Source of the DNA: Cohaesibacter sp. ES.047
GTDB lineage: Bacteria > Pseudomonadota > Alphaproteobacteria > Rhizobiales > Cohaesibacteraceae
DNA length: 64,000 nt
Assembly: GCF_900215505.1 (NCBI RefSeq)
Contig: NZ_LT907844.1
Location: 682,001 to 746,000, forward strand
Direction: 5' to 3'
The notes beneath the pieces were generated by a model that was given only the letters and a program-made list of their open reading frames with translations, did not search any database and was not told the DNA's origin. Position numbers and translations under genes: made by a program. Below, in pieces: positions 1 through 64,000 of this stretch. How positions within the stretch are numbered: position 1 is the first letter of the stretch; each line of letters begins with the position of its first letter.

Positions 1-626
1 ACCTCGTCTATGAAGTCCTGCAGAGGCATCGCGGCGGCGACTTGCGATTGGCCTGGCGTCAACTCTGTTGCGACGAGCGGTGGTGCGACTTCGTAGACAT
101 CCACCGGCGTATCGCGCAGCTGGTGACGCAGCGCCTGCGTCCATGCGTGGATCGCGGCCTTGGTCGCGGAGTACACCGGGTTCGCTGCTTTGGGAACAAA
201 GGCCAGTCCCGAGGATACCGTCACCAGCGCCGCTTCGCTTTGGGTTTGCAAATGGGGTAGCAATGCCGCCGCTAGGCGAATGGGTGCGGTTAGGTTTGTG
301 GCAATAGTGCGCTCGGCGACATCCATCTGCACGGGGTCGGCGGTGTAGTCCTCCGCTTCCATGATGCCCGCGTTCAGGATGACGGCATCAAGTTTCGGAT
401 GTTCGGCAATAACTTTTTCGGAGAAGGCCGCAAGTGCGCTTTCATCCGTGAGATCAAGACTGTAGCCGGTCATAGCGGGGTTTTTCTGCAGCATAGCTTG
501 CAAGCTATGCCTCTTGCGCCCGGTGATGATGATGCGATTGCCCTTGGACTGGAGCGCCTCGGCGATAGCCTGTCCAATCCCTGAGTTGCCACCGGTGATG
601 AGGATCGTGCGATTGGTAAAGATCAT
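1..626 (-). CDS. Short-chain dehydrogenase/reductase, 3' part outside the window
   Basis: This is an NAD(P)-dependent oxidoreductase of the short-chain dehydrogenase family; the substrate cannot be read from the sequence. About 208 residues are visible. The glycine-rich cofactor motif TGGNSGIG lies at residues 11-18, an NAG motif follows near residue 86, and the catalytic YSATK tetrad segment is near residue 150. The order and spacing are those of a classical SDR, resembling DltE-like members. Translation runs off the left edge. The ATG at 624-626 is the only start that leaves the nucleotide-binding strand complete. It is divergent from an HxlR-type regulator about 100 bp away, which suggests that regulator controls it. 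Family assignment is firm; function is not. Confidence 0.9.
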   Translation of the reverse strand, partial: MIFTNRTILITGGNSGIGQAIAEALQSKGNRIIITGRKRHSLQAMLQKNPAMTGYSLDLTDESALAAFSEKVIAEHPKLDAVILNAGIMEAEDYTADPVQMDVAERTIATNLTAPIRLAAALLPHLQTQSEAALVTVSSGLAFVPKAANPVYSATKAAIHAWTQALRHQLRDTPVDVYEVAPPLVATELTPGQSQVAAAMPLQDFIDE

Positions 627-724
627 GCGTATGTGTTCCTTTCCTTGACTGGATGGAATATGTCTCCTCTGCTATCATTTGGAAAGAAGGCACCAAAAAG
701 ATTTATACCCACCCAAAAGAGAGT

Positions 725-1144
725 ATGAAGCGCATGACAGATGGCACGTTGCGGCAAGACTTGCTGAACCTCCCCGAAACTGATCCGGTTGTGGATCGCC
801 TTGTGGAACAGATTATTGGCCGGGTTGCCGACAAGTGGACAATGCTTCTGATCGAAATCCTCACGGAGCGGACGTGTTGCCGTTTCGGTGAACTCGCCAA
901 AGCTTGCGAAGGGATCAGCCAGAAGATGCTGACGCAGACCTTGCGTGCGATGGAACGTGACGGGCTTGTGACTAGAACTGTCTATCCGGTTGTGCCCCCG
1001 AAGGTGGAGTATCGCTTGACGGATCTTGGTCTCGGTCTGAGCAAGGCATTCTGCGGCGTCTGGATTTGGGCCGAAGCCAATTTCGAGAGAATTGAACAGG
1101 CCCGCAGTGATTATGCTGATCGAAAAGCGCACGAAGAGCCGTAA
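725..1144 (+). CDS. HxlR-family winged-helix transcriptional regulator
   Basis: A 139-residue DNA-binding protein of the HxlR (DUF24/MarR-like) family. The winged helix spans roughly residues 22-115. It contains the typical DKWTMLLI helix, then FGELAKACEGISQKMLTQTL as the recognition region, and a wing with VEYRLTDLG. The ATG at 725 is preceded by AAGAGAG and leaves a usual family length; an upstream in-frame ATG at 653 would add 24 residues that look non-coding. The usual N-terminal sensor cysteine is not at its normal place. Instead a Cys-Cys pair sits at residues 51-52, so a redox role is possible but unproven. It is divergent from the SDR gene and probably regulates it, as HxlR/oxidoreductase pairs often do. 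Confidence 0.88.
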   Translation: MKRMTDGTLRQDLLNLPETDPVVDRLVEQIIGRVADKWTMLLIEILTERTCCRFGELAKACEGISQKMLTQTLRAMERDGLVTRTVYPVVPPKVEYRLTDLGLGLSKAFCGVWIWAEANFERIEQARSDYADRKAHEEP

Positions 1145-1464
1145 CTTAGGGCTCCTTCCTGACTGGTGCATCGCGGCAAACGGAATGGCATTGGTCAAGA
1201 AGGTAATTCGTAATCGCGGCCCAAAGCCGACCTTGGGCGATATCTCTCGCCGCTGCACTGCGGCTCATCATTCCGGACTTTCTCTGCGGCTGCATTCCCA
1301 GAAACTGCCAAACTGTTGCTCGGAGGTACGAAGTGGCCCTTCGACCCCGGCCATCCAACAACCGCTTCATTCCTACGGCCTGAATCGCTTGCAAAAGGAC
1401 ATCCGAACACAACTTTAGGTCAAGAGATAAACATGCTACTGTCCCAGTATGTTTGAGGTGAATT
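1145..1464. other. Non-coding stretch ahead of gajA
   Basis: About 320 bp without a convincing gene. Short open frames exist on both strands, but none has a recognisable domain, a good ribosome binding site or a start that fits its neighbours. The promoter of the Gabija operon is expected here. A clear ribosome binding site, GAGGTG, lies six bases ahead of the gajA ATG. Confidence 0.5.
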
Positions 1465-3249
1465 ATGACTGTTATCCGAGAAATTTCGATCTCCAATTTT
1501 CGAGGCATCAAGGCGCTAAAGTGGTGGCCGAACCCAGGCATCAATTGCTTAATTGGGCCAGGAGACGGCGGAAAATCGACCATTCTCGATGCAATAGAAC
1601 TCACCTTAGGGACTAGACAGAGCATTGTCTTTACTGATGCTGACTTCCACAGATGCCTAGTTGATGAGCCAATTGTAATCGATGTGACGCTGGGAGCTCT
1701 TCCCGATGAGTTGCGAAACCTAGAGGCATACGGCCACTTTCTGCGAGGTTGGGACCCGCAAACCGGGGCTATTCACAACGAGACATCTGCAGCGCTGGAA
1801 ACGGTATTGACTATTCGTCTGATTGTAAGGGACGATTTGGAGCCGCAATGGTTGCTGTTTTCTGAAGGCCCATCCGCCCAGGGCCTTGAGCGGAACCTCC
1901 AGTGGAAGCATCGGCAGCTAGTTGCGCCAATACGGCTCGGCACCGTTGCATCACACCATATGGCTCTGGGCCCGCGATCCGTGCTCGGGAAGCTCTCTCC
2001 CGACAAGACACAGGCGTCAGCCGCATTGGCGGCGGCATCCAGACAAGCCCGGCAGGCTTTTGCAGAGCAGGGCTGTGGTGGCGTCGATGAAGTGCTGGCG
2101 ACCTCCAGAACCATCGCCAACAACATGGGAATCCCCGTTGAGCAGGTGAATGCCCTATTGGACGTAAAAGGGGTGACGTTTTCAGGGGGTGCAATTGCCC
2201 TTCACGACGAAGATCAGGTTCCGCTCAAGAATCTTGGTTCCGGTTCCATGCGCTTGCTCGTCGCAGGACTTCAAAAGGTCGCAGGTCAATCAAGTATCTC
2301 GATCATCGACGAAGCAGAGTTTGGCTTGGAACCCTACCGGATTATCCGCTTGCTTGATTCGCTGGGTGCAAAATCAAACGATTCTTCGCAGCAAGTCTTT
2401 TTGACGACACACTCGCCAGTTGTATTGCGCGAACTGTCGTCAATTCAGTTACACGCAGTGCGGGCGACGCGCACCACTACACCCGCCCTAGTTAACAACG
2501 GTGAACTCATTCAGCCTACCACAAAGACGACTTCCAATTCTGTGTTCCCACTTGGGGAATCTGAAGACGCTCAGAAGACGCTGAGGGCGTGCGCAGACGC
2601 CTTTCTCGCGCCGAGTGTCATTGTTTGTGAGGGGAAGACCGAGATTGGCGTAATCCGAGGGTTGGATTTGTGCTGGCAAAGCCTTGGTCAGAGGAGTTTG
2701 CTAGCAAACGGTTGCCACTGGGCCGATGGTGGCGGCTCAACAATGATGGAACGTGCTAAAATCTTTGCGCGTATGGGTTATCGAACCGCTTTGTTCATGG
2801 ACTCCGATGTCGCCTACGATGCTGCGAGTTATTCGGAATTGGCAACTCACGGCATTTCCGTGTTCCGTTGGCGAGATGGGTATTCCACCGAATCTGCAAT
2901 CTTCGCATCCGTGCCTGCGGCGCAGATACCCGGACTTCTTTCAATTGCCTGCGAATGGCGATCAGAAGACTCCATTGACGGAAAAATCCGTCACGCGAGC
3001 AACCGTCAATACAATCTACAGCAATGCCGAGATCAATTTGTCGATGCAATGCGACCTGTGTTGGGGCAATGCGCTGGCGATGGTAAATGGTTCAAAGACA
3101 TTGAGCCTGCTGAACGGGCGTTGAGGGAAGTCATTGCCCCGGCCTGGCAAAGTACAGGTACAATTTTCACGGCCCCCCTGAATTCGCTTTGGCATTGGAT
3201 CAGCACATCGCCGACAGTGCAGCCAGCGAATCCCCCTGTCGGCGTGTAA
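1465..3249 (+). CDS. gajA: Gabija protein GajA: OLD-family ATPase/Toprim endonuclease
   Basis: GajA is the nuclease subunit of the Gabija anti-phage system. In studied systems it is a nucleotide-sensing, site-specific DNA nicking enzyme that assembles with GajB. The 594-residue protein has an ABC-type ATPase half with Walker A GPGDGGKST at residues 31-39, a signature-like LGSGSMRLL near 255, and Walker B SISIIDEAEFGLEP near 275. The C-terminal half is a Toprim domain with its glutamate in VIVCEGKTE near residue 390 and an acidic FMDSDVAYDA segment near 450. Length is close to characterised GajA proteins of roughly 580 residues. A six-base gap separates it from gajB, so the two are co-transcribed. 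An isolated OLD nuclease is the alternative, but the helicase partner argues against it. Confidence 0.9.
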   Translation: MTVIREISISNFRGIKALKWWPNPGINCLIGPGDGGKSTILDAIELTLGTRQSIVFTDADFHRCLVDEPIVIDVTLGALPDELRNLEAYGHFLRGWDPQTGAIHNETSAALETVLTIRLIVRDDLEPQWLLFSEGPSAQGLERNLQWKHRQLVAPIRLGTVASHHMALGPRSVLGKLSPDKTQASAALAAASRQARQAFAEQGCGGVDEVLATSRTIANNMGIPVEQVNALLDVKGVTFSGGAIALHDEDQVPLKNLGSGSMRLLVAGLQKVAGQSSISIIDEAEFGLEPYRIIRLLDSLGAKSNDSSQQVFLTTHSPVVLRELSSIQLHAVRATRTTTPALVNNGELIQPTTKTTSNSVFPLGESEDAQKTLRACADAFLAPSVIVCEGKTEIGVIRGLDLCWQSLGQRSLLANGCHWADGGGSTMMERAKIFARMGYRTALFMDSDVAYDAASYSELATHGISVFRWRDGYSTESAIFASVPAAQIPGLLSIACEWRSEDSIDGKIRHASNRQYNLQQCRDQFVDAMRPVLGQCAGDGKWFKDIEPAERALREVIAPAWQSTGTIFTAPLNSLWHWISTSPTVQPANPPVGV

Positions 3250-3255
3250 ACTCAG

Positions 3256-4680
3256 ATGGTTGGCGTACACGACATACTTCAGGCGCAACGCGGGCATGTC
3301 ATTGCTCCCGCAGGATGCGGCAAGACCGAGTTGATCGCAAAGACCATTGTTCAGGCAAAAGGTAAGCCGGTCCTCGTCCTTACCCACACCACCGCGGGCG
3401 TTGCCGCGCTAAGGCAGAGGTTGCATCGAGATGGCGTGCCAGCGTCCAACTACAGGCTCAACACGATTGCGGGCTGGGCACTGGCAATTATCTCCATGTT
3501 TCCGGAGCGAGCAGGATACCTGCATGATCCGCAAAATGCTCCCAACTACACTGCAGTGCAAAACGCGGTTGGTGGGCTATGTGCATCTGGGGCTATCAAT
3601 TCAGAGATTGCCGCAACGTATTCGCGGGTCTTGGTCGATGAGTACCAAGACTGTTCAGTCAGCCAACACCTGATCATTTCTGGCCTCGCGAACGCAATTC
3701 CAACGGTTGTGTTCGGCGATCCGATGCAAGCAATCTTTGGGTTTGGCGACGACCCGCTTCCGGACTGGACGACGCAAGTGGTCCCAACCTTTCCTAAAAT
3801 CGGGCGGTTGGATATCCCCTGGCGCTGGAACAACACTGGCGCCAACGATCTTGGAGCTTGGCTTCTTGCCATTCGCGGGGCGTTGGAAGCTGGACAGACG
3901 ATTGATCTTCGCACTCTACCCTCGCGCGTCGCGTGGCATCCTCTCGGCGCGGATCAAAACGCCAACGCCGCGGCCCAGATAGCTCTGCAATACGATGTAG
4001 CCAAAACCAACCCTCATGAGACGATCCTAATAATTGGTGACTCCATGCAAGCGGCCTCGCGACACAATTTCGCAAGCCGCGCAAAGGGAGTTGGAGTTGT
4101 CGAGCCAGTAGATCTCCGTGATGTCGTAGGCGATGCAAACCAAATGGACGGAAAATCAGGTCAAGAACTCCTTGATGCCTGCATTGGATTTCTTATCAAG
4201 GTCATGACGAACGTGTATGGCGATAAACTCAATGCGCGCGTTCAGTCGATCCTAGGAAATCGTAATCGCACACCTCCAACCGCCCCTGAGGTTGCCGCCA
4301 TCTCTCTGGTTCAAGGGGGCGGATACCTCGAGGCCGTGCAATTTCTGAAAGCGATGGCAGGCGACCGTGACAGACGAGTCTATCGACAAAGTGCGTTCAA
4401 CATTATGGTCCAGGCACTCCAAATCGCATTGACGGCACCAGGCGGTAGTCTTCCAGCAGCTATCGCCGGTCTTCGCGAACAACGCCGTCACGCAGGTAGA
4501 GTAATTCCGCCAAAAGCTGTAGGCTCAACTCTTCTCCTGAAAGGACTGGAGGCTGATCACGTAGTAATCTTAGATGCGGATCGACCAGGTAACGCGATGT
4601 CGAAAGAGCACCTGTATGTCGCGCTGACTAGGGGGGCGAGATCCGTATCGGTCTTCTCGCGTAGTCCAAACCTGCCGTAA
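3256..4680 (+). CDS. gajB: Gabija protein GajB: UvrD/PcrA-like helicase
   Basis: The second Gabija subunit, a superfamily 1A helicase-like ATPase that activates or supports GajA. The 474-residue protein has Walker A APAGCGKTE at about residues 15-23, motif Ia VLVLTHTTAGV, motif II VLVDEYQDCS near residue 125, motif III GDPMQAIFGF near 155, and a C-terminal motif VI YVALTRGARSV. Length matches GajB proteins of about 490 residues, and it is shorter than UvrD. The ATG at 3256 begins six bases after the gajA stop. Together the pair forms a complete Gabija operon with no sign of frameshift or lost catalytic motif, so the system may be functional. Confidence 0.9.
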   Translation: MVGVHDILQAQRGHVIAPAGCGKTELIAKTIVQAKGKPVLVLTHTTAGVAALRQRLHRDGVPASNYRLNTIAGWALAIISMFPERAGYLHDPQNAPNYTAVQNAVGGLCASGAINSEIAATYSRVLVDEYQDCSVSQHLIISGLANAIPTVVFGDPMQAIFGFGDDPLPDWTTQVVPTFPKIGRLDIPWRWNNTGANDLGAWLLAIRGALEAGQTIDLRTLPSRVAWHPLGADQNANAAAQIALQYDVAKTNPHETILIIGDSMQAASRHNFASRAKGVGVVEPVDLRDVVGDANQMDGKSGQELLDACIGFLIKVMTNVYGDKLNARVQSILGNRNRTPPTAPEVAAISLVQGGGYLEAVQFLKAMAGDRDRRVYRQSAFNIMVQALQIALTAPGGSLPAAIAGLREQRRHAGRVIPPKAVGSTLLLKGLEADHVVILDADRPGNAMSKEHLYVALTRGARSVSVFSRSPNLP

Positions 4681-4859
4681 CCCGCTTTTCTCGGTTGGAC
4701 GCCACTAATGCTGACCTGAGATTGACCGTACAAAATGACGCACACCTCATTATTACGAAGTTGTTGCCCTGCCAACGCCGCTTGAACGTCCGCAATCGAT
4801 CGCTCGGATAGCCGGGGGGCGGTCGCAGCGAAATTCCGCTTTCCGCCCGTTTTACCAAT

Positions 4860-5423
4860 TCACCTGACTCTGTTCAATGTCCTGTAAACGGTCGGTCTCG
4901 AGACTGCGAAGATTTCGGCCAAGTCGCTGATAGAGTGATCCCCTGTCTCATGCATCCGTTTGAGCTCATTCTGTTGTTTCGGAGATAGCTTCGGCTGTTT
5001 CCCGCGCAGCTTACCTTTGGCTTTGGCAATTGCCATGCCTTCCTTCGTTCGCATTCGGATCAAGTCTGCCTCGAATTCGGCAAAGGTGGCCAGAATATTG
5101 AAGAACATCTTGCCCATAGGGTCTGCTGGATCATAGATGGATTGTCCCAGGGCCAATTTTACACCCTTGCTTTCCAACTGGTCAGCGATTGAACGGGCAT
5201 CAGGAACGGATCGTGCCAACCGATCCAGTTTTGAAACAATAAAGGTGTCGCCTTCTCGGGATGCAGCAAGGGCTCTCTCGAGACCGGGGCGGTCCCTGTT
5301 GGTGCCGGTCAAACCATGATCCATATGAATGTTCTCTTCCTTGACGCCGAGATCTATTAGAGCCGTTTTCTGGACCATTAGGTCTTGTTTGTCAGTGGAA
5401 CAGCGAGCATAGCCAATTTTCAT
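4860..5423 (-). CDS. Serine recombinase of the Tn3-type resolvase/invertase family
   Basis: A 187-residue small serine recombinase. The catalytic domain starts with IGYARCSTDKQ, in which Ser9 is the expected nucleophile. LDRLARS and the long helix AEFEADLIRMRTKEG follow at the usual places. The C-terminal helix-turn-helix SISDLAEIFAVSRPTVYRTL binds DNA. Length is that of Tn3 tnpR resolvases or Hin-like invertases. No matching transposase gene is visible nearby, so this is probably a remnant of a Tn3-like unit, or a resolvase kept for its own sake within the island. The ATG abuts a possible Tn3-like inverted repeat just upstream. Family assignment is firm; current role is unknown. Confidence 0.93.
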   Translation of the reverse strand: MKIGYARCSTDKQDLMVQKTALIDLGVKEENIHMDHGLTGTNRDRPGLERALAASREGDTFIVSKLDRLARSVPDARSIADQLESKGVKLALGQSIYDPADPMGKMFFNILATFAEFEADLIRMRTKEGMAIAKAKGKLRGKQPKLSPKQQNELKRMHETGDHSISDLAEIFAVSRPTVYRTLNRVR

Positions 5424-5441
5424 GGAAATTTGTCCGCAAAA

Positions 5442-5479
5442 GGGGCCTTCAATGAGAATTAAATCGTACCACCCTTACG
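5442..5479. repeat. Possible Tn3-family terminal inverted repeat
   Basis: A 38-bp stretch begins with GGGG, contains GAGAATT and AAATCGTAC, and ends with CTTACG. Tn3-family terminal repeats are typically 38 bp, begin with GGGG and share an AAATCGTACG-like core. The match is by eye only. A convincing partner copy was not found; a weak resemblance lies near 6055-6082. Confidence 0.25.
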
Positions 5480-5573
5480 TTACAAATCAAGTGAAGAGAA
5501 TTCCTCAATGCGATAAATGTCGAAAAATGTACGATGAAGGATCCTCTTGCGGACAACGATTTCGATCACTTAA

Positions 5574-5765
5574 GAAAGCAGCCTCTGGAATTGCTGCGCA
5601 ATTGCCTCGGCGGCGCGAAGAATATTGGAAGACAGCACTCGATATGTCTTGTCTCAAGAGGATGTAGTGGCATTTTCAATGGCCATGGACACTCCGCCAT
5701 CTCCCACGGCAAGGGCGATCAAGGCTGCAAAGGACTATCATAGCCGTGAAGCACTTGCCGACTGA
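5574..5765 (+). pseudogene. Truncated DUF1778 (TacA-like) antitoxin remnant
   Basis: An open frame without a start codon ends in a clear DUF1778 antitoxin C-terminus. The visible pattern is SAARRILEDSTRYVLSQED, then VVAFSMAMDTPPSPTARAIK, followed by a short tail. In complete proteins this part follows an N-terminal ribbon-helix-helix and wraps a GNAT acetyltransferase toxin. Here the DNA-binding half is absent or frameshifted, since an in-frame stop lies just upstream at 5571. No GNAT toxin follows. It is probably a decayed toxin-antitoxin module left beside the resolvase. A nearby 69-residue frame overlaps it in another phase and looks non-coding. Confidence 0.6.
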
Positions 5766-6258
5766 AGAGCCATATTTATCACAACATATCCTCAGCATGG
5801 CATGAAAGGCATTACGCGGCGGAACAACTCATCGACGACCGTTAAGTATTCCAGTAGTTCTTCACGCATCAATCTTCCCTCTTTCACAATTATCCAAGAC
5901 ATATTAAGTTGCCCGCAGGATGGATATATTCACCATCTCGGGGCGTGAGAACTCCATATCAGGCGGTCGGTGTCGACCGAATTGGCACCTCCTCGATCTA
6001 TGGTCGGGGAGGCTGCGACGCATGTCCAGAGCTTCGGCTTAAAGGTCGCGGCGGTCGTCCTGGTACGACTTCTCAACTCCCCGGTCACCAAGTCATTCTT
6101 GGTGACCATTTCCTTGGATTGAGAAGAGTAGGGGGCGCAATGTCGAGCTGGAACCTCAAGGTAAAAACAGATGAAACAGCATGTTATCGCGTAAAAGGCC
6201 AACGAGGACCATTGTGTCGAAAATCATCGACACTGCAAGATCATAAGCAGACCGCAAA
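5766..6258. other. Non-coding or decayed stretch ahead of mrr, with a hairpin
   Basis: About 490 bp without a recognisable gene; frames up to about 117 codons on the plus strand lack any domain I know. The notable structure is a perfect inverted repeat at 6083-6107, with 10-bp arms (GGTCACCAAG / CTTGGTGACC) around a 5-base loop and no T-run after it. The promoter of mrr is presumably in the last part. Confidence 0.4.
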
Positions 6259-7191
6259 ATGACCATTCCTGGCTATCAATCACTAATGCTGCCGGTCTTG
6301 CGTTATGCGGCTCAGGCGGAACAACGGGTTCCACCTCTTTCCGAGAAGATTGCTGTCGACTTTGATCTGTCAGCTGCAGAATGCGAAAAGATGCTGCAGA
6401 ATGGCGGCCAGAGTATTCTCAAAAATCGGATACACTGGGCGAAATACTATATGCACAAGGCTGGATTGGTTGATTGTCCCGCGCGAGGACGTTTCATCGC
6501 CTCCGATGCAGGCAAAAGACTGCTGGCAACAAATCCGCAGAGGCTGGACTATCAACACCTTTTGTCCATCCCACAATTTGCCGCTTACCATGCAGCAAAT
6601 AAGAAGCAAGGCAATGGCGCCTCAACGCGTTTGAAATATGGTGACGATACAGCGAAAGAGGCATCGACCCCAGAGGAGCAGATTGAAGATGCATTTGCAG
6701 CCCTTAACACGGCTCTTCAAACCGAATTGCTTGATCGAATAAGGGAGAATTCTCCAGCATTCTTTGAGCAGGTAATCGTCGAACTTCTCATTGCCATGGG
6801 ATATGGCGGGTCTCATAAAAACGCAGCAGAGCAATTGGGCCGATCTGGGGATGGTGGCGTTGACGGCGTCATTAATGAGGATCGACTGGGTCTTGATCGC
6901 ATATATGTTCAGGCCAAGAGGCATGCTTCGTCGAACAAGATCGGAAGGCCGGACATGCAGGCATTTGTTGGCTCTCTGGTTGGCTTCGGCGTAACAAAAG
7001 GTGTTTTCGTGACCACCTCATCCTTCACTGACAGTGCGACGAAATATACGAGAAGCCTGCCACAACGCGTGATACAAATAGACGGGGTTCGTTTGGCGGA
7101 GCTGATGATTGAACATGGTGTGGGTACCCGGGCCTATCGCACCATTCAGGTTCAGCGCCTGGACGAGGACTTCTTTTCTGAAGACGGATAG
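6259..7191 (+). CDS. mrr: Mrr-family type IV restriction endonuclease
   Basis: A modification-dependent restriction enzyme that cuts foreign methylated DNA. The 310-residue protein has an N-terminal winged-helix Mrr_N domain (about residues 5-95), a linker, and a C-terminal PD-(D/E)xK nuclease domain from about 165. FFEQVIVELLIAMGYGG is the first core helix. The catalytic aspartate is in GRSGDGGVDGVI (residues 195-205) and the QAK motif is at 218-220. The substrate-side strand KGVFVTTSSFTDSA is also typical. All key residues appear intact. It lies in the same accessory region as Gabija and is followed 44 bp later by a HigA-like antitoxin gene in the same direction. The specificity cannot be predicted. 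Confidence 0.92.
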   Translation: MTIPGYQSLMLPVLRYAAQAEQRVPPLSEKIAVDFDLSAAECEKMLQNGGQSILKNRIHWAKYYMHKAGLVDCPARGRFIASDAGKRLLATNPQRLDYQHLLSIPQFAAYHAANKKQGNGASTRLKYGDDTAKEASTPEEQIEDAFAALNTALQTELLDRIRENSPAFFEQVIVELLIAMGYGGSHKNAAEQLGRSGDGGVDGVINEDRLGLDRIYVQAKRHASSNKIGRPDMQAFVGSLVGFGVTKGVFVTTSSFTDSATKYTRSLPQRVIQIDGVRLAELMIEHGVGTRAYRTIQVQRLDEDFFSEDG

Positions 7192-7235
7192 AACCAGCCG
7201 GCAGAGTGTTCCCCGGCGCGAAGAAGGACAGAGCA

Positions 7236-7520
7236 ATGCCGAAATCATCGAATATACCAACGGATCATTTGCCAAACCCTCATCCTGGTGAAGTTCTGCT
7301 GGAAGAGTTTCTGAAGCCTATGCACCTGAGCCAAGATGAACTCGCACGAGCCGTTCATACACCTTGCAGCCAAATTGACGAGATCGTTATTGGAAAGCGT
7401 GAGATTTCTGCAGATATGGATCGACGATTTGCCCGCTACTTTGGTCTGTCCGAGGGCTTTTTCCTCGGGCTGCAATCTGATTATGATTTGTTGGAACACT
7501 GGCGCGATACAGTCAAATGA
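7236..7520 (+). CDS. HigA-family XRE antitoxin without a HigB partner
   Basis: A 94-residue helix-turn-helix protein of the HigA antitoxin family. The family opening NPHPGEVLLEEFLKPM is at about residues 13-28. The HTH LSQDELARAVHTPCSQIDEI follows, then GKREISADMDRRFARYFGLS, which is nearly diagnostic. HigA normally follows its mRNA-cleaving toxin HigB; here the preceding gene is mrr and no HigB-like frame is found. It may be a solitary regulator of the mrr region or a relic. The ATG at 7236 is chosen because upstream codons do not resemble the family. Confidence 0.85.
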   Translation: MPKSSNIPTDHLPNPHPGEVLLEEFLKPMHLSQDELARAVHTPCSQIDEIVIGKREISADMDRRFARYFGLSEGFFLGLQSDYDLLEHWRDTVK

Positions 7521-7576
7521 CCGGTTCGTCATCACTGACGGTGCAAAAAAATCGTAGAGAGATTCAGGGGTGTAAT

Positions 7577-7813
7577 ATGGAGGTCAATCTTCTCGAAGCG
7601 AAAGCCAAACTCTCGGAGCTTGTCGAGAGAAGCGTTGCCGGCGAAGAAGTTATTATCACCAAAGCGGGTAAGCCGCTCGTGCGACTTATCAAATACGAAG
7701 TTGATCCTAATCCTTGCAGGTTGGGCCTCTACAAGGAGGACGGTATTTCGATGGGTAAAGGCATTCATGACGGTGATGTCAAGCTCTCCGTCATGTTCGG
7801 GCTGGAGGAATGA
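7577..7813 (+). CDS. Phd/YefM-type antitoxin
   Basis: A 78-residue antitoxin with the Phd fold. The N-terminal DNA-binding part reads LLEAKAKLSELVERSVAGEE, followed by VIITKAGKPLVRLI, both textbook for Phd proteins paired with PIN-domain (VapC) toxins. The C-terminal toxin-neutralising tail (residues 45-78) is unusual in sequence. The start is the ATG at 7577; an upstream in-frame start at 7517 would add 20 non-family residues. The stop overlaps an ATG in the next frame, the normal arrangement for a toxin gene, but what follows is not an intact toxin. So the antitoxin appears to be orphaned. Confidence 0.82.
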   Translation: MEVNLLEAKAKLSELVERSVAGEEVIITKAGKPLVRLIKYEVDPNPCRLGLYKEDGISMGKGIHDGDVKLSVMFGLEE

Positions 7814-7995
7814 TGAGGCGACCGATTCTGGAAACTCCGTCACCACTGGTGGTACAGAAACTGGGAATCCGCGTTACCAGAAGAGACATATCGTCCTGTT
7901 CTTGGAAATTGGCCCTATGGGCCAATGCGTCTCTGTTCGGCTTGACACTTGGCGGTCCGCTCGAACCGAGACGCGACCAAACGGACACTCTGTAA
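7810..7995 (+). pseudogene. Possible decayed PIN-type (VapC) toxin
   Basis: A 61-codon frame begins in an ATGATG that overlaps the antitoxin stop. Its opening MMRRPILETPSPLVV faintly matches the VapC opening (R-hydrophobic-LDTHxLLWW). The rest has no PIN-domain features, and the frame ends near the left end of the IS630 element. Position suggests the antitoxin's former toxin, degraded and cut off. The resemblance is weak. Confidence 0.3.
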
Positions 7996-8000
7996 GCTTA

Positions 8001-9178
8001 CTGAGAACTCGTTCAGTTTTCGTGCATAATATTGCTTTGACTCAATGCAATTATACCATCGAGCAGAATTCAGAACCGATATGCCCATTCTCGCAATCCG
8101 ATGGACATGATGATCCAAGGTTGACCGACGAGTTTGTTCCAAGCTTCGCAACATATCGCGAGGATTTCCTCGTAGGATGAAAAGATCCGATTGGAAAGCC
8201 AGTTTTCCCGCATGAACTGCCATATATTCTCGACCGGGTTCAATTCTGGCGACCTTGGTGGTAGCGGGAGCAATGTGATGTTGTCCGGCACGTCGAGATT
8301 TTGCGTTGTGTGCCAGCCGGCCTGATCGAGAATGAGGATTGCGTGGGCTCCATCAGCGACTTGGCCGGAGATTTCTTCCAGATGCCACTGCATGGCTTGG
8401 ATGTTGCAAAAGGGCAGAACCAATCCAGCCCCTACACCACGGGCCGGGCAGATAGCCCCGAAGATATAGACTGACTTTGTCCTTTGATCTTTCGGTGCAA
8501 CAGGGCGGGTTCCGCGCTTTGCCCAACGACGTGTGATCTTGGTTTTCTGTCCGACACGCGCCTCGTCCTGCCACCACACTTCTATCGGGGTTCCTTTCGG
8601 GAGCTTTTTGCAGACTTCTGCCAACTCGGCTGGGAAGTTTTTTTAAATTCATCCATCGCGAATTGATTCTGCCCTCTATGGCGGGGGCGAGCCGAGAGCT
8701 TCGTAAACCCAAGGGCACGTAGTTCACGACCAACAGAGGATTCTTCCAAGGAGATGCCATATTCCTCATAGATCCAGCGAGCCAGATCCTTGCGCCGCCA
8801 GCGCACAACACCATGAATGGCCGGGATAGGTCCCTGTTCGACAATTGCGGCGAGACCCTTGCGCTGTTCATCATCCAGTTTGCTGGGGGCTCCAGAACGT
8901 GCCTTGTCGATCAGCCCCGTTGGGCCTTCGGTATTGAAGCGAAGCACCCAATCCCGGATTATTTGCAAGGTAACGCCGCCAATGCGGGCTGCATCACTCC
9001 GTTTGCCGCCATCGTAAATTTCGGCCAGTGCCAAAAGCCGACGGCTCTGGTTGGCATGCTTGCTAGCCTTGGACAACTGCCGCAAGGCCTGCCCGTCATA
9101 ATCTTCACGAAGTGATACTGCTCTGCCCATTCTGCCATCCTCTAAATCAATGAAAGCCATTGATTCAGAAAACGATCA
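8001..9178 (-). mobile_element. IS630-family insertion sequence (ends approximate)
   Basis: The element consists of an IS630-type transposase gene and imperfect terminal repeats. Reading inward, the right end runs TGATCGTTTTCTGAATCAAT and the left end contains TTCAGTTTTCGTGCATAAT; both then carry GCTTT. IS630 elements usually insert at TA dinucleotides, but I could not fix the target duplication by eye, so the ends may be off by about 15 bases. The left end lies beside the decayed toxin and the right end coincides with the helicase stop codon. Confidence 0.75.
8070..9130 (-). CDS. IS630-family transposase made from two frames (-1 frameshift)
   Basis: A DDE transposase encoded in two overlapping frames. 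The first (from the ATG at 9130) opens MGRAVSLREDY and carries the helix-turn-helix part with GGVTLQIIRDWVLRF and a second HTH near WIYEEYGISLEESSVGREL. It runs on to DEFKK. The second frame continues with NFPAELAEVCKKLPKGT and contains the catalytic acids in WWQDEARVG, LILDQAGWH and SPELNPVENIW. The switch falls on a run of seven A residues (complement of 8638-8644). A -1 slip there yields one continuous IS630 protein of about 350 residues. This is either programmed frameshifting or transcript slippage, common in the family, or a disabling mutation. The first frame has an in-frame ATG at 9160 as an alternative start. Confidence 0.85.
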
Positions 9179-11233
9179 AAAAGGGAATCCCGAATTTGAG
9201 TCATAACTTCTGCTTGTTGGTATTAGTCGCTCAGATAGCGTTGTTTGCCGCATCTGACTTTCGGCACGCTGCACACCAGCTTCAATACTGTCCAAATCAC
9301 CAATCAGGACAATTTGTTCAACTGCCCTTGTTATTGCCGTGTAGATCAATGACCGATCAAGGATCCTTGATTTGAATACAGGAATAATCACGCGGTTCCA
9401 TTGGCTTCCTTGAGCCTTATGAACACTGATAGCATAAGCAAGATCTATGTATTCAGCGTCATATTGGGTCAGTTCCAACTCTTGACCATCCAAATCAACC
9501 AATGCTTTGCCATCAGGCAGCCTTCTCAGATATCGCCCCATAGACCCATTCTGAAGATTGCGATCATAATCATTCTTGGTCCAGATCACAGGATCTCCCA
9601 CCTTGATATCTAACCGATCTGGAAAGCTATCTCGACTATTACCACGCCAGTTTGAGAATGTGTGATTGATAGCTTCAATGCCTGCATCTCCAGCCTTAAT
9701 GGGACTGATGATTTGCGTTTCCCCCCTTGTAGAGGTGATTTCTTTGCCAACATTCATGATGCATTGAATGGCATCGCCAACTTCACAAGGAACAAAACTC
9801 ACACCTGACGCACGACCGTCAAATGACTTCAATTCAGGCATTCGCCCAGTTCTGATTGCTTTTGCAACAATTGGAATTCCACTTGAATCTGCCTGACGCA
9901 AAACCCGATCAAGAAACGTTCGAGGTACCATTCTGGATTCGATCAGTGTATGGAATACAAGACCAAATCCGATCGGGGGAAGCTGAGCAGGATCACCAAC
10001 AAGCAACAGATTGCCTTGTCCAAGGCGCCTCAAAACACGATAAAAAGTGGGCAAATCCACCATCGACGCTTCATCAATAATGACAAAGCTCTCTGGACCA
10101 AGTTCTATGAAGTCATCACTAAAGCTCATCAAAAACTTCGCAATTGTAGATGTCGGCCGCCCAGTGGCTTCTGAGATGCGTTTAGCCGCACGGCCCGACA
10201 GAGCCATCAAATGCAATTCTCGACCATAAGTCTCAGCAAGATCAGCAATTGTACTGAGGACCGTGGTTTTACCAGCACCAGCATATCCGGCAAGAAGGCT
10301 CAAACGGTTTGTCAAAGCCATGCCAATGGCCTCCCGCTGCCGGTCTGTCAGAGACCATTTTGACGCTTCGTCAAATGATGCCAAAAATTCATCAATCTGA
10401 TGTGGTTGGATTTGACTTGCAATCAGATCTGTTTGTGCTGATTGACCTGCAATTTCCGTGATCCGATCCGCGCAATAAGCTTCCATAAGGGCTGCTCCAA
10501 CAGGTTGAAGCCCATTCCCCCACACCGCTGCCCCAGCGTCATCCAAAGCAGCTTGAGCTGCCTCGAGCGGATCTCCTTTGCCCTGAAACAACCGATTGAT
10601 CTCATTGCGAAGCTTTTGCCCTCGTACAATCGTGTGCTTTTCATCAAGGCCTTGATAAAGGACTGCTTCAACTGCCCCTACCTGCCATCTGCGATCATCA
10701 ACAGTCATGCCCATGGCTCTGGCAATGCGAACAACCTGTTTCCATCCAATCCAACCCACCAATAGAAATGGATTGGCCCGGATAGAAGAAGCGCCTGCGG
10801 CTCCCCATGCTTTTACAATGTTAGCGGCAATCTTGGCATCAACGCCAATTTCATCCAGCCATTGAGCCAGATCCATTTCTGCAATCATTTCTGGATAAAC
10901 AGCCAGAAGCGTATCAGCTATCTTTTCCGGCAAAACTTCATAGAGAATAGCTCGACTATTCTGGCCTTCTTGCCCCATCGAAACAGAAGACAGAACCTGA
11001 TGAAGCGAAGCGCCAAACGTCTTGCGAAGAGCTGCCGCACGCTTTTCACCTATTCCTTCAAAACGAGGATCACGACTTAAAACTCGCTCCAGAGTGGAAA
11101 CTGCGTAGGGGTGTTCCATTGCCCTGTGGCGGGAACCGTCCATTGGAAAAGTCTCATTCTCTTCAGCGATGCAGTTGCTCCGTGTAGCAATTAAACAATC
11201 AGGTTCCTTATTCAGATTTCTGATATTGTTCAT
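9176..11233 (-). CDS. RecD2-like superfamily 1B DNA helicase
   Basis: A 5'-3' DNA helicase related to RecD2. The N-terminal part has a helix-hairpin-helix, FEGIGEKRAAALRKTFG. The motor core has Walker A AGYAGAGKTT near residue 320, motif II VIIDEASMVD near 395, motif III GDPAQLPPIGFG, and C-terminal AISVHKAQGSQW and YTAITRA motifs. About 685 residues. I chose the ATG at 11233 because CCGGGA precedes it; a TTG at 11251 is possible. Its start overlaps the end of the upstream small gene, so it is the last gene of the recombinase operon. The stop codon falls at the right end of the IS630 element, and the true C-terminus may have been altered by that insertion. Likely roles are element replication, repair or transfer; none is shown. 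Confidence 0.88.
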   Translation of the reverse strand: MNNIRNLNKEPDCLIATRSNCIAEENETFPMDGSRHRAMEHPYAVSTLERVLSRDPRFEGIGEKRAAALRKTFGASLHQVLSSVSMGQEGQNSRAILYEVLPEKIADTLLAVYPEMIAEMDLAQWLDEIGVDAKIAANIVKAWGAAGASSIRANPFLLVGWIGWKQVVRIARAMGMTVDDRRWQVGAVEAVLYQGLDEKHTIVRGQKLRNEINRLFQGKGDPLEAAQAALDDAGAAVWGNGLQPVGAALMEAYCADRITEIAGQSAQTDLIASQIQPHQIDEFLASFDEASKWSLTDRQREAIGMALTNRLSLLAGYAGAGKTTVLSTIADLAETYGRELHLMALSGRAAKRISEATGRPTSTIAKFLMSFSDDFIELGPESFVIIDEASMVDLPTFYRVLRRLGQGNLLLVGDPAQLPPIGFGLVFHTLIESRMVPRTFLDRVLRQADSSGIPIVAKAIRTGRMPELKSFDGRASGVSFVPCEVGDAIQCIMNVGKEITSTRGETQIISPIKAGDAGIEAINHTFSNWRGNSRDSFPDRLDIKVGDPVIWTKNDYDRNLQNGSMGRYLRRLPDGKALVDLDGQELELTQYDAEYIDLAYAISVHKAQGSQWNRVIIPVFKSRILDRSLIYTAITRAVEQIVLIGDLDSIEAGVQRAESQMRQTTLSERLIPTSRSYDSNSGFPF

Positions 11234-11699
11234 CAAAAAATCCCGGTTCAAGTTTAATCCGACGCCCCATCGGCACCTGCTCGTTTAACAAAACACCTGC
11301 CTGTTTCATCTTACGCTTGAGATCAAAATTCTCTGCCTTCAAAACGGCAACCATCTGTCCAAGCCGATTGTTCTCCTGCTGCAACCGGCGCACTTCTGCT
11401 TGATCCATCTCGCCAATTGAAGCACCATCAATATCGCTTGATTCATTGCGACGTTCTTTGATGCTGTACAACAATCCTTTCTCGGTCGCGTAGTCTCGCA
11501 GCCTTTGCTGGAAAGCAGGATTGTCCTGCAAAACATTGCGGCTAACGCCATTAGGACCAACGCGCTTCAGGATTGCCTGATGATTCAGCGCACCATTCCG
11601 TGTCGGCAGGGTCTTGCGATCTTGCTCACAAGCATCAATCAGACCTTCCAGATATTGGAGATTTTCCTTGCCAGCCTTAGCCCCTTGACGTTTTACCAT
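11208..11699 (-). CDS. Small HTH/coiled-coil protein of the recombinase operon
   Basis: A 163-residue protein of unknown function. Residues about 25-75 look like a DNA-binding segment (NHQAILKRVGPNGVSRNVLQ then AFQQRLRDYATEKGL). Residues about 100-135 form a coiled coil (VRRLQQENNRLGQMVAVLKA then ENFDLKRKMKQ). This resembles the layout of TnpC-like accessory proteins of Tn554-type elements, and of the other small protein in this operon. The ATG at 11699 has GAGGG upstream and starts ten bases after the dUTPase stop. A longer version starting at 11741 overlaps dut and is less likely. Function is inferred only from layout and context. Confidence 0.7.
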   Translation of the reverse strand: MVKRQGAKAGKENLQYLEGLIDACEQDRKTLPTRNGALNHQAILKRVGPNGVSRNVLQDNPAFQQRLRDYATEKGLLYSIKERRNESSDIDGASIGEMDQAEVRRLQQENNRLGQMVAVLKAENFDLKRKMKQAGVLLNEQVPMGRRIKLEPGFFDEQYQKSE

Positions 11700-11709
11700 A
11701 GGATGCCCT

Positions 11710-12162
11710 CTATTCCTTGACCCCGGTGGAGCCAAAACCACCTGACCCGCGCTCAGTTTCGCTCAGTGTATCAACCTCGACTATTTGAGGCTTCAATATT
11801 GGGGCAATAACTGCTTGAGCAATTCTGTCGCCATGGCCGATAGTAAAGGGTTCCTTTCCCGCATTGAGTAGGGCTACTTTTACGGAACCTCTATAATCTT
11901 CGTCCACGGTCCCGGGACTGTTCGGAATCATTAAGCCATGTCTGACAGCCAGACCTGATCTGGGCCGGATCTGCATTTCCGTTCCGGAAGGAATTTCAAC
12001 GGCAAATCCGGTGGGAACCAAAGCAATGCAACCGGGGTCAAGAATCACATCTCCATCCGGAAGGCATGCCCTTAGGTCCATTCCTGCCGCACCTGGCGTA
12101 GCGTAGGAAGGAAGAGGAAGGTCTACATTTTCAGGCAGGCGCAAGAACTTGACAACAGTCAT
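11710..12162 (-). CDS. dut: Element-borne deoxyuridine triphosphatase (complete)
   Basis: dUTPase hydrolyses dUTP to dUMP and pyrophosphate, which keeps uracil out of DNA and feeds thymidylate synthesis. All five motifs of the trimeric family are present in 150 residues: PGAAGMDLRA, RPRSGLAVRHG, NSPGTVDEDYRG, GDRIAQAVIAP and the phosphate-binding GSGGFGSTG. It lies inside the recombinase operon; its ATG overlaps the stop of the gene before it (ATGA-type). The sequence is clearly different from the interrupted host dut at 18,351-18,656 and uses more AT-rich codons. It is the only intact dut in the window and presumably replaces the host enzyme. Confidence 0.97.
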   Translation of the reverse strand: MTVVKFLRLPENVDLPLPSYATPGAAGMDLRACLPDGDVILDPGCIALVPTGFAVEIPSGTEMQIRPRSGLAVRHGLMIPNSPGTVDEDYRGSVKVALLNAGKEPFTIGHGDRIAQAVIAPILKPQIVEVDTLSETERGSGGFGSTGVKE

Positions 12163-12650
12163 TCTGTTCTCCTTGGAGGCATTGGCAAGACATTGTTGGA
12201 AATGCCAGAAGACATATTAGATATTTGGGCTTCAAGCGCCTTTATCCGCCTATCTTTGGCTGCCAGATCTTTTCGCCAGCTAATAGCCTGAGAAGAGATT
12301 TCCGCCAATGCTTGTTCAAAAAACTCTATAGTGTCACGCCGGGCTTTTGCCCCATCCGGCTTTGATACAGCAGATTCTTTTTTGTGACCTTTGACCCAAT
12401 TCTGGACTTGTTTTTTCAAATCCTTGTGCCGGGCATTGCGGAGATATGCTTCACTGACACCGGCCTGACGCTGCACCTCCTGAACAGAAAGCCGACGGGG
12501 TTTATCCGGATTATCTGGTTCATGATAATAGCCTCTTTGAGCTATCACCGCATCTATGGTCCGCATCGCATCCAGGATAGCTTGCTGGGATTTTTCTTTG
12601 CGCCCCCGATGGTATTCCGCCAACGGTACGGTCTTTGAACTATCACCCAT
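12159..12650 (-). CDS. TnpC-like HTH/coiled-coil accessory protein
   Basis: A 163-residue protein. Residues about 50-90 contain an HTH-like region, RRLSVQEVQRQAGVSEAYLR, followed by a basic stretch (ARHKDLKKQVQNWVKGHKK). Residues about 115-150 form a coiled coil (ISWRKDLAAKDRRIKALEAQ). Size, order and position directly after large tyrosine recombinases match TnpC of Tn554-type elements (DUF6262-like) and similar small proteins of other multi-recombinase elements. TnpC influences orientation and efficiency of Tn554 transposition, so a DNA-binding accessory role is plausible. The start shares a base with the stop of the preceding gene. I recognise the type rather than a specific family. Confidence 0.65.
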   Translation of the reverse strand: MGDSSKTVPLAEYHRGRKEKSQQAILDAMRTIDAVIAQRGYYHEPDNPDKPRRLSVQEVQRQAGVSEAYLRNARHKDLKKQVQNWVKGHKKESAVSKPDGAKARRDTIEFFEQALAEISSQAISWRKDLAAKDRRIKALEAQISNMSSGISNNVLPMPPRRTE

Positions 12651-14674
12651 TATTTGCTCTCCAGATAATCAATCAGTTTATCTTTGGTCTGTTGCGGCAA
12701 TCCATTAAAGTGTCTGTGATCACAATCCCGCAATGCACCACGTAGGCGTTCATCGCTGGTAAAGACATCAAGAGTTTTTTCAAAAGTGGCAAGGCCAGCA
12801 ATGATTTGAGTTTGGAACATTGCTTTTCTGCCATCAGACACCCGATTTCCCCGCATCATCTGCATGGCAGATTCTACCAGTCGCTCTTTGTTTTGGGCCT
12901 CAGCTGCCGCTTCCAGCCGATATATACAATTGGCTGGACAGGCACCAATATCCCTTATCCCCTTACCCATGGAACATAGTCCATTCTCATTGAGAGCTGT
13001 GGTGCAGTAGGTGTTTTCTTTGATTTTGATGATAGTTGGCAAAATAACTTTGAGGATTTCAGGATCATCAGGGGAGATGCAATGCTTGTTGGCAATTTCG
13101 GTCACATTCTTTTTGGTGGTCCGAATGGTATTGGCTGCAAGGCCTCCACAATCATCAATCTCACCAATTAACTTTTTGCGCCGGACATGTTGCACTTCGC
13201 GGCGAACAATATCAGCATCAGACGCAAATTCAGGTGACGAGAGCATATAGCCCATCGTGACTTCGATATCATTATGGCCAAGGACCGTATAGAGCACCTC
13301 ACTGGCACCTTCAAGGCAAAGCCCAACAAGACGTGCCATGGTTTTGCGGAACCGATGTGAAGTGATGTTGTTATCTATCTCTCCCAATGGCTCACCATCC
13401 AGAGTTTTTACAGATCGCCCAAATTTTGGCAAAATAGCTTCAAGAGTTGCAATGCCTGTTGTACTGCTCACACCAGGCACCCAAAGCTTATCCCCCTGAT
13501 ATCCAAATGTTTTATGGAGACTTTGTTGCTTTCTGACCGCCTCCACAGCCAGTTCAGGCAATGGCCAATGTCGTTCTGATCCATTCACATTTGCAGATTC
13601 CTTGAATGTATAGCCAGTCAGATATTCTTCCCCATTCAATGCAACCAATGGATCTCTGTCCAAAGTTTTCATTTCTGAGATCCGCCCACCAGTGGCTGTG
13701 TTCAGAATGATTGCATTGGCAATTTGGCATAGCAAAAGCAGTGATTTCACACCATCTAAAGTATCAACCGGCCAGCTTGTAAATTCCTTCTTTGCCCTTT
13801 TCTCACCAGTGACCTCAAATATATACGGAAAGGCAAAACCAGGATGAAGGACATTACCTTGCCATAAGGCAATCTGTTGCTTTCTATAAGGAGTTACATA
13901 CTTGCTAACATACTTTCTGCCCTGTGCATCACAATCAATTGCAGCAATCTCTGTATAACAGGCCTCCAGATCTGTCTGGATTTTTGCCAAAAAATGAGCC
14001 GCTTGGAGAATTTCTGTGAATGCGCCATCTGAGAATGGCTGGATGGGTTTTCTTGTGCCCGGTTGGACAGTCTCTATGTCTCCGGCAGGCCAATCGTCAA
14101 ATAGACCAGCATTGTAAAGGCCATTCAGCCGTGGACCACACTGTGTGATAAATGTTGGATACTCAGTACGAAGCCGATCAAAGGCCGCAGGTGACAGGTT
14201 ACCAAATATTATCCCTGAATCTGGGCAGGTCATCTGATTGGATGGCAATCGATCGGACAGGGTCATTGCAAATCGGGCAGCATTAATCAAATTTTTTGTA
14301 TATTGTACCCAGGTGCGAGGTTTTGTTGGGGTGGATTTTTTTCTATTAAAAACAATTGTTTGAGTAAAATTTAGAAACGCAAACCGTTTCAACCGCCGGA
14401 TCAGAAACTCTGCTTTAGGATCATCTCGGCTCCAGCCATCAGGCAAGGCTTTTACAAAATCAATAGTTCTTTCGCCATCTTGATAATAGTTTTCATTGAC
14501 AAAATCTTTTGGCACTACCCATTCATCATCCTGAATAGCCACACCTTTAAAAATCTGGTAATCAGCAATTTTGTCCCATGGCAAAGTCCAGGCTTCATCA
14601 AGATTGAACGGAGCAGAGCCATAGACAAGGGCATCCCTATGCTTCTCAAACAAGACATCATATGATGGTTTCAT
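12650..14674 (-). CDS. Large tyrosine recombinase (third of the trio)
   Basis: A 674-residue site-specific recombinase. The catalytic domain lies at about residues 310-500. It has the first arginine in TGGRISEMK, the HxxR box in ITSHRFRKTMARL, and the GH...Y motif in LGHNDIEVTMGYM, so the active site looks complete. A long N-terminal half probably carries arm/core-binding domains. A C-terminal cysteine cluster (CTTALNENGLCSMG then GACPANC) may bind metal, as in TnpB of Tn554-like elements. Its ATG overlaps the stop of the gene before it by four bases. Together with its two partners it presumably carries out insertion and excision. Confidence 0.85.
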   Translation of the reverse strand: MKPSYDVLFEKHRDALVYGSAPFNLDEAWTLPWDKIADYQIFKGVAIQDDEWVVPKDFVNENYYQDGERTIDFVKALPDGWSRDDPKAEFLIRRLKRFAFLNFTQTIVFNRKKSTPTKPRTWVQYTKNLINAARFAMTLSDRLPSNQMTCPDSGIIFGNLSPAAFDRLRTEYPTFITQCGPRLNGLYNAGLFDDWPAGDIETVQPGTRKPIQPFSDGAFTEILQAAHFLAKIQTDLEACYTEIAAIDCDAQGRKYVSKYVTPYRKQQIALWQGNVLHPGFAFPYIFEVTGEKRAKKEFTSWPVDTLDGVKSLLLLCQIANAIILNTATGGRISEMKTLDRDPLVALNGEEYLTGYTFKESANVNGSERHWPLPELAVEAVRKQQSLHKTFGYQGDKLWVPGVSSTTGIATLEAILPKFGRSVKTLDGEPLGEIDNNITSHRFRKTMARLVGLCLEGASEVLYTVLGHNDIEVTMGYMLSSPEFASDADIVRREVQHVRRKKLIGEIDDCGGLAANTIRTTKKNVTEIANKHCISPDDPEILKVILPTIIKIKENTYCTTALNENGLCSMGKGIRDIGACPANCIYRLEAAAEAQNKERLVESAMQMMRGNRVSDGRKAMFQTQIIAGLATFEKTLDVFTSDERLRGALRDCDHRHFNGLPQQTKDKLIDYLESK

Positions 14675-16929
14675 TGGTTCTGATCCTCATTTATTGCAAT
14701 CTCAGGCGCTATATTGAGTTGGACTTCGCCAAAAATAGGTCTTGCTCCCGACTGTATTTCTTCGAGGACTCTTGCAACATTGTCATCATACTCTTGGGCA
14801 AGCATTTTATTCTGCAAAGCGTCTCGGATCATTTCTATGCCCTGTAGTTCCAGATACAAGCTGCTTCGCAGGAATGCTTCATCAGCTGAAGTGTCTTTTA
14901 TCGCCAACAGCTCAGCATTGCGCTCAGCCAAAGGGTCAAGAGCCTCAATGGTAAAACGCGCATGTGGGCACAATATGCATCTTTGTGCCTGACATAGAGT
15001 GTTCTTGACATGGTTGGGGGCAATGTCAGCAGGCGGATGCAGTGGATCCTCACACCCCATGCCATAGGCGCTCCTATATTGGCGTTGCACCCTGTTTGAT
15101 GCCAATAAGGCTCTGTCTTCTTCTGTCACACCATCTTTTGATGTCGCAAACCATAATATGGCAGGATCGACAGGTCGCCCACTGGATGTTTCTTCAAATA
15201 TTGCTTGTGCCAAAGCCCCAAACTGTTTGAATCGTTCACCAATCTGGCCTTTTTGACGCAAATAATGCCTTGTGCTGCTGATATGCCGATGATTGAGGAT
15301 GCCTTGGACAGCAAAGATATTACCCCCACTCTCATCATAGACAAAAGCTGCATAACCATCACGGATATCACCCGGCTGCAATGCTTCTACGGATTCTACA
15401 AGTGCACCTTTACCCTGCTTTTTAGCATTATCAATGGCTACTGATTTCAAATTGGTATTAAATGATTTAGCAATTGAACTTGATACACCCAAGAATCCAA
15501 CAGCCTTATGACCAGTGCCTTTATTGCCCCAAAAAATCCAGGGTGATTGCAATTTTTGCTCAATCATTGCAATCTCAATGCGGACTTCGCATGTCTGGGG
15601 TTGTTTCAGCAGCTCTGCACGCGCTTCCCGGAGGAGATCTCGCAAATAACGGGTGCGTTCAATTTGTGCCTTGATCACCGCAAATGGCTGATATCGGGAT
15701 GCTTTGAGACAGTGAGCCGCTTGCAGGCGTCTGGTTTTTGGTCTAACAGACCTAATTTCAATGGTTTCAGGCTGATCTTGTTCTTGATCTTCTTGTTCAG
15801 GGGCAAAAATTATCACTTGGCCATTTTTGTTTTGACCATCAAATGATTGGTTGATTTTAGGTTTGGCTAGTTGGTCAGTGCATTCAGTGTACCAGTCGTC
15901 ACATTCTTCAAAATTTTCATTAACAACGGTAATGGCTCTCGCTGTATCCATCCAACCTGTATGATATGACACCAATGCATAAGCAGCCATGGTATCGGCC
16001 TCAGATGGTGCTATCATCCGATAAATATTATAAAGTGTTGCAGTGGGCCAGCCTCCACTTGCCCGCTGTGCAATTTGAGCGCGCGTGTTGTTGAGCCGGC
16101 CAGCATCACCTCTGGCAATATCCTTTCTGTTGATAATTTTTTTCCGGATGCGGTCATGTAACAGCACCAATATGTTGCACCAACGATACCAAACCATATT
16201 TCGCTTGCCGCCACGGCGTCCATCAGTACGACCAGATCTGCCTGTTTGGCCTAGAATGCGCGGGTCTGTGCCTCTCTCCAGACCCTTTAAGCCACGGTCA
16301 TGATATCGCAGGCTTTCATCATGGATGTTTTGAGCCGTATTATAAACTGCTTTTAAAGCCTGCAGATCAACATCTTGATGCATTTTGGGTGCTGAGTCTC
16401 TGTCTCCTTCGGTATTAATCGTCGGCCATTGCACACCATTCTGTCCTGTTTGAAGAGCATTTACTGCCTCTCCAACACATGTTGCAATATAATTTAAACA
16501 GATATTTTTGGTTTTGAGAATTTTCCCCGACCCAGTGAGTAAAAAATACTTAAATTCATTGGCATCAGCAGACCAAATATCATGACAACTTTCTAGATTT
16601 CGCCCATTTTCTCTTGCAATTTTATCAAGGTACTTAAAAAATTTGGTGATATTCAGTAATTTTGTTGCAATGGTGCTGTGAGCGTTGCCTTGCATTTCTC
16701 TCCGTATGACCGGGGCAAGTTCATGTATCAATTTTGGACGCCCCGTGAAGCCTTTCTTTTCATCTCCATCACGATAAATCGTGAGATCTACTATTTTGAG
16801 TTTTATGCCGTCCTTTTGTTCCCAGACAAGCGGATCCACCGGCAGTTCAACAACAGGAGCGGCAGGGCCTAATGCCTCGATTGTCTCTTTTGACTGTTTG
16901 TTTCGTTGGGCTTTGTTAAACCTGCTCAC
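14671..16929 (-). CDS. Large tyrosine-recombinase-like protein with a changed active site (second of the trio)
   Basis: A 752-residue protein in the middle of the recombinase set. The C-terminal catalytic fold can be followed through GFLGVSSSIAKSFNTNLKS, then GDIRDGYAAFV, where an HxxR box is expected, and LNHRHISSTRHYLRQ, which supplies the H...Y motif. The histidine of HxxR appears replaced (D-I-R), and I could not find a convincing first arginine. It may therefore be a structural or regulatory partner rather than a catalyst. A late cysteine cluster (CQAQRCILCPHARF) may bind zinc. It overlaps both neighbours by four bases. The position and size recall TnpB-like or GmtZ-like proteins of multi-recombinase elements, but I could not test that. 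Confidence 0.7.
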   Translation of the reverse strand: MSRFNKAQRNKQSKETIEALGPAAPVVELPVDPLVWEQKDGIKLKIVDLTIYRDGDEKKGFTGRPKLIHELAPVIRREMQGNAHSTIATKLLNITKFFKYLDKIARENGRNLESCHDIWSADANEFKYFLLTGSGKILKTKNICLNYIATCVGEAVNALQTGQNGVQWPTINTEGDRDSAPKMHQDVDLQALKAVYNTAQNIHDESLRYHDRGLKGLERGTDPRILGQTGRSGRTDGRRGGKRNMVWYRWCNILVLLHDRIRKKIINRKDIARGDAGRLNNTRAQIAQRASGGWPTATLYNIYRMIAPSEADTMAAYALVSYHTGWMDTARAITVVNENFEECDDWYTECTDQLAKPKINQSFDGQNKNGQVIIFAPEQEDQEQDQPETIEIRSVRPKTRRLQAAHCLKASRYQPFAVIKAQIERTRYLRDLLREARAELLKQPQTCEVRIEIAMIEQKLQSPWIFWGNKGTGHKAVGFLGVSSSIAKSFNTNLKSVAIDNAKKQGKGALVESVEALQPGDIRDGYAAFVYDESGGNIFAVQGILNHRHISSTRHYLRQKGQIGERFKQFGALAQAIFEETSSGRPVDPAILWFATSKDGVTEEDRALLASNRVQRQYRSAYGMGCEDPLHPPADIAPNHVKNTLCQAQRCILCPHARFTIEALDPLAERNAELLAIKDTSADEAFLRSSLYLELQGIEMIRDALQNKMLAQEYDDNVARVLEEIQSGARPIFGEVQLNIAPEIAINEDQNQ

Positions 16930-18266
16930 TCATCATCTCCATCCAGGTATGCAGTCCATTTGCGCGCATATTCATTCTTGCCGACCTGACCTTGCAGCCA
17001 ACGGAGATAGATTTCAGTCGTCTCCGCCGAACAATGACCCATTGTCGGGCGGATGTGCATGTCTATGAGTGTGCTGGCCAAGTTCTGGACCTTGGCAAAA
17101 GACGGCTTGTAATTATCATCCAAACCTTCTTCTATCTTTATTAGGTCCAATTCTTTTTGCAGAATATGCAGTACCTCATAGCAGGCCCAGGCATGACGGC
17201 CTAGATGAGGAGACCAGCCTTTAAATGGCATGTTTTTATCAGCTTCAGCCCAGCCACGCTGCGACCAAAAATCAATCAGCGTCCGGCCAGCGTAATAGTC
17301 TCCGCTACTAGGAGACAGAAATAGCTGCTTCGGTAATGGCTTGCCTGGATTCTGCTTTCTGAATTCTTCTAACGCAGCTTTTCTAGCACCGCGTTTGTAA
17401 TAATGCAGAAAAAAAAGGAAATCCCGTTTGAATTTAACTCGGCGTGGCTTCCCCTTATATTCAGGATCTCCAACTTTCCGATCACCTTTTGTTCCATGCA
17501 TGATTGTGACCATGACATTGTCTTGGTCAACCGGTAGCTTGTTAGGGTCTGGAATTTGTTCCGCCCGTAAAAGCCGCACTTCTGCAGACCGCAGCCCAAC
17601 ATCCAATATAGTCCGGCACATCAGATATCTGGTAATCCCATGATTGCCTTTGCCATGCTCTTTGATCCTTTCGAGCCAAGCCTGGATTTCAATCCCTGTT
17701 GGCAATCTTAAATCTTCAGGATTTTGACGCACATGGCCGAGACGCTGCGAAAAATTTGCAGTCCTCCGTCCTGTTTTGCCCATCATTTTGTTCTGAATAG
17801 ATGCTGGTATGAGCTTCTGGACCACTTCGAATTCATCGCGCAAACCATGATGTGCTGCATAATCCAAATAGTTACCTACCGTACCCATGCGCCTGTTTAT
17901 GGTCGCAGCAGAAAGAGCAGCACCTGCTGCAGTATATGACCCCGTTTCCATGGCTGTTTGGTATGTTTCGAGAAGCTGGTCATAACTGACAGTCCGCCAA
18001 TCCAGACTATATTGCTCACAAAAAGTGAAAAAATTCTCGAGATCCCGCCCATATGCATTCATGGTATTCTCGGATAGCTTTTTTGATGATGCATATTCAC
18101 TGCGAGCGCCAACATATGACCACCGCCCCGTAGCGCGTGCAATCAGGTAATCCAATGGCTCTATGAGCAACTTCCATTCTGAGGAATAAAGTACAGGTAT
18201 ATGTGCCAGCTCCGGGCAGCCAAGCTCTTCGCATTTTGTTTTATCAGGCCGCACCATAAAAGCCAT
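16926..18266 (-). CDS. Tyrosine recombinase/integrase (first of the trio)
   Basis: A 446-residue integrase, the first gene of the operon and nearest the element end. The N-terminal SAM-like core-binding domain covers about residues 45-140 (ENTMNAYGRDLENFFTFCEQ). The catalytic domain follows. It has the first arginine in DVGLRSAEVRLL near 240, the HxxR box in SPHLGRHAWACYE near 355, and GH...Y in MGHCSAETTEIYLRW near 410. All essential residues are present. A good promoter lies just upstream, between the gene and the junction with the interrupted host dut. It is co-directional with ubiE-ubiB-coaBC-dut', so read-through from the host operon is also possible. Confidence 0.93.
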   Translation of the reverse strand: MAFMVRPDKTKCEELGCPELAHIPVLYSSEWKLLIEPLDYLIARATGRWSYVGARSEYASSKKLSENTMNAYGRDLENFFTFCEQYSLDWRTVSYDQLLETYQTAMETGSYTAAGAALSAATINRRMGTVGNYLDYAAHHGLRDEFEVVQKLIPASIQNKMMGKTGRRTANFSQRLGHVRQNPEDLRLPTGIEIQAWLERIKEHGKGNHGITRYLMCRTILDVGLRSAEVRLLRAEQIPDPNKLPVDQDNVMVTIMHGTKGDRKVGDPEYKGKPRRVKFKRDFLFFLHYYKRGARKAALEEFRKQNPGKPLPKQLFLSPSSGDYYAGRTLIDFWSQRGWAEADKNMPFKGWSPHLGRHAWACYEVLHILQKELDLIKIEEGLDDNYKPSFAKVQNLASTLIDMHIRPTMGHCSAETTEIYLRWLQGQVGKNEYARKWTAYLDGDDE

Positions 18267-18305
18267 ATACGCAAAACCCTTTGCGACATTATTTTGGGTG
18301 CGCGT

Positions 18306-18334
18306 ATAATGTTAGAAAGGGTTACACATGTCAA
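18306..18334 (-). promoter_or_regulatory. Sigma-70-type promoter of the recombinase operon
   Basis: On the minus strand, a perfect -35 TTGACA (18329-18334) is separated by 17 bp from CATTAT (18306-18311). The integrase start codon is about 40 bp downstream. It lies inside the element, about 35 bp from the junction with host dut. Confidence 0.6.
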
Positions 18335-18350
18335 TACAATGTATCTAATA

Positions 18351-18371
18351 TTAGGAGGTGCGCCTGTAACC
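18351..18371. other. Element/host junction inside host dut
   Basis: Reading the minus strand, the host dut frame is normal through the codons for DYRG (last codon 18369-18371). It then changes to TACAGGCGCACCTCC and stops within six codons. Intact dUTPases continue with a conserved acidic residue and a hydrophobic strand here. AGGCGCACCT next to the break is an imperfect palindrome (AGG-N4-CCT), a possible core of the recombination site. The exact crossover point cannot be fixed without the other end. Confidence 0.7.
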
Positions 18372-18656
18372 GCGATAGTCCGAGTCGATGGTGCCGGGTG
18401 TGTTGAGCAAGGTGACACCATGTTTGAGGGCAAGGCCGGATCTGGGCCGGATCTGGGCCTCGAAGCCCCGTTCAAGAGCCATGCAGAAGCCCGTGGGCAA
18501 AAGAGCCCGTCCGCCTCTTGCCGCCAAAGTCACCGGCTCATTGGCAGGATTGGCCGCTTCGATATCGAGCCCTGCTGCCTCATCGCTCTTGTAGGCGGGC
18601 AGGTTGAGCCCCTTGAAATGATCGAGAGGGAGAATGGAGAGACGCGGTTTTGCCAT
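18351..18656 (-). pseudogene. dut: Host dut, cut within motif 3 by the element
   Basis: This is the resident dUTPase gene in its conserved place after coaBC. The ATG at 18656 has AGAGGA upstream. Motif 1 (EAAGLDIEA), motif 2 ([11 protein letters not shown]) and motif 3 up to [12 protein letters not shown] are intact over about 96 residues. Then the frame diverges and ends. Motif 4 (the RIAQ region) and the C-terminal glycine-rich motif 5 are missing, about 55 residues in all. A trimeric dUTPase without these should be inactive. The lost 3' part is not found elsewhere in the window. A full, different dut lies in the inserted element. Confidence 0.93.
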
Positions 18657-18729
18657 GAGCAATCCTCTTGAGCTTTCCTGATTGCAAGCCGGGCCAAGTT
18701 GTCCGGCTGCTCTAGACTTCCAAAATCCG

Positions 18730-19941
18730 TCAAGCACTCTCATCCAGCGCAAGGGCGATGCGGGCGACAAGGCCCTTGGCGACGTCTGCCTTGGGCAGGT
18801 CCTGCCAGGTTTCGATGCCGTCGGCCCTTATGATGCTGATCCGATTGTGATCGCCGCCCATGATACCCGTTTCAGGTGACACATCGTTGGCAATGATCCA
18901 GTCGACATTCTTTTTGGTCAGTTTTGCACCGGCATTCTTTTCGAGATCCTGCGTTTCAGCCGCAAATCCAATGACCAACGTCGGGCGTTTGTCTGGGTGG
19001 GTGCCGACGAATTTCGCAATGTCGGGATTCTCCGCAAAGGCCAGCGCCGGAAAGCCTCCCTCGGGTGTTTTCTTGATCTTTTCCGTGCCCTGATTGGCAA
19101 CGCGCCAGTCGGCAACGGCAGCGGCCATGATGGCGACATCTGCCGGCAGGGCCTTGGCCACCGCGGCATGCATCTCGGCTGCGGTCTCGACGCGAACCAC
19201 ATCGACGCCAAGGGGCACATCGAGCGCCACCGGACCGGAGACGAGGGTGACGCGAGCCCCGGCAGCTCTTGCGGCCTCGGCCAGAGCATAGCCCTGCTTG
19301 CCCGACGAACGGTTGGCAATGTAGCGCACTGGATCAATCGGCTCGTGGGTCGGACCTGCGGTGATGATCACATGCTTGCCAGCCAGCGGCTTGGCAGTCC
19401 CATCCAAAAGTGCCGCAATGGCGGCAAGGATATCCTCCGGCTCGCTCATACGGCCCGGCCCTTCCTCGTTGCAGGCCATCATGCCGTGATCGGGGCCAAT
19501 AACTCGAATGCCGTCACTCGCGAGCGTCTCCAGATTGCGCTGGGTCGCCGGGTGGAGATACATGCGCACATTCATTGCAGGCGCGACAAGCACCTGTTTG
19601 TCTGTCGCAAGAAGCGCCGTGCTCGCCAGATCATCGGCGATGCCATTGGCCATCTTGGCGAGCAGATTGGCCGTGGCGGGCGCAACAACCAATAGATCGG
19701 CGTCGCGGGACAATTCGATATGGCCAATTTCGCTTTCCCGTGTCAGATCGAACAGCTCGGTCAACACTGGTTCGCCGGTGAGGGTCGACAGGGTGAGCGG
19801 CGAGACGAAATGGGTTGCCGCCTCGGTCAGGATCACCTTGACGCTCGCGCCCCTTTTCATCAAAAGACGAACCAGATCAACGGCCTTGAAGGCCGCGATA
19901 CCGCCGGAAATGATCAGCAGGATTCTCTTGTTGGCGAGCAT
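18730..19941 (-). CDS. coaBC: Bifunctional phosphopantothenoylcysteine decarboxylase/synthetase
   Basis: CoaBC makes 4'-phosphopantetheine for coenzyme A: CoaB joins 4'-phosphopantothenate and cysteine, and CoaC decarboxylates the product using FMN. The 403-residue protein opens with [19 protein letters not shown] (flavin-binding, HFCD family). The substrate segment [10 protein letters not shown] and the cysteine-bearing [12 protein letters not shown] are at the expected places. The CoaB half begins near residue 190 ([19 protein letters not shown]) and includes [15 protein letters not shown]. Length is typical. It sits between ubiB and the interrupted dut, a usual alphaproteobacterial order. 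Confidence 0.97.
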
Positions 19942-19983
19942 ATGTGTATCTCCCGGTATTGATCCGTTTTGGCCCCGAATCGT

Positions 19984-21570
19984 TTAGCTCCAGAGACGGA
20001 TAGCGATGGTGCCCAGCGACAAAGCGATGATCCAGAGAGCTATGCGGCCCGAGCGGCTTTCGCGGGCTTCTGCCTTGCCTATGGCGGCGACCGTTTGTGC
20101 ATCAAGGCGCATCCCGTCGCGGCCCATAGAATCAAAACTCTCAGACAGACGCTCGGCGCGTTTTGCCATTTCGGGCAATTGGGCCGACATGGCGCCAAGG
20201 CTGGCAAGGCCTCCGGCCATTTCCTTCACCTTGGCGGCAGGGCCGACATTCTGTTCCATCCAGCGCTTGACCACCGGTTCGGAGGTGTTCCACAGATTGA
20301 GATCGTTGTCCATCATGCGGGCAACGCCTTCAACGACCATCATGGTTTTTTGCAACAGGATCAACTCGGTGCGTGTCGCCATGCCGAAAAGCTCGGTGAA
20401 TTCGAACAATTGGCTCAAAAGGCCCGCCATGGAGATCTCGGAAGACGCCCGTCCGTGGATTGGCTCACCGATCGAACGCAGGGCCTGTGCGAAGGTGTCG
20501 ATATCCTGATTGCTTGGCACATAGCCTGCATCGAAATGCACCTGAGACACCCGGCGATAATCGCGGGTGATGAAGCCATAGAGGATTTCAGCAAGGAAGC
20601 GCTGCTCCTTGGGGCCGATCCGCCCCATGATGCCGAAATCAACGGCGACCAGCTTGCCGTCCGTGCCGAGAAACAGGTTGCCCGGATGCATGTCGGCATG
20701 GAAAAACCCGTCCCCCAGCGCATGGCGCAGAAAGGACTGGATGACCGTCTCGCCAAGGGCTTTGAGATCGTGACCGGACGCCTTGAGTGCTTCCATGTCG
20801 TTGAGCTTGATGCCCTCGATCCATTCCATCGTCAGGATGGCCTTGGTCGATTTATCCCAATGCACGGTGGGAACACGGAAATCGGCATCCTTGGCGCAAT
20901 TCTCGCCAAGTTCGCTCATGGCAGCGGCTTCAAGCCGGAAATCCATCTCGAGCTGGATCGAACGGGCAAGAGTATCCACCACCGCGACGGGCCGCAGGCG
21001 GCGGGAGGGCGTGTGGATCGCCTCGACCATGCGGGCGACCATGTAGAAACCGGCGAGATCGGCGTGAAACCGCTCGGCGATGTGAGGGCGCAGAACCTTG
21101 ACAGCGACCTGTTGCACTTCGCCATTGGCATCAAGAAAGCTGGCCTTGTGAACTTGCGCGATTGAAGCTGCGGCAACGGGTTCGGAGAAATCGACGAACA
21201 CCGCCTCGACAGGTTTGCCCAGCGCCTCGGCAACGGCCTTGCGCGCTGCTTCAAGACCAAAGGCCGGAACTCGATCCTGAAGGCTCGTCAGCGCTTCGGC
21301 GAGTTCAGGGCCAACAACATCAGGGCGGGTGGCCAGAAACTGGCCCATCTTGACGTAGGATGGCCCGAGACGATTGAGGGCTGCGCTCAGGCGTTCGCCC
21401 TTGTTGCGCTGCGACGTGCCGCGGCGTTCGAACAGCTTGAGCAGCGACAGGCCCATACGCGGCACGGCTGGCAGATCCGCCGGTGGTGCAATGATGGAAA
21501 ACACCCCTTCGCGGGCCAGAATATAGCCAGCGCGCGCCAGTCGAAACAACGCAGAAGACGCTCCAATCAT
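19984..21570 (-). CDS. ubiB: UbiB, ABC1-type atypical kinase for ubiquinone synthesis
   Basis: UbiB is a membrane-associated ATPase of the protein-kinase-like ABC1/ADCK family needed for ubiquinone biosynthesis. The 528-residue protein has the family KxGQ motif in SYVKMGQFLATRPD near residue 70, the A-rich loop in PVAAASIAQVHKA near 140, and HADMHPGNLF with the catalytic and metal-binding residues near 290. A C-terminal hydrophobic segment (IALWIIALSLGTIAIRLW) anchors it. It starts 18 bp after the ubiE stop, in one operon with ubiE, coaBC and the former dut. Confidence 0.96.
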   Translation of the reverse strand: MIGASSALFRLARAGYILAREGVFSIIAPPADLPAVPRMGLSLLKLFERRGTSQRNKGERLSAALNRLGPSYVKMGQFLATRPDVVGPELAEALTSLQDRVPAFGLEAARKAVAEALGKPVEAVFVDFSEPVAAASIAQVHKASFLDANGEVQQVAVKVLRPHIAERFHADLAGFYMVARMVEAIHTPSRRLRPVAVVDTLARSIQLEMDFRLEAAAMSELGENCAKDADFRVPTVHWDKSTKAILTMEWIEGIKLNDMEALKASGHDLKALGETVIQSFLRHALGDGFFHADMHPGNLFLGTDGKLVAVDFGIMGRIGPKEQRFLAEILYGFITRDYRRVSQVHFDAGYVPSNQDIDTFAQALRSIGEPIHGRASSEISMAGLLSQLFEFTELFGMATRTELILLQKTMMVVEGVARMMDNDLNLWNTSEPVVKRWMEQNVGPAAKVKEMAGGLASLGAMSAQLPEMAKRAERLSESFDSMGRDGMRLDAQTVAAIGKAEARESRSGRIALWIIALSLGTIAIRLWS

Positions 21571-21587
21571 GTCTGTAACGCCCCTTT

Positions 21588-22385
21588 TTAGAGTTTCCAG
21601 CCGGAATGCATGGCGGTGATGCCGCCGGACATGTTGCGATAGGTGACCTGCTGGAAGCCAGCTTTCTCGATCATCGCCTTGAAGCGGGCCTGATTGGGGA
21701 ACTTGCGAATGGATTCGACCAAGTAGGCATAGCTTTCCGCGTCGCCGGTGACAAAGTCGCCAATGCGCGGGATGGCATTGAAGGAAAAGGCGTCATAGAC
21801 CTTGTCGAGAAGGGGCATTTCGACGTTGGAGAATTCAAGACACATGAATCGCCCGCCGCGCTTCAAAACCCGGTGGGCTTCGCTCAGCGCCTTGTCGATG
21901 CGGGGCACGTTACGGATGCCGTAAGCAATCGTGTAGGCGTCGAAACTCTTGTCCTCGAACGGCAGCTCCTCGGCATTGCCCTCGACAAATTCAAGGTTGC
22001 TGATCAGGCCATTTTCCTTGGCCCGGTCCTTGCCGACGGCGAGCATCGAGCCGTTGATATCAAAGACGGTGGAATGCGCGGTCTTTTTCGAGCGCTCAAC
22101 AACACGGAAAGAAATATCTCCAGTGCCACCGGCCACATCGAGCAGCTTGAACGGTTCGCTTCCGCGCTGTTTTTGCGGCGGATTGAGCCAGGCGACAAAG
22201 GCATCCTTCCAGATCCGGTGCATGCCGCCGCTCATGAGATCGTTCATGATGTCATAGCGGTCAGCCACCTGATGGAAGACCTTGTTGACCATGGGCTGTT
22301 TTTCGCCCTCTCCGACCTTCTCGAAGCCGAAGGAAGTGGCCATTTCCGTCACATTTTCCGTGCGTTGTCTGTTCTGTGCCGACAT
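21588..22385 (-). CDS. ubiE: UbiE, C-methyltransferase of ubiquinone/menaquinone synthesis
   Basis: An SAM-dependent methyltransferase that methylates the benzoquinol ring of ubiquinone intermediates. The 265-residue protein carries the UbiE signature around [20 protein letters not shown] near residues 39-58. Motif [16 protein letters not shown] follows near 85, and post-motif segments [20 protein letters not shown] and FMCLEFSNV. Length is typical. It begins the ubiE-ubiB-coaBC-dut' operon and is divergent from the aminotransferase and mutM genes. Confidence 0.97.
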
Positions 22386-22600
22386 GTCTTTGTCCTGAGC
22401 CTCGCGCTGAAGCGGGCGAAATCTCGATTGTTTGGGCCGGACCTTATCCCACTTTATCTTTAAAGACCATGATGGGAATGCGGTTTTCTCGCGCGCTTGC
22501 TCTGTCTATTGGTCTGTGGTTTGAAGGGTAGCCTTGTTCTTGCCTGAGCCTGCTGCTAGCGTGCGCTCTTCCTGATCAGCTTGCCTCATGAGTTTTCTCC

Positions 22601-23770
22601 ATGGATATCAAAAAAATTCGCGCCGAAACGCCGGGTATCGCCCATGGCATTCACCTTTTGGCCTGCGGCTCGGCACTTGCGCCCCGACCCGTTGTTGATG
22701 CTGTGATGTCCTATCTCGACCTTGAGGCAAGGATCGGCGGCTATGAGGCGCATGCGCAGGAAGCCCAGATGCTGGATGCGACCTACGGGTCGGTTGCCCG
22801 ATTGATCGGAGCCAAGCCGCACGAAATTGCCATTTTGGAGAATGCGACTGTGGCGTGGTGTCAGGCTTTCTATGCGCTTCCCCTCAAGAAGGGCGATCGC
22901 ATCATCACCTGTCAGGCAGAATATGCAGCCAATTATGTTGCCTATCTGCATCGCCAGAAAACCGAGGGGATCGAAATCGACATCGTGCCGAATGATGAGA
23001 CCGGTGCCCTCGATTTAACGGCTTTGGAAACCATGATCACCGAACGGACTGCGCTGATCTCGATCACATGGGTGCCCACCAATGGGGGGCTGGTCAATCC
23101 GGCGGTTGGCGTCGGAGCCATCGCCAAGAAGCACGGCATCCCCTATCTTCTGGATGCCTGTCAGGCGGTGGGGCAAATGCCGGTTGATGTCGAAGCCTTG
23201 CAGTGCGATTTCCTCTCGGCAACGGGCCGCAAGTTCCTGCGCGGACCGCGCGGAACCGGGTTCCTCTATATCCGGGAGACATGGCTTGAAAGCCTTGAGC
23301 CCGCAAGCCTTGACCATTTTTCCGCCCCTCTGGTGGATAGCAGCCGTTATGCCGTGCGTGCAGACGCGCGCCGGTTCGAGACATGGGAAAACAGCTATGC
23401 CCTTCGGGCCGGACTGAAGGTAGCCTGTGACTACGCCATGGACATTGGCCTGGACGCTATCCAGCAGCGGGCCTGGATGCTGGCGGCAGACTTGCGGGAA
23501 AAGCTGGTCGAGCTGCCCGGTTGCTCCATCATGGATCTGGGGGCGGAAAAATGCGCCATTGTCAGCTTTACGATCGACGGCCTCGACCCTCAGTTCGCTG
23601 TTAACAGCCTGCGCGAGAAGGGCATTGCCATCGGCATGACCAACCAAGCCAGCTCTTTGCTGGATGCGGAGCGCAGAAACCTGCCCGTAATGCTGCGAAT
23701 TTCGCCTCATTATTACAACAATGAGAGTGATCTGGACGCCTGCTTCGCTGCTCTCGAAGAATTAGTGTGA
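22601..23770 (+). CDS. Class V (fold type I) PLP-dependent aminotransferase-like enzyme
   Basis: A 389-residue pyridoxal-phosphate enzyme of the cysteine desulfurase / isopenicillin N epimerase group. The cofactor aspartate is in YLLDACQAVGQ (near residue 185). The Schiff-base lysine is in LSATGRKFLRGPRGTGFLY (near 207). No active-site cysteine loop like that of IscS/SufS is evident, so sulfur transfer is not indicated. The reaction is unknown; C-S lyases, kynureninase-like and epimerase members share this fold. It lies between the divergent ubiE and mutM, nine bases ahead of mutM, and is probably co-transcribed with it. Confidence 0.88.
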   Translation: MDIKKIRAETPGIAHGIHLLACGSALAPRPVVDAVMSYLDLEARIGGYEAHAQEAQMLDATYGSVARLIGAKPHEIAILENATVAWCQAFYALPLKKGDRIITCQAEYAANYVAYLHRQKTEGIEIDIVPNDETGALDLTALETMITERTALISITWVPTNGGLVNPAVGVGAIAKKHGIPYLLDACQAVGQMPVDVEALQCDFLSATGRKFLRGPRGTGFLYIRETWLESLEPASLDHFSAPLVDSSRYAVRADARRFETWENSYALRAGLKVACDYAMDIGLDAIQQRAWMLAADLREKLVELPGCSIMDLGAEKCAIVSFTIDGLDPQFAVNSLREKGIAIGMTNQASSLLDAERRNLPVMLRISPHYYNNESDLDACFAALEELV

Positions 23771-23779
23771 GGGTGCATC

Positions 23780-24667
23780 ATGCCTGAATTGCCAGAGGTG
23801 GAAACGGTCCGGCGCGGCCTTCAGCCAGTGATGGAAGGTGCGGACATCACCGCAGCCGAGATCCGGCGCGAAAATCTGCGCTTCCCCTTCCCGCCGCACC
23901 TTGCCGACCGACTAGCGGGGAGGACCGTCCTCTCGCTTGGGCGGCGGGCCAAATATCTACTCGCCGATCTGGATGACGGAGCGGTTTTGGTGATGCATCT
24001 GGGCATGTCCGGCTCGTTTCGCGTGGTGACGCCCGATGAGGCCCATCTGGTGGCAGAGGCCAGCTTTCATCTCGCGCGCGGCAAGAATCCGGTGCATGAC
24101 CATGTCGCGCTGACGCTCTCAAGCGGGGCAGTGATCCTTTATAATGATCCGCGCCGGTTTGGATTTTTTGATCTCATTCCGCGCCTGACGCTCAATGAGC
24201 ATTCCTATTTTGCCAAGCTGGGCGTTGAGCCGGTGGGCAATGCGCTCAGTGCCGATTATCTCGCAGAGAAATTTGCCGGCAAGCGGACGCCGCTGAAGTC
24301 GGCTCTGCTTGATCAGCATATCATCGCCGGTCTTGGCAACATCTATGTCTGCGAAGCGCTCTATCGGTCCGGTCTCGATCCCAAAAGGCAGGCGGGCACC
24401 TTGGTGACAAAGGCAGGCAAACCGTCGGCCAAGCTCTCTTTGCTGACAGATGAAATCCGGGCCACCATCGCCGAGGCCATAGAGGCGGGCGGCTCGACCT
24501 TGCGCGATCACACCCGCGCTGACGGCTCGCTGGGTTATTTCCAGCACCGCTTCAAGGTCTACGGCCGCGAGGGTGACCCTTGTGCCAAGGAAGGTTGCTC
24601 AGGGGTCATCACACGCATCGTGCAGAGCGGCCGGTCGACGTTCCACTGTCCCAAATGCCAGAAATAA
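23780..24667 (+). CDS. mutM: Formamidopyrimidine-DNA glycosylase (Fpg/MutM)
   Basis: MutM removes 8-oxoguanine and formamidopyrimidines from DNA and nicks the site (base-excision repair). The 295-residue protein begins PELPEVETVRRGL, in which Pro2 is the catalytic nucleophile and Glu3 assists. The helix-two-turn-helix GLGNIYVCEALYRSGLDP and the C-terminal zinc finger (GDPCAKEGCSG ... FHCPKCQK, four cysteines) are intact. Length is normal. It lies downstream of the aminotransferase and divergent from ubiE, the usual Hyphomicrobiales arrangement. Confidence 0.98.
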   Translation: MPELPEVETVRRGLQPVMEGADITAAEIRRENLRFPFPPHLADRLAGRTVLSLGRRAKYLLADLDDGAVLVMHLGMSGSFRVVTPDEAHLVAEASFHLARGKNPVHDHVALTLSSGAVILYNDPRRFGFFDLIPRLTLNEHSYFAKLGVEPVGNALSADYLAEKFAGKRTPLKSALLDQHIIAGLGNIYVCEALYRSGLDPKRQAGTLVTKAGKPSAKLSLLTDEIRATIAEAIEAGGSTLRDHTRADGSLGYFQHRFKVYGREGDPCAKEGCSGVITRIVQSGRSTFHCPKCQK

Positions 24668-24690
24668 AGGCTAGGACTGCGGCCAGTTGC

Positions 24691-25206
24691 TCAGACCTCG
24701 AACTTGGTCTTGTCGCCGATGTCGAAATGCAGCGGCATGCGCCACTTTGCGATACTGACGATCAGGAACAGCAGGGCCGAGGCGGCGGCCAGCACCTGCG
24801 CGACGGGCTCAAAGTCAAACACCAGCGCAAACCACAGCGCGGCCAGAATCACAGGCTGAGCCCTGAGACCCGGAACCTTGAAGCAAAAATATTCCTTGAA
24901 GCAGAGGCCGCCGAGGGTGATGAAGGCCCCACCCAGACCGAACATGCCAAAGCCGAGCACATAGCAGACCAGACCGCCCCACGTCGCGGCCTGCAAAAGC
25001 AGCCGGAAGGACTTCATATAAATGTGCAGGCAGCAGGCGCACATGGTCGCCGCCACGTAGCAGGCCTTGAGCGCGGGAAATCCCGTCTCCGCTTCCCACG
25101 GCAAAAGCAGGATGGACGGAACAGCGAGAATGAATCCAAGCCGGTAGGTAATGACGGTGAGATAGTCGAGCCAGTCCATTTCGGACTTGATGTGCGGATC
25201 TGCCAA
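24691..25206 (-). CDS. DUF2301-type integral membrane protein
   Basis: A 171-residue hydrophobic protein with about five to six membrane segments, for example ITYRLGFILAVPSILLLPW, GLVCYVLGFGMFGLGGAFI and LAAASALLFLIVSIA. The conserved middle with LGGLCFKEYFCFK and the overall size match the uncharacterised DUF2301/COG5413 family. The function is unknown. It is convergent with mutM, 24 bp apart. Confidence 0.8.
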   Translation of the reverse strand: MADPHIKSEMDWLDYLTVITYRLGFILAVPSILLLPWEAETGFPALKACYVAATMCACCLHIYMKSFRLLLQAATWGGLVCYVLGFGMFGLGGAFITLGGLCFKEYFCFKVPGLRAQPVILAALWFALVFDFEPVAQVLAAASALLFLIVSIAKWRMPLHFDIGDKTKFEV

Positions 25207-25642
25207 TTCTTGCTTCCTTCACGGGTGCGTCGGTTCAACGGTGCCAACTGTGCAGTATAAAGGTTGAGAGCGGTCAAGGGAAATCGGGACTATCCCAAAT
25301 GCTTTGGGCTGCACCGATTTTCTTACATCGGCCAAACAGCGCGGAATGAATGCATTTCGCCATATCAAACCCGGGTACATATTCCGATATTCAACGAAAA
25401 GCCGGAATAATCCACAGATATAAACCAATTAATGAGAACATATATTTTCATCAAGCGGGAAAAGGAACTGATTTCTTTTCTCCAAAGGCCCGTTCAGGTG
25501 GCGAATGGAGGACAAACCGTTTTTCCTGCCGTTCCTGCCCTCCAATAAGCGCGGAATCCCTTCTCGCTTTAAAACACCTATGCTAATATTACAGTCAATT
25601 AGGAACATATCTGTCTTCGTTTCCAAATAGGAGGAACAGAAA
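25207..25642. other. Intergenic region between the DUF2301 gene and a small ORF
   Basis: About 435 bp, more AT-rich than its surroundings, without a credible gene; frames up to 78 codons lack ribosome binding sites and known domains. Promoters for the flanking divergent genes are expected here. Confidence 0.45.
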
Positions 25643-25795
25643 ATGAGATATTTGCCACAATCCGAAATCGATGCTGCCCTAGCACGTGGCCATTTCGAAC
25701 GGTCTAAACAGTTCCACAGCTTGATGTCGCGCCTTTTCGGAACACATGGTGCTCATCACAAGCGCCATATGCCCAAAGTTCGGACTGCTGTATAG
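25643..25795 (+). CDS. Small basic histidine-rich protein, 50 aa, unknown function
   Basis: A 50-codon frame with a very strong ribosome binding site (AGGAGGAACAGAAA then ATG). The product begins MRYLPQSEIDAALARGHFER, continues with SKQFHSLMSRLFG, and ends in a basic, histidine-containing tail (HHKRHMPKVRTAV). It has one predicted amphipathic helix, no membrane segment and no cysteine. A rho-independent terminator follows 40 bp after the stop, so it looks like a complete monocistronic unit. I do not recognise the family; small proteins of this type, often stress-related, occur in Hyphomicrobiales. Confidence 0.65.
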   Translation: MRYLPQSEIDAALARGHFERSKQFHSLMSRLFGTHGAHHKRHMPKVRTAV

Positions 25796-25835
25796 GCGCG
25801 GCGCGTCCGCTGGCAGCTTGCAACGACAAAGATCC

Positions 25836-25872
25836 AAAGGGTGAGCGCGATGCTTCGCGGCTCGCCCTTTTT
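25836..25872 (+). terminator. Rho-independent terminator after the 50-aa gene
   Basis: Stem AAAGGGTGAGC pairs with GGCTCGCCCTTT around a GC-rich loop, followed by T residues. Confidence 0.75.
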
Positions 25873-25944
25873 GGTTCTTCCCGCAAACAAAAAGGGGGCG
25901 TTTGTCCCCTTATGTATGTTTGATCGGTGATCAGCCCCACCGGG

Positions 25945-26850
25945 TCAGTGGGTCAACAGAGTACCCGCGCCGCCCTCGGTGAAGAGTTCGAGCAGCACCG
26001 CGTGGGGCACCTTGCCATCAAGGATGACCACCCCTTCAACACCCTTATTGAGAGCATCGATGCAGGTCTCGACTTTCGGGATCATGCCGCCGGAAATGGT
26101 GCCATCAGCAATCAGCGCATGGGCCTCTCTGATGGTCAGGTGCTTCATCAGCTTACCATCCTTGTCGAGCACACCGGGGACATCGGTGAGAAACAGAAGG
26201 CGCTTGGCATTGAGCGAACCCGCAATCGCTCCAGCAAAGGTATCGGCGTTGATGTTGTAGGTCTGGCCATCATCTCCCGGTGCAACGGGTGCAATCACCG
26301 GGATCAGGGCATCCTTGGCAACGATATCGAGAACGGACCGATCCACCTGCTTGGGATCGCCAACGAATCCCAGATCGACGATCTCCTCGATCTTGCTGTC
26401 CGGATCGCGGATGGTGCGGGTGAGCTTTTCGGCGATCACCATGTTGCCATCCTTGCCGCACAGGCCGATGGCGCGGCCACCCTCGGCATTGATGTTGCGC
26501 ACGATCTGCTTGTTGATCGAACCGGCAAGCACCATTTCCACCACTTCGACCGTGTGGGCATCTGTCACGCGCAGGCCACCCTTGAATTCGGACTTGATAC
26601 CGAGGCGTTCAAGCATCGACTTGATCTGCGGGCCGCCGCCATGCACGACCACCGGTTCGACACCGGACTGTTTCAACAGCACGATATCACGTGCAAAGGC
26701 CTGACCCAGCTCCGCGTCACCCATGGCATGGCCACCATATTTGACCACCACCGACTGACCGTCATAGCGCTGCATATAGGGCAGTGCTTCGGAAATGGTC
26801 TTGGCACGATTTGCGGATTTGGTGAGGATGTCGGCTGGATCGGTTGTCAT
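25945..26850 (-). CDS. argB: Acetylglutamate kinase
   Basis: ArgB phosphorylates N-acetyl-L-glutamate, the second step of arginine biosynthesis. The 301-residue protein has the phosphate loop [10 protein letters not shown] near residue 36 and the substrate motif VVHGGGPQI near 70. [15 protein letters not shown] and [12 protein letters not shown] are further on, and [10 protein letters not shown] is the C-terminal nucleotide motif. The ATG at 26850 gives the family-type start ([20 protein letters not shown]); a longer frame to 27060 would overlap engB and is not used. The order engB-argB is typical of the group. Confidence 0.97.
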
Positions 26851-27007
26851 GGCACGTCCCGTATGCTTGCAGATGGGCTGTTGGTCAAGCTCTATAGCGT
26901 CATTGGCCGTCAAGGGCAATCGGTGCTGACGCGCACTGCATGCCATGTGAACAGATGCGAGGGTGCCCCAATCCACCAGATTGAAGGCTTGATGGACAGA
27001 ACGGTCC

Positions 27008-27772
27008 TCATTGCCCTTCGGACAGCAGCAACATCTCGGCGCGCAGGCGTGTGATGCCAATCTTCTTGTCCGATGAGGTGAGCAGAATTTCTGGATGGGC
27101 TGCCGGTCGCTTCTTGAGGCCCAGTTTGACCTTGTCCATGACCTTATTCAGATCCGACAGCTTGGTCTTGTCGACCTTCGTTAGCACGACCTGATAGTTG
27201 ACCGCTGCCTTGTCCAGCGTGGTCATGACCTCGATGTCATTGTCCTTCAGCCCATGACGACTGTCGATCAGCACATAGACACGGCGCAGATTGGGTCGGC
27301 CGCGCAGATAGTCGTGGATCAGCGCATTCCAGGCCGCAACTTCCTTCTTGGAGGCCTTGGCATAGCCATAGCCGGGCATGTCGCAGATCACCAGCGTCGG
27401 ATCGACCTCGGGGCGAAAGAAGTTCAGCTCCTTGGTGCGGCCCGGTGTGTTCGAGGTGCGCGCAAGGGATTTGCGGCCCGTGATGGCATTGAGCAGGGAG
27501 GACTTGCCAACGTTGGAGCGTCCGGCAAAGGCCACCTCTACGCCCTCGACGGGCGGCAGCTGATGGAAGAATTTGGTCCCCCACATGAAATCCCACGCTT
27601 GCGCAAAGAGCAAACGCCCGCGTTCGGCCAGCGCCGGTTCGATCTCGTCATCGCCAACAAGGGCAGCAAGGCTGTCTGGGGCCACACTCTGAGGAGCCTG
27701 ATCGGTGGGGTCTTGCTCGGTGCGAGCCTTGTCGGAATCGCTCATGGTCATTGTTCGTTTGTCAGGGGTCAT
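27008..27772 (-). CDS. engB: EngB/YsxC ribosome-assembly GTPase
   Basis: An essential GTPase of 50S ribosome assembly. The 254-residue protein has G1 [17 protein letters not shown] near residue 88, the G2 threonine in NTPGRT, G3 DMPGYGYA and G4 TKVDK. The N-terminal 60 residues are a low-complexity acidic extension common in alphaproteobacterial versions. The start is uncertain (ATGs at 27772, 27751 and 27745). It lies upstream of argB and downstream of the acetyltransferase and yidC. Confidence 0.96.
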
Positions 27773-27838
27773 CTGTCAAAATGGGAAAAGCAGGCCATGG
27801 TTAGCCTGCCTTTCATCTGGATACAAGCGGCAATCGCT

Positions 27839-28528
27839 TTATTGAGCCTCAAGCGCCAGATAGTGGGCCAGATCCTTGGAGGCTTCCTCAAGCGCTGTGA
27901 TGTCCGCGCCCTGAATGATCTTGCGGTGGCGGGTGATCATCTCGACGGGCCAGTCCCACCAAGACAGATCCATCAGGCGACCAATGATGTCATCATCAAA
28001 CCGGTGCCGCACCAGCTTGGCCGGATTGCCCGCAACGATGCCGTAAGCTGGGACATCCTTGCTCACCACACTGTTCGAGGCGATGATTGCGCCGGAGCCG
28101 ATGGAGACGCCGGGCAGGATCGTTGCGTTCCGGCCAATCCAGACATCATCGCCGACGATGGTATCGCCGCGCGATTGCGCCTTGAATTCCTCGATGTCGA
28201 AGCCCTCGCCCCAATCACCGCCCATGATGCCGAAGGGGTAGGAGGTCAACCCGCGCATGTCATGGTTGGCCCCGTTCATGATGAAGGTCACACCGGTCGC
28301 CAGAGCGCAGAATTTTCCGATGATTAGGCGATCGCCGAGAAAGTCGTAATGATAGAGAACGTTGTTCTCTTCAAACCGTTCCGGTCCGTCCGGATCGTCA
28401 TAATAGGTGAAGTCTCCCACCTCGATAATCGAGCTGGAGATCAAAGGCTTGAGGAACGCCGTGCGCTTGAAAGCGGGAATCGGATAGGGATCGCTGGGAT
28501 TCGGGATGGTCAGTTTCTTGTCTTGCAT
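27839..28528 (-). CDS. Vat/CatB-like hexapeptide-repeat xenobiotic acetyltransferase
   Basis: An acetyl-CoA-dependent O-acetyltransferase of the left-handed beta-helix family that includes streptogramin (Vat) and type B chloramphenicol acetyltransferases. The 229-residue protein has the family opening with a YYDDPDGPERFEENNVLYH block. The catalytic histidine is in FIMNGANHDMRG, and hexapeptide repeats run through VGDDVWIGRNATILPGVSIG, ending in GNPAKLVRHRF. Chromosomal relatives are widespread and need not give antibiotic resistance, so the substrate is unknown. It interrupts the usual yidC-engB adjacency. The ATG at 28528 gives the normal family length; a longer frame to 28609 is unlikely. 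Confidence 0.92.
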   Translation of the reverse strand: MQDKKLTIPNPSDPYPIPAFKRTAFLKPLISSSIIEVGDFTYYDDPDGPERFEENNVLYHYDFLGDRLIIGKFCALATGVTFIMNGANHDMRGLTSYPFGIMGGDWGEGFDIEEFKAQSRGDTIVGDDVWIGRNATILPGVSIGSGAIIASNSVVSKDVPAYGIVAGNPAKLVRHRFDDDIIGRLMDLSWWDWPVEMITRHRKIIQGADITALEEASKDLAHYLALEAQ

Positions 28529-28812
28529 GATGAAAGATCCGTTCGTTGAAGGAAAGATGGCAACGAAACATGCAGCGGCCAACACGCAGTCCCGACCATG
28601 ACAGGCCATTGTTGCGTGGAGCTTTGTAAGAAAGCCGGGAACGCTCAGAAGACCGCTGCGGTCCTTAAATCATCAAAATCGTCCTTACAGGGAGATCAGA
28701 AACTCTAGGGCGAAATTACCATTCTTTGTGCCAAGCGCAATCTCTGAAGCCCTATGCCCGCACGGGTTTTTGTGACCGCGTGGCAAACGCGCAACATACC
28801 CACCCGCCAAAC

Positions 28813-28840
28813 AAAAAGGGCGACCAATTGGTCGCCCTTT
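28813..28840 (-). terminator. Rho-independent terminator after yidC
   Basis: On the minus strand, an 11-bp stem (AAAGGGCGACC / GGTCGCCCTTT) is followed by a T-run. It lies 26 bp past the yidC stop, so yidC transcription probably ends before the acetyltransferase gene. Confidence 0.85.
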
Positions 28841-28865
28841 GCATTCTCAGGACTGGGAACCCTTG

Positions 28866-30692
28866 TCAGGTTTCCTTCTTCTTGCGAGAGAAGGTGTCGC
28901 TGATATTCTTGAATATCTCGACCTTGGCGCCGTGACGCTTCATGATCGTAGCCTGCTGCAGGATGGACAATGAGTTGTTCCATGCCCAGTAGATCACCAG
29001 ACCGGCCGGGAAGCTCGCCAGCATGAAGGTGAACAGGATTGGCATCCAGTTGAAGATCATCTGTTGGGTCGGATCCGGCGGTGCCGGGTTGAGTTTCATC
29101 TGCACGAACATGGTGATGCCCATGATCAGCGGCCAGATACCCAGCATCAGGAAGTGGGGCGCATCCCAAGGGATGAGGCCGAACAGGGTGAACAGGTTGG
29201 TCGGATCCGGTGCAGACAGATCCTGAATCCAGCCAAAGAACGGCGCATGGCGCATCTCGATGGTGATGTAGAGCACCTTGTAGAGCGAGAAGAACACCGG
29301 GATCTGAATGACAATCGGCAGACAGCCAGCCAGCGGATTGATCTTCTCTTCCTGATAGAGCTTCATCGTCGCCTGTTGCTGGGCCTGTCGATCATCAGGA
29401 TATTGCTTCTTGATCTCCTCCATCTTCGGCTGCATCAGCTTCATCTTGGACATCGAAGCATAGGACTTGTTGGCCAGCGGGAAGAAGATCGCCTTGACGA
29501 TGACGGTGATCAGCAGGATGGCAACACCGAAGTTTCCGAACACGCCATAGAGAAAATCAATGGCAGCGAACATTGGCTTGGTGAGGAAGTAGAACCAGCC
29601 CCAGTCGATCATCAGATCGAAATTGAGCGCCTTGGTTGTTTCTTCCACCTGATTGATGGTGGAGACTTCCTTGGCACCGGCAAAGAGGGAGGTTTGGTAT
29701 TCGGCGTTCGACCCTGCGGCAACGCTCACCGCATCACCCAGATAGTCGGCCTGAAAGGCTGGCTTGCCAGCAACCTGAGCGTAGCGGAAGGTCGGCTGGA
29801 AGGGCTGACCCTGCGGCGGGATGACCGCGGTTGCCCAATATTTATCCGTGATGCCAACCCAGCCATTGCTCACTTTCGCAGGCTGTTCAATCTTGTTCTC
29901 TTCTAGATCGCCATAGTCCACTTCCTGCAGGCCTTCGTCACCGGCTACGCCGATCAGACCTTCATGCAGAATGTACAGACCAGAGGTCTTCTGCTCACCA
30001 TGGCGGGAAATGAGGCCGTAAGGATAAAGGGCCAGCGCAGCGTCCGTGTTGTTTTTAACGGACTGCGTGACGGAGAACAGGTAGTTTTTATCCACAGAGA
30101 TGGTGCGGGTGAAGGTGAGCCCTGCGCCGTTGTCCCATGTCAGAACGAGAGGCGTATCAAGGGTCAGCTTGGCGCCTTCCTCTGCGGACCAGATCGTTCC
30201 GGCCTTTGGCAAATCGGCGTTACCGGCGCTATCGACCCAACCGAATTCGGCGTAGTAGGGCTTGGCGGTCCCAGAAGGCGAGAGAAGCACGATGGTCGGG
30301 CTGTCTTCGTCCAGGGTTTCGCGATAATCCTTGAGGTGAAGGTCATCCATCCGCGCACCGGTCAGATTGATCGAACCGGAGAGGCGTGGTGTATCGATTT
30401 CGATGCGCGCAGACTGGGCCAGAACTTCGTCCGTGCTGGCCGGTACGACGCCCCGTGTTGCAGTAGCTGTGCCGGGCACCGTAGCCGAGCCGTCAGTCGC
30501 CACATGAGGGGTGGTGCTCGAAGCCGTTTCCTGATTGGCGGTATCGGCCTGTTTCGCGGCTTCCTGCGCGGCGAGTTCTTCCTGCCTTGCCCGTTCTGCA
30601 TCCAGTTGCGGACCGGCGACAAAATACTGCCAGCCGAACAACACGATGAAGGACAGGGCTATGGCAAGGAAGAGGTTGCGATTATTTTCCAT
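28866..30692 (-). CDS. yidC: Membrane protein insertase YidC
   Basis: YidC inserts and folds inner-membrane proteins alone or with SecYEG. The 608-residue protein has an N-terminal membrane anchor (NLFLAIALSFIVLFGWQYF). A large periplasmic domain covers about residues 60-350. A C-terminal five-helix core includes WGWFYFLTKPMFAAIDFLYG, the cytoplasmic loop KLMQPKMEEIKKQYPDD and PLAGCLPIVIQIPVFFSLYK. Length is typical of Gram-negative YidC. It follows rnpA and rpmH. A yidD gene, often present between rnpA and yidC, was not seen. Confidence 0.98.
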   Translation of the reverse strand: MENNRNLFLAIALSFIVLFGWQYFVAGPQLDAERARQEELAAQEAAKQADTANQETASSTTPHVATDGSATVPGTATATRGVVPASTDEVLAQSARIEIDTPRLSGSINLTGARMDDLHLKDYRETLDEDSPTIVLLSPSGTAKPYYAEFGWVDSAGNADLPKAGTIWSAEEGAKLTLDTPLVLTWDNGAGLTFTRTISVDKNYLFSVTQSVKNNTDAALALYPYGLISRHGEQKTSGLYILHEGLIGVAGDEGLQEVDYGDLEENKIEQPAKVSNGWVGITDKYWATAVIPPQGQPFQPTFRYAQVAGKPAFQADYLGDAVSVAAGSNAEYQTSLFAGAKEVSTINQVEETTKALNFDLMIDWGWFYFLTKPMFAAIDFLYGVFGNFGVAILLITVIVKAIFFPLANKSYASMSKMKLMQPKMEEIKKQYPDDRQAQQQATMKLYQEEKINPLAGCLPIVIQIPVFFSLYKVLYITIEMRHAPFFGWIQDLSAPDPTNLFTLFGLIPWDAPHFLMLGIWPLIMGITMFVQMKLNPAPPDPTQQMIFNWMPILFTFMLASFPAGLVIYWAWNNSLSILQQATIMKRHGAKVEIFKNISDTFSRKKKET

Positions 30693-31012
30693 CGACTTTC
30701 TTCATCCCGTTTCAACGGCAGCCTGATGCCTGTGGTCAGTGCTGCATTGGCGATATGCTCAGATTATTGGCGCGCCATGCTGTTGTTTATGACGCCGGAC
30801 GGCCACCGAACAAATGCTGTCGCGCGACCAAACTGGCACATCTTACTCCGTCGCACTTGGCTACGATGAGACACCGAGTCAAGAGCAACAATTTGAACTG
30901 GTCCGGCACCGAGACATGCGGTTCTATGCAGGCCGGACAGTCGAACTCATGCCCACGGTTTCTAGACCGATCCTCTTAATGGCCCCTTTATTGGTCCAAC
31001 GAGTGGGCGAAA
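30693..31012. other. Gap between rnpA and yidC
   Basis: About 320 bp. I looked for yidD (short protein with a C-RF-PTCS-Y motif) and did not find it on the minus strand. A plus-strand frame runs through here into antisense rnpA but has no family features. I see nothing else. Confidence 0.4.
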
Positions 31013-31438
31013 TCAATGAGTTTTTTGCGCTTCCGACATTTGGGCAGGCACCGGATCAGCCGCCGGTTTGCGGCGACCCCGTCCTGACGGGCGGCCCTTG
31101 GTGCCCTTCCCGGCCCTGGCATCGCGCAAACTTCCCTTGAAATCGGCAACCATTGCATCGAATGGGAGATGCAGCGCACCAATGCGCCCGATGAGCACAT
31201 AGTCCCAGCCACTTTGCATATGGTCCGACCCGTGAAGCCGCGCAATCTCGCGCAGGCGCCGTTTGACGCGGTTGCGCACGACCGCATTGCCGACCTTTTT
31301 GGTGACGGTAAACCCAACCCGGGGCGGCCCGTCATCCTCGGGCTTGCGGCGCAAGACCTGAAGCACAAAACCGCGACGAGAGAGCCTTACTCCCTTGGCC
31401 GCGGTCAAAAACTCACTGCGCTTTTTCAATCGAAGCAT
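31013..31438 (-). CDS. rnpA: Ribonuclease P protein component
   Basis: RnpA assists the RNA subunit of RNase P in removing 5' leaders from tRNA precursors. The 141-residue protein opens MLRLKKRSEFLTAAKG, and the RNA-binding RNR signature appears as NAVVRNRVKRRLREIAR near residues 64-80. A basic C-terminal tail (about residues 115-141) is longer than in E. coli, as is common in alphaproteobacteria. The ATG at 31438 is chosen over an upstream in-frame start at 31540 because only it matches the family opening. It is downstream of rpmH and in the same operon. Confidence 0.96.
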   Translation of the reverse strand: MLRLKKRSEFLTAAKGVRLSRRGFVLQVLRRKPEDDGPPRVGFTVTKKVGNAVVRNRVKRRLREIARLHGSDHMQSGWDYVLIGRIGALHLPFDAMVADFKGSLRDARAGKGTKGRPSGRGRRKPAADPVPAQMSEAQKTH

Positions 31439-31615
31439 CGATGTCTCCGTCAAGCGCGTATCTAAGCCCTGATGCGCCTCTGCCAGCCACAGCCGGGAAA
31501 GGCTCGCCCAGACGCACGCGTCGGTGCGCTTTGGGATCATTGTTCAGGCCCAGACATGCAAAACCGCCAGATTTGACGCCATGGCGCAAAGTCTGACGGT
31601 TTTTATTGTCTTGCC

Positions 31616-31750
31616 TTAGGCTGACAGGCGCTTGCGCCCTTTTGCCCGGCGGCGCGCCAAAATCTGACGGCCATTTTTGGTTGCCATACGCGCCCGAAAG
31701 CCGTGGCGGCGCTTGCGCACCAGTCGGCTTGGCTGATAAGTCCGTTTCAT
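31616..31750 (-). CDS. rpmH: 50S ribosomal protein L34
   Basis: A 44-residue, highly basic ribosomal protein. It begins [19 protein letters not shown] and contains [19 protein letters not shown], which is diagnostic. It leads the rpmH-rnpA-(yidC) cluster. A strong promoter lies at 31864-31892 and a terminator-like hairpin lies in its leader. Confidence 0.98.
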
Positions 31751-31810
31751 GGGCTTCTACCGCTCTCGCGGCCCCTTTTTTGATTTTTTCAAATCCCATC
31801 AGATCGGGTC

Positions 31811-31833
31811 AAAAAAACGTCTCGATAGAGACG
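31811..31833 (-). terminator. Terminator-like hairpin in the rpmH leader
   Basis: On the minus strand, CGTCTC-TATC-GAGACG is followed by seven T residues. It lies between the rpmH promoter and the rpmH start codon, about 60 bp before the gene, so it could act as an attenuator. The stem is only 6 bp. Confidence 0.5.
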
Positions 31834-31863
31834 CTTGCCGCGAACCTGATACACTTGGCCCGG

Positions 31864-31892
31864 CTTATAAGTTGATGCGCGCCTTGAGTCAA
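31864..31892 (-). promoter_or_regulatory. Sigma-70-type promoter of rpmH-rnpA
   Basis: On the minus strand, TTGACT (31887-31892) and TATAAG (31864-31869) are separated by exactly 17 bp. The start of transcription would be about 105 bp before the rpmH ATG. The rest of the 31751-32148 gap shows no gene. Confidence 0.65.
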
Positions 31893-32148
31893 TCAGGCTG
31901 AAGGAAAAAAGGCGCATTTGCACCAATGGATAGCGGGTTTTGTTGACGAGAAGGCGGTTGCTATCGCGCTTTGATCGGAAAGTCGCCTTGTCACATCGTC
32001 GTGACCATACCCCATACCACGATCAAATGACAGTGAGAGGCGTCACATTGATCAAAATTCGCGATATATAGGGTGCAGCGACGAAAGATCCGGCGCAATC
32101 GATTCAGTCCGCGCCTATAGTGGTGCATCAGGAGCAACTTGTTAGCCC

Positions 32149-32952
32149 ATGGCAGAGCAGACGACCCAAACCGAACGTGAAAAGCAAGGCGCGTTCTCCC
32201 ACTTCAAGCGGTGGGGGCCGCTTGGCCTCATCCTGCTCTTCATGGGGATCGGTTACGCACAGGGCTGGCATCACTATCTGTCCCTTGATGCGCTGGTCAG
32301 CCATCGCACGGCGCTGGCCGAGCTCGTTGCCGATCACTTCGCCCTTACTCTGTTGGGCTATTGCCTGATTTACATTGCCGCGGTCGCCTTGTCCTTCCCC
32401 GGAGCGTCCTTCATCACCATCGCTGGCGGGCTGTTGTTTGGCTGGGCCATTGGCGGCATTGCAACCGTGCTTGCGGCCAGCCTTGGGGCGACGCTGATCT
32501 TTCTGGCCGCCCGCTCTGTGCTCGGCTCGTCCTTGCGTGATCGGGCGACCGGATTTGTGCATCGGTTTGCCGAAGGGTTTCGTTCGGACGCCTTCAATTA
32601 TCTTTTGTTTCTCAGACTGGTCCCGGTCTTTCCCTTCTGGCTCATCAACATCGCCCCGGCACTGTTCAATGTACCCCTTGGCACCTATGTGCTGGCAACG
32701 ATGCTGGGCATCTTGCCCGGAACGTTCGCCTATGCCTTCATCGGAGCTGGCTTTGACAGTGTGATTGCCGCGCAGCGCGCCGCTGATCCGGCCTGCAGCG
32801 CCAATCCCGATTGCTCGCTCACGCTTGATCCGGGCGCCCTGATCACGGGCGAGCTCATTGCGGCCTTTGCGGCGCTTGGTGTCGTTGCCCTGATCCCGCC
32901 CGTTCTCAAAGCCATACGCCGACGAAGGAACGCGCCCACCTCCAGCGATTGA
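32149..32952 (+). CDS. TVP38/TMEM64 (VTT/DedA-like) membrane protein
   Basis: A 267-residue inner-membrane protein of the SNARE-associated/VTT family. The family core is visible as ALSFPGASFITIAGGLLFGW near residue 85 and FLRLVPVFPFWLINIAPALF near residue 165. About five to six hydrophobic segments are present. Related DedA proteins affect lipid recycling and membrane homeostasis; the job of this one is unknown. It is followed by a flavin disulfide reductase in the same direction, a pairing seen in other bacteria. Confidence 0.9.
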   Translation: MAEQTTQTEREKQGAFSHFKRWGPLGLILLFMGIGYAQGWHHYLSLDALVSHRTALAELVADHFALTLLGYCLIYIAAVALSFPGASFITIAGGLLFGWAIGGIATVLAASLGATLIFLAARSVLGSSLRDRATGFVHRFAEGFRSDAFNYLLFLRLVPVFPFWLINIAPALFNVPLGTYVLATMLGILPGTFAYAFIGAGFDSVIAAQRAADPACSANPDCSLTLDPGALITGELIAAFAALGVVALIPPVLKAIRRRRNAPTSSD

Positions 32953-33164
32953 GCCAAAAGCCAATGGCCAGTGCCACACATGCGGCGGATCCGCTCCCGT
33001 CAACAGACCTTTCGCGAACCAAACGATTTTTCAACGAGCAGCCCTTTGAACTTGGCAAGTGTGCGGGATTTGTACGAAGCTAGAAGAAAGCTCTTGAACC
33101 GGCTGTCAAATCGCCGCAAACAATAGAGCAGCAAGCAAGGCGCAAAGCCTTTGAGGATTGAGCG

Positions 33165-34634
33165 ATGACCGAAACAGTAACCACCGACATTTGTGTGATC
33201 GGCGCAGGCTCCGGAGGTTTGACCGTTGCAGCCGCCGCGGCAGCATTTGGCGAGAATGTCGTTTTGCTCGAGAAGGGCAAGATGGGTGGCGATTGCCTCA
33301 ACTATGGCTGCGTGCCATCCAAGGCGATGATCGCGGCGGCCAAACAGGCGCAGTCCATGCGTACCGCCCATCCGTTCGGCATCAGCTCGGTCGAGCCGAA
33401 AGTCGATTACAACGCCGTGCACGATCACATTCATTCGGTGATTGCCGCGATTGAGCCCAACGATTCGGTAGAGCGCTTCGAAGGGCTGGGCGTGCGCGTC
33501 ATCCAGCAGGCGGCCTCGTTCAAAGATGCCAAGACGGTGGTCACGGCGGATGGCGAAATCGAAATCAAGGCGCGGCATTTCGTTATCGCAACCGGTTCCT
33601 CCCCCGCTCCTTTGCCGATCGACCGGCTCGATGAGGTCAATTATCTGACCAACGAGACATTTTTCTCGCTCAAGGAACGCCCGGAAAAGCTGGTGATTAT
33701 CGGCGGCGGCCCGATTGGCATGGAGATGGCTCAGGCTCAACGTCGGCTTGGAGCCGAGGTGATCGTGCTTGAGGCCTTCTCTGCCCTGTCCAAGGATGAT
33801 CCCGAATTGACGGCAATCGTCCTGGATCAGCTCCGCAAGGAGGGGGTTGAAATACGCGAAGGGGTACAGATTTCGCGCATCAGTTTCGCCTTCAATGAAG
33901 TGATTCACCCGCATGGCGCGCGCATCTATCTCAAGGTGTTTGACGACAAGGGGGAAGACACCGGCGAGGAAGAGCTGATCGAGGCAACGCACCTTTTGAT
34001 CGCAGCCGGACGGCGACCCAATGTCGAAGGGTTGGGGTTAGAGAATGCTGGCATCAAATATGATGAGAAAGGCATTGCGGTCAAATCCAATCTGATAACA
34101 ACAAACAGCAGGGTCTATGCCATCGGGGATGTGATCGGGGGGCTGCAATTCACCCATGTGGCGGGCTATCACGCCGGGCTCGTTGTGCGTTCGATGCTTT
34201 TCAAGATGAATGCCAAGCAGGACACCAACATCATTCCGTGGGTGACCTATACCGATCCGGAACTGGCCCATGTCGGCCTTTCCGAAGAACAGGTACGGGC
34301 ACGACACAAGGGCTTTCAAATTCTCAGATGGCCTTACAGCGAGAATGATCGTGCCCAGGCCGAACGCAAGACCAAGGGGCTGATCAAAGTGGCCGTCGAC
34401 AAGCGCGGGGTGGTCCTTGGCGCGTCGGTCGTGGGCGCCAATGCGGGCGAAATCATCAACATGTGGGCATTGATCGTGTCCCAAAAGATGAATATCAAGG
34501 ACATCACCGGCTATGTTTCGCCTTATCCGACCTTCTCTGAAATCGGACGGCGGGCAGCCATCAGCTATTATGGGGATTTGCCGAAGAAGGGACTCATCCG
34601 GCGCGCGATCTCCTTTTTCAAATTTTTCGGATAG
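33165..34634 (+). CDS. FAD-dependent pyridine-nucleotide disulfide oxidoreductase (mercuric reductase/lipoamide dehydrogenase-like)
   Basis: A 489-residue class I flavoprotein disulfide reductase. The FAD motif ICVIGAGSGGLTVAAAAAAF is at residues 9-28, the redox pair is in GGDCLNYGCVPSK (C-x4-C) near residues 43-55, and the NAD(P) motif is VIIGGGPIGMEMA near 178. The FAD-binding YAIGDVIGG lies near 322. The C-terminal dimerisation domain lacks the usual HxxxxE pair: SPYPTFSEIGRRAA replaces the HAHPT...E segment of lipoamide dehydrogenase. No N-terminal heavy-metal domain and no C-terminal Cys pair are present, so it is not a true MerA. The substrate is unknown. It follows the VTT gene. Confidence 0.88.
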   Translation: MTETVTTDICVIGAGSGGLTVAAAAAAFGENVVLLEKGKMGGDCLNYGCVPSKAMIAAAKQAQSMRTAHPFGISSVEPKVDYNAVHDHIHSVIAAIEPNDSVERFEGLGVRVIQQAASFKDAKTVVTADGEIEIKARHFVIATGSSPAPLPIDRLDEVNYLTNETFFSLKERPEKLVIIGGGPIGMEMAQAQRRLGAEVIVLEAFSALSKDDPELTAIVLDQLRKEGVEIREGVQISRISFAFNEVIHPHGARIYLKVFDDKGEDTGEEELIEATHLLIAAGRRPNVEGLGLENAGIKYDEKGIAVKSNLITTNSRVYAIGDVIGGLQFTHVAGYHAGLVVRSMLFKMNAKQDTNIIPWVTYTDPELAHVGLSEEQVRARHKGFQILRWPYSENDRAQAERKTKGLIKVAVDKRGVVLGASVVGANAGEIINMWALIVSQKMNIKDITGYVSPYPTFSEIGRRAAISYYGDLPKKGLIRRAISFFKFFG

Positions 34635-34761
34635 GGCGCGATCAGACAAGACTGACAGCAAAGCTCGCCGCTCCCTGTCAGATTGTATTCACGTCGCCCG
34701 TTCTTGAAGAGGATCATCCCCTTGATGACAGAGCAGGAGCCGATTGTTTCGAGGCCGAATC

Positions 34762-35190
34762 ATGTCTGAACGCATTTTCGTCAAGGATGGCATCAGTCTT
34801 GACCCGGAAGAACTGCAGGAGCGGTTCATCCGCGCTTCGGGTCCGGGTGGGCAGAATGTCAACAAGGTCTCGACCGCTGTCGAACTGCGCTTCGACGTTG
34901 ACAATTCCCCCTCCCTGCCCGGCTATGTCAAAGGCAACCTGAAGCGACAGGCGGCCCATCTGATGACACAGGATGGCATTCTGGTGATGCAGGTTCAGAC
35001 CCACCGGACGCAGGCGCGCAACCGCGAGGAAGCGGTGGAACGTCTTGTCGCGCTGATCGCAGCGGCGACCTATCGACCCAAGAGGCGGATCGCCACCAAG
35101 CCATCCAGAACCGCCAAGAAAAAACGCACAGATTCCAAAACCAAGCGCGGCGCGCTCAAGAAACTACGGTCCTCCAAGAGCTTCGACTGA
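34762..35190 (+). CDS. arfB: Peptidyl-tRNA hydrolase ArfB, ribosome rescue factor
   Basis: ArfB (YaeJ) rescues ribosomes stalled at the end of an mRNA by hydrolysing peptidyl-tRNA. The 142-residue protein has the GGQ catalytic motif in ASGPGGQNVNKVSTAVELRF (residues 25-44). Its basic C-terminal tail, rich in Lys and Arg (ITs end is RTAKKKRTDSKTKRGALKK), enters the empty mRNA channel. The ATG at 34762 has GAGG upstream and gives the normal size; an in-frame ATG at 34744 would add six residues. Confidence 0.96.
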   Translation: MSERIFVKDGISLDPEELQERFIRASGPGGQNVNKVSTAVELRFDVDNSPSLPGYVKGNLKRQAAHLMTQDGILVMQVQTHRTQARNREEAVERLVALIAAATYRPKRRIATKPSRTAKKKRTDSKTKRGALKKLRSSKSFD

Positions 35191-35206
35191 CGATGGTCGG
35201 ATTTTC

Positions 35207-36733
35207 CTACATCACCAGAGACGTCGCCGCGATCCGGTAGCTCAGGGCTTCGGCCATTTCTGCCTTGCCCGGCTGGTCCTTGCCCATGAGATCGGCAAGG
35301 GTTCTCGCCACTTTCAAAATCCGATGATAGCCCCGTGCCGAGAGAGCCATGCTTTCAGCCGCCTGCGCCAGCAATCGCCTAGCGTCGCCCTTAGGCTGAC
35401 AGACCTTCTCGATGGTACTTGCGGGGCAATTGGCATTGACCGTATGCGCACCGAGACCAAGGGCCAGATAACGCTCCTTTTGCAACAGACGAGCGTGAAG
35501 CACGCGCATTGCGACTTCGGCCGAGCCTTCCTTTGCAGAGGGCAACATCAGATCCGAAGCCGATACGGCGGGCACTTCGATGCGAATGTCAATGCGATCA
35601 ACGAGCGGACCGGAAATGCGGGCCTGATAGTCCGAAACACACCTGGGGCCTCGTTTGCAACTATAACCGGGTTCCCCTGCCCGGCCGCATCGACAAGGAT
35701 TCATTGCCGCGATCAACTGAAAGCGCGCCGGATAGGTAACCCGGTGGTTGGCGCGCGAGATGACCGCCTCACCGCTTTCCACCGGCTGGCGCAGGCTGTC
35801 GAGCACCTGCGGCGAAAACTCGGGCAATTCATCAAGAAACAGGATGCCATTGTGCGACAGAGCGACCTCGCCGGGCTTGGCCCTCATCCCGCCACCGACC
35901 ATTGCCGCCATGGATGCGGAATGGTGGGGCGCCCGAAAGGGGCGCGCAGCAGAAAGCTCACCTTGTGGCAACAAGCCAGCAATGGAGTGAATCATCGAGA
36001 CATCGAGCAATTCGGTCGGGGTAAGCGGCGGCAAGATCGTTGGCAGGCGGGCAGCGAGCATGCTCTTGCCCGATCCGGGGGGGCCAACCATCAGCATGTT
36101 GTGACCACCGGCGGCGGTGACTTCAAGCGCCCGTTTGGCCATCTCCTGACCCTTGATGTCGCTCATGTCGATGAGCTGATTGGTCTCGTTTCTGATCGAG
36201 GCACGCGGCCGTGAGAGCACCTGACTGCCCTTGAAATGATTGGCCAGTGCGATGAGGCTGTCAGGCGCAAGAATGGTCATGTCCGGATCAGCCCAAGCTG
36301 CTTCGGCACCACAATCGGCGGGACAAATCAGACCGCGGTCATCCGCATTGGCGGCCATGGCGGCAGGCAGCGCTCCCACCACATGAGCAAGCCGGCCATC
36401 CAGTGCCAACTCCCCCAGAACCGTATAGTGATCCAGCGCATCTGGCGGGATCGCGCCAATCGCCGCCATGAGGCCAAGCGCGATGGGAAGATCGAAGTGG
36501 CTGCCTTCCTTGGGCAGGTCAGCCGGAGCGAGATTGACGGTGATGCGCTTGGGCGGCAACGACAGGCCGGACGCCGTCAGGGCGGCGCGTACCCGCTCAC
36601 GGCTCTCGGCCACCGCCTTGTCGGGCAGCCCAACCAGCGTGAAGGCGGGAAGGCCCGGCGCCACCTGCACCTGAACGTCGACGGGTACGGCCGCTATGCC
36701 CTGAAAGGAAACAGTTCTCACATGCGCGACCAT
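35207..36733 (-). CDS. comM: ComM/YifB-family Mg-chelatase-like AAA ATPase
   Basis: ComM is a hexameric branch-migration helicase that promotes integration of DNA during natural transformation. The 508-residue protein has the N-terminal YifB domain (VQVAPGLPAFTLVGLPDKAV near residue 25), Walker A MLMVGPPGSGKSMLAARLP near 222, Walker B GILFLDELPEF near 300, and a cysteine-rich MNPCRCGRAGEPGYSCKRG segment. The C-terminal Mg_chelatase_C domain ends with KVARTLADLMGKD. The ATG at 36733 gives the family-typical MVAHVRTVSFQGI opening. comM is a frequent integration target for islands elsewhere; here it is intact. Confidence 0.95.
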   Translation of the reverse strand: MVAHVRTVSFQGIAAVPVDVQVQVAPGLPAFTLVGLPDKAVAESRERVRAALTASGLSLPPKRITVNLAPADLPKEGSHFDLPIALGLMAAIGAIPPDALDHYTVLGELALDGRLAHVVGALPAAMAANADDRGLICPADCGAEAAWADPDMTILAPDSLIALANHFKGSQVLSRPRASIRNETNQLIDMSDIKGQEMAKRALEVTAAGGHNMLMVGPPGSGKSMLAARLPTILPPLTPTELLDVSMIHSIAGLLPQGELSAARPFRAPHHSASMAAMVGGGMRAKPGEVALSHNGILFLDELPEFSPQVLDSLRQPVESGEAVISRANHRVTYPARFQLIAAMNPCRCGRAGEPGYSCKRGPRCVSDYQARISGPLVDRIDIRIEVPAVSASDLMLPSAKEGSAEVAMRVLHARLLQKERYLALGLGAHTVNANCPASTIEKVCQPKGDARRLLAQAAESMALSARGYHRILKVARTLADLMGKDQPGKAEMAEALSYRIAATSLVM

Positions 36734-36917
36734 GGGCCTCACTCTTTGCTTTGCCATCCGGGTTTTTGCCACCCGAACCATCTCTGGATGTCGGATCCAC
36801 AAAAACAACCTTACGATGCTAACGGTTGCATAGCAAGAACACAAAGAGAACATATTCATGGTCTTGCACAAGCGAATCGCCTAAACTGCCGTGCAATGGA
36901 TCGGCGGGAGGGTGAGC

Positions 36918-37448
36918 ATGATCAATGATGAGGCCATTTGCTGCTGCCTGCACGACAGTCCGATCGGGCCGCTTTTGCTTGGCGCTCGGTCAGGCAAGCT
37001 CACCTTTCTTTATTTTCCCAAAGACGGCAAAGCGCGCGAGATAGAGCCGGGCTGGTCACTTGATCCTGACGGATTCAAGATGGCTCGCCGCCAACTCGAT
37101 GGCTATTTCGCAGGGACGCTTGAGGTCTTTTCCCTGCCCTATCAACTGGAGGGAACGGTTTTTCAGCGCGCGGTCTGGGCTGCTCTTGTCCAAATTCCGT
37201 TTGGCAGCGTCAGGAGCTATGGAGATATCGCCAAAGCCATTGGCCAGCCGGGTGCAGCACGGGCGGTGGGGCTTGCCAACAATGCCAATCCATTGCCGAT
37301 CATCGTGCCGTGTCACCGGGTGATCGGATCGGACGGGTCGCTCGTGGGGTTCGGTGGAGGGCTGGATCTCAAGATGCGGCTTTTGCAGCATGAAGGCATA
37401 GACCCCGGCCAAATCCGAACGCCGGGGCAAATGACGTTTGGATTCTAG
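36918..37448 (+). CDS. ogt: Methylated-DNA-[protein]-cysteine S-methyltransferase
   Basis: A suicide repair protein that removes O6-alkyl groups from guanine. The 176-residue protein has the helix-turn-helix (FGSVRSYGDIAKAIGQPGAA), the active-site IVPCHRVIGSDG with the acceptor cysteine near residue 138, and the asparagine hinge LANNANPLPI. The ATG at 36918 has GGAGGG six bases upstream and is preferred over a GTG at 36891. There is no Ada regulatory domain. It is divergent from comM and convergent with the methyltransferase gene three bases downstream. Confidence 0.95.
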   Translation: MINDEAICCCLHDSPIGPLLLGARSGKLTFLYFPKDGKAREIEPGWSLDPDGFKMARRQLDGYFAGTLEVFSLPYQLEGTVFQRAVWAALVQIPFGSVRSYGDIAKAIGQPGAARAVGLANNANPLPIIVPCHRVIGSDGSLVGFGGGLDLKMRLLQHEGIDPGQIRTPGQMTFGF

Positions 37449-37451
37449 CCG

Positions 37452-37946
37452 CTAAAGCCAGCGCCGGACCTGATGACAATAGTAGCGATAGCTCTCGCCG
37501 AAGGCTGTGATGAGATAGGCTTCCTCGCGCCGGATGACATATCGGTCGAGATAGACGAACATCACGAGGCCCGCGAGCAACATCGGCAGGCTGTCGATAA
37601 AGACCCCAAAGCCAAGGAGAATCGCAACCAGACCCACATACATGGGATTGCGGCTGATCGCGAAAGCGCCAGTGTCGACGAGGTGGCTCGCCGGTTTCGC
37701 AGGATTGGGGGATGTCCCGCTTAGCTTGAAGCCGAAGAATCCCCAAGCCATGATGGCAGTGCCTGCGGCACAGACGAGGATTCCGAGGATCAATCGCATC
37801 CATTCAGGCAAGAAAATGAGCGGCGCGACGCTCTGGAAGAAAAGCCACTCGAGCACCAGAGCCCCAACAAAACAGAGAGCAAAAACAAGGGGCGGAATGG
37901 CGCGAGAAATGCCGGGAGACGGAGGCGTGATCTTTTCCTCTGCCAT
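37452..37946 (-). CDS. Isoprenylcysteine carboxyl methyltransferase-family membrane protein
   Basis: A 164-residue integral membrane protein of the ICMT/PEMT-like family of small membrane methyltransferases. Four hydrophobic segments are visible. The SAM-binding C-terminal half has GAFAISRNPMYVGLVAILLG, DRYVIRREEAYL and FGESYRYYCHQVRRWL, which are diagnostic. The natural substrate in bacteria is unknown. The ATG at 37946 gives the usual length. Confidence 0.88.
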   Translation of the reverse strand: MAEEKITPPSPGISRAIPPLVFALCFVGALVLEWLFFQSVAPLIFLPEWMRLILGILVCAAGTAIMAWGFFGFKLSGTSPNPAKPASHLVDTGAFAISRNPMYVGLVAILLGFGVFIDSLPMLLAGLVMFVYLDRYVIRREEAYLITAFGESYRYYCHQVRRWL

Positions 37947-38099
37947 GGCGAGCCTTTCTGATGCGCAGGGGTTTTTGCTTAGAAAGGATACGGCTAAAGA
38001 CTGACCCTGACAAGCTTGGGGATAGTACGAAGACGAAAAGGGGCCGGTGCGCCAATCGCCCGGCCCCACTATGGTTTCGACATCGAAACAGATCTTAGG

Positions 38100-39062
38100 C
38101 TATGCCATGTTGGCGCGTTTTTCCTCGATGGCATCCCAGACCATGGCGGCAATGTCGATGCCGCTCAGCTTCTGGATCGAGCGGATGCCCGTCGGCGATG
38201 TCACGTTAATTTCTGTGAGGTAGCCACCGATCACGTCAATGCCCACGAGGATGAAGCCCTGTTCTTTCAAAGCCGGTCCGATGCGTTCGCAGATTTCCTT
38301 CTCGCGATCGGTCAGTTCACTTTTGAGAGCCTGCCCGCCACGCACCATGTTTGACCGCAGATCATCGCTTGCGGGTACGCGGTTAACCGCCCCGGCTGCG
38401 ACGCCATCGACCAGCATGATGCGCTTGTCGCCATCCTTGACATCCTTGAGGAATTTCTGTGCCACCCATGGCTCGCGGAAAATATCGCCGAACAGAGCTG
38501 TGAGCGAGCCGAAGTTGTTGTCATCGGGTCCAAGACGGAAAACCGCCGCACCGCCGTGGCCATAAAGCGGCTTCATGACGATATCGCCGTGCTTCTGGCG
38601 AAAGGCGCGCAACTCGGCTTCGGATCGGGTGATCAGGGTCGGCGGCATGAGATCCGGGAATTCGGTGACGAAGATCTTTTCGGGCGCATTGCGCACGCTG
38701 GTCGGATCGTTGACGACCAGAGTTTTGGGGTGGATACGATCAAGCATGTGGGTGGCCGAGATATAGGCCATGTCGAAGGGAGGATCCTGACGCATATGGA
38801 TCACGTCAAAGGTCGACAGGTCGGTGCGCTTGCCCTCACCAAGGGTGAAATGGTTGCCCACTTCATCGCGCACTTCAACGGGTTCGACAAAAGCAAAGAC
38901 CTCGCCGCCCTCCATGGCCATGGTATCGACCGTATAGTGGAAGAGTTGATGGCCGCGTTTTTGCGCCTCAAGCATGAGGGCGAAGGTGGAATCCCCCGCA
39001 ATGTTGATGCCTTCGATATGATCCATCTGGATCGCGACTTTTAAGGGGCGGGATTGCACCAT
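38100..39062 (-). CDS. gshB: Glutathione synthetase
   Basis: GshB joins gamma-glutamylcysteine and glycine with ATP. The 320-residue protein is of bacterial length with an ATP-grasp fold. The N-terminal opening [20 protein letters not shown], the mid segment [12 protein letters not shown], the ATP-binding [18 protein letters not shown] and the C-terminal [20 protein letters not shown] are all conserved. It lies downstream of rsmI and yraN on the same strand, the usual alphaproteobacterial set. Confidence 0.98.
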
Positions 39063-39196
39063 GACTTGGCTCCGAACGGATGGGTGAAATGCGGGCGGGG
39101 AGGCTGGCTTGAAGACAGCCGCGCGCAGGTTTTTCTTATATGTCGGCTTTGGTCCGTAATTTCAAGCGCTGGCAACAGGCATTGAAGCCACCGAAC

Positions 39197-39601
39197 CTAC
39201 CAGAGCTCAAATGCTGACTCCAGATGCTGCCAGACGGGCACCGGGCTCTTCCCTCTGGCAAAGGCCATGACATCAAAGCGATACGTTTCGATGTCATCCA
39301 GTGCGTGGTTGGCCAGAAAATGGTTGGCAGCGGCAATGATACGGCCCTGATTGCGCGGCGTGATGGAATGGAGCGCATCGTCAATGCTGGCACGATATTT
39401 CACTTCCAGAAAGACCAGCAGATCTTCCTTCTGGCAAATCAGATCGATTTCGCCCCCTTGCGCCTTGTAGCGCCGCTCGATGATCGCGAACCCCATGGTG
39501 GCCATGATCCAGCCTGCCCAGCGTTCGGCGCGCACACCGCGATCATAGCTGCGGGCCCGCTGTCGCTGTTTGGGATCTTTTGGAGCGCGTTCGCCGACCA
39601 T
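39197..39601 (-). CDS. yraN: YraN (UPF0102) endonuclease-like protein
   Basis: A 134-residue protein with a PD-(D/E)xK-like fold, of uncertain function. The core residues are in YKAQGGEIDLICQKEDLLVF and LEVKYRASID (the D...ExK pattern). The GTG/ATG region at 39601 begins five bases after the rsmI stop; a longer in-frame extension overlaps rsmI and is not used. Constant neighbourhood with rsmI supports the assignment. Confidence 0.9.
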   Translation of the reverse strand: MVGERAPKDPKQRQRARSYDRGVRAERWAGWIMATMGFAIIERRYKAQGGEIDLICQKEDLLVFLEVKYRASIDDALHSITPRNQGRIIAAANHFLANHALDDIETYRFDVMAFARGKSPVPVWQHLESAFELW

Positions 39602-39605
39602 TGGA

Positions 39606-40604
39606 TCAATCACCCTGACTACTCTTCTGGCCGCTCTTCTGGCCGCGTTGGTCTTTGAGGGTTTGGGCGAGCTTGTAAATCTCGTTCTTCTTGGCCCCGA
39701 TCTTTTCGGCGATGTCTGCCGACAACTGCTTGATGTGTTTGCCTTCATTTAGCCCTGCAAGGATCAGCGCCTCTACATCCTCAGCCTCTGCCTGTTTCTT
39801 TTCTGCCGGGCCAAGCAGGATCACCGCTTCCCCCTTGGGGGCGTCAACATCCTGGTAATGTGCGGCGAGATCAGCGAGGGTGCCGCGATGAAAGCTCTCG
39901 AATTTCTTTGTCAGCTCCCGCGCCATGACAGCGTCTCGCTCTCCCCCCAAGGCAGAGGCCATCGCAGGCAGCACATCCTTGAGGCGGCGCGGACTTTCAT
40001 AGAAGACCAGCGTGCCGGGAATGGGCACCAGATCAGCAAGCTTGCGATCGCGCGCTCCGGCTTTTTGCGGCAGAAACCCGGCAAAATGGATCTGATCTGT
40101 CGGCAGGCCGGAGCCGACAAGCGCCGACAGCATGGCCGATGCACCGGGGATTGGCACGATGTCATGCCCAGCAGCCAGCATATCCTCCACCAGCTTGTAG
40201 CCGGGGTCAGACAGCAAGGGCGTTCCCGCGTCCGAGATCAGCGCGACGGCCTTGCCTTCAGAGAGCAGTTGCAACAGATAGGGGCGCTGTCTGTCTGCAT
40301 TGTGCTCGTGATAGGTGACCAATCGGGTTCTGATGTCGAAATGCGTCAGAAGCTTGCGCGAAACGCGCGTATCCTCGCAGGCAATCACATCCGCGGCGGC
40401 AAGGGTTTCGAGCGCGCGGATCGTGATGTCCCTGAGGTTGCCGATAGGGGTCGCAACGACATAGAGCGCAGGCGCCAACCGCGGCGCGGATGCCTTGTTG
40501 CCAAGCAGCACAAAATCACTGCCGCCCTCGCCGTCCCGGGCCTCATTCTCTTGCGCGAGAGCCTCTTGGGTGATGTCCTCTTCGCTCTCTGGATTGCTGC
40601 TCAT
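39606..40604 (-). CDS. rsmI: 16S rRNA 2'-O-ribose C1402 methyltransferase
   Basis: RsmI methylates the 2'-O of C1402 in 16S rRNA, tuning decoding accuracy. The 332-residue protein has the tetrapyrrole-methylase-like fold: LYVVATPIGNLRDITIRALE, ACEDTRVSRKLL, ISDAGTPLLSDPGYKLV and FYESPRRLKDVLPAM. About 45 N-terminal residues, acidic and low complexity, precede the conserved part; the C-terminal domain with KHIKQLSADIAEKIG is also present. The ATG at 40604 is the first reasonable start. It is divergent from the LpoA-like gene. Confidence 0.96.
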   Translation of the reverse strand: MSSNPESEEDITQEALAQENEARDGEGGSDFVLLGNKASAPRLAPALYVVATPIGNLRDITIRALETLAAADVIACEDTRVSRKLLTHFDIRTRLVTYHEHNADRQRPYLLQLLSEGKAVALISDAGTPLLSDPGYKLVEDMLAAGHDIVPIPGASAMLSALVGSGLPTDQIHFAGFLPQKAGARDRKLADLVPIPGTLVFYESPRRLKDVLPAMASALGGERDAVMARELTKKFESFHRGTLADLAAHYQDVDAPKGEAVILLGPAEKKQAEAEDVEALILAGLNEGKHIKQLSADIAEKIGAKKNEIYKLAQTLKDQRGQKSGQKSSQGD

Positions 40605-40961
40605 GTGCCTGCCAATGTTTATGCTTTGCGCCGATTCGGCGGCAGTGGAGGGTGATTCACCATATTCCAGTGGAGATCGAGGCCGGTCTGGCACGCATTG
40701 TGCAGTTTCTTTGCTATACGCGACAAATTCGCCACAGTTCCGCCGAATCGTGGCCTCAACCTGTCGGTCAATCCCAACATGCTTGTTTTGGCAGGTTATT
40801 TCTGACAAATCAAACGAACAAATGTGTGTTGCCTTGCTCCGTTTCACCCAGTCTGCTCGATCAGGTCCCACCTTCTTTGACCCACGGGGCAATTTCGCGG
40901 CTTTGGGACCAACAGCACACCAGACTTCAAACATTCGGTCTGAATCTGGAGGCCAGTTTTG
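40605..40961. other. Intergenic region between rsmI and the LpoA-like gene
   Basis: About 357 bp between two divergent genes. It presumably carries both promoters. I see no RNA gene or clear regulatory repeat in it. Confidence 0.4.
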
Positions 40962-42239
40962 ATGCGAATTCTTCAGCAGTCCCCTGACAAGCAGTCCTTC
41001 CTGCCCGCGAGCCTCAAACGGATAGCGGGTGTCGCACTTGTCGGCGCAACTGCTTTGTTGGCAGCCTGTCAGCCGGTGACCCTGTCCGGTCCCGGCTTTT
41101 CATCCAACAACAATTTCAACAACACGGTGAATGTCGCCGAGCCGACGGGCGAAGTGCTTGGCACGGGCAGCGTTCGCGTGGCCTTGCTCGCCCCGATCGG
41201 GGCCGAAGGCGTGTTCGGGCAGACCGGCACTGCGCTCCGCAACGCCGCAGCTATGGCTTTGCAGGATTACAGTTCTGCTGATCTGCAAGTGATCGTCAAG
41301 GATGTCGGCCGTGGTCCCGGTGCCGCCTCGCAACAGGCCGGACGCGCCTTGCAGGAAGGGGCGCAGCTTGTGATCGGGCCGCTCAGATCGAGCGCCGTCA
41401 AACAGGCCGGACAGGTGCTCAAGCCAGCTGGTGTGCCGATGATCGCCTTCACCACCGATACCGGTGCTGCCGCGCGCGGCGTTTATCTGATCAACTTCAC
41501 GCCCGAGAATGATGTCGAGCGCATCTTGTCTTATGCATCCTCGCGCAACAAGCGCAGCATTGCGGCGATCCTTCCCAGCACGCCTTATGGCAATGTGGTC
41601 GAAGCAGCCTTGCGGCAGTATGCCGCCCATTTCGGGATTCGCATCGTCACCATCGAGAAATACAAATCCGGCAATTCGCCTGATCCGTTTGGCCTGCAGA
41701 CCGCTGCCGAGCAGATCGGTCAGGTCAAGAACCAGATCGACAGTGTGTTCATCCCCGAAGCCGCTGCCGCCGCGCCCGCAGCCCAATTGCTGGCCGGTCA
41801 GGGCATTCGCAGTGGCGACGTGATGTTCCTTGGCTCCAGCCAATGGGACAATCCCTCGACCTTCAAGGAGCCGATGCTGCGCTCTGCTGTCTATCCGGCA
41901 CCGCCACGCTCCTTGCGCAATCTTGACGGTCGGACCATCGGCTTTGATACCTTCGCATCGCGCTATGCGAGCCAGTTCGGACAACAGCCGCCGCGTGTGG
42001 CTTCGCTGGCCTATGATTCGGTCATTCTGGCCGCTGCACTCGTAGCGCAAGCGGGTGAGCGTCGTTTTGCTCACGAAACGCTCACCGATCCGCAAGGCTT
42101 TATCGGCTTTGGCGATGGATATTTCCGCTTCCGTGCCGACGGCACATCCCAGCGCAGTCTGGCTGTAATGGAAATCTCGAAAGGCTCGGCGCGGATCATC
42201 GACGATGCGCCGATGTCGGCAAGCGGCCTTCCTAGATAG
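40962..42239 (+). CDS. LpoA/LppC-like penicillin-binding-protein activator lipoprotein
   Basis: A 425-residue lipoprotein. The signal peptide ends in the lipobox GATALLAACQP, with the lipid-bearing cysteine near residue 35. The rest has the periplasmic-binding-protein type I fold with VRVALLAPIGAEGVFGQTG, QLVIGPLRSSAVKQAGQVLK and IAAILPSTPYGNVVEAALRQ. In the LppC/LpoA family this domain stimulates peptidoglycan synthases at the outer membrane. Gene order opposite rsmI-yraN-gshB is typical. The ATG at 40962 is used; a TTG three bases upstream has slightly better spacing from GGAGG. Confidence 0.88.
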   Translation: MRILQQSPDKQSFLPASLKRIAGVALVGATALLAACQPVTLSGPGFSSNNNFNNTVNVAEPTGEVLGTGSVRVALLAPIGAEGVFGQTGTALRNAAAMALQDYSSADLQVIVKDVGRGPGAASQQAGRALQEGAQLVIGPLRSSAVKQAGQVLKPAGVPMIAFTTDTGAAARGVYLINFTPENDVERILSYASSRNKRSIAAILPSTPYGNVVEAALRQYAAHFGIRIVTIEKYKSGNSPDPFGLQTAAEQIGQVKNQIDSVFIPEAAAAAPAAQLLAGQGIRSGDVMFLGSSQWDNPSTFKEPMLRSAVYPAPPRSLRNLDGRTIGFDTFASRYASQFGQQPPRVASLAYDSVILAAALVAQAGERRFAHETLTDPQGFIGFGDGYFRFRADGTSQRSLAVMEISKGSARIIDDAPMSASGLPR

Positions 42240-42262
42240 GCCACCGAACGCCCATTCCAATG

Positions 42263-42292
42263 AAAAGGGAGCCTTCAAGGCTCCCTTTTTTT
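42263..42292 (+). terminator. Strong rho-independent terminator
   Basis: Stem AAAAGGGAGCCTT pairs with AAGGCTCCCTTTT and is followed by more T residues, 23 bp after the lipoprotein stop. It may also serve hemW from the other strand. Confidence 0.9.
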
Positions 42293-42316
42293 GTTTCAAC
42301 TTTTGCAGAGTGGTGT

Positions 42317-43507
42317 TCAACCCGCCAGTTCAGCCACCAGTGCATTGAGCAGAAGGAAGCCCTTGCGGGTGGCGCGAATGCGCCTTGGTTCGATGCGATC
42401 CAGAAGCCCCTCGGACACAAGATCATCGATGCGCCTATCGCTAATGCTGCGCCCGGCCATGGCGGCATAGCGATCAAGGTTGATCCCCTCTTTCACCCTC
42501 AAGCCCATGATGAGGCATTCATCCCCTTGCTGTTCAAGGGTGAGGATATCCTCATCGAGCGCGCCTGTTCCCCTCTCTTCGACCCGCTTGAGCCAGCTTT
42601 CGGGATGGCGTTCATTGGCAGTCGCAATGCGTCCATTGGGCAGGGTGAGCCGTCCATGCGCCCCTGCGCCAGCGCCGACATAGTCTCCATAACGCCAATA
42701 GGTGAGATTGTGGCGGCTTTCAAAGCCGGGGCGGGCATGGTTGGAAATCTCATAGGCAGGCATACCGTGGCGCTCCAGCGCCTCGTGGGTCATCTCGTAA
42801 AGCGCAACGGACGTGTCCTCGTCCGGCAGCTCGAACTTGCCGTTGCGATAAAGGGCAAAAAAGGGCGTGTCCTGCTCGATGGTCAATTGATAGAGCGAGA
42901 GATGATCAGCGGCCAGCGCCACGGCTTCATTCAGCTCTTTGGCCCAGAGTTCCGGCGTCTGGTGCGGGCGGGCATAAATGAGATCAAAGGACATGCGCGG
43001 GAAGTGCTTTTGCGCCAGAAGGATCGCCGCCTTTGCTTCTTCGGCGCTGTGCAGACGCCCGAGGAATTTCAGTTGGTCATCATAAAGGGACTGAACCCCT
43101 AGCGAGACCCGGTTGACCCCTGCCAGCGCATAGCCCTTGAAGTGGTCCGCTTCAACAGACGTGGGATTGGCCTCAAGGGTGATTTCCGCATCGGGCGCGA
43201 CATCCCAAAGATCGGCAATTTCATCGAGAAGGCTTGCCACGACAGACGGCTGCATCAGGGACGGCGTACCGCCACCGAAGAAGACCGAGGTCACTGGCTG
43301 GGCCACGCCGGCACCCTTGATGCGGGCTGCATAATGGCGCAACTCGGAGATCATTGCGCGGCCGAACTGATCCTGATCGACCGGCTTGTGGCGCACATGG
43401 CTGTTGAAGTCGCAATAGGGGCATTTGGCAAGGCAAAAGGGCCAATGAAGATAAATGCCGAAGCCGGGATTGTCCGGCCCCGGCATGTTTGACTGGCCCT
43501 GTGCCAT
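42317..43507 (-). CDS. hemW: HemW, radical SAM heme chaperone
   Basis: A radical SAM protein formerly called HemN-like; HemW binds heme and is thought to deliver it to target proteins. The 396-residue protein has the cluster motif WPFCLAKCPYCDFNSH (C-x3-C-x2-C) near residue 28, the GGGTPSLM motif near 85, and the C-terminal HemN_C domain with LGLRVKEGINLDRY. The longer cysteine motif of true HemN is absent. The ATG at 43507 lies eight bases after the rdgB stop, so rph-rdgB-hemW form one operon. Confidence 0.95.
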   Translation of the reverse strand: MAQGQSNMPGPDNPGFGIYLHWPFCLAKCPYCDFNSHVRHKPVDQDQFGRAMISELRHYAARIKGAGVAQPVTSVFFGGGTPSLMQPSVVASLLDEIADLWDVAPDAEITLEANPTSVEADHFKGYALAGVNRVSLGVQSLYDDQLKFLGRLHSAEEAKAAILLAQKHFPRMSFDLIYARPHQTPELWAKELNEAVALAADHLSLYQLTIEQDTPFFALYRNGKFELPDEDTSVALYEMTHEALERHGMPAYEISNHARPGFESRHNLTYWRYGDYVGAGAGAHGRLTLPNGRIATANERHPESWLKRVEERGTGALDEDILTLEQQGDECLIMGLRVKEGINLDRYAAMAGRSISDRRIDDLVSEGLLDRIEPRRIRATRKGFLLLNALVAELAG

Positions 43508-43514
43508 TGGCGCC

Positions 43515-44156
43515 TTATCCTTCAAGACAGGCATCCGCAAACAGCTTGAAGGCGCGGGAGCGGTGGCTGAGACCATCCTTGCCGCCCGGCTTCCAGCCGT
43601 GTTTTTGATCGGAGGTCATTTCACCAAAGGTGATGTCATGGCCTTCGGGCAGGAACATGGGATCATAGCCAAAGCCCTTGTCTCCGCGTGGCGGCCAGAC
43701 CGCCGTGCCCTTTACTTCGCCGCGGAAAAACTGCGTTTCCCCGTCCGGCCACGCAAGGCAGAGGACGGCAACAAAGTGGCAGGAGCGATCCTCAGGAGCG
43801 GTCGCGCCTTTCTGTTGCAGTTTTTCCTCGACATTGCGCATGGCCATCGCGAAGTCCTTGTCCGGACCGGCCCAGCGAGCCGAATAGATACCCGGATCGC
43901 CATCAAGCGCGTCAACCGCAAAGCCCGAATCATCCGCCAGAGCCGGAAGGCCGGTGGCCTTTGCCGATGCCAGCGCCTTTAGCTCCGCATTGGCTTCAAA
44001 GGTGGTGCCGGTCTCTTCGGGCTCTTCCAGATTGAGCTCGGAGGCGGTTTTGACCCTGAGGCCATAATGGGCCAGAAGCTCGCGAATTTCGCGGATCTTG
44101 CCCTGATTGTGGCTGGCGACAACAAGAGGGGTCTCTGCGGTCAGCTTGTTTGGCAT
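43515..44156 (-). CDS. rdgB: dITP/XTP pyrophosphatase
   Basis: RdgB removes non-canonical purine nucleoside triphosphates (ITP, dITP, XTP) from the pool. The 213-residue protein has [14 protein letters not shown] near the start, [12 protein letters not shown] and [20 protein letters not shown] in the middle, and [12 protein letters not shown] plus the SHRSRA motif near the end. All are family hallmarks. It lies ten bases after rph and before hemW. Confidence 0.98.
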
Positions 44157-44165
44157 GTGAGCTTC

Positions 44166-44891
44166 CTATTTGGCTTCGTCAGGGGCGGTCTGCACTTCGA
44201 GCAATTCGCCAATGCCCTTTTTGGCAAGGCGCATCAGCTCCATCAGTTCTTCCTCGGAGAAGGGCTCGCCTTCTGCGGTGCCCTGAATCTCGACGATACC
44301 GCCACTGCCAGTCATAACGAAATTGGCGTCGGTTTCGGCGTCGGAATCTTCCAGGTAGTCAAGATCGAGCACCGGGGTGCCATTGTAGATACCGCAGGAA
44401 ATGGCTGCGACCTGATCTTTCAGAACCTTCTTGTTCGCTTCAATCATGCCGCGGGCGCGCATCCATTCGATGCAATCGTTGAGCGCGACCCATGCGCCGG
44501 TGATGGATGCTGTGCGCGTGCCGCCATCGGCCTGAATGACATCACAGTCAACGGTGATCTGGCGCTCGCCCAAAGCGCCCAGATCGACAACAGCCCGCAA
44601 GGACCGGCCGATGAGACGCTGGATTTCCTGTGTGCGGCCCGACTGTTTGCCTGCCTGCGACTCGCGGCGCATACGGTCGCCAGTGGCGCGGGGCAGCATG
44701 CCATATTCGGCCGTGACCCAGCCCCGATTCTGACCACGCAGCCAGGGCGGGATGCGCTCTTCAAGGCTTGCAATGCAAAGAACATGGGTATCACCAGCCT
44801 TGATCAGACAGGAGCCCTCCGCATGTTTGGAGACATTGCGGGTGATCGTCACCTGGCGCTTCTCATCTGGATTTCGCTTGGATGGGCGCAT
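44166..44891 (-). CDS. rph: Ribonuclease PH
   Basis: RNase PH trims the 3' ends of tRNA precursors phosphorolytically. The 241-residue protein begins [19 protein letters not shown]. It has the conserved [20 protein letters not shown], the [16 protein letters not shown] substrate motif and [14 protein letters not shown]. Length is normal. The ATG at 44891 is chosen for the family opening; in-frame starts further upstream are not conserved. It is divergent from hrcA, as in most alphaproteobacteria. Confidence 0.98.
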
Positions 44892-45164
44892 ATGGGTTCT
44901 CCTGCCTTCCATTTTTGACCAACTGGACCATATAGTATTGCGGGGAGCATCGCCGCCTATCGTCGCTGCCGTCCAGTTGGGATGGGCAGAACAGGCATGC
45001 AAGCTCCCGTGTCTGGGCTGTTTTAGAAATGCTTGCAGCTCAAAGCAAGGTGTGGCTTGCGGCATTTGCAGTTTTTGAGGCATAACAGGTTGCTTGACCG
45101 CCAAGCAAGCGGGTTGTTGCCCTCATCAACCCAGTTTGTCATTGCGGCATCGGAAATAGGTGAC

Positions 45165-46256
45165 ATGATCGATTTCGAACGCTTCAACCAGATCTCCCCC
45201 CTGACCGGTATGGACGACCGGCTGAAGGATATTTTTCGCACCATCGTCGAATCCTATCTGGAAACCGGTGATCCCGTCGGGTCACGCAACATTTCCAAGG
45301 CCCTGCCGATCTCCCTGTCGCCCGCCTCGGTGCGCAATGTCATGTCCGATCTGGAGCAACTGGGCCTTGTCTATTCGCCCCACACCAGTGCCGGACGCCT
45401 GCCCACCGAGTTGGGCTTGCGCTTCTTTGTCGATGCGATGATGGAATTCGGTGATCTGTCCAACGACGAACGCCGCATTATCGAACGTCAGATGGCCTCA
45501 TCCCATGCCCCCGAAGCCGGGGTGGAAAATCTGTTGACCAAGGCAAGCCAGATGCTCTCTGGCATGTCGTCGGGAGCGGGGCTGGTGCTCAGCTCAAAGC
45601 AGGACAAACGCCTCAAGCATGTGGAATTCGTGCGACTGGAAACCACCAAGGCCTTGGTGATTCTGGTCGATGAGGATGATCGGGTGGAAAACCGTCTGAT
45701 CGATCTACCCTCCGGTCTGCCCGCATCGGCTCTCACCGAAGCGAGCAATTTTCTCAATGCCCATATCCGGGGCAAGACCCTGTTGGCAGCACAGGAAGAG
45801 GTTGAGGCCCACAGGCATGATCTGCAAGCCGAGCTTGATGATCTCAGCGCCAAACTGGTGGAAGCCGGCCTTGCCACATGGGCGGGCGCATCGAACGATC
45901 AGCCCCAGAGCCTGATTGTGCGGGGCCGTTCCAAACTGTTGGAAAATGTCACCGCGCGGGAAGATCTGGAACGCATCCGGCACCTGTTTGACGATCTTGA
46001 ATCGAAGAAGGATCTGATCCAGCTGCTGCAACTGGCTGACGAGGGTGACGGGGTCCGCATCTACATCGGGTCCGAAAACAAGCTCTTCTCCTTGTCCGGG
46101 TCGTCTGTTATCGTCTCCCCCTATCGCGACAGTGATCGCAACATCGTAGGCATTCTGGGGGTCATCGGCCCGACGCGGCTCAATTATGCCCGCATTGTTC
46201 CCATGGTCGATTACACCGCGCGGGTGCTCAGCAGCATGCTGTCTGACCCGTCTTGA
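45165..46256 (+). CDS. hrcA: Heat-inducible transcription repressor HrcA
   Basis: HrcA represses chaperone operons by binding the CIRCE operator and is itself stabilised by GroE. The 363-residue protein has the N-terminal winged helix ([20 protein letters not shown] then [16 protein letters not shown]) and the family motif [20 protein letters not shown]. The C-terminal GAF-like domain includes [18 protein letters not shown]. The ATG at 45165 has AGGTG upstream; a longer frame from 45033 is not supported. I see no CIRCE element in the window, and groE is not here. Confidence 0.96.
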
Positions 46257-46485
46257 GATCTTAATGCCAGGATTGAAATTTCCGCCTTTTGATCGCTAAA
46301 CAAGATGCCTCTTGCAAAAACCATGGTGTAATACCTATCTGTGTTTCGGATCATACCTGATCTTGCCGAGAGCAATTTTCGGGAATTTCGGTTCCCGACC
46401 ATACACTGACATACTGATAAGCAGCGTTTCGATCTAATCTGGCACCCCGGATTATCGTCAAAGCGTTCTGGAGAGACCCAGCCTC

Positions 46486-47067
46486 GTGAACCAGCCATCT
46501 CTTTTGACTCGCTCAGGAATTCCTGAAGAGTTTCGTGTTTTGATTGAACAATATCCTCGCGCCGAGTGGGGTACAGTCCATACCATTGGCGGTCTGGGAC
46601 AATTCTGGCTTGACCGCCATGACGATTTTCGCCAGATGGCCGCCATGATGGATCAAGGAACCAACAAGGCGCTGGAAGGCGAGATGCAACCAATGGAGTT
46701 CGCCCAATGGTTCGCGCCACGACTCAACAGCTTTCTTGGCGGGCTGAACGGGCATCATCAGATTGAAGATTATCAATATTTTCCCGTTTTCGCAGCCGCT
46801 GACGATCGGCTGAAGGGGGGATTTGATCTTCTGGACGAAGATCACCATCTGCTGCATGACATGCTCGAGCGCAACGCCGCTGCCGCCAATGATTTCATCC
46901 AGGTGTTGCAGAGCGAAGGTCAACAGGATCCCCGCAAGGCGCTGGATATCTATGCGCAGGAAGCGAAAGGCCTTTTAAGCGGTCTGATGCGCCATCTGGA
47001 AGATGAGGAAGATCTGATCCTGCCCCTGCTTATGGATCAGGGTGAAGCAAAGTTCGGCGGCTACTAA
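46486..47067 (+). CDS. Hemerythrin-like (HHE) domain protein
   Basis: A 193-residue protein of the hemerythrin HHE type, a four-helix di-iron fold that may bind oxygen, nitric oxide or act in redox sensing. Candidate ligands are His in LGGLNGHHQIEDYQYFP near residue 87 and LLDEDHHLLHDMLERN near 115, and HLEDEEDLILPLLM near 180. The opening residues before about 55 are less typical. It probably begins at the GTG at 46486, with GGAGAG upstream. It lies between hrcA and grpE, an unusual place. Confidence 0.82.
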   Translation: MNQPSLLTRSGIPEEFRVLIEQYPRAEWGTVHTIGGLGQFWLDRHDDFRQMAAMMDQGTNKALEGEMQPMEFAQWFAPRLNSFLGGLNGHHQIEDYQYFPVFAAADDRLKGGFDLLDEDHHLLHDMLERNAAAANDFIQVLQSEGQQDPRKALDIYAQEAKGLLSGLMRHLEDEEDLILPLLMDQGEAKFGGY

Positions 47068-47216
47068 TGACGTCACGACGATCAGAAGTATTCAACTGAT
47101 CCAGACGCAGCACTTGATTTTTCTGTCAGAAAGCTCGATATCCGGGGCTAACCAAAGCCCGTGTGCCGGTTATCGAGTTGCTGGCATGAAGCGAGATACC
47201 AATTAGAGGCTAATAC

Positions 47217-47879
47217 ATGTCTGACGAAATGCAAAAGTCTGAAGCTGATGAAGAGCAAGTTGCAGAGGCACAGGCCGGGGATACCACTTCCGAAGAGCCG
47301 TATCTCAATCCTCTGGAAGCCGCAGAATTGCGCATCGCCGAGTTGGAAAGGGACGCTGCCGAGATGAAGGAGCAGCTCCTGCGCACGATTGCCGATATGG
47401 AAAATCTGCGTCGTCGCACCGAAAAGGAAGTCAAGGACGCCAAGCAGTTCTCGGTGACGAGCTTTGCGCGCGACATGCTGGCGGTGGCCGACAATCTGCG
47501 CCGCGGGCTGGAAACCATTCCCGATGAAGAGCGAGCCAATGCAGAAGGCACGTTGCGCGCACTTTTGGATGGCACCGCAATGACCGAGCGGGAAATGCTC
47601 AAGACGCTCGAGAAGCACGGCGTCAAGAAGCTGAACCCAGAAGGGGAGAAATTCGACCCCAACTATCATCAGGCCATGTTCGAAGTACCCAATCCCGAAG
47701 TGCCCAACAATTCGGTGGTGCAGGTGGTACAGGCCGGATATGTCATCGGAACGCGCGTTCTGCGTCCGGCCATGGTCGGCGTTGCCAAGGGTGGCCCGAA
47801 ATTCGTCGCCAAGCCTGATGAGCAGGAAGCCCCGTCTGCCGATCCGTCCGACATTGAAGGCATCGACAAGAGCGTCTGA
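47217..47879 (+). CDS. grpE: Nucleotide exchange factor GrpE
   Basis: GrpE releases ADP from DnaK and acts in the DnaK/DnaJ folding cycle. The 220-residue protein has an acidic N-terminus, a long coiled coil ([20 protein letters not shown] ... [13 protein letters not shown]) and the C-terminal beta domain with [20 protein letters not shown] and [18 protein letters not shown]. Length is normal. It is downstream of hrcA and the hemerythrin gene. A terminator follows. Confidence 0.97.
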
Positions 47880-47922
47880 CCTTCCGGCGACCGGTGGGTC
47901 GCTCTGTTTGAAACAATGATCC

Positions 47923-47955
47923 AACCCTTCTGTCCCTTGGGGCAGGAGGGTTTTT
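47923..47955 (+). terminator. Terminator after grpE
   Basis: Stem AACCCTTCTGTCCC pairs imperfectly with GGGCAGGAGGGTT, followed by TTTTT. Confidence 0.8.
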
Positions 47956-48233
47956 CGTGTCATCCGTAGACCTTCAATCGAAAAGAGAATCGGTCCTTAC
48001 CATTCATCTTTTACGGGAACGTGCGCTGTTTCGTCGCAGTTCTCCTGCGCAATTCGGATCCGAAACATGATTTTTGTCAAAGTTGAGCCCAAGCGGCGGG
48101 ATTAAATTTATTCCAACCTTGTGGTTCGGGTTTGCCAGTGCGTCTCTCTCCTCCCCTCGACGTTCCTCTGCTGGCGTCAGGCCCATGGATCACATTCTCA
48201 AGGAGACTCTTTTGAGTCTCCTTTTCTTTTTTT
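47956..48233 (+). ncRNA. Candidate small RNA ending in an orphan terminator
   Basis: A textbook terminator (AAGGAGACTC-TTTT-GAGTCTCCTT plus T-run) stands at 48200-48233, 245 bp past the terminator of grpE. No protein gene between them explains it; a 91-codon frame from 48074 reads through the hairpin and has no family features. An A+T-rich segment near 48095-48110 could be a -10 region. This is suggestive of a short transcript of about 100-200 nt, but its start is not defined. Confidence 0.35.
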
Positions 48234-48285
48234 GGTCTCTTCAAGCCTATTCGGAATGCGGTGACAGCCTGTTGTCTTTGTCTTT

Positions 48286-49203
48286 TCAGCGGGTTCGAAC
48301 GCGTTCGAGCAACCAGGCGCGAAACTGGATGGCCGCCGGGCTGGCATGACCGCGCCGCCGGATCAGCTTGACAGATTTCCCCAGTGATAGAGGCGTCTCG
48401 TCCAGCGCAACAAGAGAACCTTCATCTAGCGCCCCGGAAATCAGCGGTTCATGTGCCATGAACATGCCGTGGGCCTGACGCGCGGCTTCGATCGCCAACC
48501 AGTGGTTGGCATAGCGAGCGCCATCATTCCAGTGAACGTCAAGGTCAGGCGCGCGCCTTTTGGCCCATGTCTGCCAGTCATCGGGGGATGTTGCGTCATG
48601 GATGAGAGGGGCGCTGTGCCAATTGGTGCGATCCCTCAGCCCCAGAATATCCCGAAACTGCGCGCTACATACGGGCAGAAGCGCATCATCGAACAGAAAG
48701 TCGGCCAGCAAGCCGTCTGCGATCTTGTCCTGATCGCTGATGAGAAAATCCGGTCGGTTGTCGGTTTGCAAAGACTTCTGGTGGTCAGCTGGCTGCAACG
48801 TGACCAAAAGGCCGGGATTGTCTTCATAAAAGTGAGCAAGAGCGGGTGCCAACCATCCGTCAATGAGCATCGCAGGCGCGGCAATGAGGATTGTCTGCTT
48901 GGCACTTGGTTCGCGCTCACGCGGCAGAAGACTGGCGATGTCATCAAGAATGCGCGTGACATCATCGAGAATGTCCCGACCATGCTCTGTCAGCTCCACC
49001 GCGTTTGATCGTCTGACGAACAGCGGTTTCCCAAGCCATTTTTCCAGTCCCTTGACATGTTGAGAGATGGCGGTGGCTGTCACATCCAGCTCCTGTGCTG
49101 CCCGTGCGAAAGAGCCGTGGCGCGCTGCGGCTTCAAAGGCCTTGATGGCGCTGAAGGGTGGAAGGCTGCGAGACAATGGTTTCCCCGATGATGCTGTGGT
49201 CAT
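48286..49203 (-). CDS. LysR-family transcriptional regulator (GcvA-like)
   Basis: A 305-residue LTTR. The N-terminal helix-turn-helix covers about residues 15-75 (PPFSAIKAFEAAARHGSFAR then AAQELDVTATAISQHVKGLE), and the C-terminal co-inducer domain follows with the GcvA-like WHSAPLIHDATSPDDWQTWA region and YANHWLAIEAARQAHGMFM. The target is unknown; GcvA-type members often control a neighbouring enzyme gene. It lies downstream of putA on the same strand but behind putA's terminator. The ATG at 49203 is preferred over upstream starts, which lack family similarity. Confidence 0.92.
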   Translation of the reverse strand: MTTASSGKPLSRSLPPFSAIKAFEAAARHGSFARAAQELDVTATAISQHVKGLEKWLGKPLFVRRSNAVELTEHGRDILDDVTRILDDIASLLPREREPSAKQTILIAAPAMLIDGWLAPALAHFYEDNPGLLVTLQPADHQKSLQTDNRPDFLISDQDKIADGLLADFLFDDALLPVCSAQFRDILGLRDRTNWHSAPLIHDATSPDDWQTWAKRRAPDLDVHWNDGARYANHWLAIEAARQAHGMFMAHEPLISGALDEGSLVALDETPLSLGKSVKLIRRRGHASPAAIQFRAWLLERVRTR

Positions 49204-49357
49204 TCTTCGACATGCGATAAGAGGGTTACTTTTTCTTAGCCTGTTTTCCGGTGTTTTTCTATCAAAACAAGTCGGATGCCGCCCTGTCGCATCCACTTGT
49301 CGCACCCCCTTCCGGCCATCGGGGCCCCGATTGCAGGCTTCGCGATCACCCCGTACG

Positions 49358-49387
49358 AAAAACCCCGACCATGTTCATGATCGGGGT
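49358..49387 (-). terminator. Terminator after putA
   Basis: On the minus strand, ACCCCGATCATG pairs with CATGGTCGGGGT around a short loop, followed by a T-run, 40 bp after the putA stop. Confidence 0.8.
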
Positions 49388-49427
49388 CTCTCTAACCATC
49401 GGTTTGGCTCATGCGCCAGATTGGTTT

Positions 49428-52400
49428 TTAGGCTTGTTTGCCTTCGGCTGCGGCGAGCAGCGTGGCGTTGCCGCCTGCGGCTGTGGTGTCGATACACAGG
49501 TGCCGCTCAAGCAGGTACCGATGCACATCAAACTCCGTGATCAGCGGCAACAGCATGCCCTTGCGCTTGGCAAGGATCACCCGCATCGCCTTGAGGGTGT
49601 CGCTTTCAGCGTTGCTGGCAATTGCGGCCACGCCTTCGAGACGACCCAGAATATCGGGATCGATATGACCGTCAAAGCCGACAATCGGGGCATCGGCCTG
49701 TTTCAGTTTTTCTGCCAGAGCTTTGGCTCCGGGCGCAACGGCCACGACCGCGTTGCCCGCAACAAGAGCTGCCGTTGCCTGCTGAAGCACCGCCTCTTCA
49801 TCAGGTCCGGTCACCAGCACCGTACCACGGGGCGCAAATGACAGCCTGTTGGATTCGCCCGTCGGCCCGGGCAGTTCCCGCGGCTCCAGATCATCCTTGA
49901 TGCACTCATCAAATTTCAGCGGCATGTCGCAAACACCTTTCAGAGCCGCAAAGCGATAGTTGTTCGACGCCCATTCGGCTTGCAGGTCTTTCTTGGCGTT
50001 GAGGCCATGCACCGCATTTTGCAACTCGACACCCGAGAAGGCTTCGCTGCCCTTTACTGGTACATAGCGCGGGGCCTGATTAAAGAATCGCTCGACATAG
50101 TGCGGCCCGCCTGCCTTTGGTCCGGTACCGGACAGCCCTTCGCCACCGAACGGCTGAGAGCCGACAACAGCGCCAATCTGGTTGCGGTTGACATACATGT
50201 TGCCGACCTTGATGCGATCAACAACTTCCTGCACACGGTTGTCCATGCGGGTGTGCAGACCGAAGGTGAGGCCGAAGCCCTTGGCATTGATGGAGGCGAT
50301 CACCTTCTCGATGCTCTTGGCCGAGAATTTGGCGACATGAAGCACCGGCCCGAAGATTTCCTCCTCCAGCTCCTCAATACCCGAAAGCTCGATCAGGGTT
50401 GGAGCACAGAAAAGCCCGCCTTCTGGCACATCAAGTTGCTTGAGCACCTTGCCTGAAGCGCGCATCTTGCTGCAATGGCTGTTGATTTTGGCCTTGGCTG
50501 CCTGGTCAATGACCGGGCCGACATCGGTTGCCCAGGACCATGGATCGCCGATTTCCAACTCTTGCATCGCGCCCATGAGCATGTGGACCACCTTGTCAAA
50601 GACATCTTCCTGCACATAAAGCATTCTCAGCGCCGAGCAGCGCTGGCCCGCGGACTGGAAGCTTGAGGCAACGATATCGCGCACCGCCTGTTCCGGCAGA
50701 GCCGTGGAATCGACGATCATAGCATTGAGGCCACCAGTTTCCGCAATCAGCGGAGCGTCTGGCGCCATGGCCTCAGCCATAGCGCGGTTGATGGTCTGGG
50801 CGGTCGCGGTCGAACCGGTGAAGCAGACCCCTGCGATGCGCGGATCGCTGGTCAAGGGCGCACCCACGGTCGGGCCATCACCGGGCAGAAGCTGAAGAGC
50901 CGCAGCGGGTACGCCCGCTTCATGCATGAGCTCGATGGCGCGGGCCGCGATAAGCGGTGTCTGGCCTGCAGGCTTGGCGATCACCGCATTGCCCGCTGCG
51001 AGAGCGGCGAGGATCTGGCCGCTAAAGATGGCCAGCGGGAAGTTCCATGGCGAAATGCAGGTGATAGTGCCGCGGGCCTTTTGGGCACCCTCAGGATCAA
51101 GACGTTCGGCTTCGTTGGCGTAGAAGAGAGCAAAATCGACCGCTTCACGCACTTCACCGATGCAGTCGAGCATGATCTTGCCCGCTTCACGGCTGGCAAG
51201 GGCAAAGAACTCTTCTGCGTTGTCTTCATAGAGATCGGCGATCTTGCGCAAGACCTCAGCGCGTTTACTGGCGGGAACCGCCGACCATTGTGCGCAGCCA
51301 TCTGCGGATGCCGCAAGGGCCGTCTCCACGTCCGCGGCAGTGGCTTCGATGACTTCCCCGACGATATCGGACGGGTTGGCGGGATTGCGCAGCTCTATTG
51401 TTTCGGTTGCGGAAAGATCGCCAGCGATGATTGGCTTTGCCACCCATTTGTGGGTCAGGAAGTTGCCGCGTTTCTCATCAAGCTGAGCAATGGTGAGCGG
51501 CTCGGTGTGATCCCAGCCCTTGGCGTTGCGCCGCTTGTCACCGAACAGATCAGCGGGACGGGTGAGAAACCCGTTCTCGATGTTGTCACCGAGCGCCTTG
51601 ACCTGTGCGAAAGGATCCTTGGCGATTTCTTCGGGTGCGATGCTCTCATCAACGATCTGGTTGACGAAGGAAGAGTTGGCGCCGTTTTCCAGCAGGCGGC
51701 GAACCAGATAAGCAAGAAGATCGGAGTGAGCCCCGACCGGCGCATATATGCGGCAGCTGATCTTCTCTTTCTTCATCAGGGTTTCAAACAAGCTTTCGCC
51801 CATGCCATGCAGGCGCTGGAATTCGTAAGCTTTCTTGGAGATGCCGCTGGATCTGGCCATTTCGACGATAGCTGAAACCGAGTGGGCATTGTGCGAAGCA
51901 AACTGCGGATAGATGCAATCCGTCATGTCCAGCAGACGCCGGGCGTTGGACAGATAGGAAACGTCTGAATTGACCTTGCGGGTGAAAACCGGGAAGCTCT
52001 CCAGCCCCATGGTCTGGGCGCGCTTGATCTCTGCATCCCAATAGGCACCCTTGACCAGACGCACGGTAATGCGGCGATCCAGTTTTTTGGCCAGCATATA
52101 CAGCCAGTCGATGACAAAGGAGGCGCGGTGCCCATAGGCCTGTACCACGACGCCAAAGCCGTCCCAATCTTTCAAGGCCGGATCGGACAGCACCTTCTCG
52201 ATCACGTCGAGGGACAGATCGAGCCGGTCCATTTCCTCGGCATCGATGTTGAAGCCCATGTTGGCTGAGCGGGCAAGCAGCGCAAGGCCGAACGTGCGTG
52301 AGGTCAGCTCCGAGAGAACCTGCTCCCGCTTTCCTGCTTCATAGCGGGGATGCAAGGCGGACAGCTTGACCGAAATGCCCGGGTTTTCGATGCACACGTC

Positions 52401-53114
52401 GGATTTGCAAAGCGGTGCGAGGGCGGTGATCGCGTCGGAGTAGGCCAGATGATATTTGCGAGCGTCTTCCTCAGTCCGGGCCGACTCGCCCAGCATGTCA
52501 TAGGAATAGGTGTAGCCCTTCTTCTCCATGCCCTTGGCGCGGTTGGTGGCCCGTTCGATGTTCGTGCCCAGTACAAACTGACGGCCCAGTTCCTTCATCG
52601 CCTGACCGACAGCGGTCCGCACAACAGGCTCGCCCATCCGCTTGACCATTCCGTGCAATGTGTTGGCTAGGCCCGCTTCATCGTTGGTCTTGAGCACCCG
52701 ACCGGTGAGCATCAGGCCCCAGGTGGATGCGTTGATCAGGGGTGAGGAGGATTGACCCAGATGCTGGCCCCATTCGCTGGGGGCGATCTTGTCGGAGATA
52801 AGCGCGTCGATGGTCTCTGCATCAGGGACGCGCAGCAGCGCCTCGGCAAGACACATCAAGGCAACCCCCTCACGGGTGGACAGACCATATTCGGCGAGAA
52901 AATTCTCCATCATGGTGGGATTGGTCGTCTCGCGAATGGCCCGGATGAGCTCGGCGGCATGCTCACTTGCCCGGCGGCAGAGCCCGTCGCTCAATTGCGC
53001 GTCCTCGACAAGACGGCGAATATTGGTCGCTTCGTCAGCCAGATTATGATCACGAATGACCTGACGAAGCATGACGAGGCGGCTATCGAAATCTGTGGTG
53101 ATCGACTGATCCAT
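49428..53114 (-). CDS. putA: Bifunctional proline dehydrogenase / P5C dehydrogenase PutA
   Basis: PutA oxidises proline to glutamate: an FAD-dependent proline dehydrogenase followed by an NAD-dependent glutamate-semialdehyde dehydrogenase. The 1228-residue protein lacks the N-terminal ribbon-helix-helix repressor domain of E. coli PutA. The proline dehydrogenase barrel covers about residues 140-450 (VRLVKGAYWDAEIK, AYEFQRLHGMGE). The aldehyde dehydrogenase covers about 570-1000, with FTGSTATAQTIN, ETGGLNAMIVDSTAL and the catalytic cysteine in SSFQSAGQRCSALRML. A C-terminal domain follows. The length and absence of RHH fit a type B PutA regulated by a separate PutR. Confidence 0.97.
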   Translation of the reverse strand: MDQSITTDFDSRLVMLRQVIRDHNLADEATNIRRLVEDAQLSDGLCRRASEHAAELIRAIRETTNPTMMENFLAEYGLSTREGVALMCLAEALLRVPDAETIDALISDKIAPSEWGQHLGQSSSPLINASTWGLMLTGRVLKTNDEAGLANTLHGMVKRMGEPVVRTAVGQAMKELGRQFVLGTNIERATNRAKGMEKKGYTYSYDMLGESARTEEDARKYHLAYSDAITALAPLCKSDVCIENPGISVKLSALHPRYEAGKREQVLSELTSRTFGLALLARSANMGFNIDAEEMDRLDLSLDVIEKVLSDPALKDWDGFGVVVQAYGHRASFVIDWLYMLAKKLDRRITVRLVKGAYWDAEIKRAQTMGLESFPVFTRKVNSDVSYLSNARRLLDMTDCIYPQFASHNAHSVSAIVEMARSSGISKKAYEFQRLHGMGESLFETLMKKEKISCRIYAPVGAHSDLLAYLVRRLLENGANSSFVNQIVDESIAPEEIAKDPFAQVKALGDNIENGFLTRPADLFGDKRRNAKGWDHTEPLTIAQLDEKRGNFLTHKWVAKPIIAGDLSATETIELRNPANPSDIVGEVIEATAADVETALAASADGCAQWSAVPASKRAEVLRKIADLYEDNAEEFFALASREAGKIMLDCIGEVREAVDFALFYANEAERLDPEGAQKARGTITCISPWNFPLAIFSGQILAALAAGNAVIAKPAGQTPLIAARAIELMHEAGVPAAALQLLPGDGPTVGAPLTSDPRIAGVCFTGSTATAQTINRAMAEAMAPDAPLIAETGGLNAMIVDSTALPEQAVRDIVASSFQSAGQRCSALRMLYVQEDVFDKVVHMLMGAMQELEIGDPWSWATDVGPVIDQAAKAKINSHCSKMRASGKVLKQLDVPEGGLFCAPTLIELSGIEELEEEIFGPVLHVAKFSAKSIEKVIASINAKGFGLTFGLHTRMDNRVQEVVDRIKVGNMYVNRNQIGAVVGSQPFGGEGLSGTGPKAGGPHYVERFFNQAPRYVPVKGSEAFSGVELQNAVHGLNAKKDLQAEWASNNYRFAALKGVCDMPLKFDECIKDDLEPRELPGPTGESNRLSFAPRGTVLVTGPDEEAVLQQATAALVAGNAVVAVAPGAKALAEKLKQADAPIVGFDGHIDPDILGRLEGVAAIASNAESDTLKAMRVILAKRKGMLLPLITEFDVHRYLLERHLCIDTTAAGGNATLLAAAEGKQA

Positions 53115-53343
53115 GGGTCGCTCCTGAAAGATGCGCTTCGCCGATATGAAGATCTGTTTTTTATATTTGCCGTTTTCGCCGATTGCTTGGGCGTTGGCGA
53201 TTTCAATAGTCCGCGAAGGCTTTGATTGCGTTGATTGCTGGCGCTCAATTTATCGAAAAACGCCTAGTCAGAGTGACTATAATCATCTTGGAATTAGAGA
53301 ATTTTCTTGAATATTGGGCGAATTTCTTGCAGATTACCCATGA

Positions 53344-53805
53344 ATGGAGCCCAAAATGGACAATTTGGATAATCTTGATCGCAAAATACTTGATGTGCTT
53401 GCCGATCAGGGGCGCATAACTGTCACAGACCTTGCGCGCCATGTCGGCCTATCCAAAACGCCTTGCCAGATTCGCATGCGGCGCCTTGAAGAAAAAGGCT
53501 TTATCCGCGGCTATGCGGCGGTGCTCGATCCGGAAAAACTCGGTGAAGGGCATGTTGCCTTTGTCCAAGTTTCCCTCAGTGATACGCGATCAGAGGCGCT
53601 GAACGCCTTCAACGAGGCGGTGCGGCACATCCGCGAAATCGAGCAATGCCACATGATAGCATCAAATTTTGATTATCTTTTGAAAATTCGTACCCGCGAC
53701 ATGAGCAATTATCGAAAAGTGCTAGGCGAAAAGATCTCCGCCCTGCCCCATGTCTCGCATACCTCCACCTTCGTGGTGATGGAAGCGGTCAAGGACCGGA
53801 GTTAG
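53344..53805 (+). CDS. putR: Lrp/AsnC-family regulator, probably PutR
   Basis: A 153-residue feast/famine regulator. The HTH is in LDRKILDVLADQGRITVTDL then ARHVGLSKTPCQIRMRRLEE, and the C-terminal RAM domain follows with HMIASNFDYLLKIRTRDMSN. Divergence from putA is the arrangement of alphaproteobacterial PutR, which activates putA in response to proline. The start may be the ATG at 53344 or at 53356. The 229-bp space between the genes holds both promoters; I did not fix an operator. Confidence 0.9.
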   Translation: MEPKMDNLDNLDRKILDVLADQGRITVTDLARHVGLSKTPCQIRMRRLEEKGFIRGYAAVLDPEKLGEGHVAFVQVSLSDTRSEALNAFNEAVRHIREIEQCHMIASNFDYLLKIRTRDMSNYRKVLGEKISALPHVSHTSTFVVMEAVKDRS

Positions 53806-53846
53806 TACGGTCTCGCGCAAGCCTTCGAATGCGGTCCCGGTGGTTT

Positions 53847-54773
53847 TTAGGCGTGGACCGGATTTTCTACTGCCAGAACATTGAGCTCCTTGGGGTGTAG
53901 CTCGATAGCGACCTGATCGGGAAGGGAATAGAGTTCACCGTCCTGAACACAGCGGGAAGCGTGTTTCTTGTTGTGAAGGATAATCTCTACCTTCTGGCCG
54001 GTCCGGACCTCGAGATTTTCATTTTGTTCCGACAGACCGAGAAACAGATCAGCGCCAAGGGTAAGCGCATCGCCACGGTTCATCGCGCCGACCATATAGA
54101 TACCCAGCTTGCCGCCATCGGGAATTTCCGCATGAGGCGGAGCGGAACTGCTGTAGAGATTGTTCGAGATCGACAGGGCGCTGATGTTTCGCTCGAAGTC
54201 TTCACCGTCGATCCGAATGGTCATTTCATGGACGGGAATCTGAGAGGTCGCTCCCCAATAGGCCCTGACGCTGGCAAGCATCTTTGTGAAGCGCGCGCCA
54301 AAGGCAATGTTGTTTCGCATGCGAACCATTCTCGGGTGAAGGCCGATCGAGAATTGATGCACGAATGATTTGCCATTGGCTGTCGCAATGTCGCAGGCCA
54401 TGGCATGGCCACCAGCGAGCTCCCCGATTGCCGTTTCGACGTCGAGGGGAATCCCCAAGGTGCGGGCGTAGAGATTCATTGTGCCGCCAGGCACCACCGC
54501 CAGTGTCTTGCCATGACGCCAGGCAAGATCGGCAGCTGCGGAAATGGTGCCGTCCCCACCTCCGGCGATGAGAATGTCAAACGCATCCTCTTTCACCGAT
54601 TTCTGCATGGCCTCGATGAGCTCCTTGCCCGGTGCCGTGTAAATGGTGACGTCGTGACCGCTCGCCTTGAACCTGCTTTTGATCATGCGCTCAACATCAC
54701 CGACATTCAGCATCTGGAAAGTGCCGCTGTTTTCGTTGATGAAGGCCATCGCCTTCTTTTTATGTTCGGTCAC
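53847..54773 (-). CDS. Diacylglycerol kinase-family lipid kinase
   Basis: A 308-residue lipid kinase of the DagK/YegS/BmrU type. The nucleotide motif ILIAGGGDGTISAAADL near residue 68 and VVPGGTMNLYARTLGIP near 92 are diagnostic. The C-terminal part with IEIHPKELNVLAV-like strands follows the family. The natural lipid substrate (diacylglycerol, sphingoid or other) cannot be read from the sequence. It lies convergent with putR and upstream of nothing else of the same function. Confidence 0.9.
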   Translation of the reverse strand: MTEHKKKAMAFINENSGTFQMLNVGDVERMIKSRFKASGHDVTIYTAPGKELIEAMQKSVKEDAFDILIAGGGDGTISAAADLAWRHGKTLAVVPGGTMNLYARTLGIPLDVETAIGELAGGHAMACDIATANGKSFVHQFSIGLHPRMVRMRNNIAFGARFTKMLASVRAYWGATSQIPVHEMTIRIDGEDFERNISALSISNNLYSSSAPPHAEIPDGGKLGIYMVGAMNRGDALTLGADLFLGLSEQNENLEVRTGQKVEIILHNKKHASRCVQDGELYSLPDQVAIELHPKELNVLAVENPVHA

Positions 54774-54794
54774 TTAGTTCTTGCCTCTGGTTGG

Positions 54795-55400
54795 TCACGG
54801 CGCTGATCTGAACGGGAGCGTCACCCGGCGCATAGTGAGATTGATTCGTCCCGGCTCAGCCAGCAGCGCGCTGGTGCCCGGATAGATCCTATCCACGCCA
54901 TGATAGGCCATTCTATCCGCTCCATCGAGCAACAAGGCGTCGCCCGACCTTAGCAGAAAACTCTTTGTTGGCCCATTTCGTTCCAATCCCCCCAGCCGAA
55001 ATCGCGCATCATCTCCGAGCGACAGGGACAGAATCGGAGCATCACGGTCGTCTTCGTCATTGTCGACGTGCAATCCCATCTTGGCGGTTGGGCTATAATA
55101 GTTGATCAGGCAGGCTTCCGGAGGCGCATCATAGGCGGTGAGTTCAAACCAGATATCGATGAGGCTCTCAGGGATTGCAGGCCAGGGCTCACCGGTCACC
55201 GGATGCACCGGCTCGTAGCGATAGCCGGATTTGTCTGACAGCCAGCCCAGTGGGCCGCAATTGGACATGCGCACAGAGAGCGGACGTCCCCATCGCGGCA
55301 TGGTGGGCGTGAAGAGCGGAGCCTTGGCAACCACACTCCGGATGTCGGCAAGGAGCGCCTTCTGGGCATCCTGATCGAGGAAGGGCGAATGAAGCTGCAT
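54795..55400 (-). CDS. alkB: Alpha-ketoglutarate-dependent DNA dealkylase AlkB
   Basis: AlkB directly reverses 1-methyladenine and 3-methylcytosine in DNA or RNA using Fe(II), oxygen and 2-oxoglutarate. The 201-residue protein has the iron ligands in MGLHVDNDEDD (HxD) and MAYHGVDRI (His), and the 2-oxoglutarate arginines in RINLTMRRV. CLINYYSPTAKMG is the substrate-side loop. All catalytic residues are present. It is 21 bp from the lipid kinase gene start, in the same direction. Confidence 0.96.
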   Translation of the reverse strand: MQLHSPFLDQDAQKALLADIRSVVAKAPLFTPTMPRWGRPLSVRMSNCGPLGWLSDKSGYRYEPVHPVTGEPWPAIPESLIDIWFELTAYDAPPEACLINYYSPTAKMGLHVDNDEDDRDAPILSLSLGDDARFRLGGLERNGPTKSFLLRSGDALLLDGADRMAYHGVDRIYPGTSALLAEPGRINLTMRRVTLPFRSAP

Positions 55401-55608
55401 GGTATCCGGTCCTTGGTAATCCGTCGTTCGTTATTTTGCAAAAACCTTGGTTGTCTTGATGTGGGGATGTCGGGAACCAAGCGCAATTGTCATTCAAGAT
55501 CGAATGGCCGCGTGCGTGCAGACGGGCAAGCAGGCAGGCAGAGCCGCATCCGGCCTCACACAAGATCAAGGCCAAGTTCACGGATTGATAAAGGCAGGGG
55601 GAAACTGG

Positions 55609-55825
55609 CTAAAGAGTTGAGTTGACCACGCATTCGATCGGTTTTCCCACGCGCACCTCGAGAACCGGCTTGATGGCATTGAGAATCTGCTTGCGTTGCG
55701 GGTCGCCTCTTTCCGGGGTGTGGACCTGTTGGGCGGCTGCAGACATCACACTGGCAGGCTGGACAATGAGAAGACTTGCAAAAAGCGCAAGAACCAAGCT
55801 TGATTTTTTTAAAGCGGAATTCCAT
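55609..55825 (-). pseudogene. Small secreted-protein gene broken in an A7 run and shortened
   Basis: Reading from the ATG at 55825, the codons MEFRFKK run into seven A residues (complement of 55804-55810). After a one-base change of frame the sequence becomes a classical signal peptide, LVLALFASLLIVQPASVMSA, then a mature part VHTPERGDPQRKQILNAIKP. The mature part resembles a periplasmic alphaproteobacterial family with a TPxxGxxxRxxIxxAxRP pattern, but it stops about 25 residues later where the family continues. It is most likely a decayed gene; a sequencing error in the A-run is possible for the frameshift, not for the early stop. No good ribosome binding site precedes the ATG. Confidence 0.42.
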
Positions 55826-56128
55826 CTGATGGGTTGGTTCGAAAGAGCGCGATGACAACGAGGAGATGCAAAGATGCTTTTATCAAGCAGATTCTCACAT
55901 CGCTGTGGGGATTTTTTCCGCTTAACCTGCCTTTAACGGGATGCCCCTCTTTATTTTGCCGCTGCACTCTTATATGAGGAGTGCCACATTTTGGAAATTA
56001 TCGCGAAAGCGATCTGGACCGTATCCTGAAAGAGCCCTCCGGCTCCAGAGGGATGGGCCCCAAAAACGGTTTGAGTGTTTTGGACGATCAAAGATCGCCG
56101 AAAATGCTCGTTTAGATGGGGTTTGCGC

Positions 56129-56157
56129 CTTGCAGGAAGCAGACGCGAGCCTTATAT
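56129..56157 (+). promoter_or_regulatory. Possible sigma-32-type promoter of dnaK
   Basis: CTTGCA (56129-56134) followed after 15 bp by CCTTATAT (56150-56157) resembles the alphaproteobacterial RpoH consensus (CTTGAA ... CCCCATAT). It ends about 125 bp before the dnaK ATG. Confidence 0.4.
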
Positions 56158-56174
56158 GTCCCCTTGAATATAAG
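56151..56174. repeat. Inverted repeat upstream of dnaK
   Basis: CTTATAT and ATATAAG face each other across 10 bp, overlapping the putative -10 region and transcription start of dnaK. It could be an operator or a leader hairpin. It is not a CIRCE element. The rest of the 55,826-56,282 gap shows no gene. Confidence 0.4.
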
Positions 56175-56282
56175 TCCAACCCGCGCGGAAACGCGCATCT
56201 TCATGGGGGTCGGGCCGATTTCATCGGCACCTACTAACCGCTTTTTAAGGGTTTGACCGGCCTGCCGATAAGGAGAAATAAG

Positions 56283-58202
56283 ATGAGCAAAGTCATTGGT
56301 ATTGACTTGGGCACGACCAACTCGTGCGTGTCCATTATGGATGGCAAAGAGCCTAAGGTAATCGAGAATGCGGAAGGTACACGTACCACGCCTTCGATGA
56401 TTGCCTTCACCGACGATGGTGAGCGCCTTGCCGGTCAGCCTGCGAAACGTCAGGCCGTTACCAACCCTATGAACACCCTGTTTGCGGTCAAGCGCCTGAT
56501 CGGTCGTCGGTATGACGATCCGGCCGTGGCCAAGGACAAGGATCTGGTTTCCTACAAGATCGTCAAAGGCGACAACGGCGATGCATGGGTCGAAGTCGAG
56601 GGTGAAAAATACTCTCCTTCCCAGATTTCGGCGTTCATCCTTCAGAAAATGAAGGAAACCGCAGAAAGCTACCTTGGCGAAACCGTGACGCAGGCTGTGA
56701 TCACCGTTCCTGCCTACTTCAACGATGCCCAGCGTCAGGCCACCAAAGACGCCGGCAAGATCGCTGGCATGGAAGTGCTGCGCATCATCAACGAGCCGAC
56801 CGCTGCAGCGCTGGCCTATGGCCTCGACAAAAACGAAGGCAAAACCATCGCGGTCTATGACCTTGGTGGCGGTACTTTCGACGTGTCCATTCTGGAAATC
56901 GGCGATGGTGTGTTTGAAGTGAAATCCACCAATGGTGATACCTTCCTTGGTGGTGAAGACTTCGACATGCGGCTTGTCGACTATCTGGTCGCAGAATTCA
57001 AAAAAGAAAGCGGCATTGACCTGAAAAAGGACAATCTCGCTCTGCAGCGCCTCAAGGAAGCTTCCGAGAAGGCCAAGATCGAGCTTAGCTCTGCCACGCA
57101 GACCGAGATCAACCTGCCTTACATCACTGCCGATGCATCCGGTCCGAAACATATGACCCTGAAGCTCACCCGCGCCAAATTCGAAGCGCTGGTTGACGAT
57201 CTGGTCAAACGGACCATCAAACCTTGCGAAGCAGCGCTCAAGGATGCCGGTCTTTCCGCTTCGGAAATCGACGAAGTCGTTCTGGTCGGCGGCATGACCC
57301 GCATGCCCAAGGTTCAGGCGTCGGTAAAACAGTTCTTCGGTAAAGAGCCGCACAAGGGTGTGAACCCGGACGAAGTGGTCGCCATGGGCGCTGCCATTCA
57401 GGCCGGTGTTCTGCAGGGCGACGTGAAAGACGTTCTGCTGCTTGACGTGACCCCGCTGTCTCTGGGCATCGAAACCCTCGGTGGTGTGTTCACTCGCCTG
57501 ATCGACCGTAACACCACGATCCCGACCAAAAAGAGCCAGGTCTTCTCCACCGCTGATGACAATCAGAATGCGGTGACGATCCGGGTCTTCCAGGGCGAAC
57601 GTGAAATGGCGGCTGACAACAAGGTGCTCGGCCAGTTCGACCTTGTCGGCATTCCGCCAGCACCGCGCGGTGTTCCGCAGATCGAAGTGACCTTTGATAT
57701 CGACGCCAACGGCATCGTGAATGTGTCGGCTCTCGACAAAGGCACCGGCAAGGAACAGAAAATCTCCATCCGTGCTTCTGGCGGTCTCAACGATGACGAG
57801 ATCGAACAGATGGTCAAGGACGCCGAAGCCAACGCTGAAGCCGACAAGAAACGCAAGGAGCTGGTCGAAGCCAAGAACCAGGGTGAAGCCCTTGTTCACT
57901 CCGGTGAGAAATCTCTGGCCGACTACGGCGACAAGGTTTCGGAAGCCGACAAATCCGCCATCGAGGCCGCCATTGCAGAGCTGAAAACTTCTCTGGAAGG
58001 CGACGATCTCGAAGCGATCAAGGCCAAGACCGAAGCCATGGCTCAGGCATCCATGAAACTGGGCGAAGCGATGTATTCGGATCAGCAGTCCGAAGAGGAA
58101 GCCCGCGCAGCAGCCGACGCTGCCCGCGATGCTGCCAAGGAAGATGACATCGTCGACGCCGACTTCGAAGAAGTCCAGGACGACGAAGAGAAACGCTCCT
58201 AA
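56283..58202 (+). CDS. dnaK: Chaperone DnaK (Hsp70)
   Basis: The main Hsp70 chaperone. The 639-residue protein opens [18 protein letters not shown]. It has [16 protein letters not shown] and [18 protein letters not shown] in the nucleotide domain and the interdomain linker [19 protein letters not shown]. The C-terminal lid ends in an acidic [15 protein letters not shown] tail. The ATG at 56283 follows AAGGAG and gives the family start; a longer in-frame start at 56253 is not conserved. A promoter-like sequence lies upstream. A glycosyltransferase gene lies between it and dnaJ. Confidence 0.99.
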
Positions 58203-58237
58203 GCACAAGGGCTGTGGCTTTGTAGAGACCCGATGAC

Positions 58238-58272
58238 AAAAGCCGGCGTCACCAACATTGGCGTCGGCTTTT
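58238..58272 (+). terminator. Terminator-like hairpin after dnaK
   Basis: AAAAGCCGGCG pairs imperfectly with CGTCGGCTTTT, followed by a few T residues. It suggests that dnaK transcription is partly ended before the glycosyltransferase and dnaJ. Confidence 0.6.
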
Positions 58273-58320
58273 GCGTCAAAGGGATGCAAGACACAGACTT
58301 CCTCAAAACCGGGACAGGCC

Positions 58321-59466
58321 ATGATCCTTATCACTGCACAGGCATTTCCTCCCAGAACCGGTGGCATCCAGAATTTGCTGGCCGGGACGGCGGAGTCTAT
58401 CGCCCGGGCAGGCTATGAGGTACTGGTATTGGCAGATGACGGAAAGGATGCGCGCACATGGGCCAAAGGTGCCAATCTACCCTATAAGGTGGAGTGGTTC
58501 TCCGGCCCCCGTCCAATCCGCCGCTGGCGCAAAGCACGGCGCGTGATGCAGCTTGCCAAAGACAACAGCATCGAAGGGTTGTTTGCGGACACGTGGAAAA
58601 GCCTCGAGCTTCTCCGCCCCCCGTTTCCCTTTCCGATCGTAACTTGGGCGCATGGCAACGAGTTTCCCAATGTGAGCGGCAAGGCCGAACGCATCAAGGC
58701 AGCGCTGTCAAAGGCTGATCACATCGTCTTCAATTCGCAGGAAACCAAGGATAGGGCCAAGGCTTTCACACCCGAAACGGTTCCATCCAGCATCGTCAAC
58801 CCGCCGATTTTCGAGGCGGTGGAGCCGATGGCGGAAGACGAAGGCCGCGTTGAGGCGATCTGGGGATCCCATTCTCCACGCCTTCTGAGCACCTGCCGCC
58901 TGATCGACTGGAAGGGCCTTGATCAGGCCATTGCCGCGATGCCCGCCATCCTTCTAGATCATCCTCAAGCCAAACTGGCCATTGCCGGTATTGGCAATGA
59001 TCTGGACCGTCTTCAGGCTTTGGTGAAAAATCTCGATGTCGAGGATCATGTCGAGTTTCTGGGCTGGATCGAGGATTCGACCAAAACAGCGCTTTATCGC
59101 AGTGCCGACCTTTTCCTGCAGCCAGGACGCCAGATTGTCGAGGAGCGGGAAGGTTACGGCATTACCTACGTCGAAGCAGCGCTTCAGGGGTTGCCCGCCA
59201 TCAGTGGCGACGCCGGAGGCGCTCCCGAAGCGATCGTCGACGGCAAGAGCGGTTTGGTGGTCGATGCAACGGTGACGGGCAACGTTTCGGAAGCCGTACT
59301 CACCGTGCTGGGCGACAAAACCCGGCATAAAGACATGCGTGTGGCTGCCAAGGCACACGGCACGGCATGTCTCTGGCGCAACCGGATCACGCAGATTCTT
59401 GCACCGTTTGGCCTTGAGCCGCGAGCAGAAAAGCCGGTACATGATGTTAACAGGGTAGCGACCTAA
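58321..59466 (+). CDS. GT4-type glycosyltransferase
   Basis: A 381-residue retaining GT-B glycosyltransferase of the group 1/GT4 family. The N-terminal acceptor domain opens MILITAQAFPPRTGGIQNLL. The C-terminal donor domain has LLSTCRLIDWKGLDQAIAAM, LAIAGIGNDLDRLQALVKN and the E-x7-E catalytic motif in EEREGYGITYVEAALQG (near residue 278). Sugar and acceptor are unknown. It is placed between dnaK and dnaJ, which is unusual. The start is the ATG at 58321, the first one that includes the conserved N-terminal strand. Confidence 0.88.
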   Translation: MILITAQAFPPRTGGIQNLLAGTAESIARAGYEVLVLADDGKDARTWAKGANLPYKVEWFSGPRPIRRWRKARRVMQLAKDNSIEGLFADTWKSLELLRPPFPFPIVTWAHGNEFPNVSGKAERIKAALSKADHIVFNSQETKDRAKAFTPETVPSSIVNPPIFEAVEPMAEDEGRVEAIWGSHSPRLLSTCRLIDWKGLDQAIAAMPAILLDHPQAKLAIAGIGNDLDRLQALVKNLDVEDHVEFLGWIEDSTKTALYRSADLFLQPGRQIVEEREGYGITYVEAALQGLPAISGDAGGAPEAIVDGKSGLVVDATVTGNVSEAVLTVLGDKTRHKDMRVAAKAHGTACLWRNRITQILAPFGLEPRAEKPVHDVNRVAT

Positions 59467-59491
59467 CGCTTAACAGGTGGATCACGCAATT

Positions 59492-60616
59492 ATGTCTAAA
59501 GCCGATTTTTATGAAACGCTCGGGGTGTCCCGCGGGGCTGACGACAAGGAACTGAAAAGTGCCTTTCGCAAAAAGGCGATGCAGTTTCACCCGGACCGCA
59601 ACCCGGGCAATCCGGAGGCGGAGGCCAAGTTCAAGGAACTCAATGAAGCCTATGAGATTCTGAAGGATGCCGAGAAACGGGCTGCCTATGATCGCTATGG
59701 CCACGCCGCCTTCGAACAGGGTGGCATGGGGCAGGGCTTTGGTTCTGACTTTGGCTCATCCATGTCCGATATCTTCGAAGATATCTTCGGCGACATGATG
59801 GGTGGTGGTCGCCGGTCTCGCGGCCGCGAGCGTGGCGCTGATCTGCGCTACAACATGGATATAACGCTGGAAGAGGCGTTCCATGGCAAAACCGCCGAGA
59901 TCGAGGTTCCCACATCGGTGACCTGTAACAATTGCTCGGGAACCGGTGCCAAGCCCGGTACAAGCCCCAAACCGTGCCGGACGTGCGGTGGCATGGGCAA
60001 AGTGCGCGCAACTCAGGGCTTTTTCACGGTCGAGCGAACCTGCCCGAGCTGTCATGGCCGGGGGGAACTCATTGAAGATCCTTGTGACAGCTGCGGCGGT
60101 GTCGGGCGCACAACCGAGAACCGCTCTCTGTCGGTCAACATCCCCGCCGGGATCGAAGATGGCACCCGCATCCGCCTGTCAGGCGAAGGGGAAGCCGGCG
60201 TGAGAGGTGGCCCTCCGGGCGATCTTTATATTTTTCTGACGCAAAAGCCGCACGATCTGTTCCAGCGCGACGGTGCGGACATCTTCTGCCGCGTCCCGAT
60301 TTCGATCACCACCGCCATTCTGGGCGGCCAGTTCGAGGTTCCGACCGTGGATGGCGGCAAGACCCGCGTCCGTGTGCCGGAAGGAACCCAGACCGGCAAG
60401 CAGTTCCGCCTCAGGGGCAAGGGGATGCCTGTACTGCGCAGCCCGCAATATGGCGACATGTATATTCAGGTTGAGCTCGAAACACCGCGCAAGCTCACCA
60501 AGCGGCAGAAAGAACTCATTCAAGAATTCGAAGGGCTGACCCATGCGGACAATCACCCTGACAGCAATGGCTTTTTTGCCAAGGTGAAGGACTTCTTCGA
60601 GCGCATTGCCGAGTAA
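59492..60616 (+). CDS. dnaJ: Co-chaperone DnaJ
   Basis: The Hsp40 partner of DnaK. The 374-residue protein has the J domain at residues 1-70 with the HPD motif in [13 protein letters not shown], a Gly-rich linker, and four CxxCxGxG zinc-finger repeats between about 135 and 205 (for example [32 protein letters not shown]). The C-terminal substrate-binding domain follows. Length is typical. The ATG at 59492 gives the conserved [11 protein letters not shown] opening. A strong terminator follows. Confidence 0.99.
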
Positions 60617-60635
60617 GAATTCCCAGTTTTGTTGC

Positions 60636-60672
60636 AAGGGGGAGGTGCTGATCGAGCGCCTCCCCCTTTTTT
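60636..60672 (+). terminator. Strong terminator after dnaJ
   Basis: AAGGGGGAGGTGCT pairs with AGCGCCTCCCCCTT around a short loop, followed by TTTT. Confidence 0.9.
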
Positions 60673-60966
60673 ATATAATGAGGGTAAAAAAACGCATCGC
60701 TCAGTCCGGTTTGGTCTTTCATTCGGCGTAAAACCCGCCTACATCTTAAAGAAGCGGTCAGATTGCATCCCACATGAAGCACTTTGGGGGAGGTGATCGG
60801 GCCCAATCAGATGTCCAGTTTGTCTGGCATCGGGGTCATGGAGGGTGTTTTGACGGATTGAAGGATCCGTGAAAGCCACTCAAGCCATTGTTTCAGTGCA
60901 TGGCATTGTTCGAGCGTGTGAAGCGCTTTTATGGAGCATGCTCTGATTGTCTTCTTTGAGGGCTAG

Positions 60967-61569
60967 ATGCTCAAACAACTACGCAACCACCCTGTCATCG
61001 ACCGTTTGCCAGATGAAATCCGCTTTTTGCGCCAATGGTTCGAGAATCCGCTCAAAGTCGGGGCCGTTGCACCGTCCAGCCCAGCGCTCGCCCGCAAGAT
61101 GGCGTCCTACATCAATGTCGACGATACCGGCCCGGTCGTGGAACTGGGGCCGGGAACAGGCGTTGTAACACAGGCCGTGCTTGATCACGGTGTCGATCCG
61201 TCCCGCATCCTGGCTGTCGAATATTCTGACGAGTTCGTCGATATTCTTAAAGATCGCTTCGCCGGTGCGACGGTCATTCAGGGCGACGCCTATGATTTCG
61301 AAGCGATCCGGCAGGCCCACATTCACCAGCCTCTGTCTGCTGTCGTGTCCAGTCTGCCGCTCTTCAATCAACCCAAGCCGATGCGTAGACGCCTGATCGA
61401 ACTGTGCCTTGATGCCCTGTCCCCGGGCGCTCCCTTCATACAGTTCTCATACGCTCTGGTGCCGCCCGTCCCGCAAGGGGATGGCGCGTTCTGCATTGAG
61501 AGCAGCAACTGGATTATTGGCAACCTGCCGCCAGCGCGTGTTTGGGTCTACAGACGGCCTGCCGCGTGA
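60967..61569 (+). CDS. pmtA: Phospholipid N-methyltransferase, Sinorhizobium PmtA type
   Basis: An SAM-dependent enzyme that methylates phosphatidylethanolamine stepwise to phosphatidylcholine at the membrane surface. The 200-residue protein has the SAM motif I VVELGPGTGVVTQAVLDHG near residue 55 and post-motif segments ILAVEYSDEFVDIL and AVVSSLPLFNQPKPMRRRLI. Similarity is to soluble Sinorhizobium-type Pmt rather than Rhodobacter type. The dnaJ-pmtA-pyrF neighbourhood is known from other rhizobial-type genomes and supports the call. Confidence 0.87.
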   Translation: MLKQLRNHPVIDRLPDEIRFLRQWFENPLKVGAVAPSSPALARKMASYINVDDTGPVVELGPGTGVVTQAVLDHGVDPSRILAVEYSDEFVDILKDRFAGATVIQGDAYDFEAIRQAHIHQPLSAVVSSLPLFNQPKPMRRRLIELCLDALSPGAPFIQFSYALVPPVPQGDGAFCIESSNWIIGNLPPARVWVYRRPAA

Positions 61570-61645
61570 GTTTCATTTCAGGGTTTGGGGTATGCTTCCA
61601 AACTCACCAATGGCGCGTAACGGGACTATAAGAAAAGGAATGTCA

Positions 61646-62230
61646 ATGCAGATTCCTCGTCTCCTCTGTCTGGCTGGTTCCGTGCGGTCTGGTAGCTGCA
61701 ATCAGGCCCTTGCCGGAGCAATGGCCAAACATCTTAGTCTCTCCGAGATGGATGTAACCTTCCTGTCGCTCACGGACTATCCACTGCCCCTGTTCAATGC
61801 CGACGACGAGGCCGAAAAGGGCCTGCCGGAAAATGCCGTTCGCCTTGCCAGGTTGTTTGCCCGACAGGACGGCATATTCCTCGCATCTCCCGAGCATAAC
61901 GGTTCCGTCACTCCCTTGCTGAAGAACACACTCGACTGGATCTCCCGCGTGCCGCCCGAATCGCGCCATGCATTCCGCTCTCCGGTGTTTGCCATTGGTG
62001 CTGCCTCTCCCGGAGCTCTGGGCGGGACGCGGTCGCTGGCCCATTTGCGCGACATACTGGTCGCTTTGGGCGCCTTTTGCATTCCACAACAGATATCCAT
62101 CGCCTCCGCCAGCACTGCCTTTGATGACAAGGGGGATCTGACCGGGGACCGAGAGGCGCGTTTTCTTGCCGATTGTGCCTCCAGCCTGATGAAAACCGCC
62201 AAAAAGTTCAAACCGCTTGAATCCGCATAA
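61646..62230 (+). CDS. NADPH-dependent FMN reductase-family protein
   Basis: A 194-residue flavodoxin-like reductase of the SsuE/ChrR group. The phosphate loop LAGSVRSGSCNQALAGAMAK is near residues 8-27, and the FMN segment SPEHNGSVTPLLKNTLDW (the conserved PEYNxSxPxxLKNxxDW) is near 80-97. The substrate is unknown; relatives reduce quinones, chromate or flavins. The ATG at 61646 has AGGA with proper spacing; frames starting further upstream overlap pmtA and are not coding. Confidence 0.9.
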   Translation: MQIPRLLCLAGSVRSGSCNQALAGAMAKHLSLSEMDVTFLSLTDYPLPLFNADDEAEKGLPENAVRLARLFARQDGIFLASPEHNGSVTPLLKNTLDWISRVPPESRHAFRSPVFAIGAASPGALGGTRSLAHLRDILVALGAFCIPQQISIASASTAFDDKGDLTGDREARFLADCASSLMKTAKKFKPLESA

Positions 62231-62320
62231 GGGCCGCAGCTAGTTCTCTTGTGGATCTGGACCAGATCCGCTACCGGTGCTATGGCTCTTTGCAAATGAA
62301 GAACAAAGGAGCACTCCCCC

Positions 62321-63043
62321 ATGACGTCGAACCTTTCCATCCCAGCCAAAGACCGTCTCATTGTTCCCCTTGATGTATCTTCCGTGGAAGATGCTCGCGA
62401 GATCGTCATGGATCTGGGAGACAGTGTCTCGTTCTACAAGATTGGCTACCAGCTCGCCTATGCGGGCGGATTCGAGTTGGCCAAGGAGCTGATTGAAGCC
62501 GAGAACAATGTCTTTATGGATCTGAAGCTGCTCGACATCGACAACACGATCGAAAAGGGCGTTGAATCCATTCGCGCCCTGGATGCTAAGTTCCTGACGA
62601 TCCATGCCTATCCGAGTGCGATGCGCGCTGCTGTCGCCGGGCGGGGTAAAAGCGACCTCAAACTGCTGGGTGTCACGGTGCTGACGTCGATGGATGACGA
62701 GGACCTCAAGGAAGCAGGTTACAGTTCCAAAGCCGAAGACCTCGTGGCCAAGCGTGCCACGGCTGCGCGGCAAGCCGGTATGGATGGGATCGTGTGTGCC
62801 GCTCAGGAAGCGGCTGCCATGCGTAAGATTGTCGGTCCCGACATGGCCATTGTAACCCCGGGCATCCGTCAGGAAGGCACCAGTGCAGACGATCAGAAAC
62901 GCGTCATGACACCGGGCCGTGCGATCTCGGAAGGATCGGATTATCTGGTGGTCGGTCGTCCGATTTTGGGGGCCCGCAAACGGTCCATGACTGCCTTGTC
63001 GATCATTGACGAAATCGAGGCGGCTCTTGCCTCACGCAGCTAA
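62321..63043 (+). CDS. pyrF: Orotidine 5'-phosphate decarboxylase
   Basis: PyrF makes UMP, the last step of pyrimidine biosynthesis. The 240-residue protein has LIVPLDVSSVEDA with the first substrate-binding Asp, the catalytic tetrad region VFMDLKLLDIDNTIEKG (DxKxxDI), and the C-terminal VTPGIRQEGTSADDQKRVMT and YLVVGRPIL phosphate-binding segments. Length is normal. It is in line with pmtA and the flavin reductase. A palindrome and a terminator follow. Confidence 0.98.
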   Translation: MTSNLSIPAKDRLIVPLDVSSVEDAREIVMDLGDSVSFYKIGYQLAYAGGFELAKELIEAENNVFMDLKLLDIDNTIEKGVESIRALDAKFLTIHAYPSAMRAAVAGRGKSDLKLLGVTVLTSMDDEDLKEAGYSSKAEDLVAKRATAARQAGMDGIVCAAQEAAAMRKIVGPDMAIVTPGIRQEGTSADDQKRVMTPGRAISEGSDYLVVGRPILGARKRSMTALSIIDEIEAALASRS

Positions 63044-63050
63044 TCAGACC

Positions 63051-63076
63051 GTTCAAGAGCCTCGAGGCTCTTGAAC
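63051..63076. repeat. Perfect 26-bp palindrome after pyrF
   Basis: Two 13-bp arms, GTTCAAGAGCCTC and GAGGCTCTTGAAC, abut without a loop. There is no T-run, so it is not an ordinary terminator. It starts eight bases after the pyrF stop. Confidence 0.85.
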
Positions 63077-63095
63077 ACGCCTATGGAAATTCAGG

Positions 63096-63132
63096 AAACG
63101 GCTGTGCGGGCACCCTCGACAGCCGTTTTTTT
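63096..63132 (+). terminator. Terminator after pyrF
   Basis: AAACGGCTGT pairs with ACAGCCGTTT across a 13-base loop and is followed by a run of T residues. Confidence 0.85.
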
Positions 63133-63305
63133 GTAACGCCATTCCGCCTGAATTGCGCCCTGAGAGACATCTTGATTTGATTCACGTGAAATAGGCAACG
63201 CTCGAAGGCTTGATTTGATCAGCGCATTATTGGGCTGCAAGCACTGGTGCAGCCACACAGCTCATGTCGAGGCAGTCTGTTCAAAGCAGGGCCGGGCTTG
63301 AAGCC

Positions 63306-63941
63306 TCACGAGACGCCGGATTGGGGTGCCTTGAAATCGCCGAAGCGCCATGCTTTTCGCCGCTGTCGCAGCGTGTGCATGTAGATCGCTTGCCCGATCG
63401 CCAAACTCAGAGCCAAAAGCAACAATCCCGGCAGGATGAGTCCGTAGAGATAGCGCTCAGGATGCGTCTTGAGGTAGGCCTTGTGTGGCCGATCCTGATT
63501 GACGTGTGCGAGAATCGTGCGTCCAACCGCATAGCCAGCCAACGAGCGCTTGACTTCACCGGGTGACAAAGAGCGGATCGGACGAAGCGACACGCGCGTT
63601 CCGGTGAATGTCTTTCCATCCTTGACATAGCTGTATTCGATCCGGGCGGAAAAGACCGGAGCACCAGAGTCCTTTTTGGTGCGGACCACCTCTGCACGGG
63701 TCACGGTCGCAGAGACCTGATCCCAGCTCTTAGCGGTGTAGGCTGTAAAATAGTGCGCCATGCCGACGATCAGAAGCAGCATGCCGAAAACCACCATCAG
63801 AAAGCGCGCAAGACGCACGAAACTGTGCTGACTCACGTCGAACTTGAGGCTCGGGAATTGCCAGGAGGTGGAAATTTCAACCGGATTTCGGTTCACCTTC
63901 TGAGAGCCCGGATAAATATAGGCTGGCTGATATCGCATCAT
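63306..63941 (-). CDS. DUF3592 membrane protein
   Basis: A 211-residue protein with two membrane segments (FLMVVFGMLLLIVGMAHYF near residue 48 and LYGLILPGLLLLALSLAIG near 165). Between them is a soluble DUF3592 domain with SARIEYSYVKDGKTFTGTRV and the AGYAVGRTILAHVNQDRPHK segment typical of that family. The function is unknown. The gene is complete, with its start near the right edge of the window. Confidence 0.8.
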   Translation of the reverse strand: MMRYQPAYIYPGSQKVNRNPVEISTSWQFPSLKFDVSQHSFVRLARFLMVVFGMLLLIVGMAHYFTAYTAKSWDQVSATVTRAEVVRTKKDSGAPVFSARIEYSYVKDGKTFTGTRVSLRPIRSLSPGEVKRSLAGYAVGRTILAHVNQDRPHKAYLKTHPERYLYGLILPGLLLLALSLAIGQAIYMHTLRQRRKAWRFGDFKAPQSGVS

Positions 63942-64000
63942 GAATACCGAAAGGTTAACAATTATAAACTTATGGAATCACACTTTTTCAATTGTGGCAA

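Follow-up and report, generated by a model that had tools for sequence, protein, structure and literature searches.

A GInt-like island splits dut in Cohaesibacter and carries a putative replacement dUTPase

What supplies dUTPase, which prevents uracil from entering DNA, in a cell whose own dut gene has been cut in two? The question is raised by the window, a 64,000-nucleotide stretch of the Cohaesibacter sp. ES.047 genome, in which the host dut starts at the ATG at 18656, is intact as far as motif 3 (DYRG), and gives way to element DNA from 18369. The original prediction described a resident dut cut after motif 3 and a complete dUTPase gene inside the recombinase operon of the intruding element, and both points held. 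A whole-genome search with PF00692 matched exactly three places: the host 5' part (HMM 4-74), the element dut (HMM 4-129), and the host 3' part (HMM 75-129). The missing 3' third, predicted to lie beside the other element end, was found there at C1:664599-664763, about 17 kb to the left of the window and 35.6 kb from the 5' part. A second host dut elsewhere in the genome was rejected, as the PF00692 search found none. PF08761, representing dimeric dUTPases, also had no match in this genome, and the element's gene was the only complete dUTPase gene found with these two families. Of the 18 genus genomes, 15 were searched with PF00692 and none showed a truncated dut lacking the element; the other three were represented by a strong dut match only. 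The features of the locus are collected in Table 1.

Table 1. Features of the split dut locus and its element (window positions unless prefixed C1)
Feature	Position	Strand	Remarks
Host dut 5' part, ATG to DYRG including 6-bp spacer	18370..18656	-	
attL	18357..18380	-	host arm GACTA (18376-18380), spacer TCGCGG (18370-18375), element left arm TTACAGGCGCACC (18357-18369)
Promoter-like TTGACA-17-CATTAT	18306..18334	-	inside element, 40 bp ahead of ginA; consensus match only
ginA, tyrosine recombinase, 446 aa	16926..18266	-	PF02899
ginB, recombinase-like, 752 aa	14671..16929	-	4-nt overlap with ginA; no Pfam match
ginC, recombinase-like, 674 aa	12650..14674	-	4-nt overlap with ginB; weak PF00589, below cutoff
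ginD, small protein, 163 aa	12159..12650	-	no Pfam family
Element dut, complete dUTPase gene, 150 aa	11710..12162	-	PF00692 112 bits, NF001862 192 bits
VPA1267-like protein, 177 aa	11208..11741	-	NF040697, E 5.6e-8, below cutoff
RecD2-like helicase, 691 aa	9176..11251	-	TIGR01448 349 bits, below cutoff 500
Cargo, Mrr-like type IV restriction enzyme	6259..7191	+	PADLOC mREase_IV E 1.4e-100; Mrr_cat
Cargo, Gabija defence pair	1465..4680	+	GajA (1465-3249) and GajB (3256-4680); PADLOC E 5.8e-215, 1.9e-172
attR, outside window	C1:664774-664758		GTAA-GTAGAG-CGAAGTG

We rejected an assembly artefact; an assembly accident is an unlikely source of the split because the genome is a single contig and two other genomes are split at the same codons. 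Those genomes, Cohaesibacter haloalkalitolerans (G119) and a distant alphaproteobacterial MAG (G777), share the architecture and crossover of the window's element (G000). Both have coaBC followed by a truncated dut and a gin operon, as had been anticipated, bringing the genomes with a split dut and both of its halves to three. The dut elements number three, two of them from one genus, and the ends of the G777 element lie on different contigs. Their recombinases are 50-56% identical to the window's, with GinA at 56% and 52%. A scan of genome contigs found two loci, with sensitivity limited by its use of exact peptide patterns. Scanning viral contigs with GinA and GinC gave no further members, a class sample of 385 genomes yielded only the window's own element, and comparing the same two proteins to plasmids returned a single element, from Microvirga, in which dut had no match.

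Related genomes with an uninterrupted dut had been expected to define the crossover, and they place it at a 6-bp spacer within the DYRG codons, coding Y-R-G and flanked by GACTA and CGA. The crossover is the same in all three elements, each of which has 13-nt end arms that are imperfectly inverted (7, 8, and 8 of 13 positions matching); the summed inverted-arm score was equalled by 0 of 20,000 random draws. The attL spacer is that of intact duts in every case, and joining the flanks with it restores DYRGE in all three, making the host reading frame restorable. At attR the spacer differs from attL in two elements and is uninformative in G119, the only one with the same 6 bp at both ends; the other two have arms and no clear direct repeat. 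The window's element totals 35,605 bp. Its predicted span of 9176-18656 captured the ginA-proximal part, but the element extends leftwards beyond base 1 of the window to C1:664765.

The residues R, HxxR, H, and Y were visible by eye in GinA and GinC and incomplete in GinB, the second protein, whose homologue at locus L084 had a PF00589 match below cutoff. Homologues of ginD occupy the same place in L033, L084, and L103. In all three dut elements dut directly follows ginD, the stop of one and the start of the other overlapping as ATGA, and the window's element dut contains the five conserved dUTPase motifs. The VPA1267-like gene is present in G119 and had no match in the G777 stretches fetched, while the RecD2-like helicase is 95% identical in G119. 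Counting both strands, a 600-bp stretch held five promoter-like sites versus 0.3 in shuffles.

We propose an island of GInt type, with recombinases that recognise the dut DNA encoding DYRG and with a substitute dut as the gene immediately following ginD, a reading to which we assign a probability of about 0.86 on the sequence evidence. Insertion would abolish host dUTPase, and the cell would live on the element's enzyme, made from a gin operon transcript that may begin on the coaBC-dut side or at the promoter-like site before ginA. With dut welded to ginABCD, expression of the recombinase operon would be maintained, and loss of the element would be lethal unless the host dut were restored. If the remainder of the island were deleted afterwards, the element dut could persist as the sole copy, and this would account for five relatives with an element-type dut at the native locus. 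The prediction that the element integrates in dut and brings its own dUTPase as a substitute is supported by the split in three genomes and the dut carried in each. Its corollary, that only precise excision would make the element easy to lose, may have to be revised, since certain GInts and the related SEs are described as leaving no empty site (PMC5385486, PMC10214605).

The element dut itself is probably not a target because it is missing the attB right arm, with DYRG followed by S or P rather than E. NGA follows the spacer in none of the three element duts and none of the five native element-type duts, as compared with 39 of 39 others. The arginine codon was AGA or AGG in none of the 44 intact chromosomal duts, a set of relatives plus the best order matches to the element dut, from which one further locus, L025, was excluded for want of a match. 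The element dut has AGA in G000 and G119 and CGC in G777, and we rejected arginine-codon recoding as a general rule of self-avoidance given the latter. The G777 element dut retains the spacer TCGCGG, and only its right arm differs.

In the five relatives the native dut is replaced by one of element type, reflecting at least two events in the genus (G273 was typed as host-type by its match score to the element dut rather than by reading its sequence). In a tree of 38 of the 41 picked loci, with L047, L049, and L058 dropped by a motif filter, the native-locus genes fall in the element-dut clade (support 100/99), as does the element dut of the distant host. The native-locus genes may be domesticated element genes. 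Alternatively, the element-type dut is simply another allele, acquired by a GInt from a relative, and the native-locus copies are not island leftovers, a serious contender that we place somewhat short of even odds and that bears on origin only, not on the replacement function. GInts are reported to draw their cargo mainly from relatives (PMC5385486), and a GinA search (E up to 1e-10) had no match in the five genomes in question. A single clade of native-locus genes was not rejected (p-AU 0.088), whereas a tree setting the element duts apart from them in a clade of their own was marginally rejected (p-AU 0.048). The alternative is further weakened by the distant host's membership of the shared clade and by the appearance of native-locus genes on two or more occasions among species with the other type. 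Direction is not settled by the dut trees: G777 was placed differently by the protein and DNA trees, and the latter raised warnings about long branches and about the window's element dut, whose base composition is unlike the rest. Searches for island scars neither prove nor refute a past insertion. G175 and its sister G084 were alignable only up to the coaBC stop. In G256 a run of sugar-metabolism genes (identified by eye), some 10 kb long, separates dut from cysK, and these genes recur in G219, in the 7 kb read on the downstream side of its dut. No gin-like genes were seen by eye among the sugar-metabolism genes of either genome.

Extending the replacement reading, dut-GInts could be gene-for-gene replacers with a life cycle, in which an essential gene of the lineage is repeatedly overwritten by a mobile element; we offer this tentatively, as something less than an even bet. 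The DYRG of dut would be broken and the element's own dut installed, welded to the recombinase operon. Re-insertion would be barred, the element dut having no att arm, and the island would then be pruned until the element dut was the host's only, insertion-resistant gene. The 6-bp attR spacer would record the previous site; it is dut-like in C. haloalkalitolerans and not in the other two elements.

It is improbable that dut is ordinary cargo serving the element and that its site within dut reflects coincidence or homology-driven capture. A cargo dUTPase could keep dUTP low during copy-out replication, or act in regulation or anti-defence as reported for some phage dUTPases. Phages often encode dUTPases (matches at E 1e-10 in 1849 of 50,697 records) and the element also bears defence genes, yet dut is carried by all three dut-site GInts, always at the same operon position, with the host copy broken each time. 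It is the sole gene after ginD found in all three, the VPA1267-like and RecD2-like genes occurring in two, and no element-dut match was found in 20-31 kb around four other GInt-like operons. Relative to the intact dut of G355, the host 5' part has 44 synonymous and 2 non-synonymous differences over 95 codons, and the 3' part has 2 amino-acid changes in 57 codons. The insertions look recent because the host halves are not decayed. That these halves still form a working dUTPase by fragment complementation, rendering the element copy redundant, is very improbable: the few amino-acid changes and an in-frame GTG opening the 3' half would suit it, but recent insertion explains the low divergence equally well, and the analogous idea for split tmk was rejected by experiment (PMC10653934).

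Replacement of the split gene by the island's would offer a simple account of how essential genes are exchanged horizontally at their own locus, and possibly an addiction without a toxin. It would also explain how an element that may leave no empty site can afford to insert in a catalytic motif, and the dut type at the native locus would predict which strains can be invaded.

By architecture, the element looks like a GInt: three tyrosine recombinase-like genes and a small fourth gene, ginD, form an operon at one end, cargo begins at the ginD stop codon in all three elements, and the 3' end is short and AT-rich (67, 62, and 63% A+T in the last 100 bp of the three elements vs 49, 53, and 39% in the adjoining kb on the inner side). 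We know of no RIT element with a fourth gene or long cargo, both of which are present here, and we rejected that class. RIT elements have three recombinase genes, RitA, RitB, and RitC (PMC10214605). The ginABCD order, strict site specificity, and 6-nt crossover are shared with the GInts described by Bardaji et al. 2017 (PMC5385486). Those GInts carry flanking imperfect direct repeats of 10-17 nt and occupy the 5' end of an ABC transporter gene, the beginning or end of ssb, the end of a duplicated RNR alpha gene, or intergenic sites. The main text of that article mentions neither dut nor dUTP and, in the portion consulted, does not say that these sites need a substitute, whereas here the split falls in the middle of a catalytic gene and a substitute is carried. 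SEs (Idola et al. 2023, PMC10214605) and Tn554-related elements likewise have several tyrosine recombinases and imperfect terminal inverted repeats, and SEs also keep the target's 6-bp spacer in attL with a different 6 bp in attR. Their gene sets are given as intA-tfp-intB-srap or tnpABC, from which the three recombinase-like genes and ginD seen here probably differ, and the part of that study consulted reports SEs only from Gammaproteobacteria and describes no substitute gene.

No dut-targeting element was described in the literature surveyed, mostly judged by title and the start of the abstract. The machinery is of a known type, GInt (PMC5385486), and the tmk-splitting islands with the dNMPK PP_1964, from Pseudomonas putida KT2440 and others, are an experimentally proven precedent (Wirth et al. 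2023, PMC10653934). There too a nucleotide-metabolism gene is split and a takeover enzyme carried, and in certain strains the island's enzyme alone remains where the native gene used to be, as may be the case in the dut relatives. The tmk islands differ in their target, in a substitute that is another kind of kinase, and in conserved genes (a TetR regulator, two tyrosine recombinases, and an unknown protein) that are not ginABCD; their replacement was proven by experiment (PMC10653934), while that of dut is proposed from sequence. Because of this precedent, the dut island is a new variant of a logic already proven for the tmk/dNMPK island rather than a new category. Taken together, the two cases suggest that breaking a nucleotide-metabolism gene while supplying its successor is a recurring island strategy and not a single accident.

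In a whole-genome search, the single 5.11-Mb contig (C1) of Cohaesibacter sp. ES.047 has PF00692 matches at only three places: the 5' part of the host dut, the dut carried by the element, and the 3' part of the host dut. The original prediction placed the missing 3' part at the other end of the element, where it was found, and the search returned no full host-type dut elsewhere in the genome. The element dut is thus the sole complete PF00692 match; a PF08761 dUTPase was also sought in this genome and none was found. The window covers C1:682001-746000, and on its minus strand ubiB and coaBC (names assigned by eye) are followed by host dut and then abruptly by ginA, ginB, ginC, ginD, dut, a VPA1267-like gene (vpa) and a RecD2-like helicase gene (recD). 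Beyond the host 3' part, cysK follows after 4.2 kb; intact dut is directly followed by cysK in G355, G390, G175, G197 and G149.

Coordinates of the split dut, the element and neighboring features
Feature	Coordinates	Strand	Extent	Remark
Host dut start	window 18656	-		precedes ginA directly
Host dut 5' part			PF00692 HMM 4-74	
Host dut 3' part	C1:664599-664763		PF00692 HMM 75-129	~17 kb left of window
Element	C1:664765-700369		35,605 bp	measured attR spacer to attL arm
GajA/GajB pair	window 1465-4680			in G119: L032:16365-19825
Two adjoining reading frames	window 8070-9160			directly at recD end
vpa/recD-like stretch	C1:664907-665094 (L004:9907-10094)			near attR, outside window

By eye, the two adjoining frames resemble an IS630-type transposase, and the last residues of RecD differ from those of the copy in Cohaesibacter haloalkalitolerans (G119). 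A stretch near attR matches, over short lengths, the C-terminal part of the VPA1267-like protein (29 aa, 72%) and the C-terminus of RecD (35 aa, 54%); it could mark where an older module end or a second element once lay. A Gabija pair is present in each Cohaesibacter element, the best PADLOC model differing between the two, alongside Mrr-like and type IIG restriction genes.

Other genomes with coaBC, a truncated dut and the gin operon were sought, and two were found. Among 397 genomes of the order, a GinA search hit the window genome itself, G119 at 56% identity and G095 at 28% with a stop. A scan of genome contigs recovered the record of G119 and added L084, from an unplaced alphaproteobacterial MAG (G777). 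In G119, dut sequence again occurs three times, as two host halves and a complete copy in the element, which spans 26,724 bp. L084 has the order coaBC, truncated dut, ginABCD, dut, with coaBC only 60% identical; a different contig of G777 holds the dut 3' part. GinA, GinB and GinC of these two elements are 50-56% identical to those of the window (a 28% row in the GinC comparison is Microvirga), which implies divergent lineages sharing one site. In all three elements dut directly follows ginD with an ATGA overlap. Both Cohaesibacter elements continue with vpa and recD (86 and 95% identical between them), and no match to either was found in the fetched G777 stretches (L084, L099, L100). This sample comprises three elements, two from one genus and one from a MAG in two contigs.

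The crossover was consistent across the three elements. In dut orientation, attL reads GACTA-(T/C)CGCGG-element and attR reads element-GTAA-N6-CGA, with motif 3 (DYRGE) encoded by the 6-bp spacer and flanking bases. The element arms are imperfect inverted repeats with 7, 8 and 8 matches of 13; none of 20,000 random draws made close to the ends reached their summed score (random mean 9.8). When the attL spacer is placed between the joined flanks, DYRGE is read without interruption in all three; the attR spacer in its place gives stops in the window genome and G777 and an intact reading in G119. A target-derived spacer in attL beside a different one in attR is the arrangement described for SE elements and, similarly, for Tn554; in that description, the spacer at attR is a copy of the left flank at the donor site last occupied (PMC10214605). 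On the SE model, we infer that the last site left would have been dut-like for the G119 element and different for the other two.

The split halves differ from intact genes mostly at synonymous codons. Relative to G355, the window genome has 44 synonymous and 2 non-synonymous differences in 95 codons of the 5' part, and 17 and 2 in 57 codons of the 3' part. G119 has 20 and 2 of 96 (5') and 8 and 0 of 60 (3') relative to G302, and 16 and 1 of 96 and 8 and 1 of 60 relative to G316. Because the halves are without decay, the insertions look recent. All five motifs are found in the window's element dut, and a solved dUTPase aligns with residues 3-149 of its 150, making it likely that the cell uses this predicted enzyme. 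Ahead of ginA, on its attL side, is a promoter-like site, and the overlap with ginD suggests that dut is expressed from the recombinase mRNA; for one GInt studied earlier, transcription of the gin operon additionally comes from beyond the element (PMC5385486). Tying dut to the recombinase transcript would amount to addiction without a toxin.

Among 18 genomes of the genus, the split gene and element occur in 2 and an intact dut in 16, of which 13 were scored by the PF00692 search, which gave them no additional above-cutoff piece, and G390, G197 and G273 by strong match only, outside the search for halves. In five of the 16 (G175, G219, G288, G330, G256), the gene next to coaBC is itself element-type, being 72-86% identical to the element dut; next in rank within the order come matches at 57-63% identity. 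DNA downstream of dut is variable in the genus (L088:4793-12000, L102:5556-15900, L091; L004:5372-9593): G256 has ~10 kb of genes for sugar transport and metabolism between dut and cysK, G219 has the same genes within the 7 kb read, and G084 has another set.

A coaBC+UbiB+UbiE tree implies at least two origins of the native element-type state, each nested among host-type species. These markers adjoin the dut locus, and linked transfer could therefore distort this tree. The five native element-type genes and three element genes form one dut clade (100/99), within which a single clade of natives was not rejected (p-AU 0.088) and a single clade of elements was marginally rejected (p-AU 0.048). 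The G777 element gene is basal in the DNA tree (83/84), which carries warnings for long branches and, in the case of the window's element dut, for base composition; in the protein tree it falls with the G219 group (96/80). This pattern is consistent with element duts having repeatedly replaced the native gene. It is also possible that the element captured a relative's dut. Wirth et al. give both pictures, replacement by an island and capture by an element, for dNMPK standing in place of tmk.

DYRG is followed by S, P or A in 8/8 element and native element-type duts, all lacking the right-arm GA of attB; GA is present in 10/10 host-type duts and in 29/29 other intact ones read from the order (L025 gave no match and is outside this count). 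We predict that an element-type dut is not a target.

On the features compared, namely the operon, where the cargo starts and the AT-rich 3' end, the machinery matches a GInt. In fetched stretches of 20-31 kb around four other GInt-like operons, a small set (Microvirga plasmid pMVF16-3, G095, G1018, G975; ginD in the last three recognized by position only), no element-dut match was found. The operons of G1018 (L107:7823-13592) and G975 (L108:11281-17562) are distant, and the gene after ginD in G1018 is MurI-like (by eye) on the opposite strand. The published account of GInts consulted (PMC5385486) lists intergenic sites as well as ssb, a duplicated gene for ribonucleotide reductase and a gene of an ABC transporter, and argues that the targets are probably not fully inactivated; a term search of its main text found neither dut nor dUTP. 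The literature searched, with most subscription papers outside reach, yielded no description of a dut-targeting element. In sequence, the dut element follows the logic shown experimentally for the tmk island (PMC10653934): it breaks a nucleotide-metabolism gene and carries the probable successor. It therefore joins two known things, GInt machinery and tmk-type logic, and what is new is that a GInt lineage brings, as its first cargo gene, a substitute for the gene it targets.
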